Shown here one piece after another: positions 1 to 64,000 of a stretch of 64,000 bases of DNA. Each line of letters starts with the position of its first letter. Within the stretch, counting starts at the first letter, position 1. Origin of the DNA: Methanocalculus alkaliphilus (lineage in GTDB: Archaea > Halobacteriota > Methanomicrobia > Methanomicrobiales > Methanocorpusculaceae); assembly GCF_024170505.1 (NCBI RefSeq), contig NZ_JALJYG010000006.1, forward strand, positions 1 to 64,000, in the 5' to 3' direction. Both the position numbers and the translations under genes were made by a program. The notes below the pieces were generated by a model. It did not search any database. It was given only the letters and a program-made list of their open reading frames with translations, and was not told the origin of the DNA.

Positions 1-359
1 ATACTGGCATTATATTTGTTTGTACATATAATTGTACTTTATGGTTTTTCAATATAATTAGGTGGTACTTTTACAAAGGGTTCGCAAAGTGAGATGGATG
101 CTCTTTACTATTCCATCTTTAACAGATTCCTGGAAGAGATAGAAAATGGATAGGATGTATGGCACGACCATCATTGGTTCAGATCGGTGTCATCGATGAT
201 CCCCGCATGCGTCACCTTTTTTTGGAGATCAGATCGATGAGATTCCGGTCCCGGCAGATACTCCGGAATCACCAGATCCGTTTCTGATTTGATTCTCCGG
301 GATATTGTCGTTCAACTGTGTCTGGCAGTGCTCGTAATGATACCTGTACGTTTTTCGTA
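1..359. other. Intergenic stretch, no gene seen
   Basis: This left edge is AT-rich for the first 60 bases and then of ordinary composition. I see no convincing coding region, RNA or repeat. A 20-codon frame beginning at the ATG near 96 and a 70-codon frame across 289-501 are open, but the latter lies antisense to the better-supported gene at 360-581 and has no family resemblance. No toxin partner for that gene is visible here. Confidence 0.5.
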
Positions 360-581
360 TTATCGTGGTATCATCTCAGGGGGTTTACGCTGTTTTTTAC
401 CTGTCTCCTCACGGTCTGATCTGCTTCCAGTACTTCTTTCATCTGAGGCCGGCTCCTTTTTCTGGGTACTGGTTGCCAGGCGTGAGATGAGAAGATCATA
501 ACTCTCTTTCGGATCTTTCTTCAGTGTGTCAAGAACCCCTTTCGTTCGGCGGGAGATCCTGATGGTCGTCGTAGTGTTCAT
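360..581 (-). CDS. Orphan VapB-like antitoxin / small ribbon-helix-helix protein
   Basis: A 73-residue protein starting MNTTTTIRISRRTKGVLDTL. The N-terminal pattern (a short beta strand TTTIRIS followed by helices ending in YDLLISRL) is what is known from archaeal VapB-type or DUF7557-type antitoxins, which bind DNA as ribbon-helix-helix dimers and neutralise a PIN-domain toxin. The last 30 residues are a charged, low-complexity tail rich in S, E, R and K. A TATA-like run lies about 25 bases before the ATG, so the message is probably leaderless. No toxin gene follows on the minus strand down to base 1, so it is either an orphan or its partner lies outside. The assignment comes from sequence character only. 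Confidence 0.55.
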   Translation of the reverse strand: MNTTTTIRISRRTKGVLDTLKKDPKESYDLLISRLATSTQKKEPASDERSTGSRSDREETGKKQRKPPEMIPR

Positions 582-597
582 ACTGTTATGTATATAA

Positions 598-612
598 TAT
601 AATACATATATA
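598..612 (-). promoter_or_regulatory. TATA box of the antitoxin gene
   Basis: A very AT-rich block (read on the minus strand as a TATATGTATTATAT-type sequence) is centred roughly 25 bases upstream of the ATG at 581. This is the spacing expected of an archaeal TATA box driving a leaderless transcript. Placement is by eye; no transcription start is known. Confidence 0.4.
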
Positions 613-725
613 TTATTTTTTATATGACTTTATAAATTTCAGGGTTGAGGGTGGAGTGGTAACTGAATAGTTTGTTTTGTTGATCTGCCAATCCTTTTCT
701 GGATGAACGACATATAATATTCAGC

Positions 726-810
726 GCGAGAGTAGCCAAGCCCGGCCAACGGCGTCGGACTTAAGATCCGATCCCGCAGGGGTCCGCCGGTTCGAATCCG
801 GCCTCTCGCA
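726..810 (+). tRNA. tRNA-Leu (anticodon UAA)
   Basis: An 85-base class II tRNA. The acceptor arms GCGAGAG (726-732) and CTCTCGC (803-809) pair perfectly, with discriminator A at 810. The anticodon loop reads ACTTAAGAT with anticodon TAA, and the extra arm is long, as expected for leucine. The T loop GGTTCGAATCC is canonical. CCA is not encoded, since TTT follows, as is usual in many archaea. Confidence 0.97.
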
Positions 811-1007
811 TTTCGTTACATGAACTTTTTCTGTTTCAGGTCGTCTCTTTTTTCATACCATACGGAGCATCATCTGATACGCCTCTGCTCTGAGGTTATG
901 AATGACTTTTTGCGCGAAAGCCGGGAAGAACAGGGCTATGGCTTGATTTGGGCAGAAAAAGCAGGTTTTTCGACTATTTGATCGTATGGCGGGGGTATTG
1001 ATGGTGG

Positions 1008-3026
1008 CTATTCTGCGCAGGACTCTCCTCTATCATCGATGGCCTGCCATCCTCCCTTCGGCACTGTGATAGAAAATCGGGCCCCCTCCCCGTAGACCCC
1101 CGTCTCTTCAATAGTGATATCGGTGATTGCGAGGATCTCGCGTGTGAGGAAGAGTCCAAAACCGGTGCGCCTTCCGACACCCCGCTCAAAGATCCGTTCT
1201 TTCTGCTCGTCAGGAACACCCGGGCCATCATCCTGCCAGGTGATCCAGAGGCTCCCATCACGTTCCATGCAATGAATCTCCACATGGGTTGCACCCTCGC
1301 CATGCCAGATGGTATTTTCCAGGAGATTTGCAAAGACCTTCTCAAGCATCGGATCAGCAAGGATCTGGTAATGGCAGGCGTCATGAAGAATTGGCATTCT
1401 CCCATCATCGATCGACCAGATTAACCTGTTAATAGGGATCCAGGCAGGTTTCTTTACCCCCAACTCCTCATACAGCCTGGTAAATTCGATCTGTTGCTGT
1501 ATGGCATTTGATGCCTTCTCAACTTCTTCAAGATATCTGGCCTGCTCCGGGCTGGTGCTTTCTGCCCGGACGAGATCGAGATATGCCTGGAGTATCATGA
1601 TATGATTGAGAATATCATGCCGGGTGATGCCTGAGAGAATCTGAAGTTTCTTATTTGCATTATTGAGGGCCTCGGTTGCACGTTTCTGTTCGGTAATCTC
1701 GGACATGGTGACAAAGACCTGAAACGGTCGTACATCTCCATTCCTGAACTGGGGGGTTGCATCCACGCTCATCCATGTTATATCATGGACCTCTGGATTC
1801 AAGACACCGACAATCATATTCATTACCCTTTGACCTGTTGTAATGGAGATCATCGACGGGAACTTTTCCGGAGGGAGTGTCTCTCCATTCTCAGATATGA
1901 TCTTCCAGCGGGGATCCGTGGCTGTTCTCCCCATAAACTGGTCCCGGGTCAGTCCAAACATCCTGAGTGCTGCCGGATTTACATCGACCAGCATGCCATC
2001 AGAACGCTGATAGAAGACTCCGGTTGTCATCGTTTCAAAGAGTGTACGAAACTTCTTCTCGCTCTTTTTCAACTCATTTTCAGCCCGCCTCCGTTTCGTA
2101 ATATCAATGGCAGTAAATGTCACTCCCGCCGGTCTCTCCTCTGGATTGAGATAGGTTGAGCTGAGGTGGATATCCCGAATCTCTCCATCTTTTCGCTGCC
2201 ACCGGGTCTCAATAGATCCAAAGCCCTTTCTTTCTATCTGAGCGTATTTATTCTGATGGACATTCTTATACTCCTCATCCGATGGATAGAGGAATCGTGA
2301 GTCCTTTCCGACCATCTCCTCCCGGGTATAGCCGGTCATCCTGCAGAGGTAGTCATTGGCTTTGAGAATGATATGATTCTGTACAAGTCCGATTCCAATC
2401 GGTGCGACACGAAAGATACTGGCGAGTGATGCTTCGCTCTCCCTGAGTGCCTCTTCAGCCCGTACTCTATCGGTTATATCACTGATTACGATCCTGCAGA
2501 CCGTTTCCCCAAGCTCATCCTCTGCTGAGGCTGCCTGCAGATGCACCCAGAATATGGTTCCGTCCATCCGGATCATCCGGAGATCCCGCCCGTTTGGCCG
2601 GGTGGTCATAAAAAAATCATGGCGGTACTGCTGGTAAATCTCCCGATCCTCTTCAAGGATAAAACCGGCGAGATTTTGATTGAAGAGGGCCTCCTGCCTC
2701 AGCCCAAGCATGGTGGCTGCAGTTACATTCGCTTCCTGGATCTGCCCGTTTTTGGTGACGGTGATATAGCCCACTGGTGCCATATCGTAGAGCTCGAAGT
2801 AGCGCGCTCTTGAAACCTCCAGTTCCTTCTGAATACGGAGGAGAACCTCGTTCTGCATCTCAAGCTCGATCTGCTGCACAAGGAGTTCGTGAAGGGTCCA
2901 TCGCGTTTCGGCGGGTGTCAGATGGGTCTTCTTCTCAGTGAGGGTTCTTTCCCTCTCATCTGCAATCTCCTCTGCTTTCCGTCGTAAATCCTGGGCTGAA
3001 TCAGGATAGTTATCCTCACCTGTCAT
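1008..3026 (-). CDS. Multi-PAS sensor histidine kinase
   Basis: A 672-residue soluble kinase. A coiled N-terminal stretch (about 10-72) leads to three PAS domains (about 75-190, 198-312 and 322-450), each separated by short signalling helices such as RVRAEEALRESE. A phosphoacceptor helix follows with SGITRHDILNH and candidate His470, then a GHKL ATPase domain with N box NLLENTIWHG (567-576), G1 box DDGPGVP (599-605) and G2 box GFGLFLTREIL. It has no membrane segment, so it probably senses a cytoplasmic or redox cue through PAS. Autophosphorylation and transfer to a receiver protein are the known roles of the family; the partner is not in this window. A Shine-Dalgarno-like AAGGAGAG precedes the ATG by about 10 bases. 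The start overlaps the end of the preceding minus-strand reading frame by 11 bases. Confidence 0.93.
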   Translation of the reverse strand: MTGEDNYPDSAQDLRRKAEEIADERERTLTEKKTHLTPAETRWTLHELLVQQIELEMQNEVLLRIQKELEVSRARYFELYDMAPVGYITVTKNGQIQEANVTAATMLGLRQEALFNQNLAGFILEEDREIYQQYRHDFFMTTRPNGRDLRMIRMDGTIFWVHLQAASAEDELGETVCRIVISDITDRVRAEEALRESEASLASIFRVAPIGIGLVQNHIILKANDYLCRMTGYTREEMVGKDSRFLYPSDEEYKNVHQNKYAQIERKGFGSIETRWQRKDGEIRDIHLSSTYLNPEERPAGVTFTAIDITKRRRAENELKKSEKKFRTLFETMTTGVFYQRSDGMLVDVNPAALRMFGLTRDQFMGRTATDPRWKIISENGETLPPEKFPSMISITTGQRVMNMIVGVLNPEVHDITWMSVDATPQFRNGDVRPFQVFVTMSEITEQKRATEALNNANKKLQILSGITRHDILNHIMILQAYLDLVRAESTSPEQARYLEEVEKASNAIQQQIEFTRLYEELGVKKPAWIPINRLIWSIDDGRMPILHDACHYQILADPMLEKVFANLLENTIWHGEGATHVEIHCMERDGSLWITWQDDGPGVPDEQKERIFERGVGRRTGFGLFLTREILAITDITIEETGVYGEGARFSITVPKGGWQAIDDRGESCAE

Positions 3027-3552
3027 CGTGTTTTACTCTCCTTCCTGCAGGGCTGATTACAGAAGTCTGGCTGGTAAGATGCCGGGAGATGCCATACTGA
3101 TGAGCGTTATGGCGAATGTCCTTGATTACATACCGGGCTTGAAAAGGAGAGCCCGGAAAGGCAGTCATCGGATCCTGACTGATTGGTATATCATATATGA
3201 TCTTGACCGTACCATGGAGACTCTTCAACCTCCCCATTTTTATATTTATTTGTAAATATTTTTCTATGTCTCTGAACCGCGTCAAAACATCTGGCAGGCT
3301 GGTTATATCATCAAATCCCAAAATCCTGTCTTCTTGTGATCTTCTCCAGGTGTTTTGAAAGTCGTTATCTGATGAAAAAAGTATGATGCGCCCCCCGGAT
3401 CCTATCCGGTTTTTGTCTATCCAATCATTGGATATCGATGATCTCGTCACACGTATAGAATTTCCACTGATGAAGGGTTGTTGAGATATCGATGCAGACG
3501 GGCTCGGTATCGAGGTAGAGGGGTGAGTTTGATCGATCACGGAGGCACGCAT
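3016..3552 (-). CDS. Uncharacterised protein upstream of the histidine kinase
   Basis: A 178-residue frame with no family I recognise. The first 45 residues are rich in S, P and I. The middle (GRIILFSSDNDFQNTW) could be a beta strand and helix of an alpha/beta domain. The C-terminal third is basic and may not be well folded. Its reality is supported by position: the TGA stop overlaps the kinase start by 11 bases, and an AT-rich promoter-like block lies about 25-30 bases before the ATG. A decayed receiver or sensor gene is an alternative, but I cannot align it to a receiver domain. Treat it as tentative. Confidence 0.35.
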   Translation of the reverse strand: MRASVIDQTHPSTSIPSPSASISQQPFISGNSIRVTRSSISNDWIDKNRIGSGGRIILFSSDNDFQNTWRRSQEDRILGFDDITSLPDVLTRFRDIEKYLQINIKMGRLKSLHGTVKIIYDIPISQDPMTAFPGSPFQARYVIKDIRHNAHQYGISRHLTSQTSVISPAGRRVKHDDR

Positions 3553-3691
3553 ACTGATTCATTAACATAATAGCTAATAAATATTATCATTTTAATTTTA
3601 ATAATTGTTGAAAAACAGATCTGATGCAGATATCGTTCAAAGTGAGGAATTTTAGTTGATTCTTAACCGGAAATCACCAGTATACAGATGG

Positions 3692-4333
3692 TCAGCACCC
3701 CTTGTACGAGTCTGCTCCCCTCTCAATCTCCAGTCTCTCAAGAAAACTCAGAAGAAACGAGTGCCTCTCTGTGGCAATCTTTCGTGCAGACTCTGTGTGC
3801 ATCCGATCCTTCAGATTAAGCAGTTTCTCATTGATGTGCTCCACCGCATCGGGGATCCCCCCTCCCTCCTCACCTGCCTGCATAAAGGTCCGGGCAATCC
3901 CAACCGCACCCATCGCATCCAGTTTATCGGCATCGGAGAGGATTTTCGCTTCAAGCGTCTCAGGTATCACTTTCGATGATCGGTACCTGTGAGCAAGGAT
4001 GGCATGGAGGATACCAGGTGTTAGATCACCGGGATAATCGATCGATAGGAGGTAGGCTTCGGCAAGCTCTGCTCCCTTTATCTCATGCGGTATCCCGGTT
4101 TCCTCCTCAATCGGACGTGCTATATCATGAAAGAGGGCCGCTGGTATCAGTATCTGCATATCTGCCCCTTCCCGGGTTCCAAGAACCCTGCAGAGCATCA
4201 TGACACGCAGCGTATGATCAAATCCATGCGCTCCTGAATCTGCAAAGGCTCCCCTGACGTACTCCTGCATCGCTACCACTCTGCTATCCATCAGGAGTAT
4301 CTGGGATCTTTCGGATGAAAACGGTGCCTCCAT
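3692..4333 (-). CDS. HD-domain metal-dependent phosphohydrolase
   Basis: A 213-residue protein of the HD superfamily, whose members hydrolyse phosphate monoesters or diesters with a bound divalent metal. The motif order fits a YedJ/YpgQ-like HD hydrolase: GAHGFDHTLRVMMLC (first His/Asp), AALFHDIARP (the HD pair), HAILAHRYRSS and LSDADKLDAMGAVGIAR (last Asp). The longer frame begins at 4438, but the ATG at 4333 (peptide MEAPFSSERS) is preferred because it avoids running back through the end of the phosphoesterase gene, whose stop lies at 4341. The two genes are 7 bases apart and probably cotranscribed. The substrate is unknown. A link to nucleotide or DNA-end processing is only suggested by the neighbour. 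Confidence 0.85.
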   Translation of the reverse strand: MEAPFSSERSQILLMDSRVVAMQEYVRGAFADSGAHGFDHTLRVMMLCRVLGTREGADMQILIPAALFHDIARPIEEETGIPHEIKGAELAEAYLLSIDYPGDLTPGILHAILAHRYRSSKVIPETLEAKILSDADKLDAMGAVGIARTFMQAGEEGGGIPDAVEHINEKLLNLKDRMHTESARKIATERHSFLLSFLERLEIERGADSYKGC

Positions 4334-4340
4334 GACTCCC

Positions 4341-4853
4341 TCATTCAGCCTGGGCAATCTCTTCGATACTTCGTCTGGTAAGTACAGAGTCTGGTGCCGC
4401 ATCGACCAGCTCCGTGGCTCGATCTGCATACTCATCATCCATCTTGATAACGAGCCAGCGGGCTTTATCTCCCGCGCCTGTCCTGATAAATACCCAGCCC
4501 CCTTTCATCTTCTCTCCATCAATTCTGACCTCGACCTTCCCTTCAGTGATGGAGGTCGCCATATCCGTACCGTCCTTTTCTGCCCGTATATTCTCATACG
4601 TCCCGGTATCCCATACCATGACGATCCCGGCACCATACTCTCCTTCCGGGATCACCCCTTCAAAATCCGCATATTCGAGCGGATGATCCTCGGTCGGCAT
4701 CGCAAGGCGCTTCGTCTTTGGATTAACAGATGGCCCCTTTGGAAGCACCCAGGATTTGAGGACTCCCCCGACCTCAAGGCGGAGATCATAGTGGAGCGTT
4801 GTTGCATCGTGCTTCTGAATAACAAATCGTGGTCTCCCGGTCATACTCATCAT
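4341..4853 (-). CDS. Stand-alone LigD-type 3'-phosphoesterase domain
   Basis: A 170-residue protein matching the PE domain of bacterial DNA ligase D, which removes 3'-phosphates and single 3'-ribonucleotides at DNA ends during end joining. The family pattern is clear: RFVIQKHDATTLHYDLRLE near the N-terminus, then LKSWVLPKGPS, the HPLEYADFEGVIPEGEYGAG block and the GGWVFIRTG strand. The His and Asp of QKHDA, the Arg and Glu of DLRLE and the His of HPLEY are the expected metal-site and phosphate-site residues. A longer frame starts at a TTG at 4916. I prefer the ATG at 4853 because a 13-codon upstream frame ends with a TGA overlapping it. No ligase or primase domain is fused, as known for archaeal single-domain versions. 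Confidence 0.88.
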   Translation of the reverse strand: MMSMTGRPRFVIQKHDATTLHYDLRLEVGGVLKSWVLPKGPSVNPKTKRLAMPTEDHPLEYADFEGVIPEGEYGAGIVMVWDTGTYENIRAEKDGTDMATSITEGKVEVRIDGEKMKGGWVFIRTGAGDKARWLVIKMDDEYADRATELVDAAPDSVLTRRSIEEIAQAE

Positions 4854-4891
4854 CTCGTCTGAATGGTATTTTTCTTTGCGATTGCACCCAT
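4850..4891 (-). CDS. Possible 13-codon leader peptide of the phosphoesterase gene
   Basis: A short frame encoding MGAIAKKNTIQTR starts at an ATG (4891) immediately preceded by the strongest ribosome-binding sequence in the region, GGAGGGGAGG. Its TGA overlaps the preferred ATG of the phosphoesterase gene in the arrangement ATGA. The gene itself has no good ribosome-binding site of its own. This is the layout expected for translational coupling through a leader, but it could be coincidence. Confidence 0.35.
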   Translation of the reverse strand: MGAIAKKNTIQTR

Positions 4892-5016
4892 CCTCCCCTC
4901 CGGAAAAATGATACAAGGTCTTCTTCAGATAGTTCCATCGCTTGAAATGTGCATTTGCCTGAAATTTTATTCAAATTTTTTAACTATTAAAGATTTCATA
5001 TGAAGGATACTCTTAT

Positions 5017-5868
5017 ATGGGTTCCCGCTCACTGCCACTCAGTATGGAGATTCCGGATAGCTTTTCCAATACGACAATCCCTCTTGTCGGGATTACATTT
5101 GATACGATACTCTTCGCGGTAATTATTGCTGTTCTGGGTTTTGTCGTGGTAAAAATCCTTGGTCTGATATTCAGGCGCTCCCTCGTGAGAGCCTCGCGCC
5201 TCCCCGAACTTGTCGTCGAGTTTCTCATCAGTTTCTTCTCGATTCTGCTGTATGTCCTCCTTCTTCTTCTTATTCTTGCAATACTCGGCGCTGACATATC
5301 TTCTCTTGTGCTTGGACTCTCTGCTGTAATTGGCCTCATCCTCGGCTTTGGTCTTCAGAGTACCATCTCAAACCTTGCCGCTGGCGTATGGATTGCTGCC
5401 CTCCGCCCAATTGATAAGAGTGAGTTTGTGGAGGTCAATGGCATCACCGGTACCGTTGTGACTGTTGGTATCATGGCAACTGAGCTGTTAAAGCCGGATA
5501 ATACCTATGTTACCATTCCAAACTCACTCGTCTGGGGAAGTCCGGTGATCAACTCGACCAGAATGGAGACACGCCGTGCCGATGTCACGGTTGGAGTTGC
5601 ATATGCCAGTGACCTCGACCGTGCTATCAGGGTCGCTACCAGTCTTATGGAGAGCCATGACATGGTACTCCCGACCCCTCCTCCATCGGTGGTTGTCACC
5701 GAACTTGCTGACTCGTCAATCAACCTCTCAATGCGGGCATGGACAGCAACACCGGATCTATGGGCGGTGAAATTTGATCTGACCAAAAAGATCGTCACAG
5801 CGTTCAGGGAAGCCGGCATTGAGATCCCCTTCCCACAGATGGATGTCCACCTGGACTCTCCAGAATAA
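5017..5868 (+). CDS. mscS: Small-conductance mechanosensitive channel, MscS family
   Basis: A 283-residue membrane protein that opens under membrane tension to release solutes after osmotic downshock. Three hydrophobic helices span about residues 28-50, 65-92 and 95-122. The third carries the Gly/Ala-rich pore pattern GLSAVIGLILGFGLQSTISN, typical of MscS TM3, followed by the beta domain (VEVNGITGTVVTVGI, TYVTIPNSLVW) and a C-terminal alpha/beta cage. Its length matches E. coli MscS. An in-frame ATG at 5044 is an alternative start. An AT palindrome TTCATATGAA lies at 4995-5004 just upstream, between this gene and the divergent phosphoesterase gene. Confidence 0.93.
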   Translation: MGSRSLPLSMEIPDSFSNTTIPLVGITFDTILFAVIIAVLGFVVVKILGLIFRRSLVRASRLPELVVEFLISFFSILLYVLLLLLILAILGADISSLVLGLSAVIGLILGFGLQSTISNLAAGVWIAALRPIDKSEFVEVNGITGTVVTVGIMATELLKPDNTYVTIPNSLVWGSPVINSTRMETRRADVTVGVAYASDLDRAIRVATSLMESHDMVLPTPPPSVVVTELADSSINLSMRAWTATPDLWAVKFDLTKKIVTAFREAGIEIPFPQMDVHLDSPE

Positions 5869-5915
5869 CTTTTTCACGGGCGAATGTGGAAAATGACCCT
5901 CGATGATGTCCGGAG

Positions 5916-6638
5916 ATGGGCCTCCCTAAGAACAGAGTATTGATTACTACCGATAACCTTCCCTTCGCCATGAATGGTGAACAGAAGATGATCTGCGCAG
6001 CTCTTGAGCATGCGCTTGAGCTTGGTGCGGATGTTGCCGGTGCAGTCCCTGCGGCGAAGCTCATCAACTGCCCATCTGCAGTTGCCGATGGCCACCAGGG
6101 ATCCAGGAGGGACCGGGGCACATACATCATCCTTGGACTCTTTCATGATCCTGCGGATCCGGTCCTCGATCTCTGGGAAGAAGGGAGAGGAACTCCGGGA
6201 GACCGTATCCTCGGAGAGATCGGCAGATCCCTCAGCATCTGGCTCGTTGAGACCTTCGGAAGAGAGGCGTACACCATCCCGTATCAGCTTGGGGATGGCG
6301 GTATTTATCTCAAGGATGCGGCCTGTATGGCAGGTATTGGAAGAATCGGGACGAATAATCTCGTTCTTGTTCCCGGCTTTGGTCCCAGAATCCGGTTTCG
6401 GGCGGTATGGGTGGATCTCATATCTCATGATCAGGATCCGCCGCCCCTGGTCCTTCCCTGTGATGATTGTGAAATAATCTGTCATCATGCCTGCCCGATG
6501 GATTCTTTCTCCACCGGCAGGTACAGCCGGAGCAGATGTATGGAACGGATGGATGCAGATAAGGAGAAGGGGGGCGGATTAGCCTATCACTGCCGCGCCT
6601 GTGAACTCTCCTGCCCTGCCTGGCGGGGCCCGGAATAA
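5916..6638 (+). CDS. 4Fe-4S protein related to epoxyqueuosine reductase (QueG-like)
   Basis: A 240-residue protein. The N-terminal two thirds resemble the cobalamin-binding catalytic part of the QueG/reductive-dehalogenase fold (GREAYTIPYQLGDGGIYLKDAA, then AGIGRIGTNNLVLVPGFGPR and RFRAVWVD). The C-terminus holds two cysteine clusters, CDDCEIICHHACP and CRACELSC. The first has an extra residue between its second and third Cys compared with the usual CxxCxxCxxxCP. Such short archaeal proteins are often annotated as QueG-like. Queuosine itself is not made by most archaea, so the substrate is uncertain. It lies alone on the plus strand, convergent with the peroxiredoxin gene, whose stop is 17 bases away. 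Confidence 0.7.
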   Translation: MGLPKNRVLITTDNLPFAMNGEQKMICAALEHALELGADVAGAVPAAKLINCPSAVADGHQGSRRDRGTYIILGLFHDPADPVLDLWEEGRGTPGDRILGEIGRSLSIWLVETFGREAYTIPYQLGDGGIYLKDAACMAGIGRIGTNNLVLVPGFGPRIRFRAVWVDLISHDQDPPPLVLPCDDCEIICHHACPMDSFSTGRYSRSRCMERMDADKEKGGGLAYHCRACELSCPAWRGPE

Positions 6639-6654
6639 GGTGGTTTCCAGGGGC

Positions 6655-7137
6655 TTACTTCTCCTCCCCCTTCAGATCCCTCAGGCGTGTCATCACCTCA
6701 TCGATATGCCCTTTCACCTTCACCTTTCGCCAGATCGCTGCAATCTTCCCGTCCGGATCGATGATGAAGGTGCTTCGCTCAACACCCATATACTCCTTCC
6801 CGTACATCTTCTTGCTGACCCAGACACCGTAACGCTCGATCACCTGATGCTCGGGATCTGAAAGAAGCCGGACGGTGAGGCTGTGCTTCTCGGCGAATTT
6901 TCTGTGGCTTGATATCGTATCCGGACTGATTCCAAGGACCGGGGTGTTGAGTGCGGCAAACGCCTCCATCTCATCTGAGAATGTGCGGGCTTCAAGGGTA
7001 CAGGCTGATGTGTTGTCACGGGGATAGAAGTAGACAATGACATAGTATCCACGCATCTCCTCAAGGCATGCCATCTCCTCGTCTGCATCAGGGAGACAGA
7101 ACTCAGGAGCGACCATCCCGATAGTCAGATCGGTCAT
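6655..7137 (-). CDS. Peroxiredoxin, BCP/PrxQ type
   Basis: A 160-residue thiol peroxidase that reduces hydroperoxides. The family core is intact: GMVAPEFCLPDAD, then the active-site segment VIVYFYPRDNTSACTLEA with peroxidatic Cys46 (SAC in place of the common PGC), later FAEKHSLTVRLLSD and MGVERSTFIIDPDGKI. Cys14 and Cys24 are the only other cysteines, and neither sits at the usual PrxQ resolving position 5 residues after the peroxidatic Cys. The reading frame extends upstream to 7323 but would then overlap the divergent pth2 gene, so the ATG at 7137 (MTDLTIGMVAPEF) is taken as start. Confidence 0.93.
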   Translation of the reverse strand: MTDLTIGMVAPEFCLPDADEEMACLEEMRGYYVIVYFYPRDNTSACTLEARTFSDEMEAFAALNTPVLGISPDTISSHRKFAEKHSLTVRLLSDPEHQVIERYGVWVSKKMYGKEYMGVERSTFIIDPDGKIAAIWRKVKVKGHIDEVMTRLRDLKGEEK

Positions 7138-7219
7138 ACAGGATGATAGGAGCCATAAGGGATAACAATTCCCCAACAGATCATGTATTTCTCCTGTACC
7201 ACACCATAGATACACCACG

Positions 7220-7582
7220 ATGAGAGCCCCACCTGAGTTTACCTGGAAACAGTGCCTGATCATTCGGGACGATGTGAAGATGAGTTGCGGAAAGAAGTGC
7301 GCACAGATTGCCCATGCCGCCATCGGAGCCTATGAAAAGGCTGGTGCAGCGGCGAAGCGTTCCTGGCTTGATGAAGGGCAGAAGAAGGTGACGCTGAAAC
7401 TGACCGGGGAGAGGGCACTCTTTGAACTCAAGGTGATTGCGGAAGCAAACGGCGTCCCCGCATGCATCATCCAGGATGCAGGTCTCACCGAGATCCCGCC
7501 GGGAACCGTGACCGCCCTTGGCCTCGGCCCTGCAAAGTCTGAACTCCTCGACCGCATCACCTCAGATCTGAAGCTCTTATGA
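7220..7582 (+). CDS. pth2: Peptidyl-tRNA hydrolase 2
   Basis: A 120-residue archaeal/eukaryotic-type Pth2, which cleaves the ester bond of peptidyl-tRNAs released from stalled ribosomes. Diagnostic segments are WKQCLIIRDDVKMSCGKKCAQIAHAA near the N-terminus (shown here as two adjoining motifs, KQCLIIRDD and GKKCAQIAHA), VPACIIQDAGLTEIPPGT and ALGLGPAKSELLD at the C-terminus. Size is normal for the family. Its TGA overlaps the ATG of truD in the arrangement ATGA, so the two tRNA-related genes are translationally coupled. Confidence 0.96.
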   Translation: MRAPPEFTWKQCLIIRDDVKMSCGKKCAQIAHAAIGAYEKAGAAAKRSWLDEGQKKVTLKLTGERALFELKVIAEANGVPACIIQDAGLTEIPPGTVTALGLGPAKSELLDRITSDLKLL

Positions 7583-8844
7583 GACCAAGCCCCTATCCCC
7601 TGGAACGGGACCTGGAGATGCGCTACTATGCCGATGATCATCCGGGTATCGGAGGAGCGCTCAGGACTACTCCTGAAGATTTTATCGTCGATGAGATCCC
7701 GATTGACTTCACCGGGAGCGGTCCGTACCTCATCTGTAAAGTAACCCGGCGCTCCTGGGAGCACCAGCACGCCATCCACGAGATATCAAAAAGGCTTGGG
7801 ATCAGCCGAAAGCGGATAGGCTGGGCAGGGACGAAGGACCGCAATGCAGTTGCGAGCCATTATATCTCTCTCTATAAGATCGATGCCGAAGCGGTTGATC
7901 GGGTATCCCTCAAAGATATCACCATCGAGCCGATCGGCCAGCACCAGTTCGGGCTCGGGCTGGGCGATCTCAAGGGGAACAGATTTGTCATCACCATTCG
8001 CGACTGTCAGGAAGAAAACCTCGGTTTCGTCCCTGCGATCTGCCAGACCGTTCAGCATGGAATTCCAAATTTCTACGGTCTCCAGCGGTTCGGGGCCCAG
8101 AAGCCTGTTACTCATACCGTTGGCCTCTCTATCCTGAAGGGCGGCTATAAAGAAGCCGTTGATCTCTATATCGGAGAGGCATTTCCAAACGAGAGTGACG
8201 AGGTGAAGGAGGCACGCCGGGCATTCGTGAGTACCGGTGATGCACGCGAAGCCCTCCATGCCCTCCCCGTCAGGCTTGGGTTTGAACGGGCGATGCTCGA
8301 CCACCTCTCAAAAAAACAGGATGACTATGAGGGCGCACTCAGGGCTCTCCCGCCGAAGCTCCTTTCAATGTTCGTCTCGGCATGGCAGTCGTATCTCTTC
8401 AACGCCGCTCTCTCTGAGAGATTTGACCGTGGAATCAATCTCGATGAGCCTGAGGCTGGTGATACACTCCTCTATACAAATGGAAGGACGGATCGGGTCA
8501 CCGGGAAGAACCTCCCGGTAGCCCGCCATCATCTGACACGGGGCCGTGCCGTCATCGCGGCATTCGTTCCAGGAAGCAGTCCCCCCGAAAGTCCGGGTCC
8601 GATGGAAGAGTGCATGATCCGTCGATCAGCAGAGGCGGGGATCGGCCCGTCAGCCTTCAGGGATGCCGCGGCGTTTGTCGGATGCGCCTTTGATGGCGCG
8701 TCACGCCCGATTGCAATCAGGACAGAGATTACGTCCGAGATAACGGGTGATGCCGTCACACTCCGTTTCTCCCTCCCTCCGGGTCAGTATGCGACCTCCG
8801 TCTGCAGGGAGTTTATGAAGGGGGATCCTCTCACCCTTGTCTGA
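7579..8844 (+). CDS. truD: tRNA pseudouridine(13) synthase TruD
   Basis: A 421-residue enzyme that converts U13 of tRNA to pseudouridine. The catalytic aspartate is Asp87 in GWAGTKDRNA, the TruD signature. Other family blocks are TPEDFIVDEIP, the strand FGLGLGDLKGNRF, the IPNFYGLQRFG segment and the C-terminal PGQYATSVCREFMKG. The middle (about 180-330) carries the TRUD insertion domain. The start overlaps the pth2 stop by 4 bases. Length is typical of archaeal TruD. Confidence 0.96.
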   Translation: MRPSPYPLERDLEMRYYADDHPGIGGALRTTPEDFIVDEIPIDFTGSGPYLICKVTRRSWEHQHAIHEISKRLGISRKRIGWAGTKDRNAVASHYISLYKIDAEAVDRVSLKDITIEPIGQHQFGLGLGDLKGNRFVITIRDCQEENLGFVPAICQTVQHGIPNFYGLQRFGAQKPVTHTVGLSILKGGYKEAVDLYIGEAFPNESDEVKEARRAFVSTGDAREALHALPVRLGFERAMLDHLSKKQDDYEGALRALPPKLLSMFVSAWQSYLFNAALSERFDRGINLDEPEAGDTLLYTNGRTDRVTGKNLPVARHHLTRGRAVIAAFVPGSSPPESPGPMEECMIRRSAEAGIGPSAFRDAAAFVGCAFDGASRPIAIRTEITSEITGDAVTLRFSLPPGQYATSVCREFMKGDPLTLV

Positions 8845-8846
8845 TA

Positions 8847-9638
8847 TCAGCGGCTGCGCGCCATAATCCGCGCACCTGCGATGGCATCGTGGAGATTCCC
8901 AAACTCATCAACAAGCCCGAGATTGATCGCATCCTCCCCACGGATCATCCGTCCATCCTGAATGGATTCACGGCTGATATTTCGCTGGCTGCTGATATCT
9001 TGATAAAAACGGTTGAAGGCCGCATCGACATACTCCTGTGCGTACTCTTCCTCATCGGGCGAAAGTGTTCGGTACGGGGAGGTCATATCCTTCTTATCCC
9101 CCGATTTAATCGCGTCAATCTCAATTCCCTCCTCATCAAGCTGCCTGCTGATGTCATAGAAGAGCCAGATGACACCGATCCCTCCGGTGACCGTGTCCGG
9201 GCTTGAGTAGATGCGGTCAGCATATGCCGCGATGTAATATGCACCCGACGTCGCAATATCTCCCATTGAGACGACGACGGGTTTCTTCTGCCTGGCATAG
9301 ATGATGTCGCGGACAATCTCCTGGGAGGCTGCTGGTGTGCCTCCTCCTGAATCGATCCTGAGGACGATCGCCCGTGTCAGCGGGTCGTCTGCTGCGCGCC
9401 GAATCTGGGAGCCGATATGCTCGCTCCCTGTATATCCCCCGGACTGCCCCGGCCCTGAGACGACCGTCCCCTCAATCCGGATGACTGCGACATCAGAAGG
9501 TACGGCATACTGACCGGTCAGGCTGAGGATTCCAACAACCGCCAGCCCTCCAAGAATGACGAGCAGAAGTATGACTGCCCCTTTTTTAAGAGTTCTTCGC
9601 CTCTTTGTCTTAGCTATCTCCTGCTCGATAAAATTCAT
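8847..9638 (-). CDS. sppA: Signal peptide peptidase SppA, serine-lysine protease
   Basis: A 263-residue membrane-anchored protease that degrades remnant signal peptides. One N-terminal transmembrane helix (about 19-41) precedes a ClpP-like fold. The nucleophile is Ser131 in GDIATSGAYYIAA and the general base is probably Lys183 in KSGDKKDM. The 52-residue separation is that of the short Bacillus-type SppA. The region between holds DTVTGGIGV. The start overlaps the stop of the riboflavin/F420-pathway reductase gene by 4 bases, so the two form one transcript. The stop lies 2 bases from the end of convergent truD. Confidence 0.94.
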   Translation of the reverse strand: MNFIEQEIAKTKRRRTLKKGAVILLLVILGGLAVVGILSLTGQYAVPSDVAVIRIEGTVVSGPGQSGGYTGSEHIGSQIRRAADDPLTRAIVLRIDSGGGTPAASQEIVRDIIYARQKKPVVVSMGDIATSGAYYIAAYADRIYSSPDTVTGGIGVIWLFYDISRQLDEEGIEIDAIKSGDKKDMTSPYRTLSPDEEEYAQEYVDAAFNRFYQDISSQRNISRESIQDGRMIRGEDAINLGLVDEFGNLHDAIAGARIMARSR

Positions 9639-10324
9639 GCTTCATCCGGATAGAGAACCTCGTATTCTGTTACGAGATTTGTTCCACAAAGGTAGTTTGA
9701 TCTCAGCTCAAGCCGGATCATATCATCCTCGCTCTCACTATGCATCCCTCCGACAAGTGAGGGTGTATCATCACCACCGACGATGAAGGGGAGGTGGATG
9801 AGTCGTATCTCATCGACGAGACGGTGATGGAGCATATGCCAGTTCAATGTCGGCCCCCCTTCGACCATCATCTTCCTGACCCCAAACCGCTCATACAGGA
9901 CGGAGAGAAGATGCGGGAGATCGACATGATCGGATCCGCAGATGATCACCTCCGCGCCGGCCGCCCGGATCGCCTCGATCCGCTCTGCCGGGGCGGTCTC
10001 AGAGACTGCGATGACCGTCTCTGCATCATGCTTGAAGATATTGGATGATAGCGGTAGATCACCTTTCCTGTTTGGGATGACCCGGAGAGGGCTCTTCCCG
10101 GGAACCATCCTGACCGTCAGGAAGGAGTTGTCTATTCTGATCGTCTCTGATCCGACCATGATGGCGTCGCATGCTGCCCTGGTTGTATGGAGGAGAATCT
10201 CAGTCTCGTGTGCCATATGCTTCATCAGGATCTTACTCGACGCCCCCTTCTTCAGGGTCAGTTTGCCATCGGCAGTGATCTCGGACATCATGAGTACATG
10301 GGGTCTGTTCTTCTGTTGCGTCAT
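9635..10324 (-). CDS. arfC: 2,5-diamino-6-(ribosylamino)pyrimidinone 5'-phosphate reductase
   Basis: A 229-residue RibD C-terminal-domain (dihydrofolate-reductase-like) protein. In archaea this family reduces the ribosyl side chain of the pyrimidine intermediate shared by riboflavin and F420 synthesis, using NAD(P)H. The N-terminal strand PHVLMMSEITADGKLTL, the ACDAIMVGSETIRIDNS segment and the later MMVEGGPTLNWHML motif are characteristic of the RIB7/ArfC group. It is monofunctional: there is no deaminase domain. It is the first gene of a two-gene unit with sppA, although no functional link between the two is known. Confidence 0.9.
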   Translation of the reverse strand: MTQQKNRPHVLMMSEITADGKLTLKKGASSKILMKHMAHETEILLHTTRAACDAIMVGSETIRIDNSFLTVRMVPGKSPLRVIPNRKGDLPLSSNIFKHDAETVIAVSETAPAERIEAIRAAGAEVIICGSDHVDLPHLLSVLYERFGVRKMMVEGGPTLNWHMLHHRLVDEIRLIHLPFIVGGDDTPSLVGGMHSESEDDMIRLELRSNYLCGTNLVTEYEVLYPDEA

Positions 10325-10411
10325 AACGATCCTCTCGATTGTTATATCACATCGAATATCTTAACAGTATAGGTTCAAGCAGATCGGATGATCTGTGTTT
10401 GGAGGCAGAAT

Positions 10412-11044
10412 ATGAATATTACCGGACTTCGGCCCTATTGTATGAGGTACCTTGAACCTCTGGCAGATATTTTTGTCCGCCTGGGCATATCTCCAAACAA
10501 GATCACCGTCCTCTCCCTTCTCTTTGGTATTGGATGCGCCGTTTCATTTGCATATCAGGCGTTCCTCATCGGTGCGCTCCTCCTCTTCATCTCCGCGATC
10601 CTTGATCTCATCGATGGGAGCGTTGCACGCAAGACCGACCACCACAGCAGCTTCGGTGCGGTCTTCGACTGGATCGTCGACAAGTATGTGGATACTCTTG
10701 CTATCCTTGGTGTCGGACTCTCAGGGATAGCCATCATATCACGGTTCTCTGATCTCCCCCCGATTGCCGACTTCGGCCTTGTCGCATTTGCCATCATCGG
10801 ATCGATGATGAATACCTTCATAAAACCGGTTGTTTACGCAGAGGCCGGTTTTTCAGAGCGGGTTTGTGGGAAGATTGACGATCCCCTTGAAGGGGTCGGC
10901 TTCTTCGGCAGACCGGAGACGATCCTTGTGCTGATCCTCGGCGGGGTGACCGGATATATCTGGGTCTCGGTCATTATCATTGCAATCTGCACAAATCTCT
11001 CTGCCATCCAGCGGATCATCTATCTCTCAGGAAGACTTGCCTGA
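10412..11044 (+). CDS. CDP-alcohol phosphatidyltransferase family protein
   Basis: A 210-residue integral membrane enzyme with five to six hydrophobic helices. The catalytic signature D-x2-D-G-x2-A-R-x8-G-x3-D-x3-D is present as DLIDGSVARK followed by FGAVFDWIVDK. The family transfers a phosphoalcohol from a CDP-alcohol. In archaea the members make archaetidylinositol phosphate, archaetidylserine or archaetidylglycerol phosphate, and I cannot tell which this is. The ATG at 10412 has a good ribosome-binding site (GGAGG), better than the earlier ATG at 10388. The 3' end overlaps the convergent archaeosortase gene by 29 bases. Confidence 0.88.
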   Translation: MNITGLRPYCMRYLEPLADIFVRLGISPNKITVLSLLFGIGCAVSFAYQAFLIGALLLFISAILDLIDGSVARKTDHHSSFGAVFDWIVDKYVDTLAILGVGLSGIAIISRFSDLPPIADFGLVAFAIIGSMMNTFIKPVVYAEAGFSERVCGKIDDPLEGVGFFGRPETILVLILGGVTGYIWVSVIIIAICTNLSAIQRIIYLSGRLA

Positions 11045-11846
11045 TATCCCCGATATAGATGGTCACCAGCCGCTCTGCCATCACTGCAAGATCCGGAATA
11101 ATACGGAAGAGTCCGTATGCGATGGCGATGAGGATCCCCAGTGCCAGGAGCTCACAGAAGACATTGTGTGCCCAGAAGAAGCTTTCATATCCGTAATTGC
11201 CGTTACCGACGAGATCAGGGAACCACGGATACCACTGGCCGGTATATGCCATAAAGACATAGGCGTTCCTGAAGAGGTTGAGGACGTAGATAACCGGTGC
11301 GATGATGAGGAAGGCGAGTACCTTCTGCCGGAGGGTTGTGGGTACCATCATGGCAACTCCGAGCATGATTGCGATACTCTGGATGCCGGTGCAGCCGAGG
11401 ATGATCTCAAGGCGGAATCCCAAATCACTGCCCGGAATAGATCCCCCCATCAGCATATTCCAGGCAATCAGCTCAACAGGATAGTTCAGAAGATGCAACA
11501 GCCAGACAAGCTGATTGACCACAACTCCGATGAGCCAGTCCCCCAGGGGCTGGATGAACCCAAATGGCGCATAGATGAGAAAAGCAATACCTGCCGCTCT
11601 CGTCAGTCCGCCGACCGTCTCATCCCGCATCAGGAGGCGGCGTGCCGTCAGGTACAGGAACGGAACCGAGAGTACTCCGAGTGTCGGGTAGAGGAAGTTA
11701 TTGATTGCAAGGAAGTCCGGCAATAAGACGAGGAGGAGGAGTGATATCGCTCCCCATCCGACGATCCCTGCGTACCAGCGATACCGGTTTGGAATCAGGA
11801 AGAGAAGAAATCCGATGCATGAGATGAGAACCAGATATTCGCTCAT
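11016..11846 (-). CDS. artA: Archaeosortase A
   Basis: A 276-residue polytopic membrane protein of the exosortase/archaeosortase family, which processes C-terminal tripartite signals on surface proteins and attaches a lipid. The three conserved catalytic positions are readable: Cys152 in LEIILGCTGIQSIA, Arg193 in LNLFRNAYVFMA and His227 in ESFFWAHNVF. About eight hydrophobic helices are evident. ArtA is known to act on PGF-CTERM proteins. The surface proteins in this window (55923-56903 and 56986-58413) have related but non-PGF tails. The gene overlaps the convergent CDP-alcohol transferase by 29 bases. Confidence 0.93.
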   Translation of the reverse strand: MSEYLVLISCIGFLLFLIPNRYRWYAGIVGWGAISLLLLVLLPDFLAINNFLYPTLGVLSVPFLYLTARRLLMRDETVGGLTRAAGIAFLIYAPFGFIQPLGDWLIGVVVNQLVWLLHLLNYPVELIAWNMLMGGSIPGSDLGFRLEIILGCTGIQSIAIMLGVAMMVPTTLRQKVLAFLIIAPVIYVLNLFRNAYVFMAYTGQWYPWFPDLVGNGNYGYESFFWAHNVFCELLALGILIAIAYGLFRIIPDLAVMAERLVTIYIGDIRQVFLRDR

Positions 11847-11991
11847 TATAGAACTATTGATCGTCCGTAGACAAAAAGGCAGAGGAAGGTGGCTATGCCG
11901 CTTTTATCAAGGCTCTATCCCCCGGATGACAATTGAGAAATGCCGTATCTTCGATCCATAGAGGTTATAGTCTTCATGCCCAATAGTATGT

Positions 11992-12306
11992 ATGCGGTTT
12001 TGTCCAGAATGTAAGAGTGTTATGATTGCACGATCCGGAAGGATGCATTGCAGGCGATGTGACTACTCTGAAGAGATCACCGATTCGGAATCACTCAAAA
12101 TGACCAGTGTCCGGACAGAGAAAGAGATCACTATCGTCGATGATGAAGAGAAGATGGCAACACTTCCGACATGCGCGGTAAAATGTCCCAATTGTGAGCA
12201 TAACCTTGCCTTCTGGTGGCTTCGGCAGCTTCGATCCGCAGATGAGAGCGAAGTCCGTTTCTTCAGATGCGTGGAATGCAGCCATACATGGCGCGAATAT
12301 GACTAA
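11992..12306 (+). CDS. tfs: Transcription factor S (TFS), RNA polymerase cleavage factor
   Basis: A 104-residue homologue of RPB9/TFIIS that rescues backtracked archaeal RNA polymerase by stimulating transcript cleavage. There are two zinc ribbons: CPEC...CRRC (residues 4-23) and CPNC...CVEC (65-96). The C-terminal hairpin carries the essential acidic pair Asp84-Glu85 in RSADESE, so this is an active cleavage-type TFS and not an inhibitory paralogue lacking those acids. A T-rich run just after the stop (12306-12330) is a plausible oligo-T terminator. Confidence 0.96.
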   Translation: MRFCPECKSVMIARSGRMHCRRCDYSEEITDSESLKMTSVRTEKEITIVDDEEKMATLPTCAVKCPNCEHNLAFWWLRQLRSADESEVRFFRCVECSHTWREYD

Positions 12307-12347
12307 TTTTATTTATATTATTAATAAAATCCAATAATACTTTTTAC

Positions 12348-12366
12348 TACGCCTGATTTTGGCGTA
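12348..12366. repeat. Short inverted repeat between tfs and acs
   Basis: TACGCC (12348-12353) and GGCGTA (12361-12366) form a perfect six-base inverted repeat around a 7-base spacer. It lies in a 243-base gap, 114 bases before the acs TATA box. It is not followed by a T run on either strand, so it is not an obvious terminator. A regulatory role is possible but unproven. Confidence 0.4.
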
Positions 12367-12479
12367 TTGTGGTATCAGGGGATGATATTCCACCTTTGTT
12401 GATTCTCCCCCCATTCCCGGTCTTCAGACCTCTCTCTTGCACTATCCCTCTCCATCGGACTTCTCTCCTCGATACCATG

Positions 12480-12489
12480 TTTTTATATG
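12480..12489 (+). promoter_or_regulatory. TATA box of acetyl-CoA synthetase gene
   Basis: TTTTTATATG lies about 65 bases before the acs start, giving a likely transcription start near 12510-12515 and a 5' leader of about 35-40 bases that ends in the Shine-Dalgarno sequence GGAGGTTGTG. Confidence 0.5.
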
Positions 12490-12549
12490 ATGCTGATAAA
12501 CTCAATCTGGTATTTTACACCATTAATCATGTCAGATAGGAGGTTGTGA

Positions 12550-14436
12550 ATGTCAGAAAAACAAGTAACACTTAGTAAAAAGAAGTATCTTCCTGATCCG
12601 GAGTACCGCAAAGAAGCCTGGTGCAAGGATGCAGAACATGCGTACCATGGTTTTCTGACTGATCCTGATGGTTTCTGGGGCCGAATCAGTCATGAACTCG
12701 AATGGTTTGAACCCTGGGAGAAGGTGAAGGAGTGGGAGCACCCGTTTGCCCGCTGGTTCATCAATGGCAAAAGCAATATGAGCTATAACTGCCTTGACCG
12801 CAATGCAGCAGGACCACGCAGAAATAAAGTCGCCCTCTTCTGGCAGGGAGATGACGGCAGGGAGCGAAGCTACACCTACTGGCAGCTTCTCCGTGAGGTC
12901 GAGAGATTTGCAAACGGTTTAAAAAGCCTTGGTGTTACAAAAGGCGACTGTGTCTGCATCTATATGCCCAATATCCCCGAACAGGTCGTCGCCATGCTCG
13001 CCTGTGCACGGATTGGTGCGATCCACTCTGTGGTCTTCGCCGGCTTTGGATCTGATGCCCTCCATGCAAGAATTACCGGTGCCGGAGCGAAGATAGTCAT
13101 AACTGCCGACGCAAGCATCAGGCGCGGAAAGACGATCCCGCTCAAGCCGATCCTTGAGGAGGCACTGATCAATGCGACGACAGTGGACTATATCGTCGTC
13201 CTCAGAACACAGGATCCCAAGATCGATCTTCTTCCAGAATTTGAGAAGGACTTCTATGAACTGATGGAGTCGGCAGAAAAAGACTGTCCGCCCGAGAAGA
13301 TGGATGCAGAAGACCCTCTCTTCATCCTCTATACATCAGGGACAACAGGTCAGCCGAAGGGCATCATCCATACAACCGGCGGCTATATGGTCGGAACGTA
13401 CTATACGGCCAAGTATGTCCTTGACATCAAGGACTCGGATGTCTTCTGGTGCACAGCAGATCCAGGGTGGATCACCGGCCACTCATACATCGTTTATGGA
13501 CCCCTTCTTGCCGGCGCAACGATCTTCATCACCGAGTCAACCCCCGACTATCCGGATGCCGGGATCTGGTGGAAGTATATCGAAAAGTACGGGGTCTCGA
13601 TCTTCTACACAGCTCCGACTGCGATCCGGATGTTCATGCGCTATGGAGATGAGTATCCGAACAGGTATGACCTTTCAAGCCTTCGTATCCTCGGATCTGT
13701 CGGTGAACCCCTGAACCCGGAGGCCTTTGAGTGGTATTATCATATCATAGGCAAGGAGAAGCTTCCGATCCTGGACACCTGGTGGCAGACCGAGACCGGT
13801 ATGCATATGATTACGACGATGATCGGCGAACCGATGAAGCCGGGCTTTGCAGGGCGCCCTATCCCCGGTGTCCTCGTTGATATCGTTGACAAAGAAGGAA
13901 AACCAGTGCCTCCGGGTGTCTCCGGCCAGCTTATCATCAAAGAGCCGTGGCCTTCGATGATGCGTATGGTCAATCAGAATGAGGAGCGGTACCGCCAGTA
14001 CTGGAGCGGACCGGATAACAGCTATAATGCCAGTGATCTCGCCGTTCGGGATGAAGAGGGCTATATCATGATTCTCGGGCGCTCTGATGATCTGATCATC
14101 GTCTCTGGCCACAATATCGGCACTGCTGAAGTCGAGAGTGCCCTCGTTGCTCACAAGGCTGTTGCAGAGGCTGCTGTTGTCGGAATTCCCGATGAGATGA
14201 AGGGCAACCGTATACTTGCCTTCGTCCTTTTAAGGGATGGCTTTACTGAGACTGCAAAGCTGAAGCAGGATCTCCTCTATCATGTCAGGATCACCCTCGG
14301 ACCAATTGCTGTTCCTTCGGATATCCGGGTGGTTGATCAACTCCCCAAGACGAGGAGCGGGAAGATCATGCGGAGAGTGCTTAAGGCGATTGAGATGGGT
14401 GAGGATCCAGGGGATCTCTCGACAATAGATGAGTGA
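12550..14436 (+). CDS. acs: Acetyl-CoA synthetase, AMP-forming
   Basis: A 628-residue adenylate-forming enzyme that activates acetate to acetyl-CoA using ATP with AMP and pyrophosphate as products. The P-loop-like motif [11 protein letters not shown] (about 256-266), the DTWWQTETG core and the C-terminal [14 protein letters not shown] with the acylation-sensitive lysine mark it as true Acs. The early [18 protein letters not shown] segment is the Acs N-terminal signature. In a hydrogenotrophic methanogen it would supply acetyl-CoA for biosynthesis from acetate. A strong GGAGGTTGTG ribosome-binding site precedes the ATG. The gene ends 55 bases before the TBP start. Confidence 0.96.
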
Positions 14437-14461
14437 GGGGATCATCCCCTCCTCGGAAGCG

Positions 14462-14469
14462 TTTATATA
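14462..14469 (+). promoter_or_regulatory. TATA box of the TBP gene
   Basis: TTTATATA is centred about 26 bases before the ATG at 14492. At that distance transcription would start at or next to the start codon, so the TBP message is probably leaderless. There is no Shine-Dalgarno sequence before the ATG, which agrees. Confidence 0.55.
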
Positions 14470-14491
14470 CTGTATGGTGGTATTTATAAAT

Positions 14492-15052
14492 ATGTCATTC
14501 AATCCCGAGGATTCTCTCAAGATTGAAAATATTGTTGCATCGGCCAAAGTCTGTGATTCGCTTGATCTTCCTACCCTTGCCGCCGAGATAAAAGGTGCCG
14601 AGTATAATAAGAAGCGTTTTCCCGGCGTTGTACTACGTATGACAGATCCGAAGATCGCAGCCCTCGTCTTCGGGTCAGGAAAAGTAGTGCTGACAGGTGC
14701 AAAGAGTATTGAGGCCTTAAACCGTGGACTTGAGATCCTTGGAGGTCTCCTGCGGGATCTGAAGATTGATATTCCTGATGATCTCACCTACAAGATCCAG
14801 AATATTGTTACATCAGCAGATCTTGGAACACCAATCAATCTCAACAAGATTGCCGTCGGTTTCAACCTGGATCGGATTGAGTATGAACCGGAACAGTTCC
14901 CGGGCCTTGTCTACCGGCTGGAAGAGCCGAAGGTCGTCGTCCTCCTCTTTGGTTCTGGGAAGCTGATCATCACTGGCGGAAAACAGCCTGAGGATGCCCG
15001 GGGTGCGGTTCAGAAGATCCTGAGCGACCTCTCGAATCTTGGGATGATCTGA
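14492..15052 (+). CDS. tbp: TATA-box-binding protein
   Basis: A 186-residue TBP, the basal factor that recognises archaeal promoters. It is made of two direct repeats: IENIVASAKVCDSLDL...FPGVVLRMTDPKIAALVFGSGKVVLTGAKS and IQNIVTSADLGTPINL...FPGLVYRLEEPKVVVLLFGSGKLIITGGKQ (given here as paired motifs IENIVASA/IQNIVTSA, FPGVVLR/FPGLVYR and FGSGKVV/FGSGKLI). The reading frame is open back to 14429, but the ATG at 14492 gives the family-typical N-terminus and sits at the right distance from the TATA box. No acidic C-terminal tail is present. Confidence 0.97.
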   Translation: MSFNPEDSLKIENIVASAKVCDSLDLPTLAAEIKGAEYNKKRFPGVVLRMTDPKIAALVFGSGKVVLTGAKSIEALNRGLEILGGLLRDLKIDIPDDLTYKIQNIVTSADLGTPINLNKIAVGFNLDRIEYEPEQFPGLVYRLEEPKVVVLLFGSGKLIITGGKQPEDARGAVQKILSDLSNLGMI

Positions 15053-15106
15053 TCGGAAGATCCCCTTCTTTATATCAATACATGCCGGAAAAGTACTGGT
15101 AATAAT

Positions 15107-15421
15107 CTTAAAAAACTTTTTCTTACGACTGCCTTCTTCTGTTCTACATGGGTACAATACATCGAAGGATTTGCACTTGTATTCCATATGGTGTTCTTCG
15201 CATAACTTCTACAATGATGGAAACCCCTCGGTTTCGTTGCAGGTTATTTCACAAATTTAATATGGGTATTCAGGGGATCAAATCCATTCCTACGTGGATT
15301 GGTACGGGAAATCAGCCCTATTCCGGGTGTCATATTCATTGCAGTAATAATTGCTCTTTATGCAATATGTGGTCCGATAACTGGATACAGACAAAGAGAA
15401 GACCTTATTTCCACCAATTGA
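15107..15421 (+). pseudogene. Decayed gene for a small membrane protein
   Basis: One frame reads LKKLFLTTAFFCSTWVQY..., a hydrophobic stretch ending VFHMVFFA, then stops at TAA (15203) and TGA (15215). The same frame resumes as KPLGFVAGYFTNLIWVFRG, SNPFLRGLVREISPIPG and the hydrophobic segment VIFIAVIIALYAICG, ending at TGA (15419). Between 15207 and 15230 the next frame reads FYNDGNPS, which bridges the two halves naturally. This suggests two small compensating indels or local damage in a three-helix membrane protein of about 105 residues. I do not recognise the family. A sequencing error is an alternative. Longer frames on both strands here (15148-15612, 15290-15571) look non-coding. Confidence 0.5.
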
Positions 15422-15690
15422 AGCACTCTGCTGACGTGTGGGATGGTAGGATCCAGTCAGCCTTCTCAATCCCGGGATCTCCGGAGAATTGGAGATCTTC
15501 AGTATATTCAGATAAAAGGCCGGCAATCTTGAAAAGAAGGGATAATTATCTTTTTTTATACCTAATGGCAACTACCTATATTTACCGGGCTATTGTTAAA
15601 AAAGAATATTAATAAAGAGAGCTGGATTCCAATAAAGAGCGGATACAATCTTTCATTGTATGTTTCAATTTATCGGATGGGATGAAAGAT
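15422..15690. other. Intergenic stretch, no gene seen
   Basis: After the decayed membrane-protein gene there are about 270 bases of AT-richer sequence without a supportable reading frame, RNA or repeat. The 3' part leads into the promoter of the regulator gene at 15737. Confidence 0.4.
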
Positions 15691-15724
15691 TTTATATATT
15701 ATGGTGTATAAATAATGGTATACA
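15691..15724 (+). promoter_or_regulatory. Promoter with palindromic operator before the HTH regulator
   Basis: A TATA box TTTATATATT (15691-15700) is followed by the inverted repeat TGTATA (15705-15710) and TATACA (15719-15724) with an 8-base spacer. The right arm abuts the ribosome-binding site AAGGAGA. A dimeric HTH protein bound here would block initiation, so autoregulation by the gene product is the natural inference. Confidence 0.5.
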
Positions 15725-15736
15725 AGGAGATGCAAT

Positions 15737-16114
15737 ATGGAATCAGGAGTATATGGAACGCTTACACCACTACAGGATGAGATGGTAAATCTCCTGGTTG
15801 GTGTAGGGCTGAAGAGAAATGTCGCGAAAGTACTGGTCTTCCTCTCAGAACTGCCTGAGGCGAGCTCACGTGAAATCGAGCGAGGCACGGACCTGCGCCA
15901 GCCTGAGGTAAGTATTGCAATGCGAGAACTTAAAGAGCAGGAATGGGTCACATTTCGTGAGAGCAAGACGGAAAATAAGGGGAGGCCTGTGAAGATCTAC
16001 TCAATCGCGCTTGGACTCGCTGAGATCACCAATATCCTTGAGCAGAAGAAGCGGCAGGAAGCCGAGTCTCAGATATCGATGATCAACCGAATGCGTAAGT
16101 GCATCGAATCATAA
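15737..16114 (+). CDS. Winged-helix transcriptional regulator (TrmB/ArsR-like)
   Basis: A 125-residue DNA-binding protein. The HTH core reads GLKRNVAKVLVFLSELPEAS then SREIERGTDLRQPEVSIAMREL (recognition helix LRQPEVSIAMREL), followed by a wing (TFRESKTENKGRPVKIYSI) and a C-terminal helix rich in Glu, Gln and Lys (about 98-120) suited to dimerisation. This layout resembles small TrmB-like regulators conserved in methanogens. No ligand domain is present. The promoter carries a palindrome overlapping the ribosome-binding site, suggesting autoregulation. The targets are unknown. Confidence 0.85.
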   Translation: MESGVYGTLTPLQDEMVNLLVGVGLKRNVAKVLVFLSELPEASSREIERGTDLRQPEVSIAMRELKEQEWVTFRESKTENKGRPVKIYSIALGLAEITNILEQKKRQEAESQISMINRMRKCIES

Positions 16115-16116
16115 TC

Positions 16117-16773
16117 CTATTTTTTTCCGACGATAACCGTCGTCTTATCTGCATATTGTGTAAAGAGGCCTGAGGCCACGATACCCGGTATCATCGCCAG
16201 CTCCCTCTCAAGAGACTTCGGATCATCTATTCTCTCGAACTGACAGTCCATGATGATATTCCCGTTGTCTGACATGACCGGGCCGTCTTTGCCGGAGCCT
16301 GTCCTGATCCCGGCAGTGCCTCCGTGTTCGGCTACCCTCCTGATGACCGGCATGCAGGCGAAGGGGAGTACCTCAACTGGTATCTTCCCGTTGAGTTCAT
16401 CCACGCACTTTGATTCGTCGGCAACAACGATGAACCGGTTCGCTGCATCGGCAACGCACTTCTCGCGCAGGTGTGCAGCTCCCCGTCCTTTGATCATCAG
16501 TTTTGCGGGATCGACCTGATCGGCACCATCAATTGCAAGATCAAGCGATGGATGGGCGTCCAGTGATGTAAGGGGAATGCCCATCTCAGCGGCCCTGAAC
16601 GCCGCCTGATAGGAGGTCGGAACCCCGAGGATGGAGAGGTTCTCCTCTCTCATTCTGTGGATGATCCGCTCCATTGCATAGAGGACTGTTGATCCGGTTC
16701 CGATCCCGATGATCATCCCGTCACCGACGTATTCGGCTGCCCGATATCCCGCCTCCTGCTTTGCTGTATCCAT
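16117..16773 (-). CDS. rpiA: Ribose-5-phosphate isomerase A
   Basis: A 218-residue enzyme interconverting ribose 5-phosphate and ribulose 5-phosphate. Signature blocks are MIIGIGTGSTV (phosphate loop), the LAIDGADQVDP active-site segment, then KGRGAAHLREKCVA and FIVVADESKCVD. In methanogens RpiA feeds pentoses for nucleotides and links to the ribulose monophosphate route. The gene follows surE on the minus strand with a 38-base gap and is probably cotranscribed with it. Confidence 0.96.
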   Translation of the reverse strand: MDTAKQEAGYRAAEYVGDGMIIGIGTGSTVLYAMERIIHRMREENLSILGVPTSYQAAFRAAEMGIPLTSLDAHPSLDLAIDGADQVDPAKLMIKGRGAAHLREKCVADAANRFIVVADESKCVDELNGKIPVEVLPFACMPVIRRVAEHGGTAGIRTGSGKDGPVMSDNGNIIMDCQFERIDDPKSLERELAMIPGIVASGLFTQYADKTTVIVGKK

Positions 16774-16811
16774 GGGATCAGATATGATGGAGGGGGCTAT
16801 CTACGTTGTTA

Positions 16812-17591
16812 TCAACAGAACTGCTTCCTGATCTCATCGAATGCATCAGGTGCTGTACAGTCAAGGGTCACCGGGGTGAGCGAGATCCTTCCCTGCCGGA
16901 CGGCATGGACATCAGTTCCTTCCTCTGCATCATCGACGAGCGGACCGTTGATCCAGTAGTAGGGCCGTCCCCTGGGGTCGAACCTCTCCTCTACGCCGGT
17001 ATGGAAGAGTTTGTCTGCAAGACGGGTCACCTCATACCCTCCTCTGATCGTTGAGGGTATATTGACATTGAGAACATCTGCCCCTTGCGGGAATCCTGAT
17101 TCAAGGATACGGGTACAGACATCGGCGACGACGTGCCCTATCTCATCATCATGGATGATCCCGGATCGGGGATCATCAAATTTCATCCCCTGATCGCTTA
17201 CTTCAAGAGAGAATGCGATCGCCGGCGTCCCCTGATTCGCAGCCTCCAGTGCGGCTCCGACTGTGCCTGAGGTCATGATCGATTCGAAACTGAGGTTCTC
17301 ACCGATGTTGATCCCGGAGACGACGAGATCCGGTTGGAGTTTCAGGGCATATAATCCGATGATCACCGCATCGGTCGGCTTTCCATCGACAGCATATGCA
17401 TCAAACCCGTTGATGACCACCTTATGCAACCGGATGGGTTCAAAGATCGATATGGATCTCCCCACCGCGCTCTGCTGCGTGGATGGGGCGACGACCGTCA
17501 CATCAGCGATCTCGGAGAGGGCCGTATAGGCAGCCCAGAGACCCCCTGAAGAGACGCCATCATCATTTGTCAGCAGGATTCTCGGTTTCAT
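16812..17591 (-). CDS. surE: 5'/3'-nucleotidase SurE
   Basis: A 259-residue metal-dependent nucleotidase that dephosphorylates nucleoside monophosphates. The N-terminal motif ILLTNDDGVSSGG supplies the metal-binding Asp pair, then VVAPSTQQSAVGRSIS, the PTDAVIIGLY helix and the GINIGENLSFESIMTSGTVG segment complete the site. Length is as usual. It probably shares a transcript with rpiA downstream. Divergent from the mfnD gene. Confidence 0.96.
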   Translation of the reverse strand: MKPRILLTNDDGVSSGGLWAAYTALSEIADVTVVAPSTQQSAVGRSISIFEPIRLHKVVINGFDAYAVDGKPTDAVIIGLYALKLQPDLVVSGINIGENLSFESIMTSGTVGAALEAANQGTPAIAFSLEVSDQGMKFDDPRSGIIHDDEIGHVVADVCTRILESGFPQGADVLNVNIPSTIRGGYEVTRLADKLFHTGVEERFDPRGRPYYWINGPLVDDAEEGTDVHAVRQGRISLTPVTLDCTAPDAFDEIRKQFC

Positions 17592-17669
17592 GAATATGAG
17601 TCCTCCCCACAGGAAGAAATATCCTTGTATCGGAAAAGCCTCATCATCGTTGTGGTTCTATCACTATGT

Positions 17670-18554
17670 ATGAAGGTGCTCCTTGCAGAGTATACAACCC
17701 TGCATGAACCAGAACTCGCCTCTGAGGGTGAGGCTATGGTCAAAACGCTGAAGGCCAGCTTTGAACGTCTTGGATACGAGGTCCTCTCGCCTGAGAAGGG
17801 TGACTTTAAGAGCGAGGTACGTCGTCTTGCCGGGATCTGTGATTATGGCCTCGTCATCGCCCCGGATGATCTCCTTGCAGGCTTCACCCAGGAGATGGAG
17901 TGTATCGTCCACTCGGTTGGGACAAACAGTACAAATGCCGCCCTCTGTGCAAATAAAAGGCTTACCGCACGCCTTCTCTCCGATCATGGCATCGATGTTC
18001 CCCGTGAGGTTACATCCGGTCCAAGGGTGATCAAGCCGATCAAGGGGGTCGGTGCAAAAAATGTCCGGATCGCTGATGAAGAGCCGGGTGATGGCGAGTT
18101 TGGTCAGGAGTTTATTGAAGGGGATGCCATATCCGTCTCCCTGATCGCTTCACGGGTCGTTGGGGAGGCATGCCTCTGGTATAGTGGTGCAGCACCATGC
18201 ATCCTTGCCATCAATCGGCAGAATGTCGAGATAAGGGATGGAAAGATGATCTATCATGGCGGTACGACGCCAATTGACCACCCCCGCTCGGAAGAGATTA
18301 CCGCGATTGCAGAGAAGGTTGTGAAGATTCTTGGATGCCAGGGCTATATCGGGATTGATATGATCGTCGGGGATCGGATCGTCGTCGTCGATGTCAACCC
18401 ACGGATTACAACAAGCCTGATTGGGATTGCCCATCTGATGGAAGAGGAGATCGGTGATCTCCTCATCAAGGCGTCCGAAGGACTTGCGCTTCCCCCTGTT
18501 CATCTGAAGGGGACCGTCTCTTTTGATACTCATGGAGGGATCTATCCGGAATGA
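17670..18554 (+). CDS. mfnD: ATP-grasp ligase, probable tyramine-L-glutamate ligase MfnD
   Basis: A 294-residue ATP-grasp enzyme. MfnD adds glutamate to tyramine in methanofuran synthesis, and the identification rests on the family look and on its partner. Visible are the N-terminal KVLLAEYTTLHEPELASEGEAM segment (in two parts KVLLAEYTTL and PELASEGEAM), the ATP-binding strand RVIKPIKGVGAKNVRI, the FGQEFIEGDAISVSL strand and the metal-binding VVVDVNPRITTSLIGIAH. The reading frame opens at 17625, but the ATG at 17670 gives the normal N-terminus. The stop overlaps the start of mfnF by 4 bases (ATGA), so the products of two methanofuran genes are made together. Confidence 0.8.
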   Translation: MKVLLAEYTTLHEPELASEGEAMVKTLKASFERLGYEVLSPEKGDFKSEVRRLAGICDYGLVIAPDDLLAGFTQEMECIVHSVGTNSTNAALCANKRLTARLLSDHGIDVPREVTSGPRVIKPIKGVGAKNVRIADEEPGDGEFGQEFIEGDAISVSLIASRVVGEACLWYSGAAPCILAINRQNVEIRDGKMIYHGGTTPIDHPRSEEITAIAEKVVKILGCQGYIGIDMIVGDRIVVVDVNPRITTSLIGIAHLMEEEIGDLLIKASEGLALPPVHLKGTVSFDTHGGIYPE

Positions 18555-19459
18555 TCGGCATTGACATCGGCGGGGCGAACATCAAGATCGTCACCGGGGA
18601 CGAGGTGGTCATCCGGTACTGCCCGCTCTGGGAGAAGGCGCCGCTTGGAGATATTCTTTCAGAGTTTGATGATGATGCCGCCGTCGTGATGAGCGGAGAG
18701 CTTGCCGACTGTTTCAACAATAAAACCGAGGGTATTCGTTTCATTGTTGATGCCGTCAGGGGCGCATTGCCGAAGGCACAGTTTTATGGCACAGATGCCG
18801 CATTCCATACAGAGGCGGTTTTGGATCTTGCTGCTGCAAACTGGCTTGCCTCGGCGGATCTCCTCAAGGACCGGTACCAGGATGCCCTCCTTCTTGATCT
18901 TGGAAGCACAACCGCTGATATCATTCCGCTGCAGCCTTTTCGGGAGCTTCGGGGACAGACCGATCTTTCACGCCTCCGGGCAGGATACCTCGTCTATTGT
19001 GGGATGCTCAGGACCCCCGTCTCCTCACTCGTCCGGTCGGCATGCATCAACTGGTATGACACCCCGCTCTCGACGGAGTACTTTGCCTCAGCCGGGGATG
19101 CCCATCTCGTCCTTGGGCATATCACTCCTGGTGAGTATACCGTAGCCACTCCTGATGGGAAGGAAGTAAACAGGGAGATGAGCCTCCGGCGTCTCGGCCG
19201 GATGGCCTGTGCGGATCTTGATGAGATCGGGGAGGAGGGGGCTGTAGCCATCGCAGAGGCCTTCTGGGATGCCCAGAAAGCCATCATTGGCGACGCTGTT
19301 GCCCGAACCGGAAGGGAGACGATACTTGCCGCAGGGATCGGTGCAGATCTCATCCACACGACCTTTGGAGGGATCAACCTCAATCGGGAGCTGGGCAGGT
19401 TTGCTGATGCACTTCCGGCATATGCGGTGAGGGAGGTGGCGATACGAGACGGTATCTGA
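18551..19459 (+). CDS. mfnF: Hydantoinase/oxoprolinase-like protein, probable MfnF
   Basis: A 302-residue ASKHA-fold protein. The first phosphate loop MIGIDIGGANIKIV, the second loop LLLDLGSTTADIIPL and the C-terminal adenosine segment ILAAGIGADLI are present. The known archaeal member, MfnF, couples the furan phosphate to glutamyl-tyramine in methanofuran biosynthesis. Older annotations call it an H4MPT-linked C1 pathway protein. Its fusion-like coupling to mfnD supports the call. Its last codons overlap a strong Shine-Dalgarno sequence (GGGAGGTGG, 19431-19439) that serves no canonical start codon, see the next entry. Confidence 0.8.
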   Translation: MIGIDIGGANIKIVTGDEVVIRYCPLWEKAPLGDILSEFDDDAAVVMSGELADCFNNKTEGIRFIVDAVRGALPKAQFYGTDAAFHTEAVLDLAAANWLASADLLKDRYQDALLLDLGSTTADIIPLQPFRELRGQTDLSRLRAGYLVYCGMLRTPVSSLVRSACINWYDTPLSTEYFASAGDAHLVLGHITPGEYTVATPDGKEVNREMSLRRLGRMACADLDEIGEEGAVAIAEAFWDAQKAIIGDAVARTGRETILAAGIGADLIHTTFGGINLNRELGRFADALPAYAVREVAIRDGI

Positions 19460-19665
19460 TTGCCATCGCCCTTATTACAGGGTCGGTTCTGGTAACCGCC
19501 CTCTCATTTATCCTTGGATATCCGTTCTTCTTTCTTCTTCTATTCATCCCGTTCCTCTTCCGAAGCAGGGCGTCTCTCCGGCGCTGTCCGCTCTGTGGGT
19601 GGGAGGGCAAGGGCGGCGAGCAGTTCTGCCCCTTCGACGGATCTCCCCTCAGCGACGAGTCCTGA
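19444..19665 (+). CDS. Small membrane zinc-ribbon protein with apparent ACG start
   Basis: A frame of 73 codons that no ATG, GTG or TTG can open. It reads (T)RRYLIAIALITGSVLV, then the hydrophobic ILGYPFFFLLLFIPFLF, then CPLCGWEGKGGEQFCPFDGS. The product is two membrane helices (about 5-24 and 26-39) and a cytoplasmic zinc-ribbon-like end with Cys48, Cys51 and Cys62; the fourth ligand may be Asp65. The codon ACG at 19444 sits 4-5 bases after the strong GGGAGGTGG ribosome-binding site inside the mfnF end, exactly where an ATG would be expected. It is either a non-AUG start, a recent point mutation or a sequencing error. It overlaps the convergent gene at 19540-20124 by 126 bases. Confidence 0.5.
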   Translation, partial: TRRYLIAIALITGSVLVTALSFILGYPFFFLLLFIPFLFRSRASLRRCPLCGWEGKGGEQFCPFDGSPLSDES

Positions 19666-20124
19666 GAGGGCAATGATGCAGTCTGGAACCGGTATTCCAT
19701 ACATATCTGTCGTACCCGGTTGTGGAAGTCTTTGGTATAAGCGGACTGTACCCCGATCAATCTTTATTCCAATTTCGGAGAGTATCCGTGCCGTCTTATG
19801 GAAGGGGTATCTGGCGGAGAGTGCGACGGTAAGATCGACGACCGGAACGCCATGGCGTGTACCTGGATAGAACGGCTCATCTGCGTACCAGAGCCGATTG
19901 CACTCCCTGCACCGGTAGCGTGTAATATAGACATTGATATCCCTGGTGGAATCCCCCCATATGAGCCGGGCAAACCGTTTCATTCTGACATCATGTCTCC
20001 GGAGGGGGCCTTTGCAGGAGGTACAATATCGATGTATCTCCGAGAAGCCCACTCCGTCGAAGACTGTGACCGATGAGCTGATCATCTCTGAGAGAAAGGG
20101 GGGTATCAGGATTTTTCGTGCCAA
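19540..20124 (-). CDS. Transposase-derived zinc-ribbon/HTH protein without catalytic domain
   Basis: A 194-residue protein. A zinc ribbon with Cys34, Cys37, Cys72 and Cys75 (RYCTSCKG and RCRECNRLWY) is followed by an HTH-like region (about 95-131, VVDLTVALSARYPFHKTARI then DRGTVRLYQ). This order matches the DNA-binding N-terminus of ISL3-like and related IS transposases, but the DDE nuclease half is absent. The remaining tail is acidic and low in complexity. No inverted repeats or target duplications are evident, so it looks like a remnant or a domesticated DNA-binding module and not an active insertion sequence. The C-terminal 42 codons overlap the convergent small zinc-ribbon gene. Confidence 0.6.
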   Translation of the reverse strand: MARKILIPPFLSEMISSSVTVFDGVGFSEIHRYCTSCKGPLRRHDVRMKRFARLIWGDSTRDINVYITRYRCRECNRLWYADEPFYPGTRHGVPVVDLTVALSARYPFHKTARILSEIGIKIDRGTVRLYQRLPQPGTTDMYGIPVPDCIIALSGLVAEGRSVEGAELLAALALPPTERTAPERRPASEEERDE

Positions 20125-20461
20125 TTCTTACTCATCTCCTGTAGATGTGGCAGGGTATCAGGGAAGGGCTGTTCGGATGATGGATTATCTGCGCGCAAGC
20201 GGGCATATACGGGATTATTAGGTAGATATCATAATAATCTCGATGGATGACCGGGGTGATTGAGGAGGTATTCGTTAACTTTTTAAGATAAATTACAAGA
20301 TCTATATAAAGTAAACCCTGCATATTCATCAGTGTATCTCCTCACCAGAAACTATTTAGAAATGTTTTAATATTTGCTTTTAAAATCATCTCTTGTGCCT
20401 ACTCCGAAGTGCTCAAACATTCGGGTGATAGGTGGGACATTACAAAGAGGTGTGTAGAAAT
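20125..20461. promoter_or_regulatory. Divergent intergenic region with fdhC promoter and leader hairpin
   Basis: A strong TATA box TATATAAA lies at 20303-20310. With a start near 20335, the fdhC message would carry a leader of about 125 bases. Within it, CCTA (20398-20401) and TAGG (20429-20432), plus CCGAA and TTCGG inside them, can form a hairpin with an internal loop, 30 bases before the start codon. A second AT-rich block (near 20366-20380) could be an alternative promoter. No gene is supported in the region. Confidence 0.4.
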
Positions 20462-21331
20462 ATGGTATTTCATCCTCCAGTGCAGATTGTTGCAAAGGCG
20501 GGAGATGCAGGCAAGTATAAGGTAGGCCTGCCATGGTGGAACATGATTATGCGTGGATTTATGTCCGGCGCATACATCGCCATGGGTGCCGGCCTCGCAA
20601 CCGTCTGTGGTACAGGCGTTGCTGACTTCCTCGGTCCTGGTTTCGCAGCCCTTATTCGTGGTGCTGTGTTCCCTGTCGGTCTTATTATCACCGTGCTTAC
20701 CGGTGCCGAACTGTTTACAGGCGATGCGATGCTCGCTCCAATGGCTGCTTTTATCCATAAGATCAGCTGGGCAAGTGTCTTTAATCTCTGGATATGGGTC
20801 TATGTTGGAAACGTCATCGGTTCGCTCCTTTATGCATATCTGATGGCCTATGGTCCCCTGACAAACTGGGATGCCACAGGAGCCGGTTCAGCCAGTGTAT
20901 TCGGGGTGACTGCGGTCAGTATAGCGTGGGGCAAAGTGAATTATGCCGGTGGAATGGCGATGTGGTCGCTCTTCCTCAAGGCTATCGGCTGTAACTGGCT
21001 CGTTAACCTTGCTGTGCTTCTCGGTATATGTGCAGATGATGCCGTTGGTAAATTCTTCGGTATCTGGTTCCCGATCATGGCTTTCGTTTCAAGTGGACTT
21101 GAACACAGTATTGCAAATATCTACTTCATCCCTGCAGGAATCATGGTGAAAGGATTCCTGACCCCGGAGCAGCTCGCTGTTCATGCGGACAAGGTTGTTG
21201 ACTTAAACTGGATGACAATGTGGACAAACAACGTCATTCTGGTGACAATTGGAAACACCATCGGTGGATTGTTCTTCGTTGGTGTCATCTACTGGGTAGC
21301 GTTCCGCAAGGAGATCGCTGCACTGAAGTAA
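20462..21331 (+). CDS. fdhC: Formate transporter FdhC (formate/nitrite transporter family)
   Basis: A 289-residue membrane protein of the FNT family, which forms pentamers of six-helix channels for formate. Recognisable are GFMSGAYIAMGAGLATVCG (first helix), the loop TGAELFTGDAMLAPMA, the CNWLVNLAVLLG motif and GLEHSIANIYFIPAGIM. The ATG at 20462 has a ribosome-binding site (GAGGTG) and is preferred to the one at 20432. Formate is an electron donor for many Methanomicrobiales. No formate dehydrogenase subunit genes are adjacent; instead an OB-fold membrane protein follows 18 bases later. Confidence 0.96.
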   Translation: MVFHPPVQIVAKAGDAGKYKVGLPWWNMIMRGFMSGAYIAMGAGLATVCGTGVADFLGPGFAALIRGAVFPVGLIITVLTGAELFTGDAMLAPMAAFIHKISWASVFNLWIWVYVGNVIGSLLYAYLMAYGPLTNWDATGAGSASVFGVTAVSIAWGKVNYAGGMAMWSLFLKAIGCNWLVNLAVLLGICADDAVGKFFGIWFPIMAFVSSGLEHSIANIYFIPAGIMVKGFLTPEQLAVHADKVVDLNWMTMWTNNVILVTIGNTIGGLFFVGVIYWVAFRKEIAALK

Positions 21332-21349
21332 GTCTGGTAGTGTTAACAC

Positions 21350-21901
21350 ATGAAGATAGGAAACATTACGGTGAGGTTGTCGATCGCCCATCTGGGCGTC
21401 TTCCTCTTCTTCACCGGTGTTCTCCTCTTCGCTTTTTTTGATTCCGGAATGGATTATTCCCTCTTTGTCTGGGGAATTCCGACACTGCTCCTCATTCTGA
21501 CGATCCCGCTTGCCATGAACTATATGAGCCAGAGCCAGTATCGCGATCTCAGGCCGATGTATGAGTCAGAAGCAAAGACGATTAAGACGAATCAGATCTC
21601 AGAGGCGTTGATCGGCAAACCGGTTCGTCTTGAAGGCGTCATCGAACGTGTCCACTTCAAATTCCTCAACAGGCCACAGTATCTTCTCGGAGATCGTACC
21701 GGGGAGGTATCGGTGAAGATGTTCACCAATCCTGAAGAGGATGTGGAAGTGGGTGATGTGGTTATCGTTCTCGGATCTGTTATCCGGCGATACATAATCA
21801 CCGGCGACCCGGTCGTCAATGGAGTCTCCATCCGGAGAAAGGTGAAAGAGAAGCCGGTAGAGACAGAACAGAATGAGAAGAAAGAGAAGAGGCGGAAGTA
21901 A
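21350..21901 (+). CDS. Membrane-anchored OB-fold protein
   Basis: A 183-residue protein with two N-terminal membrane helices (about 12-31 and 35-56) and a cytoplasmic OB-fold domain (about 85-165) reading KPVRLEGVIERVHFKF, then GEVSVKMFTNPEEDVEVGD and VVIVLGSVIRRYIITGDPVVNG. It ends in a charged tail rich in K and E. OB folds of this kind bind single-stranded nucleic acid or act as NfeD-like or signalling modules; the ligand is not known. It follows fdhC by 18 bases, so it may be cotranscribed, but a functional link is not evident. Convergent with herA with 8 bases between stops. Confidence 0.75.
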   Translation: MKIGNITVRLSIAHLGVFLFFTGVLLFAFFDSGMDYSLFVWGIPTLLLILTIPLAMNYMSQSQYRDLRPMYESEAKTIKTNQISEALIGKPVRLEGVIERVHFKFLNRPQYLLGDRTGEVSVKMFTNPEEDVEVGDVVIVLGSVIRRYIITGDPVVNGVSIRRKVKEKPVETEQNEKKEKRRK

Positions 21902-21909
21902 CGCCCTTT

Positions 21910-23505
21910 TCAAAAACTATTCCTTAAACCATCCCTAATCGGGTCCGTCTTCTGCATCGCAGGCCTTGTAATAAACGTATCAAATGCATGGATTCTGCAG
22001 CTGATCGGAAACGGAACCGAGAGGGTGCTGATCACTGCCTCTCCCCGCTCAAGGGTCTGTATCTCGCCGTCAAGAGGGGTGAGATCCTGTTTTGCACTCG
22101 ATGCGATCATTGCACGATCAGATTTGTCTGAGAGGCCGAGGACGACGTATGTATTGATCTGGGCAAGGATTCTGGGATCGATATTCTTCGGCTGCTGGGT
22201 GATGACACAGAGCCCGATACCGAACTTTCTTCCCTCCATCGCACACTCCCGGAAGACTGCCGTTCCCCGCCCCGGACCGAGGACCCGTTGCGCCTCCTCA
22301 ATGGCGATGAGGATCTGTTCCGGTGGTGTATCATCATCTGCTCCGAACCCGTCGTTCCTCCTTTCATTGAGGAATGTCCGTGTGAGGAGGGAGAGGATGA
22401 AGAGCTCAGACTGCTCCCGCATACCCGGTATGTCGATTAAGACGACCTGCGACTTCGCAAGGGCGGAACGGATCGCCTGGATCGATGAGCCCGTTCTCCT
22501 GAAGAAGGGGTTCTGCCTGGTGAGGATCTCCAGCTTCCTCTTGACTGATCGGAGGGATGTTTCGTGAAACTCCTTCAGTCTTCGGGCGGTATCCTGATGG
22601 GCTCCGGAGTAGCTCTCGTACCAGTCCTCGGTGAAGTCGGTTGATCCGAAGAAGTCGATCATCCGGGAACCGGAGAGATCACCGATCGTCTCAAGGATCT
22701 CTGTCTGTGCCTCTGAGAATTCAAATATCGGATAGAGATCAGATGGGCGGAAATCATCATAGGCAATGCTGAGAGTGGATGCGCCGTAATCCCTGATCTC
22801 CTTCTCATTTCGTGTCGAGAAGATGGCAAGACCGTCCCTGGCCGCTTTGTAATGGGTGAGGCCGGGATTCTTTCCCCCACCCGGGCTCGGGCGCCCTTTC
22901 AGATATTCGCCATGGGGATCGACCATCAGGAGGCCGAATGGCCGTGTCTTCATACAGGATGCGGAGAAGACCTTCATGAAGTTACTCTTCCCCATACCGG
23001 TGGTCGCAAAGACACCCATATGCTGGGTGAGATCATGTGGATGGAGGCCGACTGCTGCGGATTGTATCGTTCCGGTTCCGTTCCGGACAAGACCGACCTC
23101 GATCTCCCCCATATACTCGTTCAAAAAGACAAAATCCTCCTCCTCTGCAGGCCGGATCAGGGAGAACTTCGTCGGTATCGTCTTCGGCTTCCTGAATCTC
23201 CCCTTCTCGTCCAGATAGCCAAGCGGTGTTGCTTCAAGGAGAAGAAAGACATCCTCACCAAGATTATAGAAATGACCGGTATGAGGCCGGGTATCCCAGT
23301 TTGCATCGGCAAAGTTGCTTGCATGCTGCATCCCGGTCACCTTCGCATAGAAGGTGATCTCCTTCCTGGTATCCCGGACGACGAGGAGATCGCCGAGGTG
23401 GATCTCGCTTGTGTACGGGACAGCACACCTGTAGTTCAGCACATTCTGACCGATGAGGCGAAACTTTGCAGAATCGCCTGTATCAATATCGATTAAGTTC
23501 GTCAT
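21910..23505 (-). CDS. herA: HerA, DNA end-resection translocase ATPase
   Basis: A 531-residue hexameric FtsK-like ATPase that pumps DNA while NurA degrades it. The N-terminal HAS beta-barrel domain (about 1-110) precedes the ATPase: Walker A TTGMGKS (168-174), then LLMVDPHGEYLKG, the Walker B region ILIAIEEAQRVLGPGRG and the arginine-finger segment ECAMEGRKFGIGLCVITQQP. The ATG at 23505 (MTNLIDIDTGD) has a GGAG site 8 bases upstream and is preferred to an earlier one at 23559. It overlaps the nurA stop by 23 bases. It is the last gene of the mre11-rad50-nurA-herA operon. Confidence 0.96.
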   Translation of the reverse strand: MTNLIDIDTGDSAKFRLIGQNVLNYRCAVPYTSEIHLGDLLVVRDTRKEITFYAKVTGMQHASNFADANWDTRPHTGHFYNLGEDVFLLLEATPLGYLDEKGRFRKPKTIPTKFSLIRPAEEEDFVFLNEYMGEIEVGLVRNGTGTIQSAAVGLHPHDLTQHMGVFATTGMGKSNFMKVFSASCMKTRPFGLLMVDPHGEYLKGRPSPGGGKNPGLTHYKAARDGLAIFSTRNEKEIRDYGASTLSIAYDDFRPSDLYPIFEFSEAQTEILETIGDLSGSRMIDFFGSTDFTEDWYESYSGAHQDTARRLKEFHETSLRSVKRKLEILTRQNPFFRRTGSSIQAIRSALAKSQVVLIDIPGMREQSELFILSLLTRTFLNERRNDGFGADDDTPPEQILIAIEEAQRVLGPGRGTAVFRECAMEGRKFGIGLCVITQQPKNIDPRILAQINTYVVLGLSDKSDRAMIASSAKQDLTPLDGEIQTLERGEAVISTLSVPFPISCRIHAFDTFITRPAMQKTDPIRDGLRNSF

Positions 23506-24457
23506 GGTAATCTCCGGTAATCTCTTCAAACTCGTCATATCTGATCGACTGGGTGGCACATCCCGCTATGATATCATGCCGGATCCGCTGTACCTGATCA
23601 GATCGGATCGCAACCTGCCGGTGGGCATCCATCAGGGGATAGGGATAGCCCGTCACCCTGCCATCTCCCGCATAGGAGGCGAGGGCTGAGAAGACAGCAG
23701 CGGTCTCCTCATCGGAATAGCCGGATGGAACGGTGACCATAAACGCACGCTTCGCGGCGTGATGCAGGCAGGTGACGAAGACCTCCCCGAATCTCAGGTA
23801 CCATGGCCCCCTGACTCCGAGCAGCCCCGCACATTTCATCACCGCAGGGACGAGCGGATGGGTCTCATCCCATGTGGCAGAGGCGTTTTTTGTGACGGCG
23901 GCAAGGAGAAGACCCCGATCCCGGCAGGTTGAGATAATCTCCCTCAGCACCTCACGGTGGGCAGGGTGTTCGGCGTACAGGGCACCGTCAAGCAGCAGAA
24001 GGCTGCCGGGGGATGCCTCACGTGCAGCGATGAGGGTGAGGCCGTACTCGATGGTATCCCGAAACGCAGCCTCTGCCGCAAGGGTGTCGCCCTTCTGGAG
24101 CTCTGTATCAGGGCTTCTTTCGAAGAACTCCAGATATAACTCGGCAAAATCCTCGTCCTGCCCCTCACCAACCCGGCAGAGCCGCCATGGAGTGAGGCTG
24201 AGCCGATCCCGGTCCTGATCCAGGTACCGGGTGAGGGCACCACGGCAGGCGATGATGGAGAAGAACGGGGTCTGATAGACCGTTGCATTACTCCCATCTA
24301 CTGCTGACACCGGGCGTTCGGGACCTGTCTGAACAGGGATGAAATCATCCGGCCGGATACCCATCCCTTCGGGGAGGCCGGCTCCGGGTTCATCCCCCCT
24401 TCGTCGCCTGATATCCGAGATGATCCTGATGAGGTCCTGGATATAGGCGCCGTTCAC
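23483..24457 (-). CDS. nurA: NurA 5'-3' nuclease
   Basis: A 324-residue manganese-dependent nuclease that works with HerA to make 3' overhangs at double-strand breaks. The conserved first acidic site is VSAVDGSNATVYQ, the second is LLLLDGALYAEHP and the later segment LLAAVTKNASATW is characteristic. The GTG at 24457 is taken as start because it overlaps the rad50 stop in the arrangement GTGA. Reading further upstream would run inside rad50. The end overlaps herA by 23 bases, indicating tight translational coupling of the nuclease-translocase pair. Confidence 0.93.
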   Translation of the reverse strand: MNGAYIQDLIRIISDIRRRRGDEPGAGLPEGMGIRPDDFIPVQTGPERPVSAVDGSNATVYQTPFFSIIACRGALTRYLDQDRDRLSLTPWRLCRVGEGQDEDFAELYLEFFERSPDTELQKGDTLAAEAAFRDTIEYGLTLIAAREASPGSLLLLDGALYAEHPAHREVLREIISTCRDRGLLLAAVTKNASATWDETHPLVPAVMKCAGLLGVRGPWYLRFGEVFVTCLHHAAKRAFMVTVPSGYSDEETAAVFSALASYAGDGRVTGYPYPLMDAHRQVAIRSDQVQRIRHDIIAGCATQSIRYDEFEEITGDYHDELNRY

Positions 24458-27400
24458 GCTCCCACCTCGGTGGCGGTGCTGGTCAGATCCGGCTGCTCCT
24501 CCACCCGTATCGTCGTCTGGCACTCCTCCTGGACGCCCTCGATATGAGATATCAGGAGGATCTGGGGGAAGTGTGCCTCCTGTCTTCTGAGGGCGCGGAT
24601 CAGGTGTTTTCTCCGTTCATCATCCTGGCTCCCGAAGATCTCATCAAAGATCAGCACCGTTGCATCACGGATCCGGTGTGTGGCGGCGATATGCCGTGAG
24701 AGGGCGATTCTGAGAGCGACTGCAATATCATCCTGCTCGCCACCCGAGAACCGGGAGGCAGGGTAGTCTGCGCCTGCCTCATGCACCCTGATGGAGAAGT
24801 CATCATCGATGGTGACATGCTCATACCGACCGTCGGTGATGAGCGAGAGGATGGCTCCCACCTCCCCTTCGATCCGTCCCCGGACCGATCCGATGAGGTG
24901 CTCGGAAAACTGCTTCAGGATTGTTCCTGTCGATTCGAGGAGGGCCTTCTCGGAGAGGATCTCTTTGCGGAGTCGTGCCAGCTCCCAGGCCTTTGCTATC
25001 GACTCCCTGATGCGGGTCCGATTCTGGCGGGCTTTTTCAAGGAGGACGGTGCAGGTACGGATCTCCGTATCTGACTGTTTTCTCTGTATCCGGAGCGCCT
25101 CCCCCTCACTTCGGGCCTCTTCGACCTCCGATGGAATATGGGCGAGATGAGCGAGTTCCTCCTCCAGTCTAAGGATATCTGCTGAAAAACTCTCCTTCTC
25201 TGTGTTGAGAGCCTCAAGCCCCGCCTTCACCTCCGGAATACGCTCTACTCTTCCCTTGAGCGAGAGGTACCTGTCGTGGAACGTGACTGCTTCCCTGTAC
25301 GCCTCTTCTGCCTGTGTATAGGCACCTGGATCAAATCCGATACGGTCAATCTCTTCATGAATGGAGGCCCTTCTCCTGGTAAGGAGTTCCCTTTCTGATT
25401 CAGTTTTTCGCAGCTCCTCCTCGACCGTATCCTTCCCGGCGATGATGGCTCCCTGCGTCCGGTACTCCTCATAGAGGGGCTCAATTGCAGATATATTTCT
25501 TTCAATGGCTGCCATTCCCTCTTCTGAATATCCCGATGAAGCGGTTTTGGTCTCTGCCTCTTCAAGACGGCCAAAGAGTGCCTCTGCCCGCCCGGTGAGG
25601 GTCTGCTGCTCAGCCTCTATCATTGGGAGACGACGGATCTCATACCGGGCGGTGTCCCTCTCTCCGGTGAGCCGGGCGTACTCCTCCAGCCGGCGTGCAA
25701 GATCGTCAGAGTCGATCCCCTTGCCTGAGAGCAGGGTGATCTTCTCGTCCAGATCCGCATGGTGAGTGGCAGCCCTCTCACACTCTCTCGTCCGCTCCCC
25801 GATCCTCGCCTCGAATCCGGCAAGTTTCCGCTCTGCCTCATTTGCCAGTTGAATCTTCTCCTCAGCCTGGCGAATGGCAGCTTCCTCCTCCTTGATTTGT
25901 TTCTGAAGAGATCCCTCTTCCCGGGTGAGTCTCAGATCATCGGCACGGGTTGCACTGATCTGATCCAGAAGGCGTCTCCGTGCCTCCTCATAGCTCTCCC
26001 GAAGTGGCTGGCTGCAGGTCGGGCAGAGGCTCTCTTCCCCCGCCGCCTCAAGTTCAAGGAGATGCCGCTCTGCTTCAGCCTGCACCTCTCTTCCTCGGCT
26101 CAGTTCTGCCTGGATGGTGGCGATCCGTCTTCTGGATTGATCGAGGTTCTTCTGAACGGCAGTGAGCGTACCATGTGCCACCTCTCTCTTGAGTACTTCG
26201 GCAGCCAGAGGTTCGGCAGCGAGTGTCAGCTTCCGGATGTCCGCCTCGTTCTCCTCAATCTCTCTTCTCACCCGCTCCCGCTCAGCGGATAAGCGTTTGG
26301 CCTCAGCATACCGTTCCTTCTCTTCAAGGATTCCTTCATAGGAGGTGAGCTCTTTCTCTACCGTCTCAAGTGCCTTGAGACGCTCAATGAGCCCCTCCCG
26401 TTCGCGGCGGAGTGCCTGGCCCCGCTCACCAAGAATCCTGATCTCAGCCTCGATGGTGGCCGCCTCCTGTCTTGCGGCATGATAGATCCCCCTCGCGGCC
26501 TCCATATGCCTCCGGTCCGCCAGCAGCTGTTCCCTTCGTGCAGGAACATCTTTGAGGCTGGTCATCACCTCTTCTGCCTTCCGGATGCGGTCTCTTTGCT
26601 CAGCAAGCCGGCCATGAACCTTCTTCAGATCATCGAGCCTCCTCTCTGACTCTCTCAGGCGGAGGGCCGCCTCCTGGTGGGTGTCACGCGCCTCTCTCAG
26701 CTGTTCGGCATGATCCCGAATCTCCGGGTAGAGAAGTTCCTTCTCTGCACAGATCGCATACTCAGCCATCTCCTCTTCAAGAGCAGCACATTCAGCTTCA
26801 GCCCTCCTGATGGCTATGGTCAGCTCGTTGAGCCTCTCCTGCTTATGTCCATGCTTTGATCCAAGCTCAGTCCTTATCATCATCTTCTGCTGAAGCTCTT
26901 GTGATTTTTTTGCATGTTCTGTTTCAAGAGAGGTAATCTCCTCCTCCTGACGGTTCAGAGCCGCAAGGTGAGCAATGTACTCCTCCTCACGCACCCTCTC
27001 CTCCTCATCTTCGGCAGTGAGGCGGTCTGGATCGATCTCCTCAAGCCGTCCGGATACCAGGGTGATTGTTCCCTCGAGCTCCCGGATCTCGGATCTGATC
27101 TGCTCCCATGCGCCATCGCGGATCCGCTCGATCCCAAGTGCCCGCATAAACCATCGTTTCCGCTCAACCGGATTCTTATCAAGCAGTGCCAGGAGATCCT
27201 TCTGGGGAGCATAGATCGTTGTCCTGAAGTCAGAAGGCCCCATTCTGAGGATGCCAATGAGTGCATCCCGTACCGGACTGACCCCCTGGGCGATGAGCCG
27301 TCCATCCCCGAAGTGGAGGGAGGCATCATGGCTCGTGGTCTTCGTCTTCCGGAATGTCCGAAGGACCGAGTACCGCTCACCCCCGGTGGAGAAGTCGAGG

Positions 27401-27621
27401 CGGACCTCGCATGACTCCTTCGGCCCGGCTCCTGCACTGACGACGAAGTCGGCATCGATCCCCGATCCTGAGATCCCATAGAGGGCAAAGACGATCCCCT
27501 CCATGATACTGCTCTTACCTGCACCATTACTCCCGACGATCGCGGTTATTCCATCCCTGAAGAAGAATTTCTCGTCTCTGTATCGCTTGAAGTTCTTCAG
27601 ATGCAGCCCTTCGAGGATCAT
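24454..27621 (-). CDS. rad50: Rad50 SMC-like ATPase
   Basis: A 1055-residue SMC-family protein of the Mre11-Rad50 complex, which tethers and processes DNA ends. Walker A is VGSNGAGKSSIME (Lys36). Two long coiled coils flank the zinc hook CPTC at residues 533-536, by which two molecules join. The C-terminal ABC signature FSGGEQDDIAVALRIALSR and Walker B ATVLIFDEIFGSQD complete the ATPase head. The length is slightly above the usual 880-1000 because of long coils. It starts 4 bases inside the mre11 end (ATGA-type overlap) and overlaps nurA by 4 bases. Confidence 0.97.
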   Translation of the reverse strand: MILEGLHLKNFKRYRDEKFFFRDGITAIVGSNGAGKSSIMEGIVFALYGISGSGIDADFVVSAGAGPKESCEVRLDFSTGGERYSVLRTFRKTKTTSHDASLHFGDGRLIAQGVSPVRDALIGILRMGPSDFRTTIYAPQKDLLALLDKNPVERKRWFMRALGIERIRDGAWEQIRSEIRELEGTITLVSGRLEEIDPDRLTAEDEEERVREEEYIAHLAALNRQEEEITSLETEHAKKSQELQQKMMIRTELGSKHGHKQERLNELTIAIRRAEAECAALEEEMAEYAICAEKELLYPEIRDHAEQLREARDTHQEAALRLRESERRLDDLKKVHGRLAEQRDRIRKAEEVMTSLKDVPARREQLLADRRHMEAARGIYHAARQEAATIEAEIRILGERGQALRREREGLIERLKALETVEKELTSYEGILEEKERYAEAKRLSAERERVRREIEENEADIRKLTLAAEPLAAEVLKREVAHGTLTAVQKNLDQSRRRIATIQAELSRGREVQAEAERHLLELEAAGEESLCPTCSQPLRESYEEARRRLLDQISATRADDLRLTREEGSLQKQIKEEEAAIRQAEEKIQLANEAERKLAGFEARIGERTRECERAATHHADLDEKITLLSGKGIDSDDLARRLEEYARLTGERDTARYEIRRLPMIEAEQQTLTGRAEALFGRLEEAETKTASSGYSEEGMAAIERNISAIEPLYEEYRTQGAIIAGKDTVEEELRKTESERELLTRRRASIHEEIDRIGFDPGAYTQAEEAYREAVTFHDRYLSLKGRVERIPEVKAGLEALNTEKESFSADILRLEEELAHLAHIPSEVEEARSEGEALRIQRKQSDTEIRTCTVLLEKARQNRTRIRESIAKAWELARLRKEILSEKALLESTGTILKQFSEHLIGSVRGRIEGEVGAILSLITDGRYEHVTIDDDFSIRVHEAGADYPASRFSGGEQDDIAVALRIALSRHIAATHRIRDATVLIFDEIFGSQDDERRKHLIRALRRQEAHFPQILLISHIEGVQEECQTTIRVEEQPDLTSTATEVGA

Positions 27622-28751
27622 TCCGTATCCGCCTCCTCGATGACCGAAGAGAGGACCGCTGTTCCTTTCTGCAGGACGAATGCCTCGGTCTTCTCCGGGA
27701 GTCCCCTCTCTTTTACAAAGGTGGCAAACTCTTCCTGTATATTGAACGCGGCGGTATCATGCCGCTCCCCGGTGACGAGATCCTCTGCCGTCAGTGTCCT
27801 GATCCTGAGATCGAGGAGCGGCTCACGGAGGCGTGCGAGCTCCCTGCCTGCGATGGCACGTGCCGTCTCCTTCCGAATCCCGAGGAGGCTGATCTGCGCC
27901 ATCGGCATCGGACTGGTGGTGATCGCCCCGATTCGATCCTCGATAGCCTCAATCACCTCCGCAGCACTGAGATCCTCAGCAGATATCGATCCGAGATCGA
28001 TCATCGGGGTCTTTGGGAGGGGGAGGGGGGTGACGGACTGACGCCCGGGATCGACGATGAGCCCCCCTTTCGTCTCATGGATCTCACCATAGGTCAGATA
28101 CTCGGATGATCCCGAGTACCATGCGCGAGGGCCGATCCGGCTCTGGTGATGATAATGGCCAAGGGCAATATAGTCGAAGTCGCCGGTCGTCATCGTCGGA
28201 TCGATCTCATGTTCGGCGACGGTTGCCAGACGGCGATCCCGGATATCACTGGCCAGTCCATGGGTGACGAGGATATTGTGATGGCCCGGACGTCGCTCGA
28301 TCTCGTCATATGCGGCTCTGTATGCCTCCGGCCTGAGCATATTGGGGATCAGGTGAAAGACTGCATCTCCAATCTCGACCGCCTCGTACCGGAACTGGTA
28401 TGCCATATGCACCGTTCCGGGGTAATATTCAAAGAGGGCGAACGGTGCGCGTGTATACCGGGTCTTTGGAATACTGTGGTTGCCTGCGATTGCTACAAGC
28501 GGGATTCCTGCCTCAGAGAGGATCTCAAGTGCCTCAAATGCAGTCACATATGCCTGGGTCCTGGGCTTCACCGAGTCGAAGAGATCCCCTGCATGGAGCA
28601 GCACATCCGGCCTCTGCCTGCAGATCTCATGGATGGATGCAAGAAAGTTATCATAAATCTGCTTCTCCCGGAGGTTCATGCCCGTCTCCTGATCGATCCG
28701 GGAGAAGGCCGTCGCCCCGAGATGGGTATCGGCGATATGGATGATCTTCAT
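27618..28751 (-). CDS. mre11: Mre11 DNA double-strand break repair nuclease
   Basis: A 377-residue calcineurin-like nuclease. The phosphoesterase motifs are in order: IADTHLGA (Asp8, His10), LLHAGDLFD, AIAGNHSIP (catalytic His), LVTHGLAS and IALGHYHHQS. The C-terminal half holds the capping domain and the Rad50-binding helices. Two upstream frames are possible; the ATG at 28751 (MKIIHIADTHLG) gives the family N-terminus, while a TTG 15 bases earlier is directly preceded by GAGG. First gene of the four-gene operon. Divergent from the SepCysS unit with an 86-base gap. Confidence 0.96.
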   Translation of the reverse strand: MKIIHIADTHLGATAFSRIDQETGMNLREKQIYDNFLASIHEICRQRPDVLLHAGDLFDSVKPRTQAYVTAFEALEILSEAGIPLVAIAGNHSIPKTRYTRAPFALFEYYPGTVHMAYQFRYEAVEIGDAVFHLIPNMLRPEAYRAAYDEIERRPGHHNILVTHGLASDIRDRRLATVAEHEIDPTMTTGDFDYIALGHYHHQSRIGPRAWYSGSSEYLTYGEIHETKGGLIVDPGRQSVTPLPLPKTPMIDLGSISAEDLSAAEVIEAIEDRIGAITTSPMPMAQISLLGIRKETARAIAGRELARLREPLLDLRIRTLTAEDLVTGERHDTAAFNIQEEFATFVKERGLPEKTEAFVLQKGTAVLSSVIEEADTE

Positions 28752-28837
28752 TCTTTGTATCTTCAACCTCTACGGAATTAAGCGATGGGTGCGAAGGGTG
28801 AAACTAAAAGATGGTGGCGGCATAATGATCCTGTATC

Positions 28838-29020
28838 ATGTCACAACGTGCCACAGACGCCCTCTTCCAGTCACTCTTTCTCCTCACCGATATCAGGGTG
28901 ATGCTCCGGGAGACCGCTCCCCTGCATGAACTTGATACCGGGGAGAAGGCGAAGGCTGAGAAGATCCTCTCAAAGGTGAGACGGCAGGTCGAGATCCTCG
29001 AAGAGGAGCTGATCCGATGA
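28838..29020 (+). CDS. Small helical protein coupled to SepCysS
   Basis: A 60-residue protein starting MSQRATDALFQSLFLLTDIR. It is predicted to be almost entirely helical and ends in a heptad-like KILSKVRRQVEILEEELIR. The TGA overlaps the SepCysS ATG (ATGA), so both are translated together. The known partner protein SepCysE of other methanogens is longer and bridges SepRS and SepCysS. This one is far too short to be a full SepCysE but could be a reduced version of its SepCysS-binding part. That is inference only; no family was recognised. Confidence 0.7.
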   Translation: MSQRATDALFQSLFLLTDIRVMLRETAPLHELDTGEKAKAEKILSKVRRQVEILEEELIR

Positions 29021-30198
29021 AATGCGCAGGCGATATCGAGGCCCGCCAGGTCGATGAGATGGCGATCAACATCGATCCCATCCAGGTCGGGGGACGGCTT
29101 ACTGCAGATGCGATGAAGGCGGTCATCGCCTATGGGGACGGATATTCTGTCTGTGATAACTGCAGGAAGCCGTTCCGGCTTGATTACATCAAGAGCCCAC
29201 CGATTGCGGATTTTCATGCCGATCTTGCCTCCTGGCTCTCGATGGATGCATGCCGCCTTGTTCCGGGTGCACGCCGGGGGTTCCAGGCGGTCTGCCAGGG
29301 ACTTGTCTCGAAGGGAGATCCGGTCATCCTGACAGCACTCTCCCATTATACCGAGTTCCTCGGTGTCGAATCCGCCGGCGGCCTCCCGCGCGAGATCCCG
29401 AAGAATACAGAGAACAGGATCACAGCGGATGCGGCGGCGGAGACGATTGAGCGGGTGATCCGGGATGATGGGAAGACCCCCTCGCTCCTCTTTGTGGAGG
29501 GGGTCGACTACCAGTATGGCAACCACCATGAGATCAAAGAGATCAGTCGCGTTGCCCACAGCTACGACATCCCGGTCCTCTATAATGGTGCCTATACCGT
29601 CGGGATCCTCCCGGTGGACGGGAAGGCGCTCGGTGTCGATTTCGTCATCGGGTCCGGGCATAAGTCGATGGCAGCACCCGCCCCCTCCGGGCTGGTTGCA
29701 ACAACCGATGAATATGCGGAGACGGTCTTTGCAACGACTGCTGTCAAAGGAGATCAGACGGGACGGACTTTTGGGATTAAGGAGGTCGCCATGATGGGCT
29801 GTACCCTGATGGGGGTGACGGTGATGGGAATGATGGCCTCATTCCCGCATGTGAAGGAACGGGTCCTCCGGTGGGATGAAGAGCTTGCAAAGAGCCGGAT
29901 CATCACCGATGCCCTCCTCTCAATAGAGGGGACGACGATCCTCTCGGAGATGCCGCGCCGCCATACACTCACCCGGATCGATACCCGCGACTCATTTGAT
30001 CGTGTGGCTGCAACCCATAAGAAACGGGGCTTCTTCCTCTCCAGTGCCCTCTCAAAGATGGGAATAACCGGGGTTATCCCGGGAGCAACGAAGATATGGA
30101 AGTTCAATACCTTTGGAATGACGATGGCACAGGCGGAATATACCGCCGATGCCTTCCGTGAGATAGCAACTGAAAACAGGTTATCTCTCTCTGACTGA
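29017..30198 (+). CDS. pscS: O-phospho-L-seryl-tRNA:Cys-tRNA synthase (SepCysS)
   Basis: A 393-residue PLP enzyme that converts phosphoseryl-tRNA(Cys) to cysteinyl-tRNA(Cys), the indirect cysteine pathway of methanogens. The PLP lysine is Lys216 in GSGHKSMAAP. The three catalytic cysteines expected for the family are present at Cys46 and Cys49 (SVCDNC) and Cys262 (MMGCTLMG). The segments ALSHYTEFLGVESAGG and LYNGAYTVGILPVDG bind the cofactor. It overlaps the 60-residue gene upstream by 4 bases and the convergent thiI gene by 18 bases. Confidence 0.95.
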   Translation: MKCAGDIEARQVDEMAINIDPIQVGGRLTADAMKAVIAYGDGYSVCDNCRKPFRLDYIKSPPIADFHADLASWLSMDACRLVPGARRGFQAVCQGLVSKGDPVILTALSHYTEFLGVESAGGLPREIPKNTENRITADAAAETIERVIRDDGKTPSLLFVEGVDYQYGNHHEIKEISRVAHSYDIPVLYNGAYTVGILPVDGKALGVDFVIGSGHKSMAAPAPSGLVATTDEYAETVFATTAVKGDQTGRTFGIKEVAMMGCTLMGVTVMGMMASFPHVKERVLRWDEELAKSRIITDALLSIEGTTILSEMPRRHTLTRIDTRDSFDRVAATHKKRGFFLSSALSKMGITGVIPGATKIWKFNTFGMTMAQAEYTADAFREIATENRLSLSD

Positions 30199-31359
30199 TC
30201 CTGAGAGGGCTACCCGGTGGACGGCGCCCGCCATCGCCTCCCGGATGAGGATATCCATCGGGAGCATTCCCTCCTCTTTTTCAATCTCCTCAATGATGGC
30301 ACCTGTTGCAGGCTTCTTCGGAACAGCCCGGCAGGCATGATCGCCTGGTGTAGCGATGAACGTCCCGATCTCTTTGGCGAGATCGATCACCTCGACCTTG
30401 TCATAGGTGATGAGCGGCCTGAGGATCGGGAGGGTCGCAGCTGCAGAGACGACGGCGAGGTTTTCGAGGGTCTGCGAGGCGACCTGGCCGAGGTTATCGC
30501 CATTGACAATGGCAGAGCACTGGAACTCTTCCCCCACCAGGGAGGCAACACGGTGCATGAACCGCTTGCAGAGGACACACCGGGATCTGGGCTCGGGGAG
30601 TCCTGCCAGCGCGTTGAAGAAAGGCTCCATAGGAATCTCAACGATCCGGATTTCAGCTCCCATGCAGTATGTTGAGAGGGTTTCTGCATGCCGGTATGCA
30701 TCTTCCTTTGTTGCAGATCCGGCAAACCGACCGCCGTCGAAGTGGAGGAGGATGAGTTCTGTGCCCCGGCGCATCATCAGCCAGGCGGCTACCGGGGAGT
30801 CGATCCCTGCGGAGAGGAGGCAGACAGCCCGGCCCTGTGTTCCAAGCGGGAGACCGCCGGGACCCGGAATGAAGTGATCGGTGACATATCCTCCGAAGGT
30901 CCGGGCTTCAACGCTGATCTCGTACTCGGGGTTGCTGAGGTTGACGGAAAATTCCGGGTACTGATCAAGGATAGCTGAACCGACATACGCGCCAAGCTCC
31001 TGGCTTGAGAAGCCTGGCACGCGATCACGGCGTGCCCGGACTGCAAAACTCCCTGATCGCCTCCCTGATTCGGCCACCCGTGCAACGGCTGCTTCTGCGA
31101 GTGCCTCCATCGTCGGTTCAGTCCGGGTAACGATGCTCGTATCGACGACACCAAAACACCTGGCCGCGAGTGTTGCAATCTGTTCCGGTGTATCGCCATG
31201 AATATAGAGGCGGCCCCGGTGATCCTCTATGGTATGGTCAATCCCTGAGGCTTTGAGCGCCCAGGTGAGGTTTCGCTTTAATATTCCGATATAGTGGTGC
31301 ATCACCGGGGCACTCTTTAAAAAGAGTTCCCCGTACCGCACCATGACCAACCGCTCCAT
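30181..31359 (-). CDS. thiI: tRNA 4-thiouridine synthase ThiI, rhodanese-free
   Basis: A 392-residue enzyme that introduces s4U in tRNA. An N-terminal ferredoxin-like and THUMP region (about 1-165) precedes the PP-loop ATP-binding domain with LLSAGIDSPVAAWLMMRRG. There is no C-terminal rhodanese domain, as known in methanogens. Instead the pair of cysteines in RCVLCKRFM (Cys-x2-Cys) and one in DHACRAVP are available, the latter two corresponding to the Fe-S ligands described for archaeal ThiI/TtuA-type enzymes. The 3' end overlaps convergent SepCysS by 18 bases. Confidence 0.92.
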   Translation of the reverse strand: MERLVMVRYGELFLKSAPVMHHYIGILKRNLTWALKASGIDHTIEDHRGRLYIHGDTPEQIATLAARCFGVVDTSIVTRTEPTMEALAEAAVARVAESGRRSGSFAVRARRDRVPGFSSQELGAYVGSAILDQYPEFSVNLSNPEYEISVEARTFGGYVTDHFIPGPGGLPLGTQGRAVCLLSAGIDSPVAAWLMMRRGTELILLHFDGGRFAGSATKEDAYRHAETLSTYCMGAEIRIVEIPMEPFFNALAGLPEPRSRCVLCKRFMHRVASLVGEEFQCSAIVNGDNLGQVASQTLENLAVVSAAATLPILRPLITYDKVEVIDLAKEIGTFIATPGDHACRAVPKKPATGAIIEEIEKEEGMLPMDILIREAMAGAVHRVALSGSVRER

Positions 31360-31433
31360 GGATACCTATGGGTACTCATCGCAGATGAGGAGAGCGGTAA
31401 CCTCATTAATGAGCGGGAGTCATGGTACAGTAG

Positions 31434-32063
31434 ATGGCGCGGAAGAAGAGTGACGCAAAGAAAGAGGATGCACCAAAACTGTTCTATATATTCTATAACC
31501 AGGAACGGTGGGAGAACTGGCTTTTTCGGCTTTCGGAGGCCGACTTTGAAGGTTCAGAGGATGATGAGGATATGCCGGAGGGCTTCCGGACCCTTGAGAA
31601 CTTCAGCGAGGATATCGTCCTTGCGGTCCTGAAGATCCTCAAATTATGGCAGAATGAACGGATATCACACGAAGATGCCGTCAAGAAACTTGATGAGGTC
31701 TCTGAGATCGTGATGGGGCCGGTACCTGAAGGGGATCTTGGCGAGATCATCGGCTCGGTCCAGATTGCGATGATGGCCCTCTTCGCCTCGGCCCGGCTCT
31801 TCCTTGCTGGTGAGAGCACGGATGCGGATATCAAGACCCTCGTCAAGGAAGGGAAGAAGATCGGTGATGATGATCCCGAGGAGGCCCTCCGGATCGCCTC
31901 AGAGATTGGATCGTCTGTCATCGCCGGTGCTGCATGCTGTGGCCGATATGTGAAGGAGACAGATGAACCAACCATCTTTGATGAGTGGCTGGCACTCATC
32001 GAGAAGATGGGCGAGGCGATGAAGTCCTTAAAGAAGTTCGATGAAGAACCCGGTGACGTGTAG
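31434..32063 (+). CDS. DUF2150 family protein
   Basis: A 209-residue soluble acidic protein conserved in methanogens and known only as DUF2150. Recognisable parts are the start KLFYIFYNQERWENWL, a helical middle (GFRTLENFSEDIVLAVLKIL), and the C-terminal AGAACCGRYVKETD. The function is unknown. It shares a start/stop junction with the next gene: its TAG ends on the G of the next GTG. A regulator or RNA-processing partner role cannot be judged from sequence. Confidence 0.85.
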   Translation: MARKKSDAKKEDAPKLFYIFYNQERWENWLFRLSEADFEGSEDDEDMPEGFRTLENFSEDIVLAVLKILKLWQNERISHEDAVKKLDEVSEIVMGPVPEGDLGEIIGSVQIAMMALFASARLFLAGESTDADIKTLVKEGKKIGDDDPEEALRIASEIGSSVIAGAACCGRYVKETDEPTIFDEWLALIEKMGEAMKSLKKFDEEPGDV

Positions 32064-32515
32064 TGATTGCACAGAAGGCCCGCCTTCGTGCAGCCCGGAA
32101 GATTCAGCGGATAGCAGGGTACCGCCTCCCTGACTTCGCTTTTCATGGTGCAAACCTGGAGATGATCGCCGGATCCCTCAACTATGAGCAGCTGGATCCG
32201 ACGCTCCGAGACCAGCTTCTCCGGTTCCAGAAGGATTTCCTTGACTGCAGATGCAGGGGAACGCCCCTCTGCGGATGCCCTGAGGAGAAGTTCGTCCTGA
32301 TGATCATTGAGCTCCGGATGCAGGGCCTTGATCACCGGGAGATCCATGCACACCTTCTGGACGAGTACGGGATCGACCTCTTCCCCGCCGATATCCTCTC
32401 ATTTCTTGAAGAGTCAGTCCACCGGCTGGAAGCGATCCGGTCGGTGGCAGAGCTTGAGGGGCAGCATGATCTGGCAAAGAGGACCGAGGCGGCGATTAAG
32501 GATATAGAGCAGTAG
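32063..32515 (+). CDS. Conserved protein with DUF5814-like cysteine motif
   Basis: A 150-residue protein with a GTG start. The centre contains DCRCRGTPLCGCPEEKFV, a Cys cluster (three or four Cys) that resembles the C-terminal DUF5814 region found on some haloarchaeal and methanogen superfamily II helicases, followed by IELRMQGLDHREI and ILSFLEESVHRLEAIR. Here the motif stands alone without helicase. The family assignment is from memory and uncertain. It is directly coupled to the DUF2150 gene. Confidence 0.65.
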   Translation: MIAQKARLRAARKIQRIAGYRLPDFAFHGANLEMIAGSLNYEQLDPTLRDQLLRFQKDFLDCRCRGTPLCGCPEEKFVLMIIELRMQGLDHREIHAHLLDEYGIDLFPADILSFLEESVHRLEAIRSVAELEGQHDLAKRTEAAIKDIEQ

Positions 32516-32563
32516 AGAAGTATGCTCTTATTCCTGCGTGTGGCAATATTCGGAGAGAAAGGG

Positions 32564-32824
32564 ATGCGGCCATTACTCTACAATATGAATTACAGAAGGC
32601 TCGCCTGCCTCTCTCTGTTTCTTTTCATCCTTCCTGGGTGCGGCATCGCTCATGCATCAGAACAGTTGGAAGAAGATGTACAGGTAGTCGCATATCACGG
32701 ATCCACCAGTGCGTTCAGCATCTTCTATAATCCCGCATACATATGGCATCAATTGGGGATTGTGGCTCTTCTCGCAGTGGTTTTCTTCCTCTTCCAAAGG
32801 CACCGCAGGAAGGGAGCGTCATAA
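32564..32824 (+). CDS. Small exported membrane protein, uncharacterised
   Basis: An 86-residue protein with an N-terminal signal-like segment (RRLACLSLFLFILPGCGIAHAS) and a C-terminal membrane helix (about 60-80, LGIVALLAVVFFLFQRHRRK), leaving about 35 residues outside the membrane. LPGC resembles a lipobox, so it may be lipidated. Starts at 32522, 32564 and 32585 are all possible; GGAG 8 bases before the ATG at 32564 favours that one. No family recognised. It follows the Cys-motif gene by about 50 bases. Confidence 0.55.
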   Translation: MRPLLYNMNYRRLACLSLFLFILPGCGIAHASEQLEEDVQVVAYHGSTSAFSIFYNPAYIWHQLGIVALLAVVFFLFQRHRRKGAS

Positions 32825-32873
32825 GGGTGCTCTTTCCCGGTTGATCAACATAGCGTACGGGGGGAGAGCGGCG

Positions 32874-33677
32874 TTATCCTCCCCTCTGCTCCACCATATC
32901 CTTCACCGTCACATCCGGGTGATGGTACCGTCGTTTTCCTTTTGTCCGTCCTCCTATCTCGACTGCCTCCTGCGGGCACCAGTGGATGCAGGCATAGCAC
33001 CAGGTGCAGTCGCTCTCCCAGGTGACGGCACTGTCCGAGACGGTGATATTTCGTGTCGGGCAGATCCGGCCGCATATCCCGCACCCGTTGCAGCGTTCGG
33101 TAGCATGGAGTTTTTTGTGCGTCGGATAGATCGATGTTGTCAGGAGACGGAAGAATGAGCCTCCGATCCGGAAGGGGAGGGAATTGGATCCTTCCGGCAG
33201 AGACTCCCGCCTCTCGCGGATAGCTGCTGCAATCTCCGGAATCCGATCCCGGGCAGATGTCAGTATCCCTTCAACCTTCTCTTCCGGTTCCATCAGGCTG
33301 ATCGGCCCGATGAAGTTCTCGGGCATGGTTATCGCAACGCCAAGGGAGAGTCGGGTGCCCTTCTCTTTGAGGAGTGTATCGAGATTGTGCAGGGCAGCCC
33401 CGGCATTCCCGCCGCAGGAAGCGATCCCGAATATGTAGGGGCTGCCGTTGAACCGGAGGCTGCTGACAAATTCCTGCACAATCCGGGGCATGTCCATGTA
33501 GTACACCGGGAACGCAATACCGATGGCATCTGCCGATTCTACATCATGCGGGAGGGGCCCATTCCCCGTCACCCGTGTGATGGGGATGATTGTTGTATCG
33601 CCAAGAGCGTCGGCAAGCTGGCGGGCAGCGGCGAGGGTATTGCCGGTGCCGGTGAAGGAATAGATGATGGTCGTCAT
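32874..33677 (-). CDS. EFR1-type flavodoxin-ferredoxin protein
   Basis: A 267-residue fusion. The N-terminal half is a flavodoxin fold with the FMN phosphate loop YSFTGTGNTLAAAR and the segment AIGIAFPVYYMDMP, plus the GIASCGGNAGAAL loop. The C-terminal half carries two 4Fe-4S ferredoxin motifs, CNGCGICGRICP and CTWCYACIHWCP. EFR1-family proteins shuttle electrons between ferredoxin and flavin; the physiological partner is unknown. The ATG at 33677 (MTTIIYSF) is taken as start. It lies alone on the minus strand, convergent with the small membrane gene. Confidence 0.9.
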   Translation of the reverse strand: MTTIIYSFTGTGNTLAAARQLADALGDTTIIPITRVTGNGPLPHDVESADAIGIAFPVYYMDMPRIVQEFVSSLRFNGSPYIFGIASCGGNAGAALHNLDTLLKEKGTRLSLGVAITMPENFIGPISLMEPEEKVEGILTSARDRIPEIAAAIRERRESLPEGSNSLPFRIGGSFFRLLTTSIYPTHKKLHATERCNGCGICGRICPTRNITVSDSAVTWESDCTWCYACIHWCPQEAVEIGGRTKGKRRYHHPDVTVKDMVEQRGG

Positions 33678-33788
33678 GGGAGCACATCTTATTGTACTGT
33701 TCTGAAGCTGCACGAGATAAAGAGATCTTCAGGTGTCAGGTCGACGCTGTGGTGGAGGATATGCAGGATCTCGATCTCTCCCCAAACC

Positions 33789-33800
33789 GCTATATCTTTT
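33789..33800 (+). promoter_or_regulatory. TATA box of tRNA-Gln
   Basis: GCTATATCTTTT lies 30-40 bases before the tRNA-Gln gene, the position expected of its archaeal promoter. Confidence 0.45.
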
Positions 33801-33828
33801 TACAATCAATATATTAGAGAATCTTCCC

Positions 33829-33901
33829 ACTCCCGTAGTGTAGGGGTCAATCATGCAGGACTTTGGATCCGGCGACGGCGGTTCGAATCCGCCCGGGAGT
33901 A
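33829..33901 (+). tRNA. tRNA-Gln (anticodon UUG)
   Basis: A 73-base tRNA. Acceptor arms ACTCCCG (33829-33835) and CGGGAGT (33894-33900) pair perfectly with discriminator A. The anticodon loop ACTTTGGAT places TTG in the anticodon. The D loop GGGGTCAATC and T loop GTTCGAATCC are normal. CCA is not encoded. In this lineage it would be charged as Glu-tRNA(Gln) and amidated. Confidence 0.95.
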
Positions 33902-34018
33902 TGCAGAGATATGATTCAGCCCCTCTTTTTTCATAAAGAAGAGATGGAGAGGAAGACCTGACATCATGCCTCACAATCTTTATCCCCACATTTCTCTATT
34001 GAACTATGAGGTGCCGAG

Positions 34019-34450
34019 ATGGACTTTTCCGAATGCGTGAAATTCGCAAATGAGAACCCGCTGACCTATATCGCCACAATGGACGGTGACCAGCCACGGG
34101 TCCGGGCATTTGCTATGTGGTTTGCCGATGAAACCGGGTTCTATTACCATACTGGTATTGGAAAGAGTGTCTGGAAACAGCTGACACGAAACGCAAAGGT
34201 TGAGCTCTGCTTCTATTCACCCGGTGAGGGGGCCGGAACGATGATGCGGGTTGCCGGGTTAATCGAGCCGGTCAGTGATATTACGCTCAGAAAGAGACTG
34301 ATTGAGGAGAGGCCATGGCTGCTTGAGATAGGCATCACCGGTGCAGCTGATCCGAAACTTGTCGTCTTCAGGGTTGCCCACGGCGAGGCATATTTCTGGA
34401 CGATGGAATACAATCAGCGGGAGGCAGAAGCACCCCGGGTCACTTTCTGA
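34019..34450 (+). CDS. Pyridoxamine 5'-phosphate oxidase family flavoprotein
   Basis: A 143-residue split-barrel FMN-binding protein. The N-terminal MDFSECVKFANENPLTYIAT, the strand QPRVRAFAMWFADETGFYYHTG and the helix KSVWKQLTRNAKVELCFY are typical of the general-stress-type PNPOx-like family. Such proteins bind FMN, F420 or heme; which is used here is not evident. The gene is followed immediately by the decayed acyltransferase copy. Confidence 0.88.
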   Translation: MDFSECVKFANENPLTYIATMDGDQPRVRAFAMWFADETGFYYHTGIGKSVWKQLTRNAKVELCFYSPGEGAGTMMRVAGLIEPVSDITLRKRLIEERPWLLEIGITGAADPKLVVFRVAHGEAYFWTMEYNQREAEAPRVTF

Positions 34451-34497
34451 GTCAACTTCACAGGAGAGAAGCCGTCGGAATCCTGCCTGTTCGATCG

Positions 34498-34730
34498 TGA
34501 TGATCCGGGAGAAGGTACCGATCGTGGAGGGACATCCATCGACACCGGGACGATCATTGAGGATTATGCCGCCACCGGGGCCGCCGCCATCATCCTCCCC
34601 GGCGTCAAAATTGGAAGGGGCGACGGTTGCTGCCGGCTCTGTCGTTACCCATGGTGTTCCGGCCGGGATGATGGCAGTTGGGTCGCCAGCACGGATCAGG
34701 CCGCTCCCGGAGGAGATGAGACAGGGATAG
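34498..34730 (+). pseudogene. Remnant of a hexapeptide acyltransferase (copy A)
   Basis: Alternating frames preserve fragments of the intact gene at 36321-36917: VMIREKVPIV in one frame and VAAGSVVTHGVPAGMMAVGSPAR, in two parts VAAGSVVTHGVPAG and MMAVGSPARIRPLPEEM, in another. The first half of the gene is absent, 54 internal codons are deleted and frameshifts separate the rest, so it cannot encode a working left-handed beta-helix. It abuts the convergent toxin gene. Confidence 0.8.
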
Positions 34731-34779
34731 AAGAAAGGAAGTGGAAGAGGATGCAGGCAAACTCTCTATTTTCCGTACC
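34498..34779. repeat. Duplicated segment, copy A (degenerate)
   Basis: This 282-base block matches 36520-36967 at high identity (for example the shared tail GATAGAAGAAAGGAAGTGG) apart from a 162-base deletion and several small changes. The deletion corresponds exactly to one copy of a 9-base direct repeat TCATCGAGG that flanks the missing part in copy B (36577-36585 and 36739-36747), so it arose by slippage. The match continues past the acyltransferase stop into the last codons of the convergent relE gene. Confidence 0.8.
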
Positions 34780-35038
34780 GTTGATAGATTGTGCTTCTGT
34801 GCCCGACTCCATCGACAAGAAGCACTTTTTCTGATTTATCCATGAGGAGGATCACCCGGTATTCTCCAACCCTGAATCTGTATTGTGGGGGGTTCTTTGC
34901 TCCTTTCATCTTTTGAATATGGGCAAATGGATCATCCTTGATAGCACTAATTGCAAAAACAATTTTTCTGATGACGTCAATGGGCAGTCTTGAAAGGTCT
35001 CTGTCTGCTGACTTTGAATAATGGATTTCGAAGGTCAT
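34766..35038 (-). CDS. RelE/ParE-type toxin
   Basis: A 90-residue protein of the RelE superfamily, which acts on mRNA at the ribosome or on gyrase. The family features are MTFEIHYSKSADRDLSRLP at the N-terminus, the helix IRKIVFAISAIKDDP and the strand pair YRFRVGEYRVILLMDK, ending RSTIYQRYGK with basic residues near the C-terminus. The start overlaps the antitoxin stop (ATGA). Its last codons are included in the duplicated segment shared with 36920-36967. Confidence 0.9.
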   Translation of the reverse strand: MTFEIHYSKSADRDLSRLPIDVIRKIVFAISAIKDDPFAHIQKMKGAKNPPQYRFRVGEYRVILLMDKSEKVLLVDGVGHRSTIYQRYGK

Positions 35039-35271
35039 TTAAGGGCATATTTTTTTATAATATCCTCTTCAGTCAGGGTTTCCCCCTTTCGGAATTCAGA
35101 AATTGCTTCTTTTGCCCTTTTTGCCCATCCTGAGCATAGAGCCAAATCTCCCTCATCATGATCATCAAGCAACTTTTCAATAACCTCCTGATACGACTCC
35201 CCCGGCCTCCTTATCTTATCCAGTCGGGTTTTAATCTCTGTTGAAACTGGGATTGAAACGCTCATACACAT
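35035..35271 (-). CDS. Antitoxin of the RelE pair, ribbon-helix-helix type
   Basis: A 78-residue antitoxin. The N-terminal MSVSIPVSTEIKTRLDKIRR is a ribbon-helix-helix DNA-binding unit, followed by ESYQEVIEKLLDDH, and the C-terminal part (SEFRKGETLTEEDIIKKYALK, last 20 residues) is the toxin-binding tail. Two ATG codons (35271 and 35265) are possible; a GAGGAGG ribosome-binding site serves either. It precedes and overlaps the toxin by 4 bases, the usual order. A TATA-like GATATATGA lies upstream and is probably autoregulated. Confidence 0.85.
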   Translation of the reverse strand: MCMSVSIPVSTEIKTRLDKIRRPGESYQEVIEKLLDDHDEGDLALCSGWAKRAKEAISEFRKGETLTEEDIIKKYALK

Positions 35272-35438
35272 TCATCCTCCTCATACCGTCATATATCTTT
35301 CAGTCATATCAAAACGAATCTCCCAGACTATTTCAGAATCAGATTCAGTATCAACAGGTGGGATACCCCATCCTTCAGGAGCAGGTCGTTGACCTCTCAA
35401 CTGATAGGGGATGATGGACCGGACTACCCGGGTGGCAC

Positions 35439-36182
35439 CTATACCGTGGAGATCAGCATCATCACATACAGCTTTTTTTGCCCTGCATACTGCCGTTTCA
35501 GGGAGGGGTCAAACCAATAGAGTTCAAAGACAAGATATGCTTCTTCCAGATAGCCGATATATGATCGGACAGACATCGGACTCTTTATTCCGACTGCTTT
35601 TGCCAATGAATTATTACTTGCTTCCTTTCCTGCATTTGAAAAGACAAACTGGACAAGCTGCTGAAATGCCTTTACCTCCCGTATACCGAATCTGGAGACA
35701 ATATCGCGGTAGATGATGTCATCATATGTCCGCTTCAGGTACTCCGGGTCGCCGAATCTCAGGAATTCTGGAAAACCTCCCTCTTCAAGGTAGCGATTAA
35801 AGGCCTTGAGGATCCCGGCTTTCACCTTCGATGTCAATGGAGTAGTTTGTACTCCGTAAAATGTTAGCAGTTCAGGAAACCAAAAGGGATAGAGTTCGAT
35901 CTTTGCCTATCTGCCTGTGAGATGTGTTCCGATTTCCGAAGAGACAAAACGGGCATTTGATCCTGTGAGGTAGATCTTGTCCTCCTCTCCATGAATGCGC
36001 CGGATAAACCGCTCCCACCCCGTGATATTCAGGATCTCATCAATAAAGATGGTTCGTGACTCTTTCACCAACTTCTGAAGGATGATCATGAGCCGTGAGA
36101 AATCAGCCGCTGTAAACTCGATCAATCGCTCCTCATCAAAATTTATGCAATGATAGGAGTCATAGTGTTCAGCAAACTGGTG
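35439..36182 (-). pseudogene. Broken AAA+ ATPase with DUF4143 domain
   Basis: One reading frame runs from 36182 to 35439 interrupted by a single TAG (35908-35910). The first part holds YHCINFDEERLIEFTAAD, the Walker B region RTIFIDEILNITGWERFIRR and YLTGSNARFVSSEIGTHLTGR; after the TAG it continues KIELYPFWFPELLTFYG and then the DUF4143 part FNRYLEEGGFPEFLRFGDPEYL, with DIIYRDIVSRFGIREV and RSYIGYLEEAYLVFELYWF. The Walker A half is missing upstream, where the frame stops at 36183. The end, KKLYVMMLIST, is probably shifted too, because another frame continues DADLHGIGATRVV. Such ATPases often accompany toxin-antitoxin loci. This one cannot work. Confidence 0.85.
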
Positions 36183-36320
36183 TTAATCCGTTATACAATT
36201 CGAGATGAAATGAGGGAATAAAAGTGTATAATTTTACTCAAACCAACTGACAATTGTATCACCTCACCCACACCCAAAGCCACATTCTTTTTCTCCAATC
36301 ACCGCTCATCTCTCTTTCGG

Positions 36321-36917
36321 ATGATAGAGTATGGCATCAACACCATCGGCGATGGTCTCACCGTCTTTGACCCGGTCACCATCGGCTTCCCCTCTCGTGA
36401 CTATATCGGAAGAACCGACCACCCCGGAACGATCCTCGGCAACAACGTCACCCTCCGATCCGGCACCATCCTCTATGCCGACGTCACCCTCGGGGATCGC
36501 TGCAATACCGGCCATAATGTGATGATCCGGGAGAAGACACTGATCGGGGAGGGGACATCGATCGGCACCGGAACGATCATCGAGGGGAACTGCACCATCG
36601 GCTCAGGTGTCAGCATCCAGAGCATGGCATTTGTCCCGACCCATACCACCATCGGCGATCATGTCTTCATCGGCCCGCATGTCACCCTGACAAACGACCG
36701 CTATCCGCCCTCAGGCAAACCCCGGCTTGAAGGGCCGGTCATCGAGGACTATGCCGTCATCGGCGCCGCCGCCATCATCCTCCCCGGCGTCACCATCGGC
36801 AGAGGGGCGGCGGTTGCTGCCGGCTCCGTCGTCACCCATGATGTTCCGGCCGGGATGATGGCAGTTGGGTCGCCAGCACGGGTCAGACCGCTCCCGGAGG
36901 AGATGAGACGGGGATAG
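36321..36917 (+). CDS. Hexapeptide-repeat acyltransferase, left-handed beta helix
   Basis: A 198-residue enzyme of the LbetaH family (WbbJ/MaaA/VatD-like) that transfers acetyl or other acyl groups to sugars or nucleotide sugars. The protein consists almost entirely of hexapeptide turns (GILGNNVTLRSGTILYADVT-like), for example TIGDGLTV, TLGDRCNTGHNVMIREKT, TIIEGNCTIGSGVSIQ, TIGDHVFIGPHVTLTND and GPVIEDYAVIGAAAIILPG. The catalytic His is likely in CNTGHNVM or THTTIGDHV. The C-terminal GMMAVGSPARVRPLPEE matches that of the decayed copy near 34.7 kb. Nearest relatives act on surface polysaccharide precursors. Confidence 0.85.
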   Translation: MIEYGINTIGDGLTVFDPVTIGFPSRDYIGRTDHPGTILGNNVTLRSGTILYADVTLGDRCNTGHNVMIREKTLIGEGTSIGTGTIIEGNCTIGSGVSIQSMAFVPTHTTIGDHVFIGPHVTLTNDRYPPSGKPRLEGPVIEDYAVIGAAAIILPGVTIGRGAAVAAGSVVTHDVPAGMMAVGSPARVRPLPEEMRRG

Positions 36918-36967
36918 AAGAAAGGAAGTGGGAGAGGATGCAGGCAACCCCTCTATTTTCCGTATCG
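36520..36967. repeat. Duplicated segment, copy B (intact acyltransferase part)
   Basis: The last 400 bases of the acyltransferase gene and about 50 bases beyond match the block at 34498-34779. Beyond the stop the minus strand still reads HRGRYGK and a TAG, parallel to the toxin end QRYGK in copy A, but the rest of a toxin gene is not recognisable here. Copy A thus keeps the toxin and lost the acyltransferase, while copy B kept the acyltransferase and lost the toxin. Confidence 0.75.
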
Positions 36968-37010
36968 ACCTCGATGGACGGTGTAAGAGGAACAAATGCA
37001 CGTTATCTTT

Positions 37011-37039
37011 GAAAAAGTGTACTTCGGTGACACTTTTTC
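37011..37039. terminator. Perfect inverted repeat between convergent genes
   Basis: GAAAAAGTGT (37011-37020) and ACACTTTTTC (37030-37039) are perfect inverted repeats with a 9-base loop. On both strands the stem ends in five T residues, so the hairpin can act as a terminator in either direction, between the acyltransferase (stop 36917) and the SOUL gene (stop 37122). A third AAAAGTGT follows at 37046-37053. Confidence 0.5.
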
Positions 37040-37121
37040 CATCCTAAAAGTGTCCTCTTGCAACACTTGTATGCCCCTCCCGTACCCTGCTACCATACCA
37101 CACTCATCTGAATATGCCAGG

Positions 37122-37640
37122 TCAGATGAGAACCTCAATGGCAACCTCATTGCGCCTCAGAAATCCCGGTATCCATGGGGGATTGTACCGCATCAGAAAG
37201 ACCTCCCCATGGGTTGGAATCCCGGCGTTATCCAGTCCATCCAGCAGTCTTCTGGTGGCACCATCGACATCCTCCTTTCTGGCCAAACCGCTGAACCGAA
37301 CCACTCCAACATCCCTCGGCGGGATCGTGGTGATCCGGATACGATCATCCAGTGGGTCGGGCACATCACCCTGTCGCAATCCTGCGGGGAGGACAAATGA
37401 GATGGAGCCCTTATCTGAGATGACGGGAGAGGTCATCGGAATTTTTTGGGAGGTGATCACCGGGGAGGTCATCGGGAGTGTTTGCCGGGATCGATTATTC
37501 CCGGTGATGTACTGGAAGAGAAGGGGAAATCCGCTCTCATCGCCTGCATCAGCGACAATTGCCAGGATGAGTTCCGGATATCTGCGCACCTCAATCTCCC
37601 CGATGGTCCGGGCAACATCATACGCAACCGTTTCCGTCAT
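37122..37640 (-). CDS. SOUL heme-binding family protein
   Basis: A 172-residue protein of the SOUL/HBP family, which binds heme or tetrapyrroles without covalent bonds. Characteristic are the start YDVARTIGEIEVRRYPELIL, the repeated MTSPVI (in LPMTSPVITSQKIPMTSPVI), FVLPAGLRQGDVPDP and the C-terminal FLMRYNPPWIPGFLRRNEV. The start is taken at the ATG at 37640; an earlier ATG at 37655 is possible. It follows the methyltransferase gene by 27 bases on the minus strand. Role in methanogens is unknown. Confidence 0.88.
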   Translation of the reverse strand: MTETVAYDVARTIGEIEVRRYPELILAIVADAGDESGFPLLFQYITGNNRSRQTLPMTSPVITSQKIPMTSPVISDKGSISFVLPAGLRQGDVPDPLDDRIRITTIPPRDVGVVRFSGLARKEDVDGATRRLLDGLDNAGIPTHGEVFLMRYNPPWIPGFLRRNEVAIEVLI

Positions 37641-37667
37641 AGAAAGTACTTCCAAAAGGGGGATTCT

Positions 37668-38504
37668 TTATTCCCCTTTCCTCCAGGAGATCATCGCCGT
37701 CGTCCGTATAGAAGTCTCCCGGAACATCCCGTCATCATCCTTCTGCAACCTCTTTTCATAATGGCTGGTGACGAGATCCAAATCCTCAAACCCGGGGGCA
37801 TGCATCGTGATCCACTGTTCAGCCGCCTCCTCAGGAGATGCATAGATCGTCTCCCAGACTGCCCGGTAGATCTGCATATCGGCATAGATCTCATAATCAT
37901 GCAGGATATTGAGGAGGAAGAGGGCGTCCGGATACCCGCTCTGCCGGGCACCTTCTTCTCCATGCACCGCCCTGTAGAGTTCCATCTCCTCAGGTTCACG
38001 CCAGGGGCCGACATGCCAGAAGAGATGCACCGACCGACTGGCTGCCGCATCCATCTTCAGGAGCTCAGAACCAACATCATAAAAGCCGAGCGAGAAGGCG
38101 GCGATGACGACATCATGCACCGGAATGTCCCTCCCAACCACCGCATCCTCCCACCGCATCGTCACACACGAGTAGTTCGACCGCCCCTCCGCTGCCATCC
38201 GTTCCTTCAGGTGATCGAGCATCCCCGCCGACGCATCAAGAGCGGTGACATGCGAAATCCTTCCTGCAATCGGGACCGCAAGCCTCCCTGTCCCCGCACC
38301 TATGTCAAGAAGGGTATCCTCAGGCCGGAGATCCAGCATCCCAAGCTCCTGCCTTGTTGACTCCTTCTCGTCACGGGTGATCCGGTTGTAGGCATGTGCC
38401 TTCTTGTCCCATATCGCACCCGGATCCTTGTCTTTCTCAGTACGGATCCGGGAGCTGACATGGATCGCCTTCCAGAGCTCATCCCAGTTGATGATCGACT
38501 GCAT
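37668..38504 (-). CDS. Class I SAM-dependent methyltransferase
   Basis: A 278-residue protein with the SAM-binding motif I LLDIGAGTGRLAVP, motif II VTALDASAGMLDHL and a following acidic-rich VRWEDAVV-like strand (MRWEDAVVGRDIPVHDVV). The C-terminal half has no clear substrate signature. The start at 38504 is backed by a GGAGAGGGGAT ribosome-binding site. It is cotranscribed with the SOUL gene and divergent from the CooS-like gene, with a 110-base gap. No specific substrate is inferred. Confidence 0.85.
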   Translation of the reverse strand: MQSIINWDELWKAIHVSSRIRTEKDKDPGAIWDKKAHAYNRITRDEKESTRQELGMLDLRPEDTLLDIGAGTGRLAVPIAGRISHVTALDASAGMLDHLKERMAAEGRSNYSCVTMRWEDAVVGRDIPVHDVVIAAFSLGFYDVGSELLKMDAAASRSVHLFWHVGPWREPEEMELYRAVHGEEGARQSGYPDALFLLNILHDYEIYADMQIYRAVWETIYASPEEAAEQWITMHAPGFEDLDLVTSHYEKRLQKDDDGMFRETSIRTTAMISWRKGE

Positions 38505-38614
38505 AGCTATCCCCTCTCCGTTCAGGGTAAAGAAATGCACGGTCATCCAATCTCTGAAGGGATGGACGAAGAATTATAATGTTTGGATTATACATAGCCC
38601 AATGGGTGAGAGAA

Positions 38615-40498
38615 ATGGATGAAAACAGAATATCCTACCATGATTCGGTAAAAAAAGTCTATGAACGGCTGAAAGAGGATGGCATGTCGAATGTCTGGGA
38701 CCGATATGAAGCCCAGGGGCTTGGATCAAACCCGGATACGAGATGTAAATTCTGTATGGGTGGAGTACGATGCGACTTCTGTTCAAACGGCCCCTGCCGT
38801 GCTGATGCCGCCTCCGATAAACGGGGTGTCTGCGGCATCTCCGCAGACGGGATGGCGATGCGAATGATGCTCCTCCGTAACGTGATGGGGGCATCAACCT
38901 ACCAGTATCATTGCGAAGAGACGATCCGGACGCTGAAGGAGGCGGCGGCAGGATCCGGCCCCTTTACCATCCGGGATCCTGAGAAGCTGAAGGCCTTCTC
39001 GGCACGCCTCGGCCTTGATGGCGATATACCCGCACTCTGCGCCTTTCTGCAGGAGGACTTTCACCGCAGATCCCATGAAGAGAGCAGGATCGTCGATCTG
39101 CTCGCACCCGAAGACCGGAAGAAGGTCTGGCGGGAACTTGGCATCTTCCCGGGAGGTATCTATGGGGAGATGGTCCTTTCAACCGGCTCATCGCTGACGA
39201 ATGTTGACGGATATTATGTCACCCTTGCAAAGAAGGCACTCCGACTGGGGGTGGCGATGGCATACCAGAGCCAGATAGTTCTTGAATCCCTGCAGGACGC
39301 CCTCTTTGGAACTCCAAGACCACACCAGGTGCGGGTCGATCTCGGTGTTCTTGACCCAGATTATGTCAATATTCTTCCAAACGGGCATGAACCCTTCCTT
39401 GGGTTTACCCTCATCGAGACGGCACGCCGCCCTGATCTCCAGGAGGCCGCCCGTGCCGCCGGTGCAAAAGGGATACGGGTGATCGCAAATATTGAGACCG
39501 GACAGGAGATGATCCAGCGATGGGAGATGGATGATGTCTTTGCCGGCTTTACCGGGAACTGGATCATGCAGGAGGCGGTTCTTGCGACCGGAGCAGTCGA
39601 TGTGTTTGTTGCAGATATGAACTGCTCGCTCCCGATGGACCCCCTCTATGCAGAGAAGTACTGCTTCTCCCTCATCCCGGTCAGTGAGCTCGTCGCCTTT
39701 GAAGGGGAGACGATCCGGGAGAACTACAACCCGGCAACCGCAGATGCCCAGGCAGAGCGGCTGATCCGTATCGGCATTGAGAACTTCCCGAAACGGAAAC
39801 GTTCTGTTGCACCTCTCACTGGCCTGCCCATCGGTTCGGCAATTGCAGGCTTTTCACCGGAGAGCATCCTTGAAGCCCTCGGCGGATCACTTGATCCCCT
39901 CCTCAATGTCATCAAGGATGGCACCATACGGGGTGTCTGCGGCCTCGTCTCCTGCACCACTCTCAGGGATCATGGCCAGGATATTCATACCATCGCCATC
40001 GCCGAGGAACTTATAAAGCGTGATATCCTCGTCCTCTCGATGGGCTGCGGGAGTGCCGCCCTCCAGGTCGCAGGTCTCGCCTCGCCTGAAGCGAAGGAAC
40101 GGGCAGGACCCGGCCTCAAGGGTCTCTGTAAGGCACTCTCGATACCGCCTGTCCTCTCATTTGGGACCTGCACCGACACGGGCAGGTGTGCTGATCTCAT
40201 CGGGGCGATTGCGGCTGCCCTCGATGTCCCGGTCACCGCCCTCCCGGTAGCGGCGGCGGCACCCGAGTATATGGAGCAGAAGGCGACGATTGATGCCATC
40301 TTCGCCCTGGCATTCGGTCTGTACACTTATGTCAATCCCATCCCGACGGTGACCGGGGCTCCGAATCTGGTGAAACTATTAACCGAGGACCTCAAAGATA
40401 TAACTGGTGGAGTCCTCTCGGTCGAGCCGGATCCGGTGAAGGCAGTTGACGGGATCTCTGCACATATCGAATCGAAAAGGAGAGAACTTGGAATATGA
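38615..40498 (+). CDS. cooS: Divergent CooS-like Ni-Fe-S protein (CO dehydrogenase family)
   Basis: A 627-residue protein of the CooS family. The N-terminal cysteines fit cluster D of the Cys-x2-Cys kind (Cys44, Cys47) and cluster B (Cys53, 56, 61, 73). Among the C-cluster ligands by comparison with bacterial CODH-II from memory, His258 (NGHEP), Cys337, Cys447, Cys478 and Cys519 are in place, and the catalytic Lys is at 556 (EYMEQKA). However, the ICCTGNE motif that supplies the Fe-bridging Cys is replaced by ANIETGQE, and the four-His proton path is reduced to a single His99. Activity as CO dehydrogenase is therefore doubtful. It is first in a three-gene unit. Confidence 0.85.
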   Translation: MDENRISYHDSVKKVYERLKEDGMSNVWDRYEAQGLGSNPDTRCKFCMGGVRCDFCSNGPCRADAASDKRGVCGISADGMAMRMMLLRNVMGASTYQYHCEETIRTLKEAAAGSGPFTIRDPEKLKAFSARLGLDGDIPALCAFLQEDFHRRSHEESRIVDLLAPEDRKKVWRELGIFPGGIYGEMVLSTGSSLTNVDGYYVTLAKKALRLGVAMAYQSQIVLESLQDALFGTPRPHQVRVDLGVLDPDYVNILPNGHEPFLGFTLIETARRPDLQEAARAAGAKGIRVIANIETGQEMIQRWEMDDVFAGFTGNWIMQEAVLATGAVDVFVADMNCSLPMDPLYAEKYCFSLIPVSELVAFEGETIRENYNPATADAQAERLIRIGIENFPKRKRSVAPLTGLPIGSAIAGFSPESILEALGGSLDPLLNVIKDGTIRGVCGLVSCTTLRDHGQDIHTIAIAEELIKRDILVLSMGCGSAALQVAGLASPEAKERAGPGLKGLCKALSIPPVLSFGTCTDTGRCADLIGAIAAALDVPVTALPVAAAAPEYMEQKATIDAIFALAFGLYTYVNPIPTVTGAPNLVKLLTEDLKDITGGVLSVEPDPVKAVDGISAHIESKRRELGI

Positions 40499-40644
40499 GT
40501 GACAACCTCAAAGGACGGGTTATCAGGCTGGACGAGCGTCCAGAGTATCAGGATGGGGCTGTTGCAGGCTGTATGGTGGTACAGCAGCATGCCCTTCGGG
40601 CTGCACCAGGATGTACGATGGCTCTCATCATGATAAGGGGGTGA
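40495..40644 (+). CDS. 49-residue protein translationally coupled to cooS
   Basis: Too short for usual gene callers. It reads MSDNLKGRVIRLDERPEYQD, then GAVAGCMVVQQHALRAAPGC and a short hydrophobic end TMALIMIRG, with Cys26 and Cys40. The ATG overlaps the cooS stop (ATGA) and is preceded by AGGAGA. No family recognised. A small maturation or electron-transfer partner is possible, but this is only inferred from coupling. Confidence 0.6.
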   Translation: MSDNLKGRVIRLDERPEYQDGAVAGCMVVQQHALRAAPGCTMALIMIRG

Positions 40645-40649
40645 TTCCG

Positions 40650-40916
40650 ATGGCAGATGAAGGTGATTACTGCACCATCTGCGGGGGAACACCGCCTGAC
40701 AAGATTCTGATCAGACGTATCCTCGTTGATGGAAAAGAGACCGGAATCGACAAGCTCGACTGGATCATCAGCGAGGTGAAAAAGCTGAAACTCACCGATG
40801 AGGCAAGGATAGCAGACGAACTCCTCCTCCGGGCAGGCAAACTCAACTATATTCCGACAAAGAAGGCAGACGATTACCGCACGGCACTCCTCGAGGAGTA
40901 CCGGCGGTCGGTCTGA
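40650..40916 (+). CDS. 88-residue conserved CxxC protein
   Basis: A small protein with a CxxC near its start (DYCTICGGTPPDK) followed by RRILVDGKETGIDKLDWII, a helical KKLKLTDEARIADELLLR and LNYIPTKKADDYRTALLEEY. Proteins of this shape occur in methanogens and anaerobic bacteria near Ni-Fe-S or redox-disulfide genes, but I cannot name the family. The AAGGGGGTGAT ribosome-binding site lies in the end of the 49-residue gene, 5 bases before the ATG, so all three genes of this unit are probably expressed together. Confidence 0.75.
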   Translation: MADEGDYCTICGGTPPDKILIRRILVDGKETGIDKLDWIISEVKKLKLTDEARIADELLLRAGKLNYIPTKKADDYRTALLEEYRRSV

Positions 40917-40937
40917 GAGGGGCATCTGCCCCCATTT

Positions 40938-41396
40938 TTACCTCTTCAGAAAGAGATCGATCTCCTCAAAGCCCATAATCGGAGCAGAGTATGACTCGCC
41001 CCGGACAAACCGGGCTCCCTGAAGATCCGCAACATCAATAGCTGTTCCATCCTCCATCAGCGCACCGGCCAGGAGCAGGTCCCGTCCACTCCATTCCATC
41101 TGCAGTGTCCGATGTTCACCGGAGAGTGGTGCTTTGTACCCGATGTCAATACCTGACGATGCCTCAACCCAGGTTCCCTGAACCATCACCGGGTGGCCGG
41201 GCCGGGCCGGGTCATCAAGTGCCATGAACCATATCTGTGCTCCTCCTTCGGGATGAAACTGGAAGAGGAAGACAGGAGATCCCGAGTCATGGACCCAGAC
41301 CCCGGGGGCCTGCGGCGGTACGTCTTCTCCATGTTCAGCCCCGACACATCCGGCTGTCAGGATGAGGAGGGGGATGAGGATAAGATACCATTTCAT
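40938..41396 (-). CDS. Secreted lipoprotein, uncharacterised
   Basis: A 152-residue protein with an N-terminal signal and lipobox (WYLILIPLLILTAGCVGAE, Cys17). The mature part is a small beta-rich domain with VWVHDSGSPVFLFQF, AQIWFMALDDPARPG and SGEHRTLQMEWSGRDLLLAG. It resembles small DUF lipoproteins of Methanomicrobiales but I do not recognise the family. It is the last gene of a minus-strand run with the MBL and HTH genes. Confidence 0.75.
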   Translation of the reverse strand: MKWYLILIPLLILTAGCVGAEHGEDVPPQAPGVWVHDSGSPVFLFQFHPEGGAQIWFMALDDPARPGHPVMVQGTWVEASSGIDIGYKAPLSGEHRTLQMEWSGRDLLLAGALMEDGTAIDVADLQGARFVRGESYSAPIMGFEEIDLFLKR

Positions 41397-41409
41397 ACTG
41401 AAGGGTAGG

Positions 41410-42090
41410 TCATCTGTGCAAAATATCTTTCGGATTCGAGGGATCTATCCGGTCACCGGGATTGAGGATCGCTACCTTCATATCTGTCGTGATTTCGATG
41501 GCCTCCTTGAATGGAACGGGATCCTGGGCAATCTTCTCCCAGGTATTATAATGGATAGGAATGACCAGCGGGGCTCCGATGAACCGTGCGGCGACCATCG
41601 CCTCCTCAGGCCCCATCGTAAATCTTCCTCCAATCGGGAGGAGTGCGACATCAGGATGATAGAGATCGGCTATCAGCTTCATATCCGAGAAGAGGGCGGT
41701 ATCACCTGCATGGTAGATCGTCATGCCATCCATCGTGATGATATATCCGGCGGCCGGCCCACCATAGTATCCGGAGCCGGCATCTTCGATCCATGATGAA
41801 TGGAGGGCAGGAACCATCACAATGCGAACTCCGTCGATCTCAACTCCACCGCCGATATTCAGCGCCTCTGTTGGAATTCCTTTCTCTGCAAGATATTTTG
41901 CCAGCTCATTGGGTGCAACCGTCGGTTTTCCAAGACTGACCGTCTGGCCAAGGTGATCTGCATGGGCATGGGTCACACAGATAATATCGGCATCCGGTGC
42001 CGGCTCTCCGGAGGGGATGAACGGGTCGATGAGAACCCTGCGGGTTCCCTCACAAAGGATACATGCATGTCCAAGATAGGTCAGGTACAT
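41410..42090 (-). CDS. UPF0173 metal-dependent hydrolase, MBL fold
   Basis: A 226-residue metallo-beta-lactamase-fold protein. The HxHxDH motif VTHAHADHLGQ, the N-terminal YLGHACILCEG, the ALHSSW segment and TIYHAGDTALFSDM, with DVALLPIGG and PIHYNTW near the end, are characteristic of the UPF0173/YtkL group. The zinc site is complete. The substrate is unknown. It lies 14 bases upstream of the lipoprotein gene. Confidence 0.93.
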   Translation of the reverse strand: MYLTYLGHACILCEGTRRVLIDPFIPSGEPAPDADIICVTHAHADHLGQTVSLGKPTVAPNELAKYLAEKGIPTEALNIGGGVEIDGVRIVMVPALHSSWIEDAGSGYYGGPAAGYIITMDGMTIYHAGDTALFSDMKLIADLYHPDVALLPIGGRFTMGPEEAMVAARFIGAPLVIPIHYNTWEKIAQDPVPFKEAIEITTDMKVAILNPGDRIDPSNPKDILHR

Positions 42091-42122
42091 GCATTCAGAT
42101 GAGGGGGGTGACGAAAAAAAGG

Positions 42123-42731
42123 TTAGGTGAGATCGGCCATCTCAGCCTCAGTTGTATCGATGGCATCGCCAAGGCTGTCCCTGGTGACACCAAGTGTCAT
42201 CTGCTCGGTCAGATCGCGATCCTCCATGACATCTCGGATTCTTTCGAGATAGGGATCAAGGGTTGTATCCTTCTGTTCATCGATCACGTGCCGGTACTCC
42301 CTGAGTGTTGAAGGGCTGATGCCGAGCTTCTCTGAGACCTCCTTCATCGTGATCCCTGATGCAACAAGCTCCTCAAGGTGGGCCGGATCAAACGGCATCT
42401 TAAAATCGAGATCACGGAAGAGCTTCAGCCGGACACGGGCCCGTGCAACCGTCTTTGAGAGCTTCTCATCGCCGAGGCTTCGTGCAATCTCCGTATCATT
42501 CTTCCCGGCATGATAGAGGGCGATAAGACGCGCGAGCTGAATCGGCTCAAGACGTGTCTTGAAATGGCCCGCCTCCAGAATCTCTCTCATGATAAGGGCG
42601 ATCTCTCGTTCAACTGCGTCCTGATCCCGAAGGGTTCCGTGGATCTTCTTCATCGGCTCAACAATCGTTGTTTTATTGGTGATATCGGCGAAGAGCTTGA
42701 GAAGATCTTTCTGTTTACTGCTGGTAGCCAT
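42123..42731 (-). CDS. HTH regulator, conditioned medium-induced protein 4 family
   Basis: A 202-residue protein of the family annotated in haloarchaea and methanogens as conditioned medium-induced protein 4 (CMI4). The helices ARLIALYHAGKNDTEIARSLGDEKLSKTVARARVRLKL (as two motifs, LYHAGKNDTEIARSLG and SKTVARARVRLKL) form a first HTH, and LVASGITMKEVSEKLGISPSTLREYRH a second (KEVSEKLGISPSTLREY). Two HTH units suggest DNA binding as a regulator. The ATG at 42731 (MATSSKQKDLL) is preferred to a GTG at 42761. Divergent from glyS. Confidence 0.8.
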   Translation of the reverse strand: MATSSKQKDLLKLFADITNKTTIVEPMKKIHGTLRDQDAVEREIALIMREILEAGHFKTRLEPIQLARLIALYHAGKNDTEIARSLGDEKLSKTVARARVRLKLFRDLDFKMPFDPAHLEELVASGITMKEVSEKLGISPSTLREYRHVIDEQKDTTLDPYLERIRDVMEDRDLTEQMTLGVTRDSLGDAIDTTEAEMADLT

Positions 42732-42862
42732 GTGGTAACGACCTGTTGTATCGGTATTCACATCTCATCGGGCTCACAGGTTAAATAGTTTGCTGGTTAT
42801 TTGAAATGGCAATCATATCAAATACGGTGTCATCCAATAGATGAGGAAGAGTCGTGATATCA

Positions 42863-44578
42863 ATGGTGGATATATATGAGAAGGTGATCGATCTTGCACG
42901 TCGCCGGGGTTTTGTCTGGCCGTCGGGAGAGATTTATGGGTCTGTTGCCGGCTTCATCGACTATGGTCCCCTCGGAGCGATGATGAAGAGGCGGATCGAA
43001 GATGTCTGGCGTGAATTTTACATCATCATGGAAGGGTACTATGAGATTGAGTGCCCGACCGTCGGTATTGAGCCTATCTATCTTGCATCTGGCCATGTCA
43101 AGGGATTCTCAGATAAGATGTTCCAGTGCCCCCACTGCCGTGACTTCTTCCGGGCAGATCATGTCGCAGAGGAATACGAGATACGAAATGCCTCATCACT
43201 GAGCAAAGAGCAGCTGACGCAGAAACTCGAGGGGAAGAGCTGTGTCTCATGTAAAAAACCGCTCGTTGATATCGAGGTCTTTTCATTCAACCTGATGTTT
43301 ACCACCTCGATTGGTCCCGGAGGAAGCCGGACAGGGTATCTCCGTCCCGAGACGGCACAGGGGATCTTCACGGATTTTGGGCGTCTCCTCAGATTCTACC
43401 GCGACTCACTCCCATTCGGAGCTGTTCAGATTGGGCGATCCTATCGAAACGAGATATCACCCCGGCAGGGGATGATCCGGCTCAGGGAATTTACCCAGGC
43501 TGAAGCAGAGATCTTTGTCCATCCCGAGGAGAAGGATCATCCGAACTTCGATCGGTATGCAGACTATGAGATGCCGCTCTATGGGATGGATCACCAGGTG
43601 GAACGCCTTGATCCGGTCAGTGTCACAATGCGTGAAGCTGTCGAGTGCGGCCTCGTGGCAAATGAGTACGTCGCCTACTATCTCGCATTGACCCATGACT
43701 TTATGGTCAGGATCGGCGTCGATAGGGAGAAGCTCAGATTCCGCCAGCACCTCCCTGATGAGCGGGCCCATTATGCGGCAGACTGCTGGGATGCCGAGTA
43801 TCTCTCTGCCCGGTTTGGCTGGGTCGAGGCGGTCGGGATTGCTGATCGGACAGACTATGATCTCTCTGCCCATGCGAAGGTGAGCGGTGAGAAGATGACC
43901 GTCTTCATCCAGTATCCGGAACCCCGAATGGAGAGGAGGGTTGCAGTGGTTCCGAAGATGGGGCTTCTTGGACCAAGGTTTAAAGGACGGGCCAAGGAGG
44001 TCAGTGAGAAGATTGCCGCCGGAATACCCGGGGATGATGGTCTGCGGATCACTCTGGATGAGGAGATTATCCAGATCGATCCCGAACTCTATGATGTCCG
44101 CGACGAAGAGGTCCTCGTCCGTGGTGAAGAGGTCAGGCCGCACGTCATCGAGCCATCCTATGGTATTGACCGGATCCTCTATGCTGTGCTTGAGCATTCT
44201 TTCTACCAGGACGAGGTTGAGGGGGAGGCACGGAGCGTCCTCCGGCTTCCTCCGTCGATTGCCCCGATTCAGGTGGCGGTATTTCCGCTGATGACCCGCG
44301 ACGGCCTTGATACCATCGCCCGACAGATAACCGATGCAATCAAAACAGAAGGCATCCTCGCAGAATATGATGACTCCGGAGCAATCGGACGGCGCTACCG
44401 GAGGCAGGATGAGATCGGGACACCATTTGCCATCACCGTTGACTATGAGTCAAAAGAGGATGGCACGGTGACACTCCGGGACCGTGACAGCATGCAGCAG
44501 ATCCGGATCCCGATCCAGGAAATTCCTGTCACTGTCCGGCGTCTGGTACGTGGGGAGATGACCTTCCCCGCACCCTGA
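42863..44578 (+). CDS. glyS: Glycyl-tRNA synthetase, archaeal/eukaryotic type
   Basis: A 571-residue class II synthetase. The start VDIYEKVIDLARRRGFVWPS, motif 1 GYLRPETAQGIFTDF, motif 2 FGAVQIGRSYRNEISPRQGMIR (as two parts, FGAVQIGRSYRNEI and SPRQGMIRLREF) and motif 3 EPSYGIDRILYAVLEH are intact, with the C-terminal anticodon-binding domain (VAVFPLMTRDGLD). Zinc ligands CPHC and CVSCKKP are present in the insertion. A GTG at 42854 could be the start instead; GAGGAAGAG lies before both. The Hef helicase follows 11 bases later. Confidence 0.96.
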   Translation: MVDIYEKVIDLARRRGFVWPSGEIYGSVAGFIDYGPLGAMMKRRIEDVWREFYIIMEGYYEIECPTVGIEPIYLASGHVKGFSDKMFQCPHCRDFFRADHVAEEYEIRNASSLSKEQLTQKLEGKSCVSCKKPLVDIEVFSFNLMFTTSIGPGGSRTGYLRPETAQGIFTDFGRLLRFYRDSLPFGAVQIGRSYRNEISPRQGMIRLREFTQAEAEIFVHPEEKDHPNFDRYADYEMPLYGMDHQVERLDPVSVTMREAVECGLVANEYVAYYLALTHDFMVRIGVDREKLRFRQHLPDERAHYAADCWDAEYLSARFGWVEAVGIADRTDYDLSAHAKVSGEKMTVFIQYPEPRMERRVAVVPKMGLLGPRFKGRAKEVSEKIAAGIPGDDGLRITLDEEIIQIDPELYDVRDEEVLVRGEEVRPHVIEPSYGIDRILYAVLEHSFYQDEVEGEARSVLRLPPSIAPIQVAVFPLMTRDGLDTIARQITDAIKTEGILAEYDDSGAIGRRYRRQDEIGTPFAITVDYESKEDGTVTLRDRDSMQQIRIPIQEIPVTVRRLVRGEMTFPAP

Positions 44579-44589
44579 TTTTTCTATCG

Positions 44590-46224
44590 ATGAAGACGAT
44601 CCAGCACCCTCTCATCAAACCAGGGACGGTCGAGTCACGGCAGTACCAGCTTGCCATCGCGATGCAGGCACTCGAGGAGAATACGCTGGTTGTCCTTCCG
44701 ACCGGTCTTGGCAAGACCGTCGTCGCCCTCCTCGTCGCCGCCTCACGCCTCCTGAATACCGATGGGAAGGTTCTCCTCCTTGCCCCGACAAAACCGCTTG
44801 TGGATCAGCACCTGCGGTTCTTTCAAAATGCCCTTGCCCTTCAGGAGACGGAGAATGATGCCTGTGTCAGCTTCACCGGGGATACAAAACCGGAGAAGCG
44901 TGCTGACATATTCAGGCGATGCCGAATCTGCTGTGCAACACCACAGGTGATCAAAAATGATGTCATCTCCGGGAGGTACTCTCTCTCGGACGTCTCTCTT
45001 CTCATCGTTGATGAGTGCCACCGTACAACCGGTGAGTATGCATATACCTATCTTGCAGAGGAGTATATGCAGACCGGAAGAGATCCCCTCATCCTTGGGA
45101 TGACTGCATCCCCCGGGAGTGACAGGGCACGGGTTGCTGAGATCTGTACGCATCTTGGGATCACGAGAGTTGAGACACGGGATGAGAATGATGCCGATGT
45201 CATCCCGTATATCCACGAACGGACGGTGGAGTATATCGCGGTACCTCTCCCCGAACCCCTCAGACAGGTGGTGACCCTCATTGAAGGGATGATCGATACC
45301 CGTCTGGGGACGCTCACCGGGCTGAATTACTCCCTCCCTCGCAGGCAGAATCTCTCGATGAAGGCCCTCAACCAGCTCAATGCCACAATTCAGGAGCGGA
45401 TCGCTGCCGGTGATCCGACCGCATACCAGGCAGCGTCCCTCTCTGCTGAGATTATGAAACTGCGGCATGCCGTCATCCTCGCCGAGTCACAGGGATCAAC
45501 CGCACTCCGCTCCTATATCGGGAAGCTCGACTCGGAAGGGCGGTCAAAGAAGGGGAGCAGGGCGAGCCAGCGGATGATACAGGATCACAGATTCTCCGAG
45601 GTGATGCGGATCGTCTCCGGCTTCACCGGTGAACTCCATCCAAAGGCCGGGATCACCGCAGATATCATTCATGATCTCCTCCTTAATGAGTCGGAGAGCA
45701 GGTCTATCGTCTTTGCCAGCTACCGTGATACCGTCACGATGCTCGTCAACTATCTCTCAGATGAGGGGATCACGGCCTGCCGGTTCGTTGGCCAGGCATC
45801 ACGGGCTGAGGAGAAGGGGCTCTCGCAGAAGAAGCAGATTGAGGCGATCCACAGGTTCCGTGAGGGGGAGTACCCGGTCCTTGTTGCCACCTCAATCGGA
45901 GAGGAGGGTCTTGACATCCCATCCACCGATCTTGTCATCTTTTATGAGGCGGTACCATCCGAGATCAGGAGTATCCAGCGGAAGGGGAGGACCGGGAGGA
46001 GCAGTGCAGGGCGGATTATCGTTCTTGTCACCAAAGGGACCTCAGATGAAGCGAACCGGTGGGTGAGCAACCGGAAGGAGAAGGCGATGGCAAGCGGGGT
46101 GAAAAGACTCAGGGATAGAACAAGGCAGGAGTCCGAACAGACGACACTTTTTGATGAAAAGGTGGATCCGGGGGAGGGATCTACTCTCCCCGGAGAATCC
46201 GAATCGACTCAGCCCCTTCCCTGA
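44590..46224 (+). CDS. hef: Hef-type superfamily II helicase without nuclease domain
   Basis: A 544-residue helicase related to archaeal Hef and FANCM, which unwinds forked DNA. The motifs run in order: VVLPTGLGKTVVALL (Walker A), LAPTKPLVDQH (Ia), VDECHRTTGEYAYTYL (DEAH-like DECH), GMTASPG (III), then the second RecA domain with SIVFASYRD, VATSIGEEGLDIPSTDLV and RKGRTGRSSAG (VI). Unlike Hef, there is no ERCC4 nuclease domain; the protein ends in a charged tail with QTTLFDEK (517-524), a likely partial PCNA-binding motif. Such short forms occur in some methanogens. The 3' end overlaps the next convergent gene by 44 bases. Confidence 0.9.
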   Translation: MKTIQHPLIKPGTVESRQYQLAIAMQALEENTLVVLPTGLGKTVVALLVAASRLLNTDGKVLLLAPTKPLVDQHLRFFQNALALQETENDACVSFTGDTKPEKRADIFRRCRICCATPQVIKNDVISGRYSLSDVSLLIVDECHRTTGEYAYTYLAEEYMQTGRDPLILGMTASPGSDRARVAEICTHLGITRVETRDENDADVIPYIHERTVEYIAVPLPEPLRQVVTLIEGMIDTRLGTLTGLNYSLPRRQNLSMKALNQLNATIQERIAAGDPTAYQAASLSAEIMKLRHAVILAESQGSTALRSYIGKLDSEGRSKKGSRASQRMIQDHRFSEVMRIVSGFTGELHPKAGITADIIHDLLLNESESRSIVFASYRDTVTMLVNYLSDEGITACRFVGQASRAEEKGLSQKKQIEAIHRFREGEYPVLVATSIGEEGLDIPSTDLVIFYEAVPSEIRSIQRKGRTGRSSAGRIIVLVTKGTSDEANRWVSNRKEKAMASGVKRLRDRTRQESEQTTLFDEKVDPGEGSTLPGESESTQPLP

Positions 46225-46579
46225 TCGTCTGCATATAGATGAGACACCGGGAGGGATCCGGTTCTGCTGCCATCCGCTGACAGAGGATGCTGATCGAGGA
46301 CGTTATCGCCTCCTCTGCCGATGACGGCCGGGTTGTCCGGGGAACCGGGGGTTTTGCAATCTCCTCAATCACCGGCTCTTTATAATCGTTTTTCTCTTCC
46401 TGCAGGGGCGCAGGCGGGAGATCCTCATTATCTTCACTTTGGGGGGTGTTTGCGCAGAGGACGCAGAGCCGTTCGCCTTTGTACTCAAAGAGAGGTGCAT
46501 GGCAGACCGGACAGGTCTTCGCAAGCATCTTTGCACCCTTCAAAAGGTAATCTGCCATAATTTCGTCAATTTCTGCCAT
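46181..46579 (-). CDS. Sjogren-syndrome/scleroderma autoantigen 1 (ZNRD2) family protein
   Basis: A 132-residue protein with one zinc ribbon near the start, MLAKTCPVCHAPLFEYKGERLCVLC as CPVC and CVLC motifs (Cys24-Cys27 and Cys40-Cys43), followed by an acidic linker and a C-terminal helical region. The N-terminal part matches the p27 autoantigen family, found in archaea and eukaryotes, of unknown function; it may bind RNA. It overlaps the end of the hef-like gene by 44 bases. Confidence 0.8.
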   Translation of the reverse strand: MAEIDEIMADYLLKGAKMLAKTCPVCHAPLFEYKGERLCVLCANTPQSEDNEDLPPAPLQEEKNDYKEPVIEEIAKPPVPRTTRPSSAEEAITSSISILCQRMAAEPDPSRCLIYMQTIREGAESIRILRGE

Positions 46580-46634
46580 CTGAACCGGAGTACTATGGTG
46601 CAGAAGAGATAAAGAATCATCTGATGAGTGATGA

Positions 46635-46645
46635 AACTATATAAA
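46635..46645 (+). promoter_or_regulatory. TATA box of the UPF0147 gene
   Basis: ACTATATAAAC lies about 45 bases before the TTG start of the UPF0147 gene. This would place the transcript start near 46665-46670, just ahead of the GGAGGG ribosome-binding site. Confidence 0.45.
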
Positions 46646-46686
46646 CCTATGAGGGGAATAGTAGAGGGCAATATGGAGGGCTTTCA

Positions 46687-46950
46687 TTGGTACCAACAGA
46701 CAATACAATACGAAATTGTGTACAGATTTTGCAGATGATGACGGAGGATAATACCATTCCGAGGAATATCCGCAGGATTGCAGATGAGACCCGGCTTATT
46801 CTTCTGAATGAATCAGATGCTCCCGGACTCAGGGCTGCAACAGCAATCTCCAAGATCGACGAGGTCAGCAATGATCCAAACATGCCGGTGCATGCACGGA
46901 CCCGTATCTGGGAGCTCGTCTCACAGCTTGAATCAATACCACTCGACTAA
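46687..46950 (+). CDS. UPF0147 family protein
   Basis: An 87-residue archaeal protein of unknown function. Its helical motif MTEDNTIPRNIRRIADETRL is characteristic, with APGLRAATAISKIDEVSNDP and the C-terminal RIWELVSQLESIP. No ATG is available in frame; the TTG at 46687 follows GGAGGG (46675-46680) with 6 bases between, so TTG is accepted as start. The gene stands alone on the plus strand, convergent with yjbQ. Confidence 0.88.
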   Translation: MVPTDNTIRNCVQILQMMTEDNTIPRNIRRIADETRLILLNESDAPGLRAATAISKIDEVSNDPNMPVHARTRIWELVSQLESIPLD

Positions 46951-46957
46951 CTTTTTT

Positions 46958-47371
46958 TCAGGGGATGATCGTCATGACGATCATCCTTTCCCGTGACTGA
47001 CGGATATCCAGCTCGACAAGGATCGCCTGCTGCCATGTTCCAAGGAGGAGTTTTCCTTCTGAAACAGGAATAGAGAGCGAGGGGCCGAGGATGGCTGCCC
47101 GGACATGGGATCTCCCGTTTCCATCGCCCCACCTGGCATCATGGGCATACTGAGCACTGACCGGCGCGATCCGCCCAAGGGCATCACGGAGATCCGCGAG
47201 GGCACCGGGTTCATACTCAATCGTCGTCAGGGCAGCGGTCGATCCGATGACAAAGAGGTGAAGGACCCCGGTCTGGATGCCGCTTGTACACACGGCATCA
47301 GAAAGAGCAGCGGTGATATTGATGATATCTCCTTCACCGGAGGTCCTGATCTGTATCCGGGTCTGGTACAT
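46958..47371 (-). CDS. yjbQ: UPF0047 / YjbQ family protein
   Basis: A 137-residue trimeric beta-barrel family protein, reported to have secondary thiamine-phosphate synthase activity in bacteria. The signature is TSGEGDIINITAALSD, the VLHLFVIGSTAALTTIEYEPG segment (as VLHLFVIGSTAALTT) and HVRAAILGPSLSIPVSEGKLLLG with IPVSEGKLLLGTWQQ. Family proteins start near MYQTRIQ, so the ATG at 47371 is used; one at 47398, immediately after the gyrA stop, is possible. Its start codon lies inside a strong inverted repeat. Third gene after gyrB-gyrA. Confidence 0.85.
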   Translation of the reverse strand: MYQTRIQIRTSGEGDIINITAALSDAVCTSGIQTGVLHLFVIGSTAALTTIEYEPGALADLRDALGRIAPVSAQYAHDARWGDGNGRSHVRAAILGPSLSIPVSEGKLLLGTWQQAILVELDIRQSRERMIVMTIIP

Positions 47372-47394
47372 GGGAGAGGGATATACCCTCCCAT
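47370..47394 (-). promoter_or_regulatory. Hairpin spanning the yjbQ start codon
   Basis: ATGGGAG (47370-47376) and CTCCCAT (47388-47394) are perfect inverted repeats, extended by two more G-C pairs around one bulged base. The stem takes in the preferred ATG of yjbQ and the sequence just after the gyrA stop. In the mRNA it would cover the start codon, so translation of yjbQ might be reduced or it may end the gyrA transcript. Confidence 0.45.
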
Positions 47395-47398
47395 ACAT

Positions 47399-51857
<4,459 letters not shown>

Positions 51858-51998
51858 TCAGGGCAGATATGGGTTTATTTTTTTGAATAATGGTATAACT
51901 GCCGTTATCTCTGCAGACGGGGAGATGCCGTCTGCTCTGACATATATATTGGCTCTCAGGGATGATATAGTTCCCTATTCAATGGAAAAGGGCGGGAA

Positions 51999-52307
51999 TC
52001 AGTCAAATGATCCCATATCCGGATCGTCGATTCCAAGCTCCTTATCAACTGCGATGACGAGCCGTTTGATGATTTTCTGCGCGGCTTCGGCATCCTGTTT
52101 ATCATTGATCCCGATCTTATGCCAGATGACGATCTTCTTGAGGCGCATCATCAGTTCCTCGGCCTCGGTGCCTTTCAATCGTGGTGGCATCTGCATCTCG
52201 GTGAGGTGATCCGATGCGCCATAGAAGGCCTGCTCAGGGGGTAGGGCGAAGTGTTTGCTCAGGAGGACCAGGTTCACAACGAAACCACGCCCGAATTTAC
52301 TCTCCAT
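51999..52307 (-). CDS. Conserved methanogen protein of unknown function
   Basis: A 102-residue protein starting MESKFGRGFVVNLVLLSKHF. Its pattern (ALPPEQAFYGASDHLTEMQMP, as PPEQAFYGASDHLTE, then WHKIGINDKQDAEAAQKI and LVIAVDKELGIDDPD) recurs in Methanomicrobia proteins that I have seen only as hypothetical. It is helical with no motif I can assign. It follows the geranylgeranyl reductase-like gene by 52 bases on the minus strand. Confidence 0.75.
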   Translation of the reverse strand: MESKFGRGFVVNLVLLSKHFALPPEQAFYGASDHLTEMQMPPRLKGTEAEELMMRLKKIVIWHKIGINDKQDAEAAQKIIKRLVIAVDKELGIDDPDMGSFD

Positions 52308-52359
52308 AGATATGGATCTTGCGCTTTGATGAGATGAAGGATATGGTTAGAAGGGGGGA

Positions 52360-53505
52360 TCAGATGAGGCCCCTCAGGATGGTCGTCATTCCGATCCTCC
52401 CAAAGAGTGTGAGGAGATCGGGCCTGCCCATCAGCCGGCAGATGAGCCGGCCCGGCCTGTCCATATCCCCCTCCTCCACGATGATCCGGAGGATATCGGG
52501 CTGGGAGAGCTTCCGGATCGCGATATTGATATCACTCTCGGACATTCTCCCCCGCATCTCAAAGAGGCGGAGTCCAAGGGAGAGCTCACGCCCAAAGTCC
52601 GCCTTCCAGAGATCTTCGTATTCAGATAGGCTGGTCTCTCCGGCATCATCCGATTCGAGAGCACTGATGGTGGTGGCAACAGCATGGCGGGCAGACCGTA
52701 TTCCGGTATATATACCCCCGCCCGAGGTCGGCTTGGGGAAGCCGGCGGCATCCCCGCAGATCATCAGGCGATCCGAATAGGTCTGTTCGAGGGGACCAAG
52801 GGGGATCGCCCCGGTGGCCAGATGTACGGATGTATCGGTATATCCTCGGATGAACCTGGCAAAGCGTTCCCCGACATCCGCAGCTCCGCAAAGCCCCACT
52901 CTGGCACGTGTCGGGGAGATCGGGATCACCCATCCGAAGAAATCAGGGGATGCATCCGGGTGAAGTTCAACATACCGTGGATCTGATTGATGTGGTATCT
53001 CCGCCTGGATGCCGGAGAGGAGATATCGGGGTCTTCCAAGCCCGGCCGCCCGTGCGATGGAGCTTCGTGGCCCGTCGGCGGCGATACAGATCCGGTGGGG
53101 GATCTCCTCATATCCGCCCGATCCCTGGATGCTGATCAGTCCCGGCCGTCTCCATCGTGCATAGGATTTCACCCGGATCTCAGCACCGGCATCGCCGGCT
53201 GCCATCATCATCTCCCGGTCGAGGGCGGATCGGTCCACGACCCAGGCCTTTGTGACCTCTGCATCAAAGAGGAGCTCATCCCCTGCTCCGGAGACGATAC
53301 GGGCCCCCGAGACGGTGTTGCACACTGACTGTTCAGAGGTCTCGCATTCGGCGAAGGCTGATGAGCTGAGGAGGCCGGCGCACTGGACAGGATCGCCTAT
53401 TGTGGCGTGTTCTTCAATAAGGAGTGTGGAGAGGCCCGCCTGAGCAGATAACCGGGCGGCGGTTGCCCCGACTGGTCCTCCCCCAACGACGACGAGATCA
53501 TACAT
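52360..53505 (-). CDS. Geranylgeranyl reductase family FAD-dependent protein
   Basis: A 381-residue flavoprotein related to digeranylgeranylglycerophospholipid reductase, which saturates the isoprenoid chains of archaeal lipids. The N-terminal dinucleotide motif is VVVGGGPVGATAARLSA, then the RISGDAAGFPKPTSGGGIY-like segment (LMICGDAAGFPKPTSGGGI) and GRARVGLCGAADVGERF-like (TRARVGLCGAADVGE). The family includes several substrates, so the lipid role is likely but not certain. The cotranscribed gene at 51999 follows. A lipid prenyltransferase lies near 62.3 kb in the same window. Confidence 0.85.
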   Translation of the reverse strand: MYDLVVVGGGPVGATAARLSAQAGLSTLLIEEHATIGDPVQCAGLLSSSAFAECETSEQSVCNTVSGARIVSGAGDELLFDAEVTKAWVVDRSALDREMMMAAGDAGAEIRVKSYARWRRPGLISIQGSGGYEEIPHRICIAADGPRSSIARAAGLGRPRYLLSGIQAEIPHQSDPRYVELHPDASPDFFGWVIPISPTRARVGLCGAADVGERFARFIRGYTDTSVHLATGAIPLGPLEQTYSDRLMICGDAAGFPKPTSGGGIYTGIRSARHAVATTISALESDDAGETSLSEYEDLWKADFGRELSLGLRLFEMRGRMSESDINIAIRKLSQPDILRIIVEEGDMDRPGRLICRLMGRPDLLTLFGRIGMTTILRGLI

Positions 53506-53595
53506 TGGTGATCGATCTTGGCGGGGTAAGGAGATAAGAAGGGTGCTCGGAGTGCATTAATCCAAAAACGGGGTGGCGAATCAGCCGGAGGGGTT

Positions 53596-53796
53596 TTACT
53601 CCCACCGTACCCCGAATACCGGCTCATCGCCCCTGTGCTCCTTCAACGGAACAACGGTTGTATCCCAGGGGATCTCCGCGCCACTCTTCAGAAGGGCAAA
53701 GAGCCGTTCTAGTGCTGCCTTCTCCGCTTCCTTCCTCGTTGATGCACCGCCGACCTTCAGGGTTACCGTGATCGTCACCTTCCATTCATCCGGCAT
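53596..53796 (-). CDS. Small conserved protein of unknown function
   Basis: A 66-residue soluble protein, MPDEWKVTITVTLKVGGAST then a helix RKEAEKAALERLFALLKSG and a short C-terminal strand EPVFGVRWE. The beta-beta-alpha order resembles a dsRBD-like or ACT-like fragment, but no family is recognised. It begins 91 bases after the reductase start and lies alone on the minus strand before the divergent ABC gene. Confidence 0.55.
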   Translation of the reverse strand: MPDEWKVTITVTLKVGGASTRKEAEKAALERLFALLKSGAEIPWDTTVVPLKEHRGDEPVFGVRWE

Positions 53797-54002
53797 ACCT
53801 GTCCCTTAGATTGTTGGGTCGGGTAATAAAGGTATATGGGGGGATTTCTGCGATCCGATATGGCCGTTCCATCTCTCATGACGTTCCGATGGTTGGCAAC
53901 TCCGCAAGCCATATCGCCTGGCACGTTCTTTTGTTGATCAGGATACTCATCAGGTTTTGATGATGCAGCCTTCTGGTTCTGATCGATAGGAGGAGATAGA
54001 AT

Positions 54003-54983
54003 ATGCCGGCAGTTCTTGTAGAGGGGCTCACGAAACGATTCGGGGATTTTACTGCAGTCGACGCCATCTCCTTTGAGATAGAAAAAGGTGAGATCTTTGG
54101 TCTGCTTGGTCCGAATGGCGCCGGGAAGACGACAGCCATCTCGATGCTCTCCACCCTCCTTGAACCGACATCGGGCCGGGCATCTCTCAATGGTATTGAT
54201 ATCCAAAACGATCAGGATGGCGTCCGGAAAGCCATCGGTGTTGTCTTCCAGGATCAGAGCCTTGATGAGGAGCTGACCGCGTGGGAGAATATGGATTTCC
54301 ATGGCAGGCTCTACCGCATCCCAAAGGTGCTCAGGGAGGAGCGGATACGTGCCATGCTCCGGCTTGTCGAGCTGGAAGACCGGCAGGAGAGTCTGGTGAA
54401 GACCTTCTCCGGTGGTATGCGTCGGCGGCTGGAGATAGCGCGAGGTCTCCTTCATGAGCCGTCTGTCCTCTTCCTGGATGAACCGACTCTTGGCCTTGAT
54501 CCCCAGACCCGAAACCATCTCTGGGAGTATATCCGGAACCTGAACCGGACAAAGGGGATCACCATCATCCTCACCACCCATTACATGGATGAAGCGGACC
54601 GCCTCTGCGACCGGGTTGCGATCATCGACCGGGGCAGGATCGTTGCGATGGACTCACCTGCCACCCTGAAGAGTATGGTTGGTGAGGACGTCGTCTCCAT
54701 CACATCCCCCGATGCAGGCAGAATTGCAGACGATATCACGGCCCCATGGATTCTGGGTGCGGAACAGTATGACGGGCAGGTGATCATCCGGGTCCGATCT
54801 GCTGAAGATCACCTCCTTGACCTCCTTGGTCTGATCGGCCGGGATGGCTATACGATTGCATCCATCTCGATCAGAAAACCTACTCTTGAGGATGTCTTCC
54901 TCCACTATACAGGCAGGGAGATGCGGCAGGAAGAGGCGGGTGCGGTGGACCGGATGCGGATGATGATGCCGAGGAGGAACTGA
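54003..54983 (+). CDS. ABC transporter ATP-binding protein, DrrA type
   Basis: A 326-residue ATPase. Walker A GPNGAGKTTAIS, the signature FSGGMRRRLEIARG, Walker B VLFLDEPTLGLDP and the H-loop ILTTHYMDEADRL identify an ABC-2 type exporter subunit of the daunorubicin-resistance/DrrA group. The C-terminal extension (about 230-310) is the usual DrrA regulatory domain. The AGGAGGAGAT ribosome-binding site precedes the ATG. The permease follows 2 bases after the stop. Substrate: unknown lipophilic compound. Confidence 0.95.
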   Translation: MPAVLVEGLTKRFGDFTAVDAISFEIEKGEIFGLLGPNGAGKTTAISMLSTLLEPTSGRASLNGIDIQNDQDGVRKAIGVVFQDQSLDEELTAWENMDFHGRLYRIPKVLREERIRAMLRLVELEDRQESLVKTFSGGMRRRLEIARGLLHEPSVLFLDEPTLGLDPQTRNHLWEYIRNLNRTKGITIILTTHYMDEADRLCDRVAIIDRGRIVAMDSPATLKSMVGEDVVSITSPDAGRIADDITAPWILGAEQYDGQVIIRVRSAEDHLLDLLGLIGRDGYTIASISIRKPTLEDVFLHYTGREMRQEEAGAVDRMRMMMPRRN

Positions 54984-54985
54984 GG

Positions 54986-55738
54986 ATGGATATCGTCTAT
55001 ACCCTCTGGCTCAGGAGCATGAAGCGCTATCTCCGTTCAAAGAGCCGGATCGTCGGGAGCCTCGGGATGCCGGTCTTCTTCCTGGTGGCTCTTGGATTCG
55101 GGCTGAATGAGGTGGTGCAGATACCGGGCAGTACCGGGGAGAACTATCTCCAGTTCCTGGTGCCCGGGATCATCGCAATGGCGGTACTCTTCACCTCCGT
55201 CTTCTCGGGAATTATGATCATCTGGGACAAACAGTTTGGATTCCTCAAGGAGACGCTTGTTGCACCGGTATCGCGGCTTGAGATCATGCTCGGCCAGACC
55301 GCCGGCGGGGCGACGACCGCTGTCATCCAGGGGGCGTTGATCCTGGTCTTATCGCTCTTCATCGGACTTGGTATTCCTACATACCGGGGATTTCTCATCG
55401 CATTCCTTTTCATGACACTGATCGGCATCTGTTTCGCCGCGTTTGGGATTGCCATCGCCTCGAAGATGGAGGATATGCACGGGTTCCAGCTGATCATGAA
55501 CTTTGTGATCTTCCCGATATTCGGCCTCTCCGGCGCACTCTTTCCTATTACCAGCCTCCCCGAATGGGTGATACCCCTGACACTTCTAAACCCGCTCACC
55601 CATGGTGTCGAGGGGATCCGGTATGGCCTGCTTGGCACCTCAGCCATCCATCCGATGGTATGCCTGCTGGTGCTTACTGCAAGTACGGTGGTGATGATCG
55701 TTATCGGGGCGTTTTTATTCAGGAAAGCGTCAGTGTGA
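54986..55738 (+). CDS. ABC-2 type transporter permease
   Basis: A 250-residue permease with six hydrophobic helices, starting MDIVYTLWLRSMKRYLRSKS. The ABC-2 signature FGIAIASKMEDMHGFQLIMN followed by FPIFGLSGALFPITSLPEWV is present. It forms the membrane part of the exporter whose ATPase is encoded just upstream. The usual DrrB length. Confidence 0.95.
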   Translation: MDIVYTLWLRSMKRYLRSKSRIVGSLGMPVFFLVALGFGLNEVVQIPGSTGENYLQFLVPGIIAMAVLFTSVFSGIMIIWDKQFGFLKETLVAPVSRLEIMLGQTAGGATTAVIQGALILVLSLFIGLGIPTYRGFLIAFLFMTLIGICFAAFGIAIASKMEDMHGFQLIMNFVIFPIFGLSGALFPITSLPEWVIPLTLLNPLTHGVEGIRYGLLGTSAIHPMVCLLVLTASTVVMIVIGAFLFRKASV

Positions 55739-55922
55739 AAAAGGTTGGAGAAAGATGTTGGAAGAATTCTGGTTCTTTCCTGCTATCTTTTTGTATTTGT
55801 GCCAATCTCTTCTAAGGAGGAGTTTGGGGGGCCCCAGCCTGGTGATCCTATTTTCTTCAGTCCGGTTACAATAATTTTATATAATCTATTCTCTTGTATG
55901 GAGAGTACTGGGAGGTCTTCTC

Positions 55923-56903
55923 ATGAGCATGACAACCGGATTTATAAGAGGGGTTACCCTCCTCATAGTATTCATCCTTGCCGTATCGCTGATAACACAT
56001 TCAGCAATGGCGCGAGGACCTGGGATATCTGACATTCAACCTGGAGATACGATCTTTATCTGGGAACGGGATTTGGATCTCACCCAGCTAAGAAACACCA
56101 CAACCAACAATCCTGTTGAAAGTTTACAGAGATATCGGGATGATAATCCATCAAAAGCAATTCTGGATACGATCCCTGTTTCTGATGATACTTCATTTCA
56201 TGTCCTTGATGTAGAGGTTTTGGAAGTACCAGCAACCTATTTTGCGTATTCGTCCGCTGATGGTGCAGGTGCATCCATACGTATCGAGCGTCCAGGTCTT
56301 GAGATAGATGTTGTTCTGGCCAGTCCTTATCATCACGAATCAACCGAAGGAATTACCATCCCTGAGACAACAAGACTCGCTGTGAAGATTATATCTTCAA
56401 GGGTCGCAGCACACTACCGGGTGGGGAATCATTATCCGGCAACGGTCACCGTCATATTCACCGGTCCGGATGGAGGAGAGACGTGGGTCGTTGATGGCAT
56501 GGACTTCTCAAATATAAATATCACATCACCTGTTATGTATACTGATGAAGTTGTGGGTTCGTTTACCTCTCAGCAACTTGGGAGGGGTGGCCATTCAATT
56601 CGGGTGATATGGGAGAACCCACAGGGATTTGCAGATTATGCTCCTGAATCAAATACGATAACATATCAGGTCCGTGGAGTAACCCCCACTCCCACTCCCA
56701 CACCAGAGCCGACTCCTGCCACTCCAACCCCCACTCCAACACCGGAGCCGACTCCTGCCACACCTCCACCCACTCCCACACCAGAGCCGACTCCTGCCAC
56801 TCCAACCCCAACTCCCACACCAGAGCCGACTCCTGCCCCGACAGCGGCTTTGATAACCATAGGTGCAATTCTTATAATCCTTTTATATCTGCGTAAAATA
56901 TAA
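55923..56903 (+). CDS. DUF3821-type surface protein with Pro-Thr repeats and C-terminal anchor
   Basis: A 326-residue exported protein. An N-terminal signal (GFIRGVTLLIVFILAVSLI) is followed by a beta-rich DUF3821-like domain (about 37-240, beginning SDIQPGDTIFIWERDLDL), then a four-fold 13-residue repeat PTPTPTPEPTPAT, and a C-terminal hydrophobic anchor ending in basic residues (TAALITIGAILIILLYLRKI). The Pro-Thr spacer would extend the domain away from the S-layer. The tail resembles a tripartite sorting signal but lacks the PGF box that ArtA recognises. A TATA box and a GGGAGG ribosome-binding site lie upstream. Confidence 0.8.
   Translation: MSMTTGFIRGVTLLIVFILAVSLITHSAMARGPGISDIQPGDTIFIWERDLDLTQLRNTTTNNPVESLQRYRDDNPSKAILDTIPVSDDTSFHVLDVEVLEVPATYFAYSSADGAGASIRIERPGLEIDVVLASPYHHESTEGITIPETTRLAVKIISSRVAAHYRVGNHYPATVTVIFTGPDGGETWVVDGMDFSNINITSPVMYTDEVVGSFTSQQLGRGGHSIRVIWENPQGFADYAPESNTITYQVRGVTPTPTPTPEPTPATPTPTPTPEPTPATPPPTPTPEPTPATPTPTPTPEPTPAPTAALITIGAILIILLYLRKI
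56683..56841 (+). repeat. Tandem 39-base repeats coding for Pro-Thr-Glu spacer
   Basis: Four near-identical repeats of about 39 bases, each coding for PTPTPTPEPTPAT with one copy changed to PPPTPTPEPTPAT. The shared core is the sequence AGAGCCGACTCCTGCCA. Such repeats expand and contract by recombination, so copy number may vary among strains. Confidence 0.85.
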
Positions 56904-56985
56904 ATTAAATACTTTTTTTGAATTCAAGGTCTGGGAAAAAGAGTTACCGGGATAGACTCTCTCGTATAAAATCGCGCAAAAAAGA

Positions 56986-58413
56986 TTATTCCTCTCTTCG
57001 CATCGCAACTACAATCAGCCCTGCGATCATGAGCAGAACCGGTGCATAGGCAACCGGGGACTCCTCTGGTGTTGGTGTCTGAACAGGTGTTTCTTCAGGC
57101 TCAGGAGTGACTGGGGGAGCTGGTGTCTCTGGAGGGACAGGCTCGGTGACGGTAATAGAATCCTCTTTCGTGAGGGTGGAAAACCCTGCGGCATTGAATG
57201 CCCGGAGTGTGACGCTATAGCTGCCCGGAGCCATATAGAGATGAGAGGGATTCTGTATCATTGAGCTGGCTGTCTCCAGCCGCCAGACATCGTTAAAGTA
57301 GGTAAATTCGTCATTCCCATCATAATGCCAGCCACCTGTGACGAGAATGCTCCCATCAGGAAGGAGCAGACTGTCCTGACGGTCACGTGCATGCCACCCC
57401 GTCTCAGGAGTGATCTCGGTCCAGGTGGCACCGGAATCTGTTGAATGCCAGAGATCGTTATACCTCGTATCATCATCCCTGCCTCCCATCAGCAGAATGC
57501 TCCCATCGGGGAGTGCAACGCTCGTATGGCCATCACGGGCCGACCACCCGGCATCCGATGTCATTTCAGTCCAGGTGGCACCATTGTCGGTTGAGCGCCA
57601 GACATCATTGTAGTATGACCAGCCCTCATCATCTTCAAAGTAGCCGCCCATCAGGACAATACTGCCATCAGGGAGCAGAACACTGGAATGGTATGTCCGG
57701 GCAGGCCATCCGGCCCGATAAGAGATCTGGGACCAGGAAATACCGTTATTATTCGAACGCCAGACATCGTTCTTCTGGCCGGTCCTGTCCCACCCTCCTA
57801 TCACGAGTATGCTGCCGTCGTGAAGGAGAAGACTGGTTAGGCCATCACGGGCCGACCACCCGGCTTCATCGGTTACCTTCGTCCAGTGAGCGCCCCCCGT
57901 GGTTGAACGCCAGACATCATTATAATCGAGATATTGCTCACCATCCCAAAATAAGCCCCCCATAATAAGGATACTGCCATCCTGGAGGAGAAGGCTGCTA
58001 TGGGAGACGCGGGGTGGCCACCCGGGTGCTTCAGCAATCCGGCTCCAGGTGGTACCGGAGTCCTCTGATCGCCAGACATCATGGGTGTAGGCACCATCTT
58101 CAATGCCACCCATCAGGACGACGCTCCCATCGGAAAGGGCAACCATTGAATGGCCTCCCCGGGGCGACCATCCTGCATCCGGGGCCATCTCAGTCCACTC
58201 AGGATCGGTGATCCCCTCACCAAAGTACCATGCCCAGCCGGAAGCATCCCCAGTGGATAGATCTGTGAATTCGACTGTCAATGGAGCGCTACCGTTTTCA
58301 GGCGTGGCGTAAAAGTCAGCTGAAAGCGAACCGGCGGCATTGACACCTCCAACCATGCAGGTGAGGATAATCAGTACTCCAAGAATTCGTTTGATATCAG
58401 TTTTAGTATTCAT
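56986..58413 (-). CDS. Exported six-bladed kelch protein inserted within a PKD domain
   Basis: A 475-residue exported protein. Signal segment 9-27. Residues 30-68 (ADFYATPENGSAPLTVEFTD, GWAWYFGEGI) are the first half of a PKD domain; residues 383-424 (QNPSHLYMAPGSYSVTLRAF, NAAGFSTLTKEDSITVTE) are its second half. Between them lie six repeats of about 50-55 residues, each with W(T/S)x, GWxAR, DGSIL, GG and NDVWRS, making a kelch/galactose-oxidase-type six-bladed propeller (about 72-382). The tail holds a Pro-Glu-Thr spacer and a C-terminal anchor VAYAPVLLMIAGLIVVAMRR. A ligand-binding role at the cell surface is likely; the ligand is unknown. Confidence 0.85.
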   Translation of the reverse strand: MNTKTDIKRILGVLIILTCMVGGVNAAGSLSADFYATPENGSAPLTVEFTDLSTGDASGWAWYFGEGITDPEWTEMAPDAGWSPRGGHSMVALSDGSVVLMGGIEDGAYTHDVWRSEDSGTTWSRIAEAPGWPPRVSHSSLLLQDGSILIMGGLFWDGEQYLDYNDVWRSTTGGAHWTKVTDEAGWSARDGLTSLLLHDGSILVIGGWDRTGQKNDVWRSNNNGISWSQISYRAGWPARTYHSSVLLPDGSIVLMGGYFEDDEGWSYYNDVWRSTDNGATWTEMTSDAGWSARDGHTSVALPDGSILLMGGRDDDTRYNDLWHSTDSGATWTEITPETGWHARDRQDSLLLPDGSILVTGGWHYDGNDEFTYFNDVWRLETASSMIQNPSHLYMAPGSYSVTLRAFNAAGFSTLTKEDSITVTEPVPPETPAPPVTPEPEETPVQTPTPEESPVAYAPVLLMIAGLIVVAMRREE

Positions 58414-58695
58414 GATGGCTCATCCTGGCTATCGCAGAAGGCTGATCAAGCGGAACACGTTTTCTAGCCTTGGTTTCCGTTACGACGTCCTATTTCCCTG
58501 CGGTATACATGGAAAGAGCAGATGAGCAATAATCGTTTCGTATTTTTATCAGGAGCGCAACAAAACGATGGAAACGGGTACCGGATAACGCATACAATTC
58601 GGATTCCTCCCCCGTATCCACCCTCAAATGGTTAGAACAATCACAACCCATTTTTAACTTCCCGGCACTAATCAATGAACCCGGAGGGGTGAGGG
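58414..58695. other. Divergent intergenic region
   Basis: The 282-base gap between the kelch protein and the transporter gene holds their divergent promoters. A good ribosome-binding site GGAGGGGTGAGG lies just before the transporter start. I see no gene, RNA or repeat in it. Confidence 0.4.
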
Positions 58696-59616
58696 ATGGC
58701 TGCAAACCCGCTGGTATCTGATATTGGCAATTATGCGATCTGGTTCTTTGTCATCACCAGTATTGCTGCGATGGGGCTCAACCTGACTGCACGGGAGATC
58801 CTCGCCCCATGGAAGAAGAAAGGGCTCCTGACCATCTCGCTCCTTGCAAATTTTCTTGCCGTCCCCCTCTTTGCCCTTCTCATCCTGAGGGTCATCCCCC
58901 TTGATCCCGGCCTGGCAACCGGCCTTCTGATCGTCGCTGCCGCCGCCGGTGCCCCGTCGCTCCCAAAGGCGATCTCGATTGTGAAGGGGGATGTCGCGTA
59001 TGCGGTCGGGCTGACAATGGTGTTGATCCTGGCCACCATCCTCTATATGCCGCTTGTTCTTCCTCTCCTGATCGGGGATGTCGCTATTGATAAGAGCAGC
59101 ACCGCACTCTATCTCGTCACATTCATGCTGATTCCGCTTCTTGTCACGATGGCGCTGCGGGCACAGCTCCCGGAGGTGGCACAACTGCTCCATCCGGTCG
59201 TCAGCAGGACGTCAGATCTCTCCATCATCCTTGTGCTTCTCATCCATACCTTCGTCCTTGTGACAAGCGACTTCACCGTGAGGGCAGGTGCAGTCCTCGG
59301 CCTTCAGGGCGTGCTTGTTGCGATCCTCTTCATCCTCGGATCATTTGCCATCGGCCACCTGATGGGAGGATCAGACCGGCTGAGCCGCGAGGTCCTCTCC
59401 TTTGGTACCGGGTTCCGGAATGTCTCCGCTGCCCTCGTCGTCGTTACCGCCAACTTCAGGGACCCCCAGATCATCTTCATGGTCCTTGTGATCGCCATCT
59501 TTGGGATCATCTTTATGATGGTCTTTGGGGGTGTCATCTACCGGAAGAAGAGGAAGGAGGGGCTGATCCCGAAGCTGGGGATGAAATGGCCTTGTAAATC
59601 AAATGACAGGTGGTAG
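58696..59616 (+). CDS. Bile acid:sodium symporter family transporter (SBF-like)
   Basis: A 306-residue membrane protein with about nine to ten hydrophobic helices of the BASS/SBF family. The pattern VPLFALLILRVIPLDPG, then LLIVAAAAGAPSLPKAISIVKGDV (as AAAAGAPSLPKAISIVKG) and GTGFRNVSAALVVVTANF with FRN are characteristic. Members move bile acids, pantoate, arsenite or other organic anions with sodium. Substrate not assignable. No cluster with arsenic genes is present. The C-terminus is basic. Confidence 0.85.
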   Translation: MAANPLVSDIGNYAIWFFVITSIAAMGLNLTAREILAPWKKKGLLTISLLANFLAVPLFALLILRVIPLDPGLATGLLIVAAAAGAPSLPKAISIVKGDVAYAVGLTMVLILATILYMPLVLPLLIGDVAIDKSSTALYLVTFMLIPLLVTMALRAQLPEVAQLLHPVVSRTSDLSIILVLLIHTFVLVTSDFTVRAGAVLGLQGVLVAILFILGSFAIGHLMGGSDRLSREVLSFGTGFRNVSAALVVVTANFRDPQIIFMVLVIAIFGIIFMMVFGGVIYRKKRKEGLIPKLGMKWPCKSNDRW

Positions 59617-59690
59617 CCTGAATCGTTCGTGCAATCTCTTTTAGTTGAATAAGGGCTGCAATGGGGAAAAAGACAAGAAAACAGAGATAA

Positions 59691-59764
59691 TGCTGATATG
59701 GGGATTTGAACCCCAGTCGTAGGAGTGAGAGTCCTACATGATTGACCGACTACACTATATCAGC
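59691..59764 (-). tRNA. tRNA-Glu (anticodon CUC)
   Basis: A 74-base tRNA on the minus strand. Acceptor arms GCTGATA and TATCAGC pair perfectly, with discriminator A at 59691. The anticodon stem GTAGGA pairs with TCCTAC around the loop CTCTCAC, giving anticodon CTC. The T arm GGGGTTCAAATCCCC is canonical. No encoded CCA. It reads GAG codons. Confidence 0.94.
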
Positions 59765-59872
59765 AACGCTTGTGCTCTATTAACTATATCTTCTGAATAT
59801 TTAATCGTTATGATTTAGATTCGGGCGGGCTATTCCATAGATTCATGAAGAGAGAGAGCCCATAATATAGGA

Positions 59873-60985
59873 ATGAGTAGCCTTGAAGAGCAGATTCGTG
59901 AGATTGAGGATGAGCTCAAGAATACGAAATATAATAAGGCAACATCCCTCCACATCGGCCGCTTAAAGGCAAAGATCGCCAAACTCAAAGATGAGGCGGT
60001 TGCCCGCGCCATGAAGTCCTCCGGAACGGGAGAAGGCTATTCTGTCAAGAAGTCCGGGGATGGAACTGTTGTTCTCGTTGGTTTTCCATCGGTCGGTAAA
60101 TCAACACTCTTAAACTCACTGACCGGAACGAAGAGCGAGACGGGTGCATACGCATTTACCACGCTTACCGTTGTTCCCGGGCTGATGGAGTACAAAGGTG
60201 CAAAGATTCAGATCCTGGATATTCCCGGGCTTATTGCCGGTGCAGCGATGGGGAAGGGGCGTGGCAAGGAGGTTATCGCCGTCGTTCGGACGGCTGATCT
60301 CATCATCATCCTTGGTGATGTCTTCAATGACCGGCATATCGATGTCCTGGTGAAGGAGTTATATGATGCCGGGATCAGGATTAACAAGCCAAAGCCGGAT
60401 ATCACCATCAAGAAGAGCGGGATGGGTGGTATCAGGCTCAACACCGTCGGGACAGCCACACTTGATCTCGATGAGATCCGGACTATCCTTGCCGAGAACA
60501 AGATCGTCAATGCCGATGTTCTCATCCGTGGAAATGTGGATCAGGAGGATTTCATTGATGCGATGTTTGGCAACCGCCGGTATATCCCTGCCTTTGTTGC
60601 AATTAACAAGGTAGATCTGGTTGATGATCAGACGCGCGGCGAGATCGAGAACCACCTCACCGAACAGTTTGGACAACCGCCAATCATGATCTCGGCAGTC
60701 TCCGGGTACAACATCACCGGTCTGAAGGATGCTATTTACAATCATCTGGGTTTCATCCAGATCTTCCTAAAGCCGGTCGGGGGTCCTGCCGATATGGAAG
60801 AGCCGCTTATCATCAGAAAGGACAGCACCGTCGAGGATGTCTGCAACCGGCTTCACCGCGACTTCGTTGACAGGTTCAGGTATGCGAAGGTCTGGGGTGA
60901 CTCGGTCAAGCATGATGCCCAGCGTGTCGGCCTCCCCCATGTCCTCGCAGACGGTGATATCCTCACCATCGTCACGAAACTCTGA
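59873..60985 (+). CDS. drg: DRG-type GTPase with TGS domain
   Basis: A 370-residue GTPase of the developmentally regulated GTP-binding protein group. An N-terminal helical region with coiled coil (about 1-55) precedes the G domain: G1 VGFPSVGKSTLLNSL, G2 TTLTVVPG, G3 LDIPGLIAGA, the insertion typical of DRG, and G4 INKVDLVDD. The C-terminal TGS domain (about 300-370) ends DGDILTIVTKL. DRGs associate with translating ribosomes in eukaryotes; the archaeal function is less known. It overlaps the convergent trm1 gene by 14 bases. Confidence 0.95.
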   Translation: MSSLEEQIREIEDELKNTKYNKATSLHIGRLKAKIAKLKDEAVARAMKSSGTGEGYSVKKSGDGTVVLVGFPSVGKSTLLNSLTGTKSETGAYAFTTLTVVPGLMEYKGAKIQILDIPGLIAGAAMGKGRGKEVIAVVRTADLIIILGDVFNDRHIDVLVKELYDAGIRINKPKPDITIKKSGMGGIRLNTVGTATLDLDEIRTILAENKIVNADVLIRGNVDQEDFIDAMFGNRRYIPAFVAINKVDLVDDQTRGEIENHLTEQFGQPPIMISAVSGYNITGLKDAIYNHLGFIQIFLKPVGGPADMEEPLIIRKDSTVEDVCNRLHRDFVDRFRYAKVWGDSVKHDAQRVGLPHVLADGDILTIVTKL

Positions 60986-62087
60986 ACGCACCCTGAATAA
61001 CATCAAGAGGGGCATCTGTCAGAACGGCAGTGCCGGAGTAATGTGCCCTGCTCGCCTGGTACCCCCTCTCCCGCAGCCGGGCTAAAAAAATATCCATCGC
61101 CGGGGGTGATGCCCCGGTCCTCTTTGCCATCAGATGATAGTCATAATGGGGCAGGAGCGGCAGTTCTCCAAGAAGGAGGGTGAGATGCCGGGTCAGCCTC
61201 GCTTTTGATCCCAGTGGCATCGATTGGATCCGCTCAAGAAGGTTTTGTACAATCTCACGGTTGATGATCTCTCCGACCCAGAGCGGCCCGATGGGATCAG
61301 CTTTTTTTGAACAGTACGGGCAGGTAATGGATCCGGGCAGCAGGTCCGCCTCCACCTCCCGGAATGCGCAGTCGGGGCACTGGTGGATATATCCAAGGGA
61401 TGCACGGGTCCTGTCGGCTGCCCGGACACCGGGGATAAGCCGCAGATGTGTCCGGTGAAAATGCTCAAACCCAAACGAGAGGATCGGCTCGATGCCCCGG
61501 TCATACTTCATCGTCTCCCGTGCCACATGCCCGATGAGCATCCTGAGCCCCACCTCGGGATGATAATCGGTATTCATCGGCCGGGCTGCATACCGCCGCA
61601 TCCCTGCTTTTAAATGAGCACCACAGAGCGGTGCAGTATCGGTTGCGGTCACAAAGAGATACCGCCGTGCAGATCTGATGCAGGAATCGATGAAGGGTGC
61701 CGGGCTCCCGAATGGATCGAGATCCACCGTCTCAAACCGCTCGGTTGCAAGGAGTGCATGGGCATCCCGGTTGACGACCCTGATGGGGAGATTGAGGCGC
61801 CGGGCATTATCTTTCAGAAACCTGACAGCCGCAGCATCACGATCATTGGCGATGACGGGGATGGCGCATTCATGTGCGACACGGAGTGCCCGGACGCCTG
61901 TTGCGGCCATCAGGTCGAGATAGTCCGATGGGAGGAGTTCGGAGAGGAGGAGGATGGTGGCATCACGGTTCAGTTCCATCCGTTTATTAAAGAAGACAGG
62001 GGCCGTCCCTGGTGGGAAGTGAGCATCATCATCCTGCCGGGGAATGGTAAACCGGGTCGTCCCTTCGACGACAGAAGCAAAATCCAT
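60972..62087 (-). CDS. trm1: tRNA (guanine26-N2)-dimethyltransferase Trm1
   Basis: A 371-residue SAM enzyme forming m2,2G26 in tRNA. The SAM motif DLMAATGVRALRVAHE, the DLDPFGSPAPFIDSCIR catalytic motif and LFVTATDTAPLCGAH are the Trm1 signature, with a C-terminal zinc site CPDC and CPYC. The N-terminal MDFASVVEGTTRF start at 62087 has an AGGTG ribosome-binding site; the reading frame could also start at a GTG at 62096. It precedes tRNA-Arg on the opposite strand. Confidence 0.96.
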   Translation of the reverse strand: MDFASVVEGTTRFTIPRQDDDAHFPPGTAPVFFNKRMELNRDATILLLSELLPSDYLDLMAATGVRALRVAHECAIPVIANDRDAAAVRFLKDNARRLNLPIRVVNRDAHALLATERFETVDLDPFGSPAPFIDSCIRSARRYLFVTATDTAPLCGAHLKAGMRRYAARPMNTDYHPEVGLRMLIGHVARETMKYDRGIEPILSFGFEHFHRTHLRLIPGVRAADRTRASLGYIHQCPDCAFREVEADLLPGSITCPYCSKKADPIGPLWVGEIINREIVQNLLERIQSMPLGSKARLTRHLTLLLGELPLLPHYDYHLMAKRTGASPPAMDIFLARLRERGYQASRAHYSGTAVLTDAPLDVIQGAFRVS

Positions 62088-62111
62088 TCTGTACACCTGG
62101 TCTTCGCAAAA

Positions 62112-62119
62112 CTTATACC
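62112..62119 (+). promoter_or_regulatory. TATA box of tRNA-Arg
   Basis: CTTATACC lies about 30 bases before the tRNA-Arg gene, in the position of an archaeal promoter. Confidence 0.4.
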
Positions 62120-62146
62120 TTCGTCACCCTAACTATAATGGTCAAA

Positions 62147-62221
62147 GGGCATGTGGCCTAGTCAGGATAGGGCGTTAGCCTCCTAAGCTAATGGTCGGGG
62201 GTTCAAATCCCTCCATGCCCG
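62147..62221 (+). tRNA. tRNA-Arg (anticodon CCU)
   Basis: A 75-base tRNA. Acceptor arms GGGCATG (62147-62153) and CATGCCC (62214-62220) pair perfectly with discriminator G. The anticodon stem TTAGC pairs with GCTAA around the loop CTCCTAA, giving anticodon CCT for AGG codons. The T arm GGGGGTTCAAATCCCTC is normal. CCA is not encoded. Confidence 0.95.
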
Positions 62222-62286
62222 TCTCTTTTTGAACAACCACCCTTCTGCCCCTCCAGGTCCGCAGAGGCCGGAATAGTACATCCAAT

Positions 62287-62318
62287 GATAAATAGATCGA
62301 CTACCTACGTAGTACGTA
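62287..62318 (+). promoter_or_regulatory. Leaderless promoter with double-palindrome operator
   Basis: A TATA-like GATAAATA (62287-62294) lies 25-30 bases before the ATG of the UbiA-family gene, so the message is probably leaderless. Between them stands TACGTA, G, TACGTA (62306-62318), two self-complementary hexamers that together form a palindrome, directly abutting the ATG. A dimeric repressor could bind there and block initiation. Confidence 0.5.
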
Positions 62319-63176
62319 ATGCATCTACCGGGATTCATACGGATCACTCGGCCTGCGAACTGCCTCGTTGCCGGAGGTGCGGCGATCATCGCCTACTTTA
62401 TCGCGGCCGGGTCGCTCATCCCGGAGACGCTCTTTCTCTTTGTCACCGTCCTTCTGATCACAGCGGCGGGCAATACCATCAATGATGCGTACGATGCTGC
62501 AATTGATGCCATCAACCGGCCAGATCGCCCGATACCCTCGGGTGAGATGACAGTCCGGGGGGCCGGGCTGTACTCCATCCTCCTCTTCATCGGAGGTATT
62601 GGAGCTGCACTCTTTACCAATCCAATCTGCCTTGCGATTGCGGTCTTCAACACCCTGATCCTCATCTTCTATGCACGAAATCTGAAAAAGGCAGTACTTA
62701 TTGGAAATCTCTCAGTCGCCTACCTTTCAGGGAGCATCTTCCTTTTCGGGGGTGCACTCGCGGGGATTGACGGGCTCATCATCACGCTTCCGCTGGTGGC
62801 TATCACCTTCTTCGGAACAGTTTCGCGTGAGATCCTCAAGGATGCAGAGGATATTGACGGGGATGCCGCAGGTGGGGCAACGACCTTTCCCATGGTCGCC
62901 GGTCTTCAGCGTTCTGCAGCGATTGCATTTGGATGTGCCATCGTTGCTGTCATGGCAAGCTTCATCCCTGTTCTCTGGTGGGGCCTTCCATACCTTATCG
63001 GGATACTTGTTGTGGATGCAGCGATTCTGAAATCCGTCTATTCTGTGAGACAGTGTTCCACCCCGGCATGTGTGCGGGATCTTCATGTGACAAAACAGCT
63101 GGCATACCTGATGTATGCAGCCCTGCTCATCTTTGCGGTTGCGGCAGGAATGGAAATCTTTATCCCGATTGACTAA
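62319..63176 (+). CDS. UbiA-family prenyltransferase, probable digeranylgeranylglyceryl phosphate synthase
   Basis: A 285-residue membrane protein with about eight hydrophobic helices. The first aspartate-rich motif NDAYDAAIDAINRPDRPIP is typical of the archaeal ether-lipid enzyme that adds the second geranylgeranyl group to geranylgeranylglyceryl phosphate; the second motif DAEDIDGDAAGG is present as well. No Shine-Dalgarno sequence precedes the ATG, in agreement with a leaderless message. A geranylgeranyl reductase-family gene lies 10 kb away in the same window. Confidence 0.88.
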   Translation: MHLPGFIRITRPANCLVAGGAAIIAYFIAAGSLIPETLFLFVTVLLITAAGNTINDAYDAAIDAINRPDRPIPSGEMTVRGAGLYSILLFIGGIGAALFTNPICLAIAVFNTLILIFYARNLKKAVLIGNLSVAYLSGSIFLFGGALAGIDGLIITLPLVAITFFGTVSREILKDAEDIDGDAAGGATTFPMVAGLQRSAAIAFGCAIVAVMASFIPVLWWGLPYLIGILVVDAAILKSVYSVRQCSTPACVRDLHVTKQLAYLMYAALLIFAVAAGMEIFIPID

Positions 63177-63198
63177 TTGCTTAGTATAGAGGGGAGAT

Positions 63199-63609
63199 AT
63201 GCGAGTCTATAAGCGAAATACAACCTATCTGGCAGAACCGGGAGCCTTCTTTGAAGGAAATGTCCATATACATGGTAACTTTATGGTGCCCACACGGACA
63301 CACTTCTGGGGAAGGCTTGTCGTTGACGGCGATCTTGAACTTGGCCCGCAGTCATCGGTCGAAGGGGATATCGTCTGTAAAAATGCTGTCATCGGGCGGG
63401 AAAGCACCATTAAAGGCCCGCTCCGGGTTGATGAGAATGCAACGATCTGCGATCGGGCACATATCCATTCCATCGAAGCAGGCGGTGATATCATCATCAG
63501 ACCTGGTGTGACTGTCGGAGATGTGCGGTCCGAGAACTCTGTCCTGATCTATGGCAAGATACACTCAGGAACATTAGTTGGAAGGAACGTCAAAATCATC
63601 GGGGATTGA
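63199..63609 (+). CDS. Bactofilin-like polymer-forming protein
   Basis: A 136-residue beta-helical protein of the bactofilin/polymer-forming cytoskeletal type. The sequence is a series of short turns (LAEPGAFFEGNVHIHGNFMV, VDGDLELGPQSSVEGDIVC, KNAVIGRESTIKGPLRVD, ENATICDRAHIHSIE, GDIIIRPGVTVGDVRS). No membrane segment is present. The archaeal members are poorly known and could be related to shape or envelope. The end overlaps the convergent DUF116 gene by 36 bases. Confidence 0.75.
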   Translation: MRVYKRNTTYLAEPGAFFEGNVHIHGNFMVPTRTHFWGRLVVDGDLELGPQSSVEGDIVCKNAVIGRESTIKGPLRVDENATICDRAHIHSIEAGGDIIIRPGVTVGDVRSENSVLIYGKIHSGTLVGRNVKIIGD

Positions 63610-64000
63610 TGAGGAATCAACCCCGATGGTGATCACCTCGCAGATGTCGTGCCAGTTGACGATCGTCTCAACACACCCGTCCTTCACGGTTACAACACCC
63701 ATCCCGACGAGCCCGATCCGGTTGCACATCTCAAGCCCTTCCTTCACTTCCATCAGGCAGCCGACACCAACGATCGCTTTTGGGCGATACTTCTGCACCA
63801 TTCTTTTGATAAATGTCGATCCCGGTATGATGAAGACCCGGTAGCCAAGATCCTCCATCTTTGGGATTGCAGTACCTAGATCACACCGTCGGCAGCCGAC
63901 ACATGCAAGCCCTTCCGGGGTGAGATGAGCGGGGCATTGTGCGGAGCGAAGGCATTGTGGTAGAAAGACGGCCCGCTCAGACACCGGTATCGCAGAGAAC
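63574..64000 (-). CDS. DUF116 family protein, partial (cut by window edge)
   Basis: The C-terminal part of a DUF116 protein, running off the right edge. The Cys-rich segment RAVFLPQCLRSAQCPAHL, then LACVGCRRCDLGTAIPK, and AIVGVGCLMEVKEGLEMC are the family signature. DUF116 proteins in methanogens and anaerobes are integral or membrane-attached and of unknown function, often near Fe-S or tRNA-modification genes. The reading frame is open to base 64000 with no start, so the N-terminal part lies outside. The 3' end overlaps the bactofilin-like gene by 36 bases. Confidence 0.85.
   Translation of the reverse strand, partial: FSAIPVSERAVFLPQCLRSAQCPAHLTPEGLACVGCRRCDLGTAIPKMEDLGYRVFIIPGSTFIKRMVQKYRPKAIVGVGCLMEVKEGLEMCNRIGLVGMGVVTVKDGCVETIVNWHDICEVITIGVDSSSIPDDFDVPSN

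Follow-up and report, generated by a model that had tools for sequence, protein, structure and literature searches.

A CooS-V-type protein in Methanocalculus alkaliphilus and gene families that neighbour both its relatives and hcp

The closest described relative of the protein considered here is CooS-V of C. hydrogenoformans, in which Cys295 is exchanged for Glu and which holds a Ni-free [4Fe-3S-nO] hybrid cluster that undergoes redox-dependent rearrangement (Jeoung et al. 2022, PMC9311411; PDB 7B7Q). CooS-V has no CO or CO2 activity, reduces hydroxylamine slowly (0.13 per second) and does not detectably reduce NO; its potentials lie ~300 mV below those of Hcp, from which its authors inferred different functions, and they argued for a reductase (PMC9311411). 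Inoue et al. 2019 (PMC6344411) defined the type as structural group D-1, likened it to Hcp and associated it with COG1063 and HypA/B; the word "cupin" does not occur in their main text, nor was an Hcp-like neighbour set found there. A genomic-context survey of 2026 could discern no clear pattern among the neighbours of clade D, whose members it called solitary in 64% of cases, and left a high co-occurrence with HCP unexplained (PMC13056359). As for Hcp itself, hcp-frdX operons occur in deltaproteobacteria and clostridia (Rodionov 2005, PMC1274295), NO induces frdX-hcp of C. difficile, which is also required for resistance to NO (PMC12915319), and a cupin gene beside hcp in D. desulfuricans is strongly NO-induced (PMC5701242). 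These genes may be orthologues of the ferredoxin and cupin genes described below.

The window, that is, the whole stretch of DNA analysed, comprises 64,000 nucleotides of Methanocalculus alkaliphilus (contig NZ_JALJYG010000006.1, positions 1 to 64,000). It contains a CooS-like gene followed by two small ORFs (Table 1), a set that the first-pass annotation had regarded as an uncharacterised Ni-Fe-S unit of three genes.

Table 1. Features at the cooS-like locus, in window coordinates
Feature	Position	Strand	Remarks
Divergent methyltransferase-like gene	37668..38546	-	Found beside the locus in several congeners; serves as a context marker, outside the system
cooS-like ORF, 627 aa	38615..40498	+	CooS-V-type (structural group D-1) protein, as judged from sequence
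Glu294 codon	39494..39496	+	Replaces the pendant-iron Cys of CODHs (residue map)
49-aa ORF	40495..40644	+	Cupin_2 remnant (alignment to four congeners)
88-aa CxxC protein	40650..40916	+	YC-x2-CGG ... NYxPxKK; usual downstream partner of the cupin across the order

Cluster site and spread of the CooS-like protein

The 627-aa protein matched TIGR01702 (CO_DH_cata, NCBIfam) with 708 bits, and its score against the Hcp family, TIGR01703, was 25.8 bits versus a cut-off of 360.8. Its best PDB match was 7b7q, the CooS-V of C. hydrogenoformans, with 672 bits versus 401 for the next structure. A residue map was drawn up from an alignment of the protein with this CooS-V and with the canonical CooS encoded in the same genome (G000:C7:34517-36343). 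Identity to CooS-V was 53% over the whole length, and the positions corresponding to the hybrid-cluster ligands were His258 (His259 in CooS-V), Glu294 (likewise Glu in CooS-V, for Cys295 of CODHs), the four cluster cysteines Cys337, Cys447, Cys478 and Cys519, and Glu554 (Glu556), with Asn336 (Asn337) and Tyr96 (likewise Tyr in CooS-V, for the relay His) as second-sphere residues. The bridging-cluster motif Cys38/Cys41 of CooS-V is represented by Cys44/47, with Cys47 equivalent to Cys41, the bridging-cluster Cys at the Gly41 position that marks CooS-V and D-1 proteins, and the B-cluster motif by Cys53/56/61/73. The Glu for the first C-cluster Cys and the Tyr for the acid-base His are those by which group D-1 is defined in Inoue et al. 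2019. The canonical CooS shares the fold and most ligands at 39% identity, but has CCTGNE, the relay His and a Ser rather than the second Glu, and is adjacent to a CooC-like gene.

These alignments bear out what had been read from the letters alone, namely that His258 and the four cysteines are kept, that the ICCTGNE motif reads ANIETGQE, and that the four-His path is reduced to one His; Glu294 stands in place of the pendant-iron Cys, and Tyr96 in place of the first relay His. A Cys nearby that might take the place of the missing ligand was looked for in the alignment, and this candidate was ruled out, there being none. The protein therefore has neither the complete six-ligand C-cluster set (Cys to Glu at 294) nor the acid-base/relay His (Tyr96) of a functional Ni,Fe-CODH. 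On its sequence, we assign it to the CooS-V type (group D-1), a known enzyme type rather than the uncharacterised Ni-Fe-S enzyme first suggested, the crystallised relative being Ni-free with an Fe-S-O hybrid cluster (PMC9311411).

The ligand that has changed is Glu; this alteration of the site is ancient and conserved, and a structure already accounts for it. The triple E294/E554/Y96 was present in 90/90 Glu-type copies, whereas all 19 canonical CODH controls had Cys, Ser or Thr, and His at these positions; a few loci enter these counts twice. The cluster ligands reported for CooS-V, including the equivalents of Glu556, Asn337 and the window's Cys44/Cys47 motif, were invariant in 77/77 aligned relatives. 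The closest named relative, M. chunghsingensis, was 97% identical over cooS, and dN/dS against the closest species was 0.043, which places cooS under strong purifying selection. Members of the family in Methanosarcina, Archaeoglobus, Asgard archaea, Bathyarchaeota, Chloroflexota, WOR-3 and Deltaproteobacteria shared ~67-73% identity with the window protein. The 80 nearest loci, from archaea and bacteria, form a tight set (~67-97% identical) that, together with the cupin and CxxC gene neighbourhood, distinguishes the window protein, known here from its sequence, from CooS-V itself. In two further genomes (G039:C35 and G041:C21), the Glu-type cooS seemed to be fragmented into separate frames or truncated at the end of a contig, possibly representing additional gene losses.

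A residual or conditional CO dehydrogenase, oxidising CO or reducing CO2 in vivo, would fit the CODH scaffold with five of the six C-cluster ligands and the catalytic Lys retained, as well as the M. acetivorans genetics hinting at a CO role for D-1 proteins that Inoue et al. 2019 cite (PMC6344411). However, neither reaction was seen with the Ni-free CooS-V, the C295E variant of CODH-II is Ni-poor and cannot oxidise CO (cited in PMC9311411), and the acid-base His is Tyr in every Glu-type copy. In addition, the recurrent neighbours at 77 Glu-type loci included no conspicuous CooC-like gene, whereas the canonical CooS of the same genome adjoins one. We consider such an activity very unlikely. The earlier proposal of a divergent CooS clade holds, and its reaction is probably something other than CO oxidation.

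The two small downstream genes

Both small ORFs are present as originally described, and the start of the 49-aa ORF overlaps the cooS stop (ATGA). At the same place and with the same overlap, the sister species carry an intact 107-aa Cupin_2 gene (Pfam PF07883, E=4.7e-13), and nucleotide alignment with four congeners revealed that the window copy lacks 174 nt, in frame, from its middle. A 7-bp repeat, CCGCATG, occurs in the M. chunghsingensis cupin at nt 94 and 265, at or next to both deletion ends; the spacing of the two copies, 171 nt, means that one more codon was lost. The codons that remain had a pN of 0.19 and a dN/dS of 0.31, versus 0.06-0.08 for intact cupins and 0.04 for cooS. Judged from these comparisons, the 49-aa ORF is a decaying, fast-evolving remnant of an internally deleted cupin, and its reading as an independent small gene was rejected. 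An assembly error is an unlikely source of the deletion because of the excess substitutions in the remnant.

Neither Pfam, NCBIfam nor the PDB sequences contained a match to the 88-aa protein, and a Foldseek search of the PDB with its AlphaFold2 model (pLDDT 79) returned nothing, the best E being 1.3. Within a sample of 247 genomes of the phylum, the full-length protein was confined to the window's order, with partial matches only elsewhere. In almost every case its gene immediately follows a cupin gene of a single family. Among the 31 related genomes with a full-length CxxC gene, counted by hand from the tables, Glu-type CooS was present in 13 and absent from 18. The cupin-CxxC pair is thus a wider, order-wide association. 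A second paralogue of the 88-aa protein, matching only from about residue 17 and lacking the CxxC end, was observed at G000:C1:80574-80795 and similar places; it occurs in most genomes of the order, and no cupin lay beside it in the one locus inspected (L157).

A dedicated unit, in which both small proteins would be obligate partners of CooS, is suggested by the ATGA overlap, by the close spacing and by the intact cooS-cupin-CxxC trio of four further genomes in the genus and of one Methanoregulaceae contig. Nevertheless, 18 of the 31 genomes have the cupin-CxxC pair without CooS-V, two congeners (G001 and G004) have deleted cooS down to at most ~55 C-terminal residues while retaining the cupin and CxxC genes intact, three genomes have CooS-V but no full-length CxxC protein, and in the window the cupin is lost although selection on cooS continues. 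The three genes thus do not form an obligate unit, and the proposal of one, which we now regard as highly improbable, is largely refuted. Of the suggested linkage of the small genes to this CooS clade, the part concerning the 88-aa gene largely fails, and the part concerning the cupin stands for its intact family, a recurrent neighbour.

Neighbours of Glu-type cooS and hcp

When the genes flanking 77 loci were clustered, three families recurred on the same strand at positions -2 to +2 of Glu-type cooS: a two-cluster ferredoxin (~260-290 aa), cupins and Rrf2 regulators. A cupin or a strict FrdX-like ferredoxin was found within 1.5 kb on the same strand of 34/90 Glu-type copies versus 0/19 canonical CODHs (Fisher p ~6e-4, indicative only, given that the copies are related to one another and that these loci themselves supplied the profiles); the remaining 56/90 Glu-type copies had neither neighbour. 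Weak ferredoxin matches near canonical CODHs (E 1e-6 to 1e-8) were rejected as FrdX, none passing the strict cut. The label "FrdX-like" rests on architecture and on adjacency to hcp, including at a deltaproteobacterial locus. The intact cupin family is a real recurrent neighbour of Glu-type CooS, and the canonical CooS of the window's genome has no cupin, ferredoxin, HxlR or Rrf2 gene beside it.

Several other genes were observed around these loci. Close to the window locus lies a gene for a SOUL haem-binding family protein (37122-37655, minus strand; PF04832, E=1.3e-36). In Methanoculleus (G056:C4; L043/L102), a nitrite/sulfite reductase-like gene, judged by eye, directly follows the Glu-type cooS. 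In three Thermoplasmata/Methanomassiliicoccales MAGs (L243, L244 and L245, in G075, G089 and G065), a CODH with canonical ligands is fused to acetyl-CoA synthase domains in one frame of ~1378 aa, making a single-chain CODH-ACS, with a ferredoxin gene upstream; the CdhC and ACS C-terminal domains were checked in L243.

The hcp loci provided an independent, out-of-sample test of these families. In the window's own genome (G000:C13, L191), hcp is followed by the same cupin family, with a divergent HxlR gene and the same ferredoxin family on the opposite side; this ferredoxin is ~60-67% identical to several that lie beside CooS-V in other lineages. Between hcp and HxlR at this locus (G000:C13:41155-42756 region) lies a short ORF in which the beginning of hcp recurs (MFCNQCEETVKGNGCTV...), possibly as the result of partial duplication. 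Of the 20 hcp loci in the order, 16 have a divergent HxlR gene, and in three Methanofastidiosum loci the same HxlR family, the same ferredoxin and a cupin precede CooS-V. Another genome (G053, L186) has the order hcp-cupin-CxxC, and in the cupin tree hcp-linked, CooS-V-linked and free-standing members are mixed within one well supported group. At the window locus, the HxlR/FrdX/cupin set is represented by the cupin remnant alone, the cupin being intact in the sister species.

It is quite possible, and we propose it tentatively, that either Glu-type CooS or Hcp can serve as the catalytic component of a single conserved gene set, CooS-V being a second hybrid-cluster enzyme that evolved independently and was recruited into the Hcp stress pathway. 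Such a set would comprise an HxlR or Rrf2 regulator, an FrdX-like ferredoxin and a cupin, plus the order-specific CxxC protein in Methanomicrobiales. Simple substitution of CooS-V and hcp for each other is not general, since several genomes carry both. A shared Hcp gene set around CooS-V appears not to have been noted before, and in the open-licence literature we found no paper treating HxlR and a hybrid cluster protein together. If true, the shared set could help to explain the high co-occurrence reported for clade D and HCP.

Proposed role and its meaning

From the ligands, selection and neighbours observed, we infer a cluster, a reductase activity and a physiological role: the window protein is probably a low-potential hybrid-cluster reductase in an Hcp-like redox/N-oxide stress response. 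By analogy with CooS-V, the CODH scaffold with the Cys295-to-Glu, Ser-to-Glu556 and related changes would hold a redox-morphing, Ni-free [4Fe-3S-nO] cluster, substrate would gain access in the reduced state only, and electrons would enter via the bridging [2Fe-2S] and the [4Fe-4S] clusters. Gene context suggests the ferredoxin as the electron donor and, because cupin, HxlR regulator and FrdX-like ferredoxin neighbours are common to CooS-V and hcp, most likely a part in the anaerobic response to redox or reactive-nitrogen stress (NO, hydroxylamine-like compounds) to which Hcp belongs. In the window, the CooS-associated cupin would have been deleted and the CxxC gene left over from the cupin pair. 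The likeness to Hcp with FrdX thus lies in a putative hybrid cluster, a ferredoxin-like neighbour and the cupin and HxlR families found beside this genome's hcp; the window protein differs in belonging to a separate prismane/CODH branch and, if CooS-V is a guide, in its lower potentials. Several points count against this explanation: the window subclade is 53% identical to the crystallised CooS-V, whose authors inferred a function different from that of Hcp; most Glu-type copies (56/90) have neither a cupin nor the ferredoxin nearby; cupins and ferredoxins are common genes; some genomes carry CooS-V and hcp together; and the M. acetivorans genetics hint at a CO role.

The substrate may be another N-oxide, a hydroxylamine-like compound or another small oxidant, because CooS-V did not detectably reduce NO and lies so far below Hcp in potential. 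Reductive detoxification of O2, peroxide, or a sulfur or nitro compound, not of reactive nitrogen, would agree with the several oxidants on which Hcp-family enzymes act (cited in PMC9311411), with the link between the Cys41 [2Fe-2S] bridging cluster and O2 tolerance (PMC9311411), and with the unclear source of NO in methanogens (PMC10210160); however, the common neighbours are those of NO-responsive hcp regulons, and we regard this possibility as unlikely. A redox sensor or regulator, whose cluster switches with redox state so that the protein signals or buffers without turning over a substrate, is quite unlikely. The very slow hydroxylamine turnover of CooS-V, its reversible cluster restructuring, the regulatory roles proposed for clade D in the 2026 survey (PMC13056359) and the HxlR or Rrf2 regulators that adjoin some Glu-type copies are consistent with a sensor, but the buried cluster, the redox-gated substrate channel, the retained electron-transfer chain, the ferredoxin neighbour and the opinion of the authors of the CooS-V structure all argue for the hybrid-cluster reductase.

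The enzyme type itself had already been described; what is new here is the recurrence of cupin and FrdX-like ferredoxin genes beside Glu-type CooS. The annotation "CO dehydrogenase" that genes of this kind carry in many archaea and many bacteria is probably wrong, and such an error would affect the inference of CO metabolism from genomes. For a protein whose type is known but whose job is not, the shared neighbours lead to a testable hypothesis, that it has the same regulator, electron donor and stress as Hcp.
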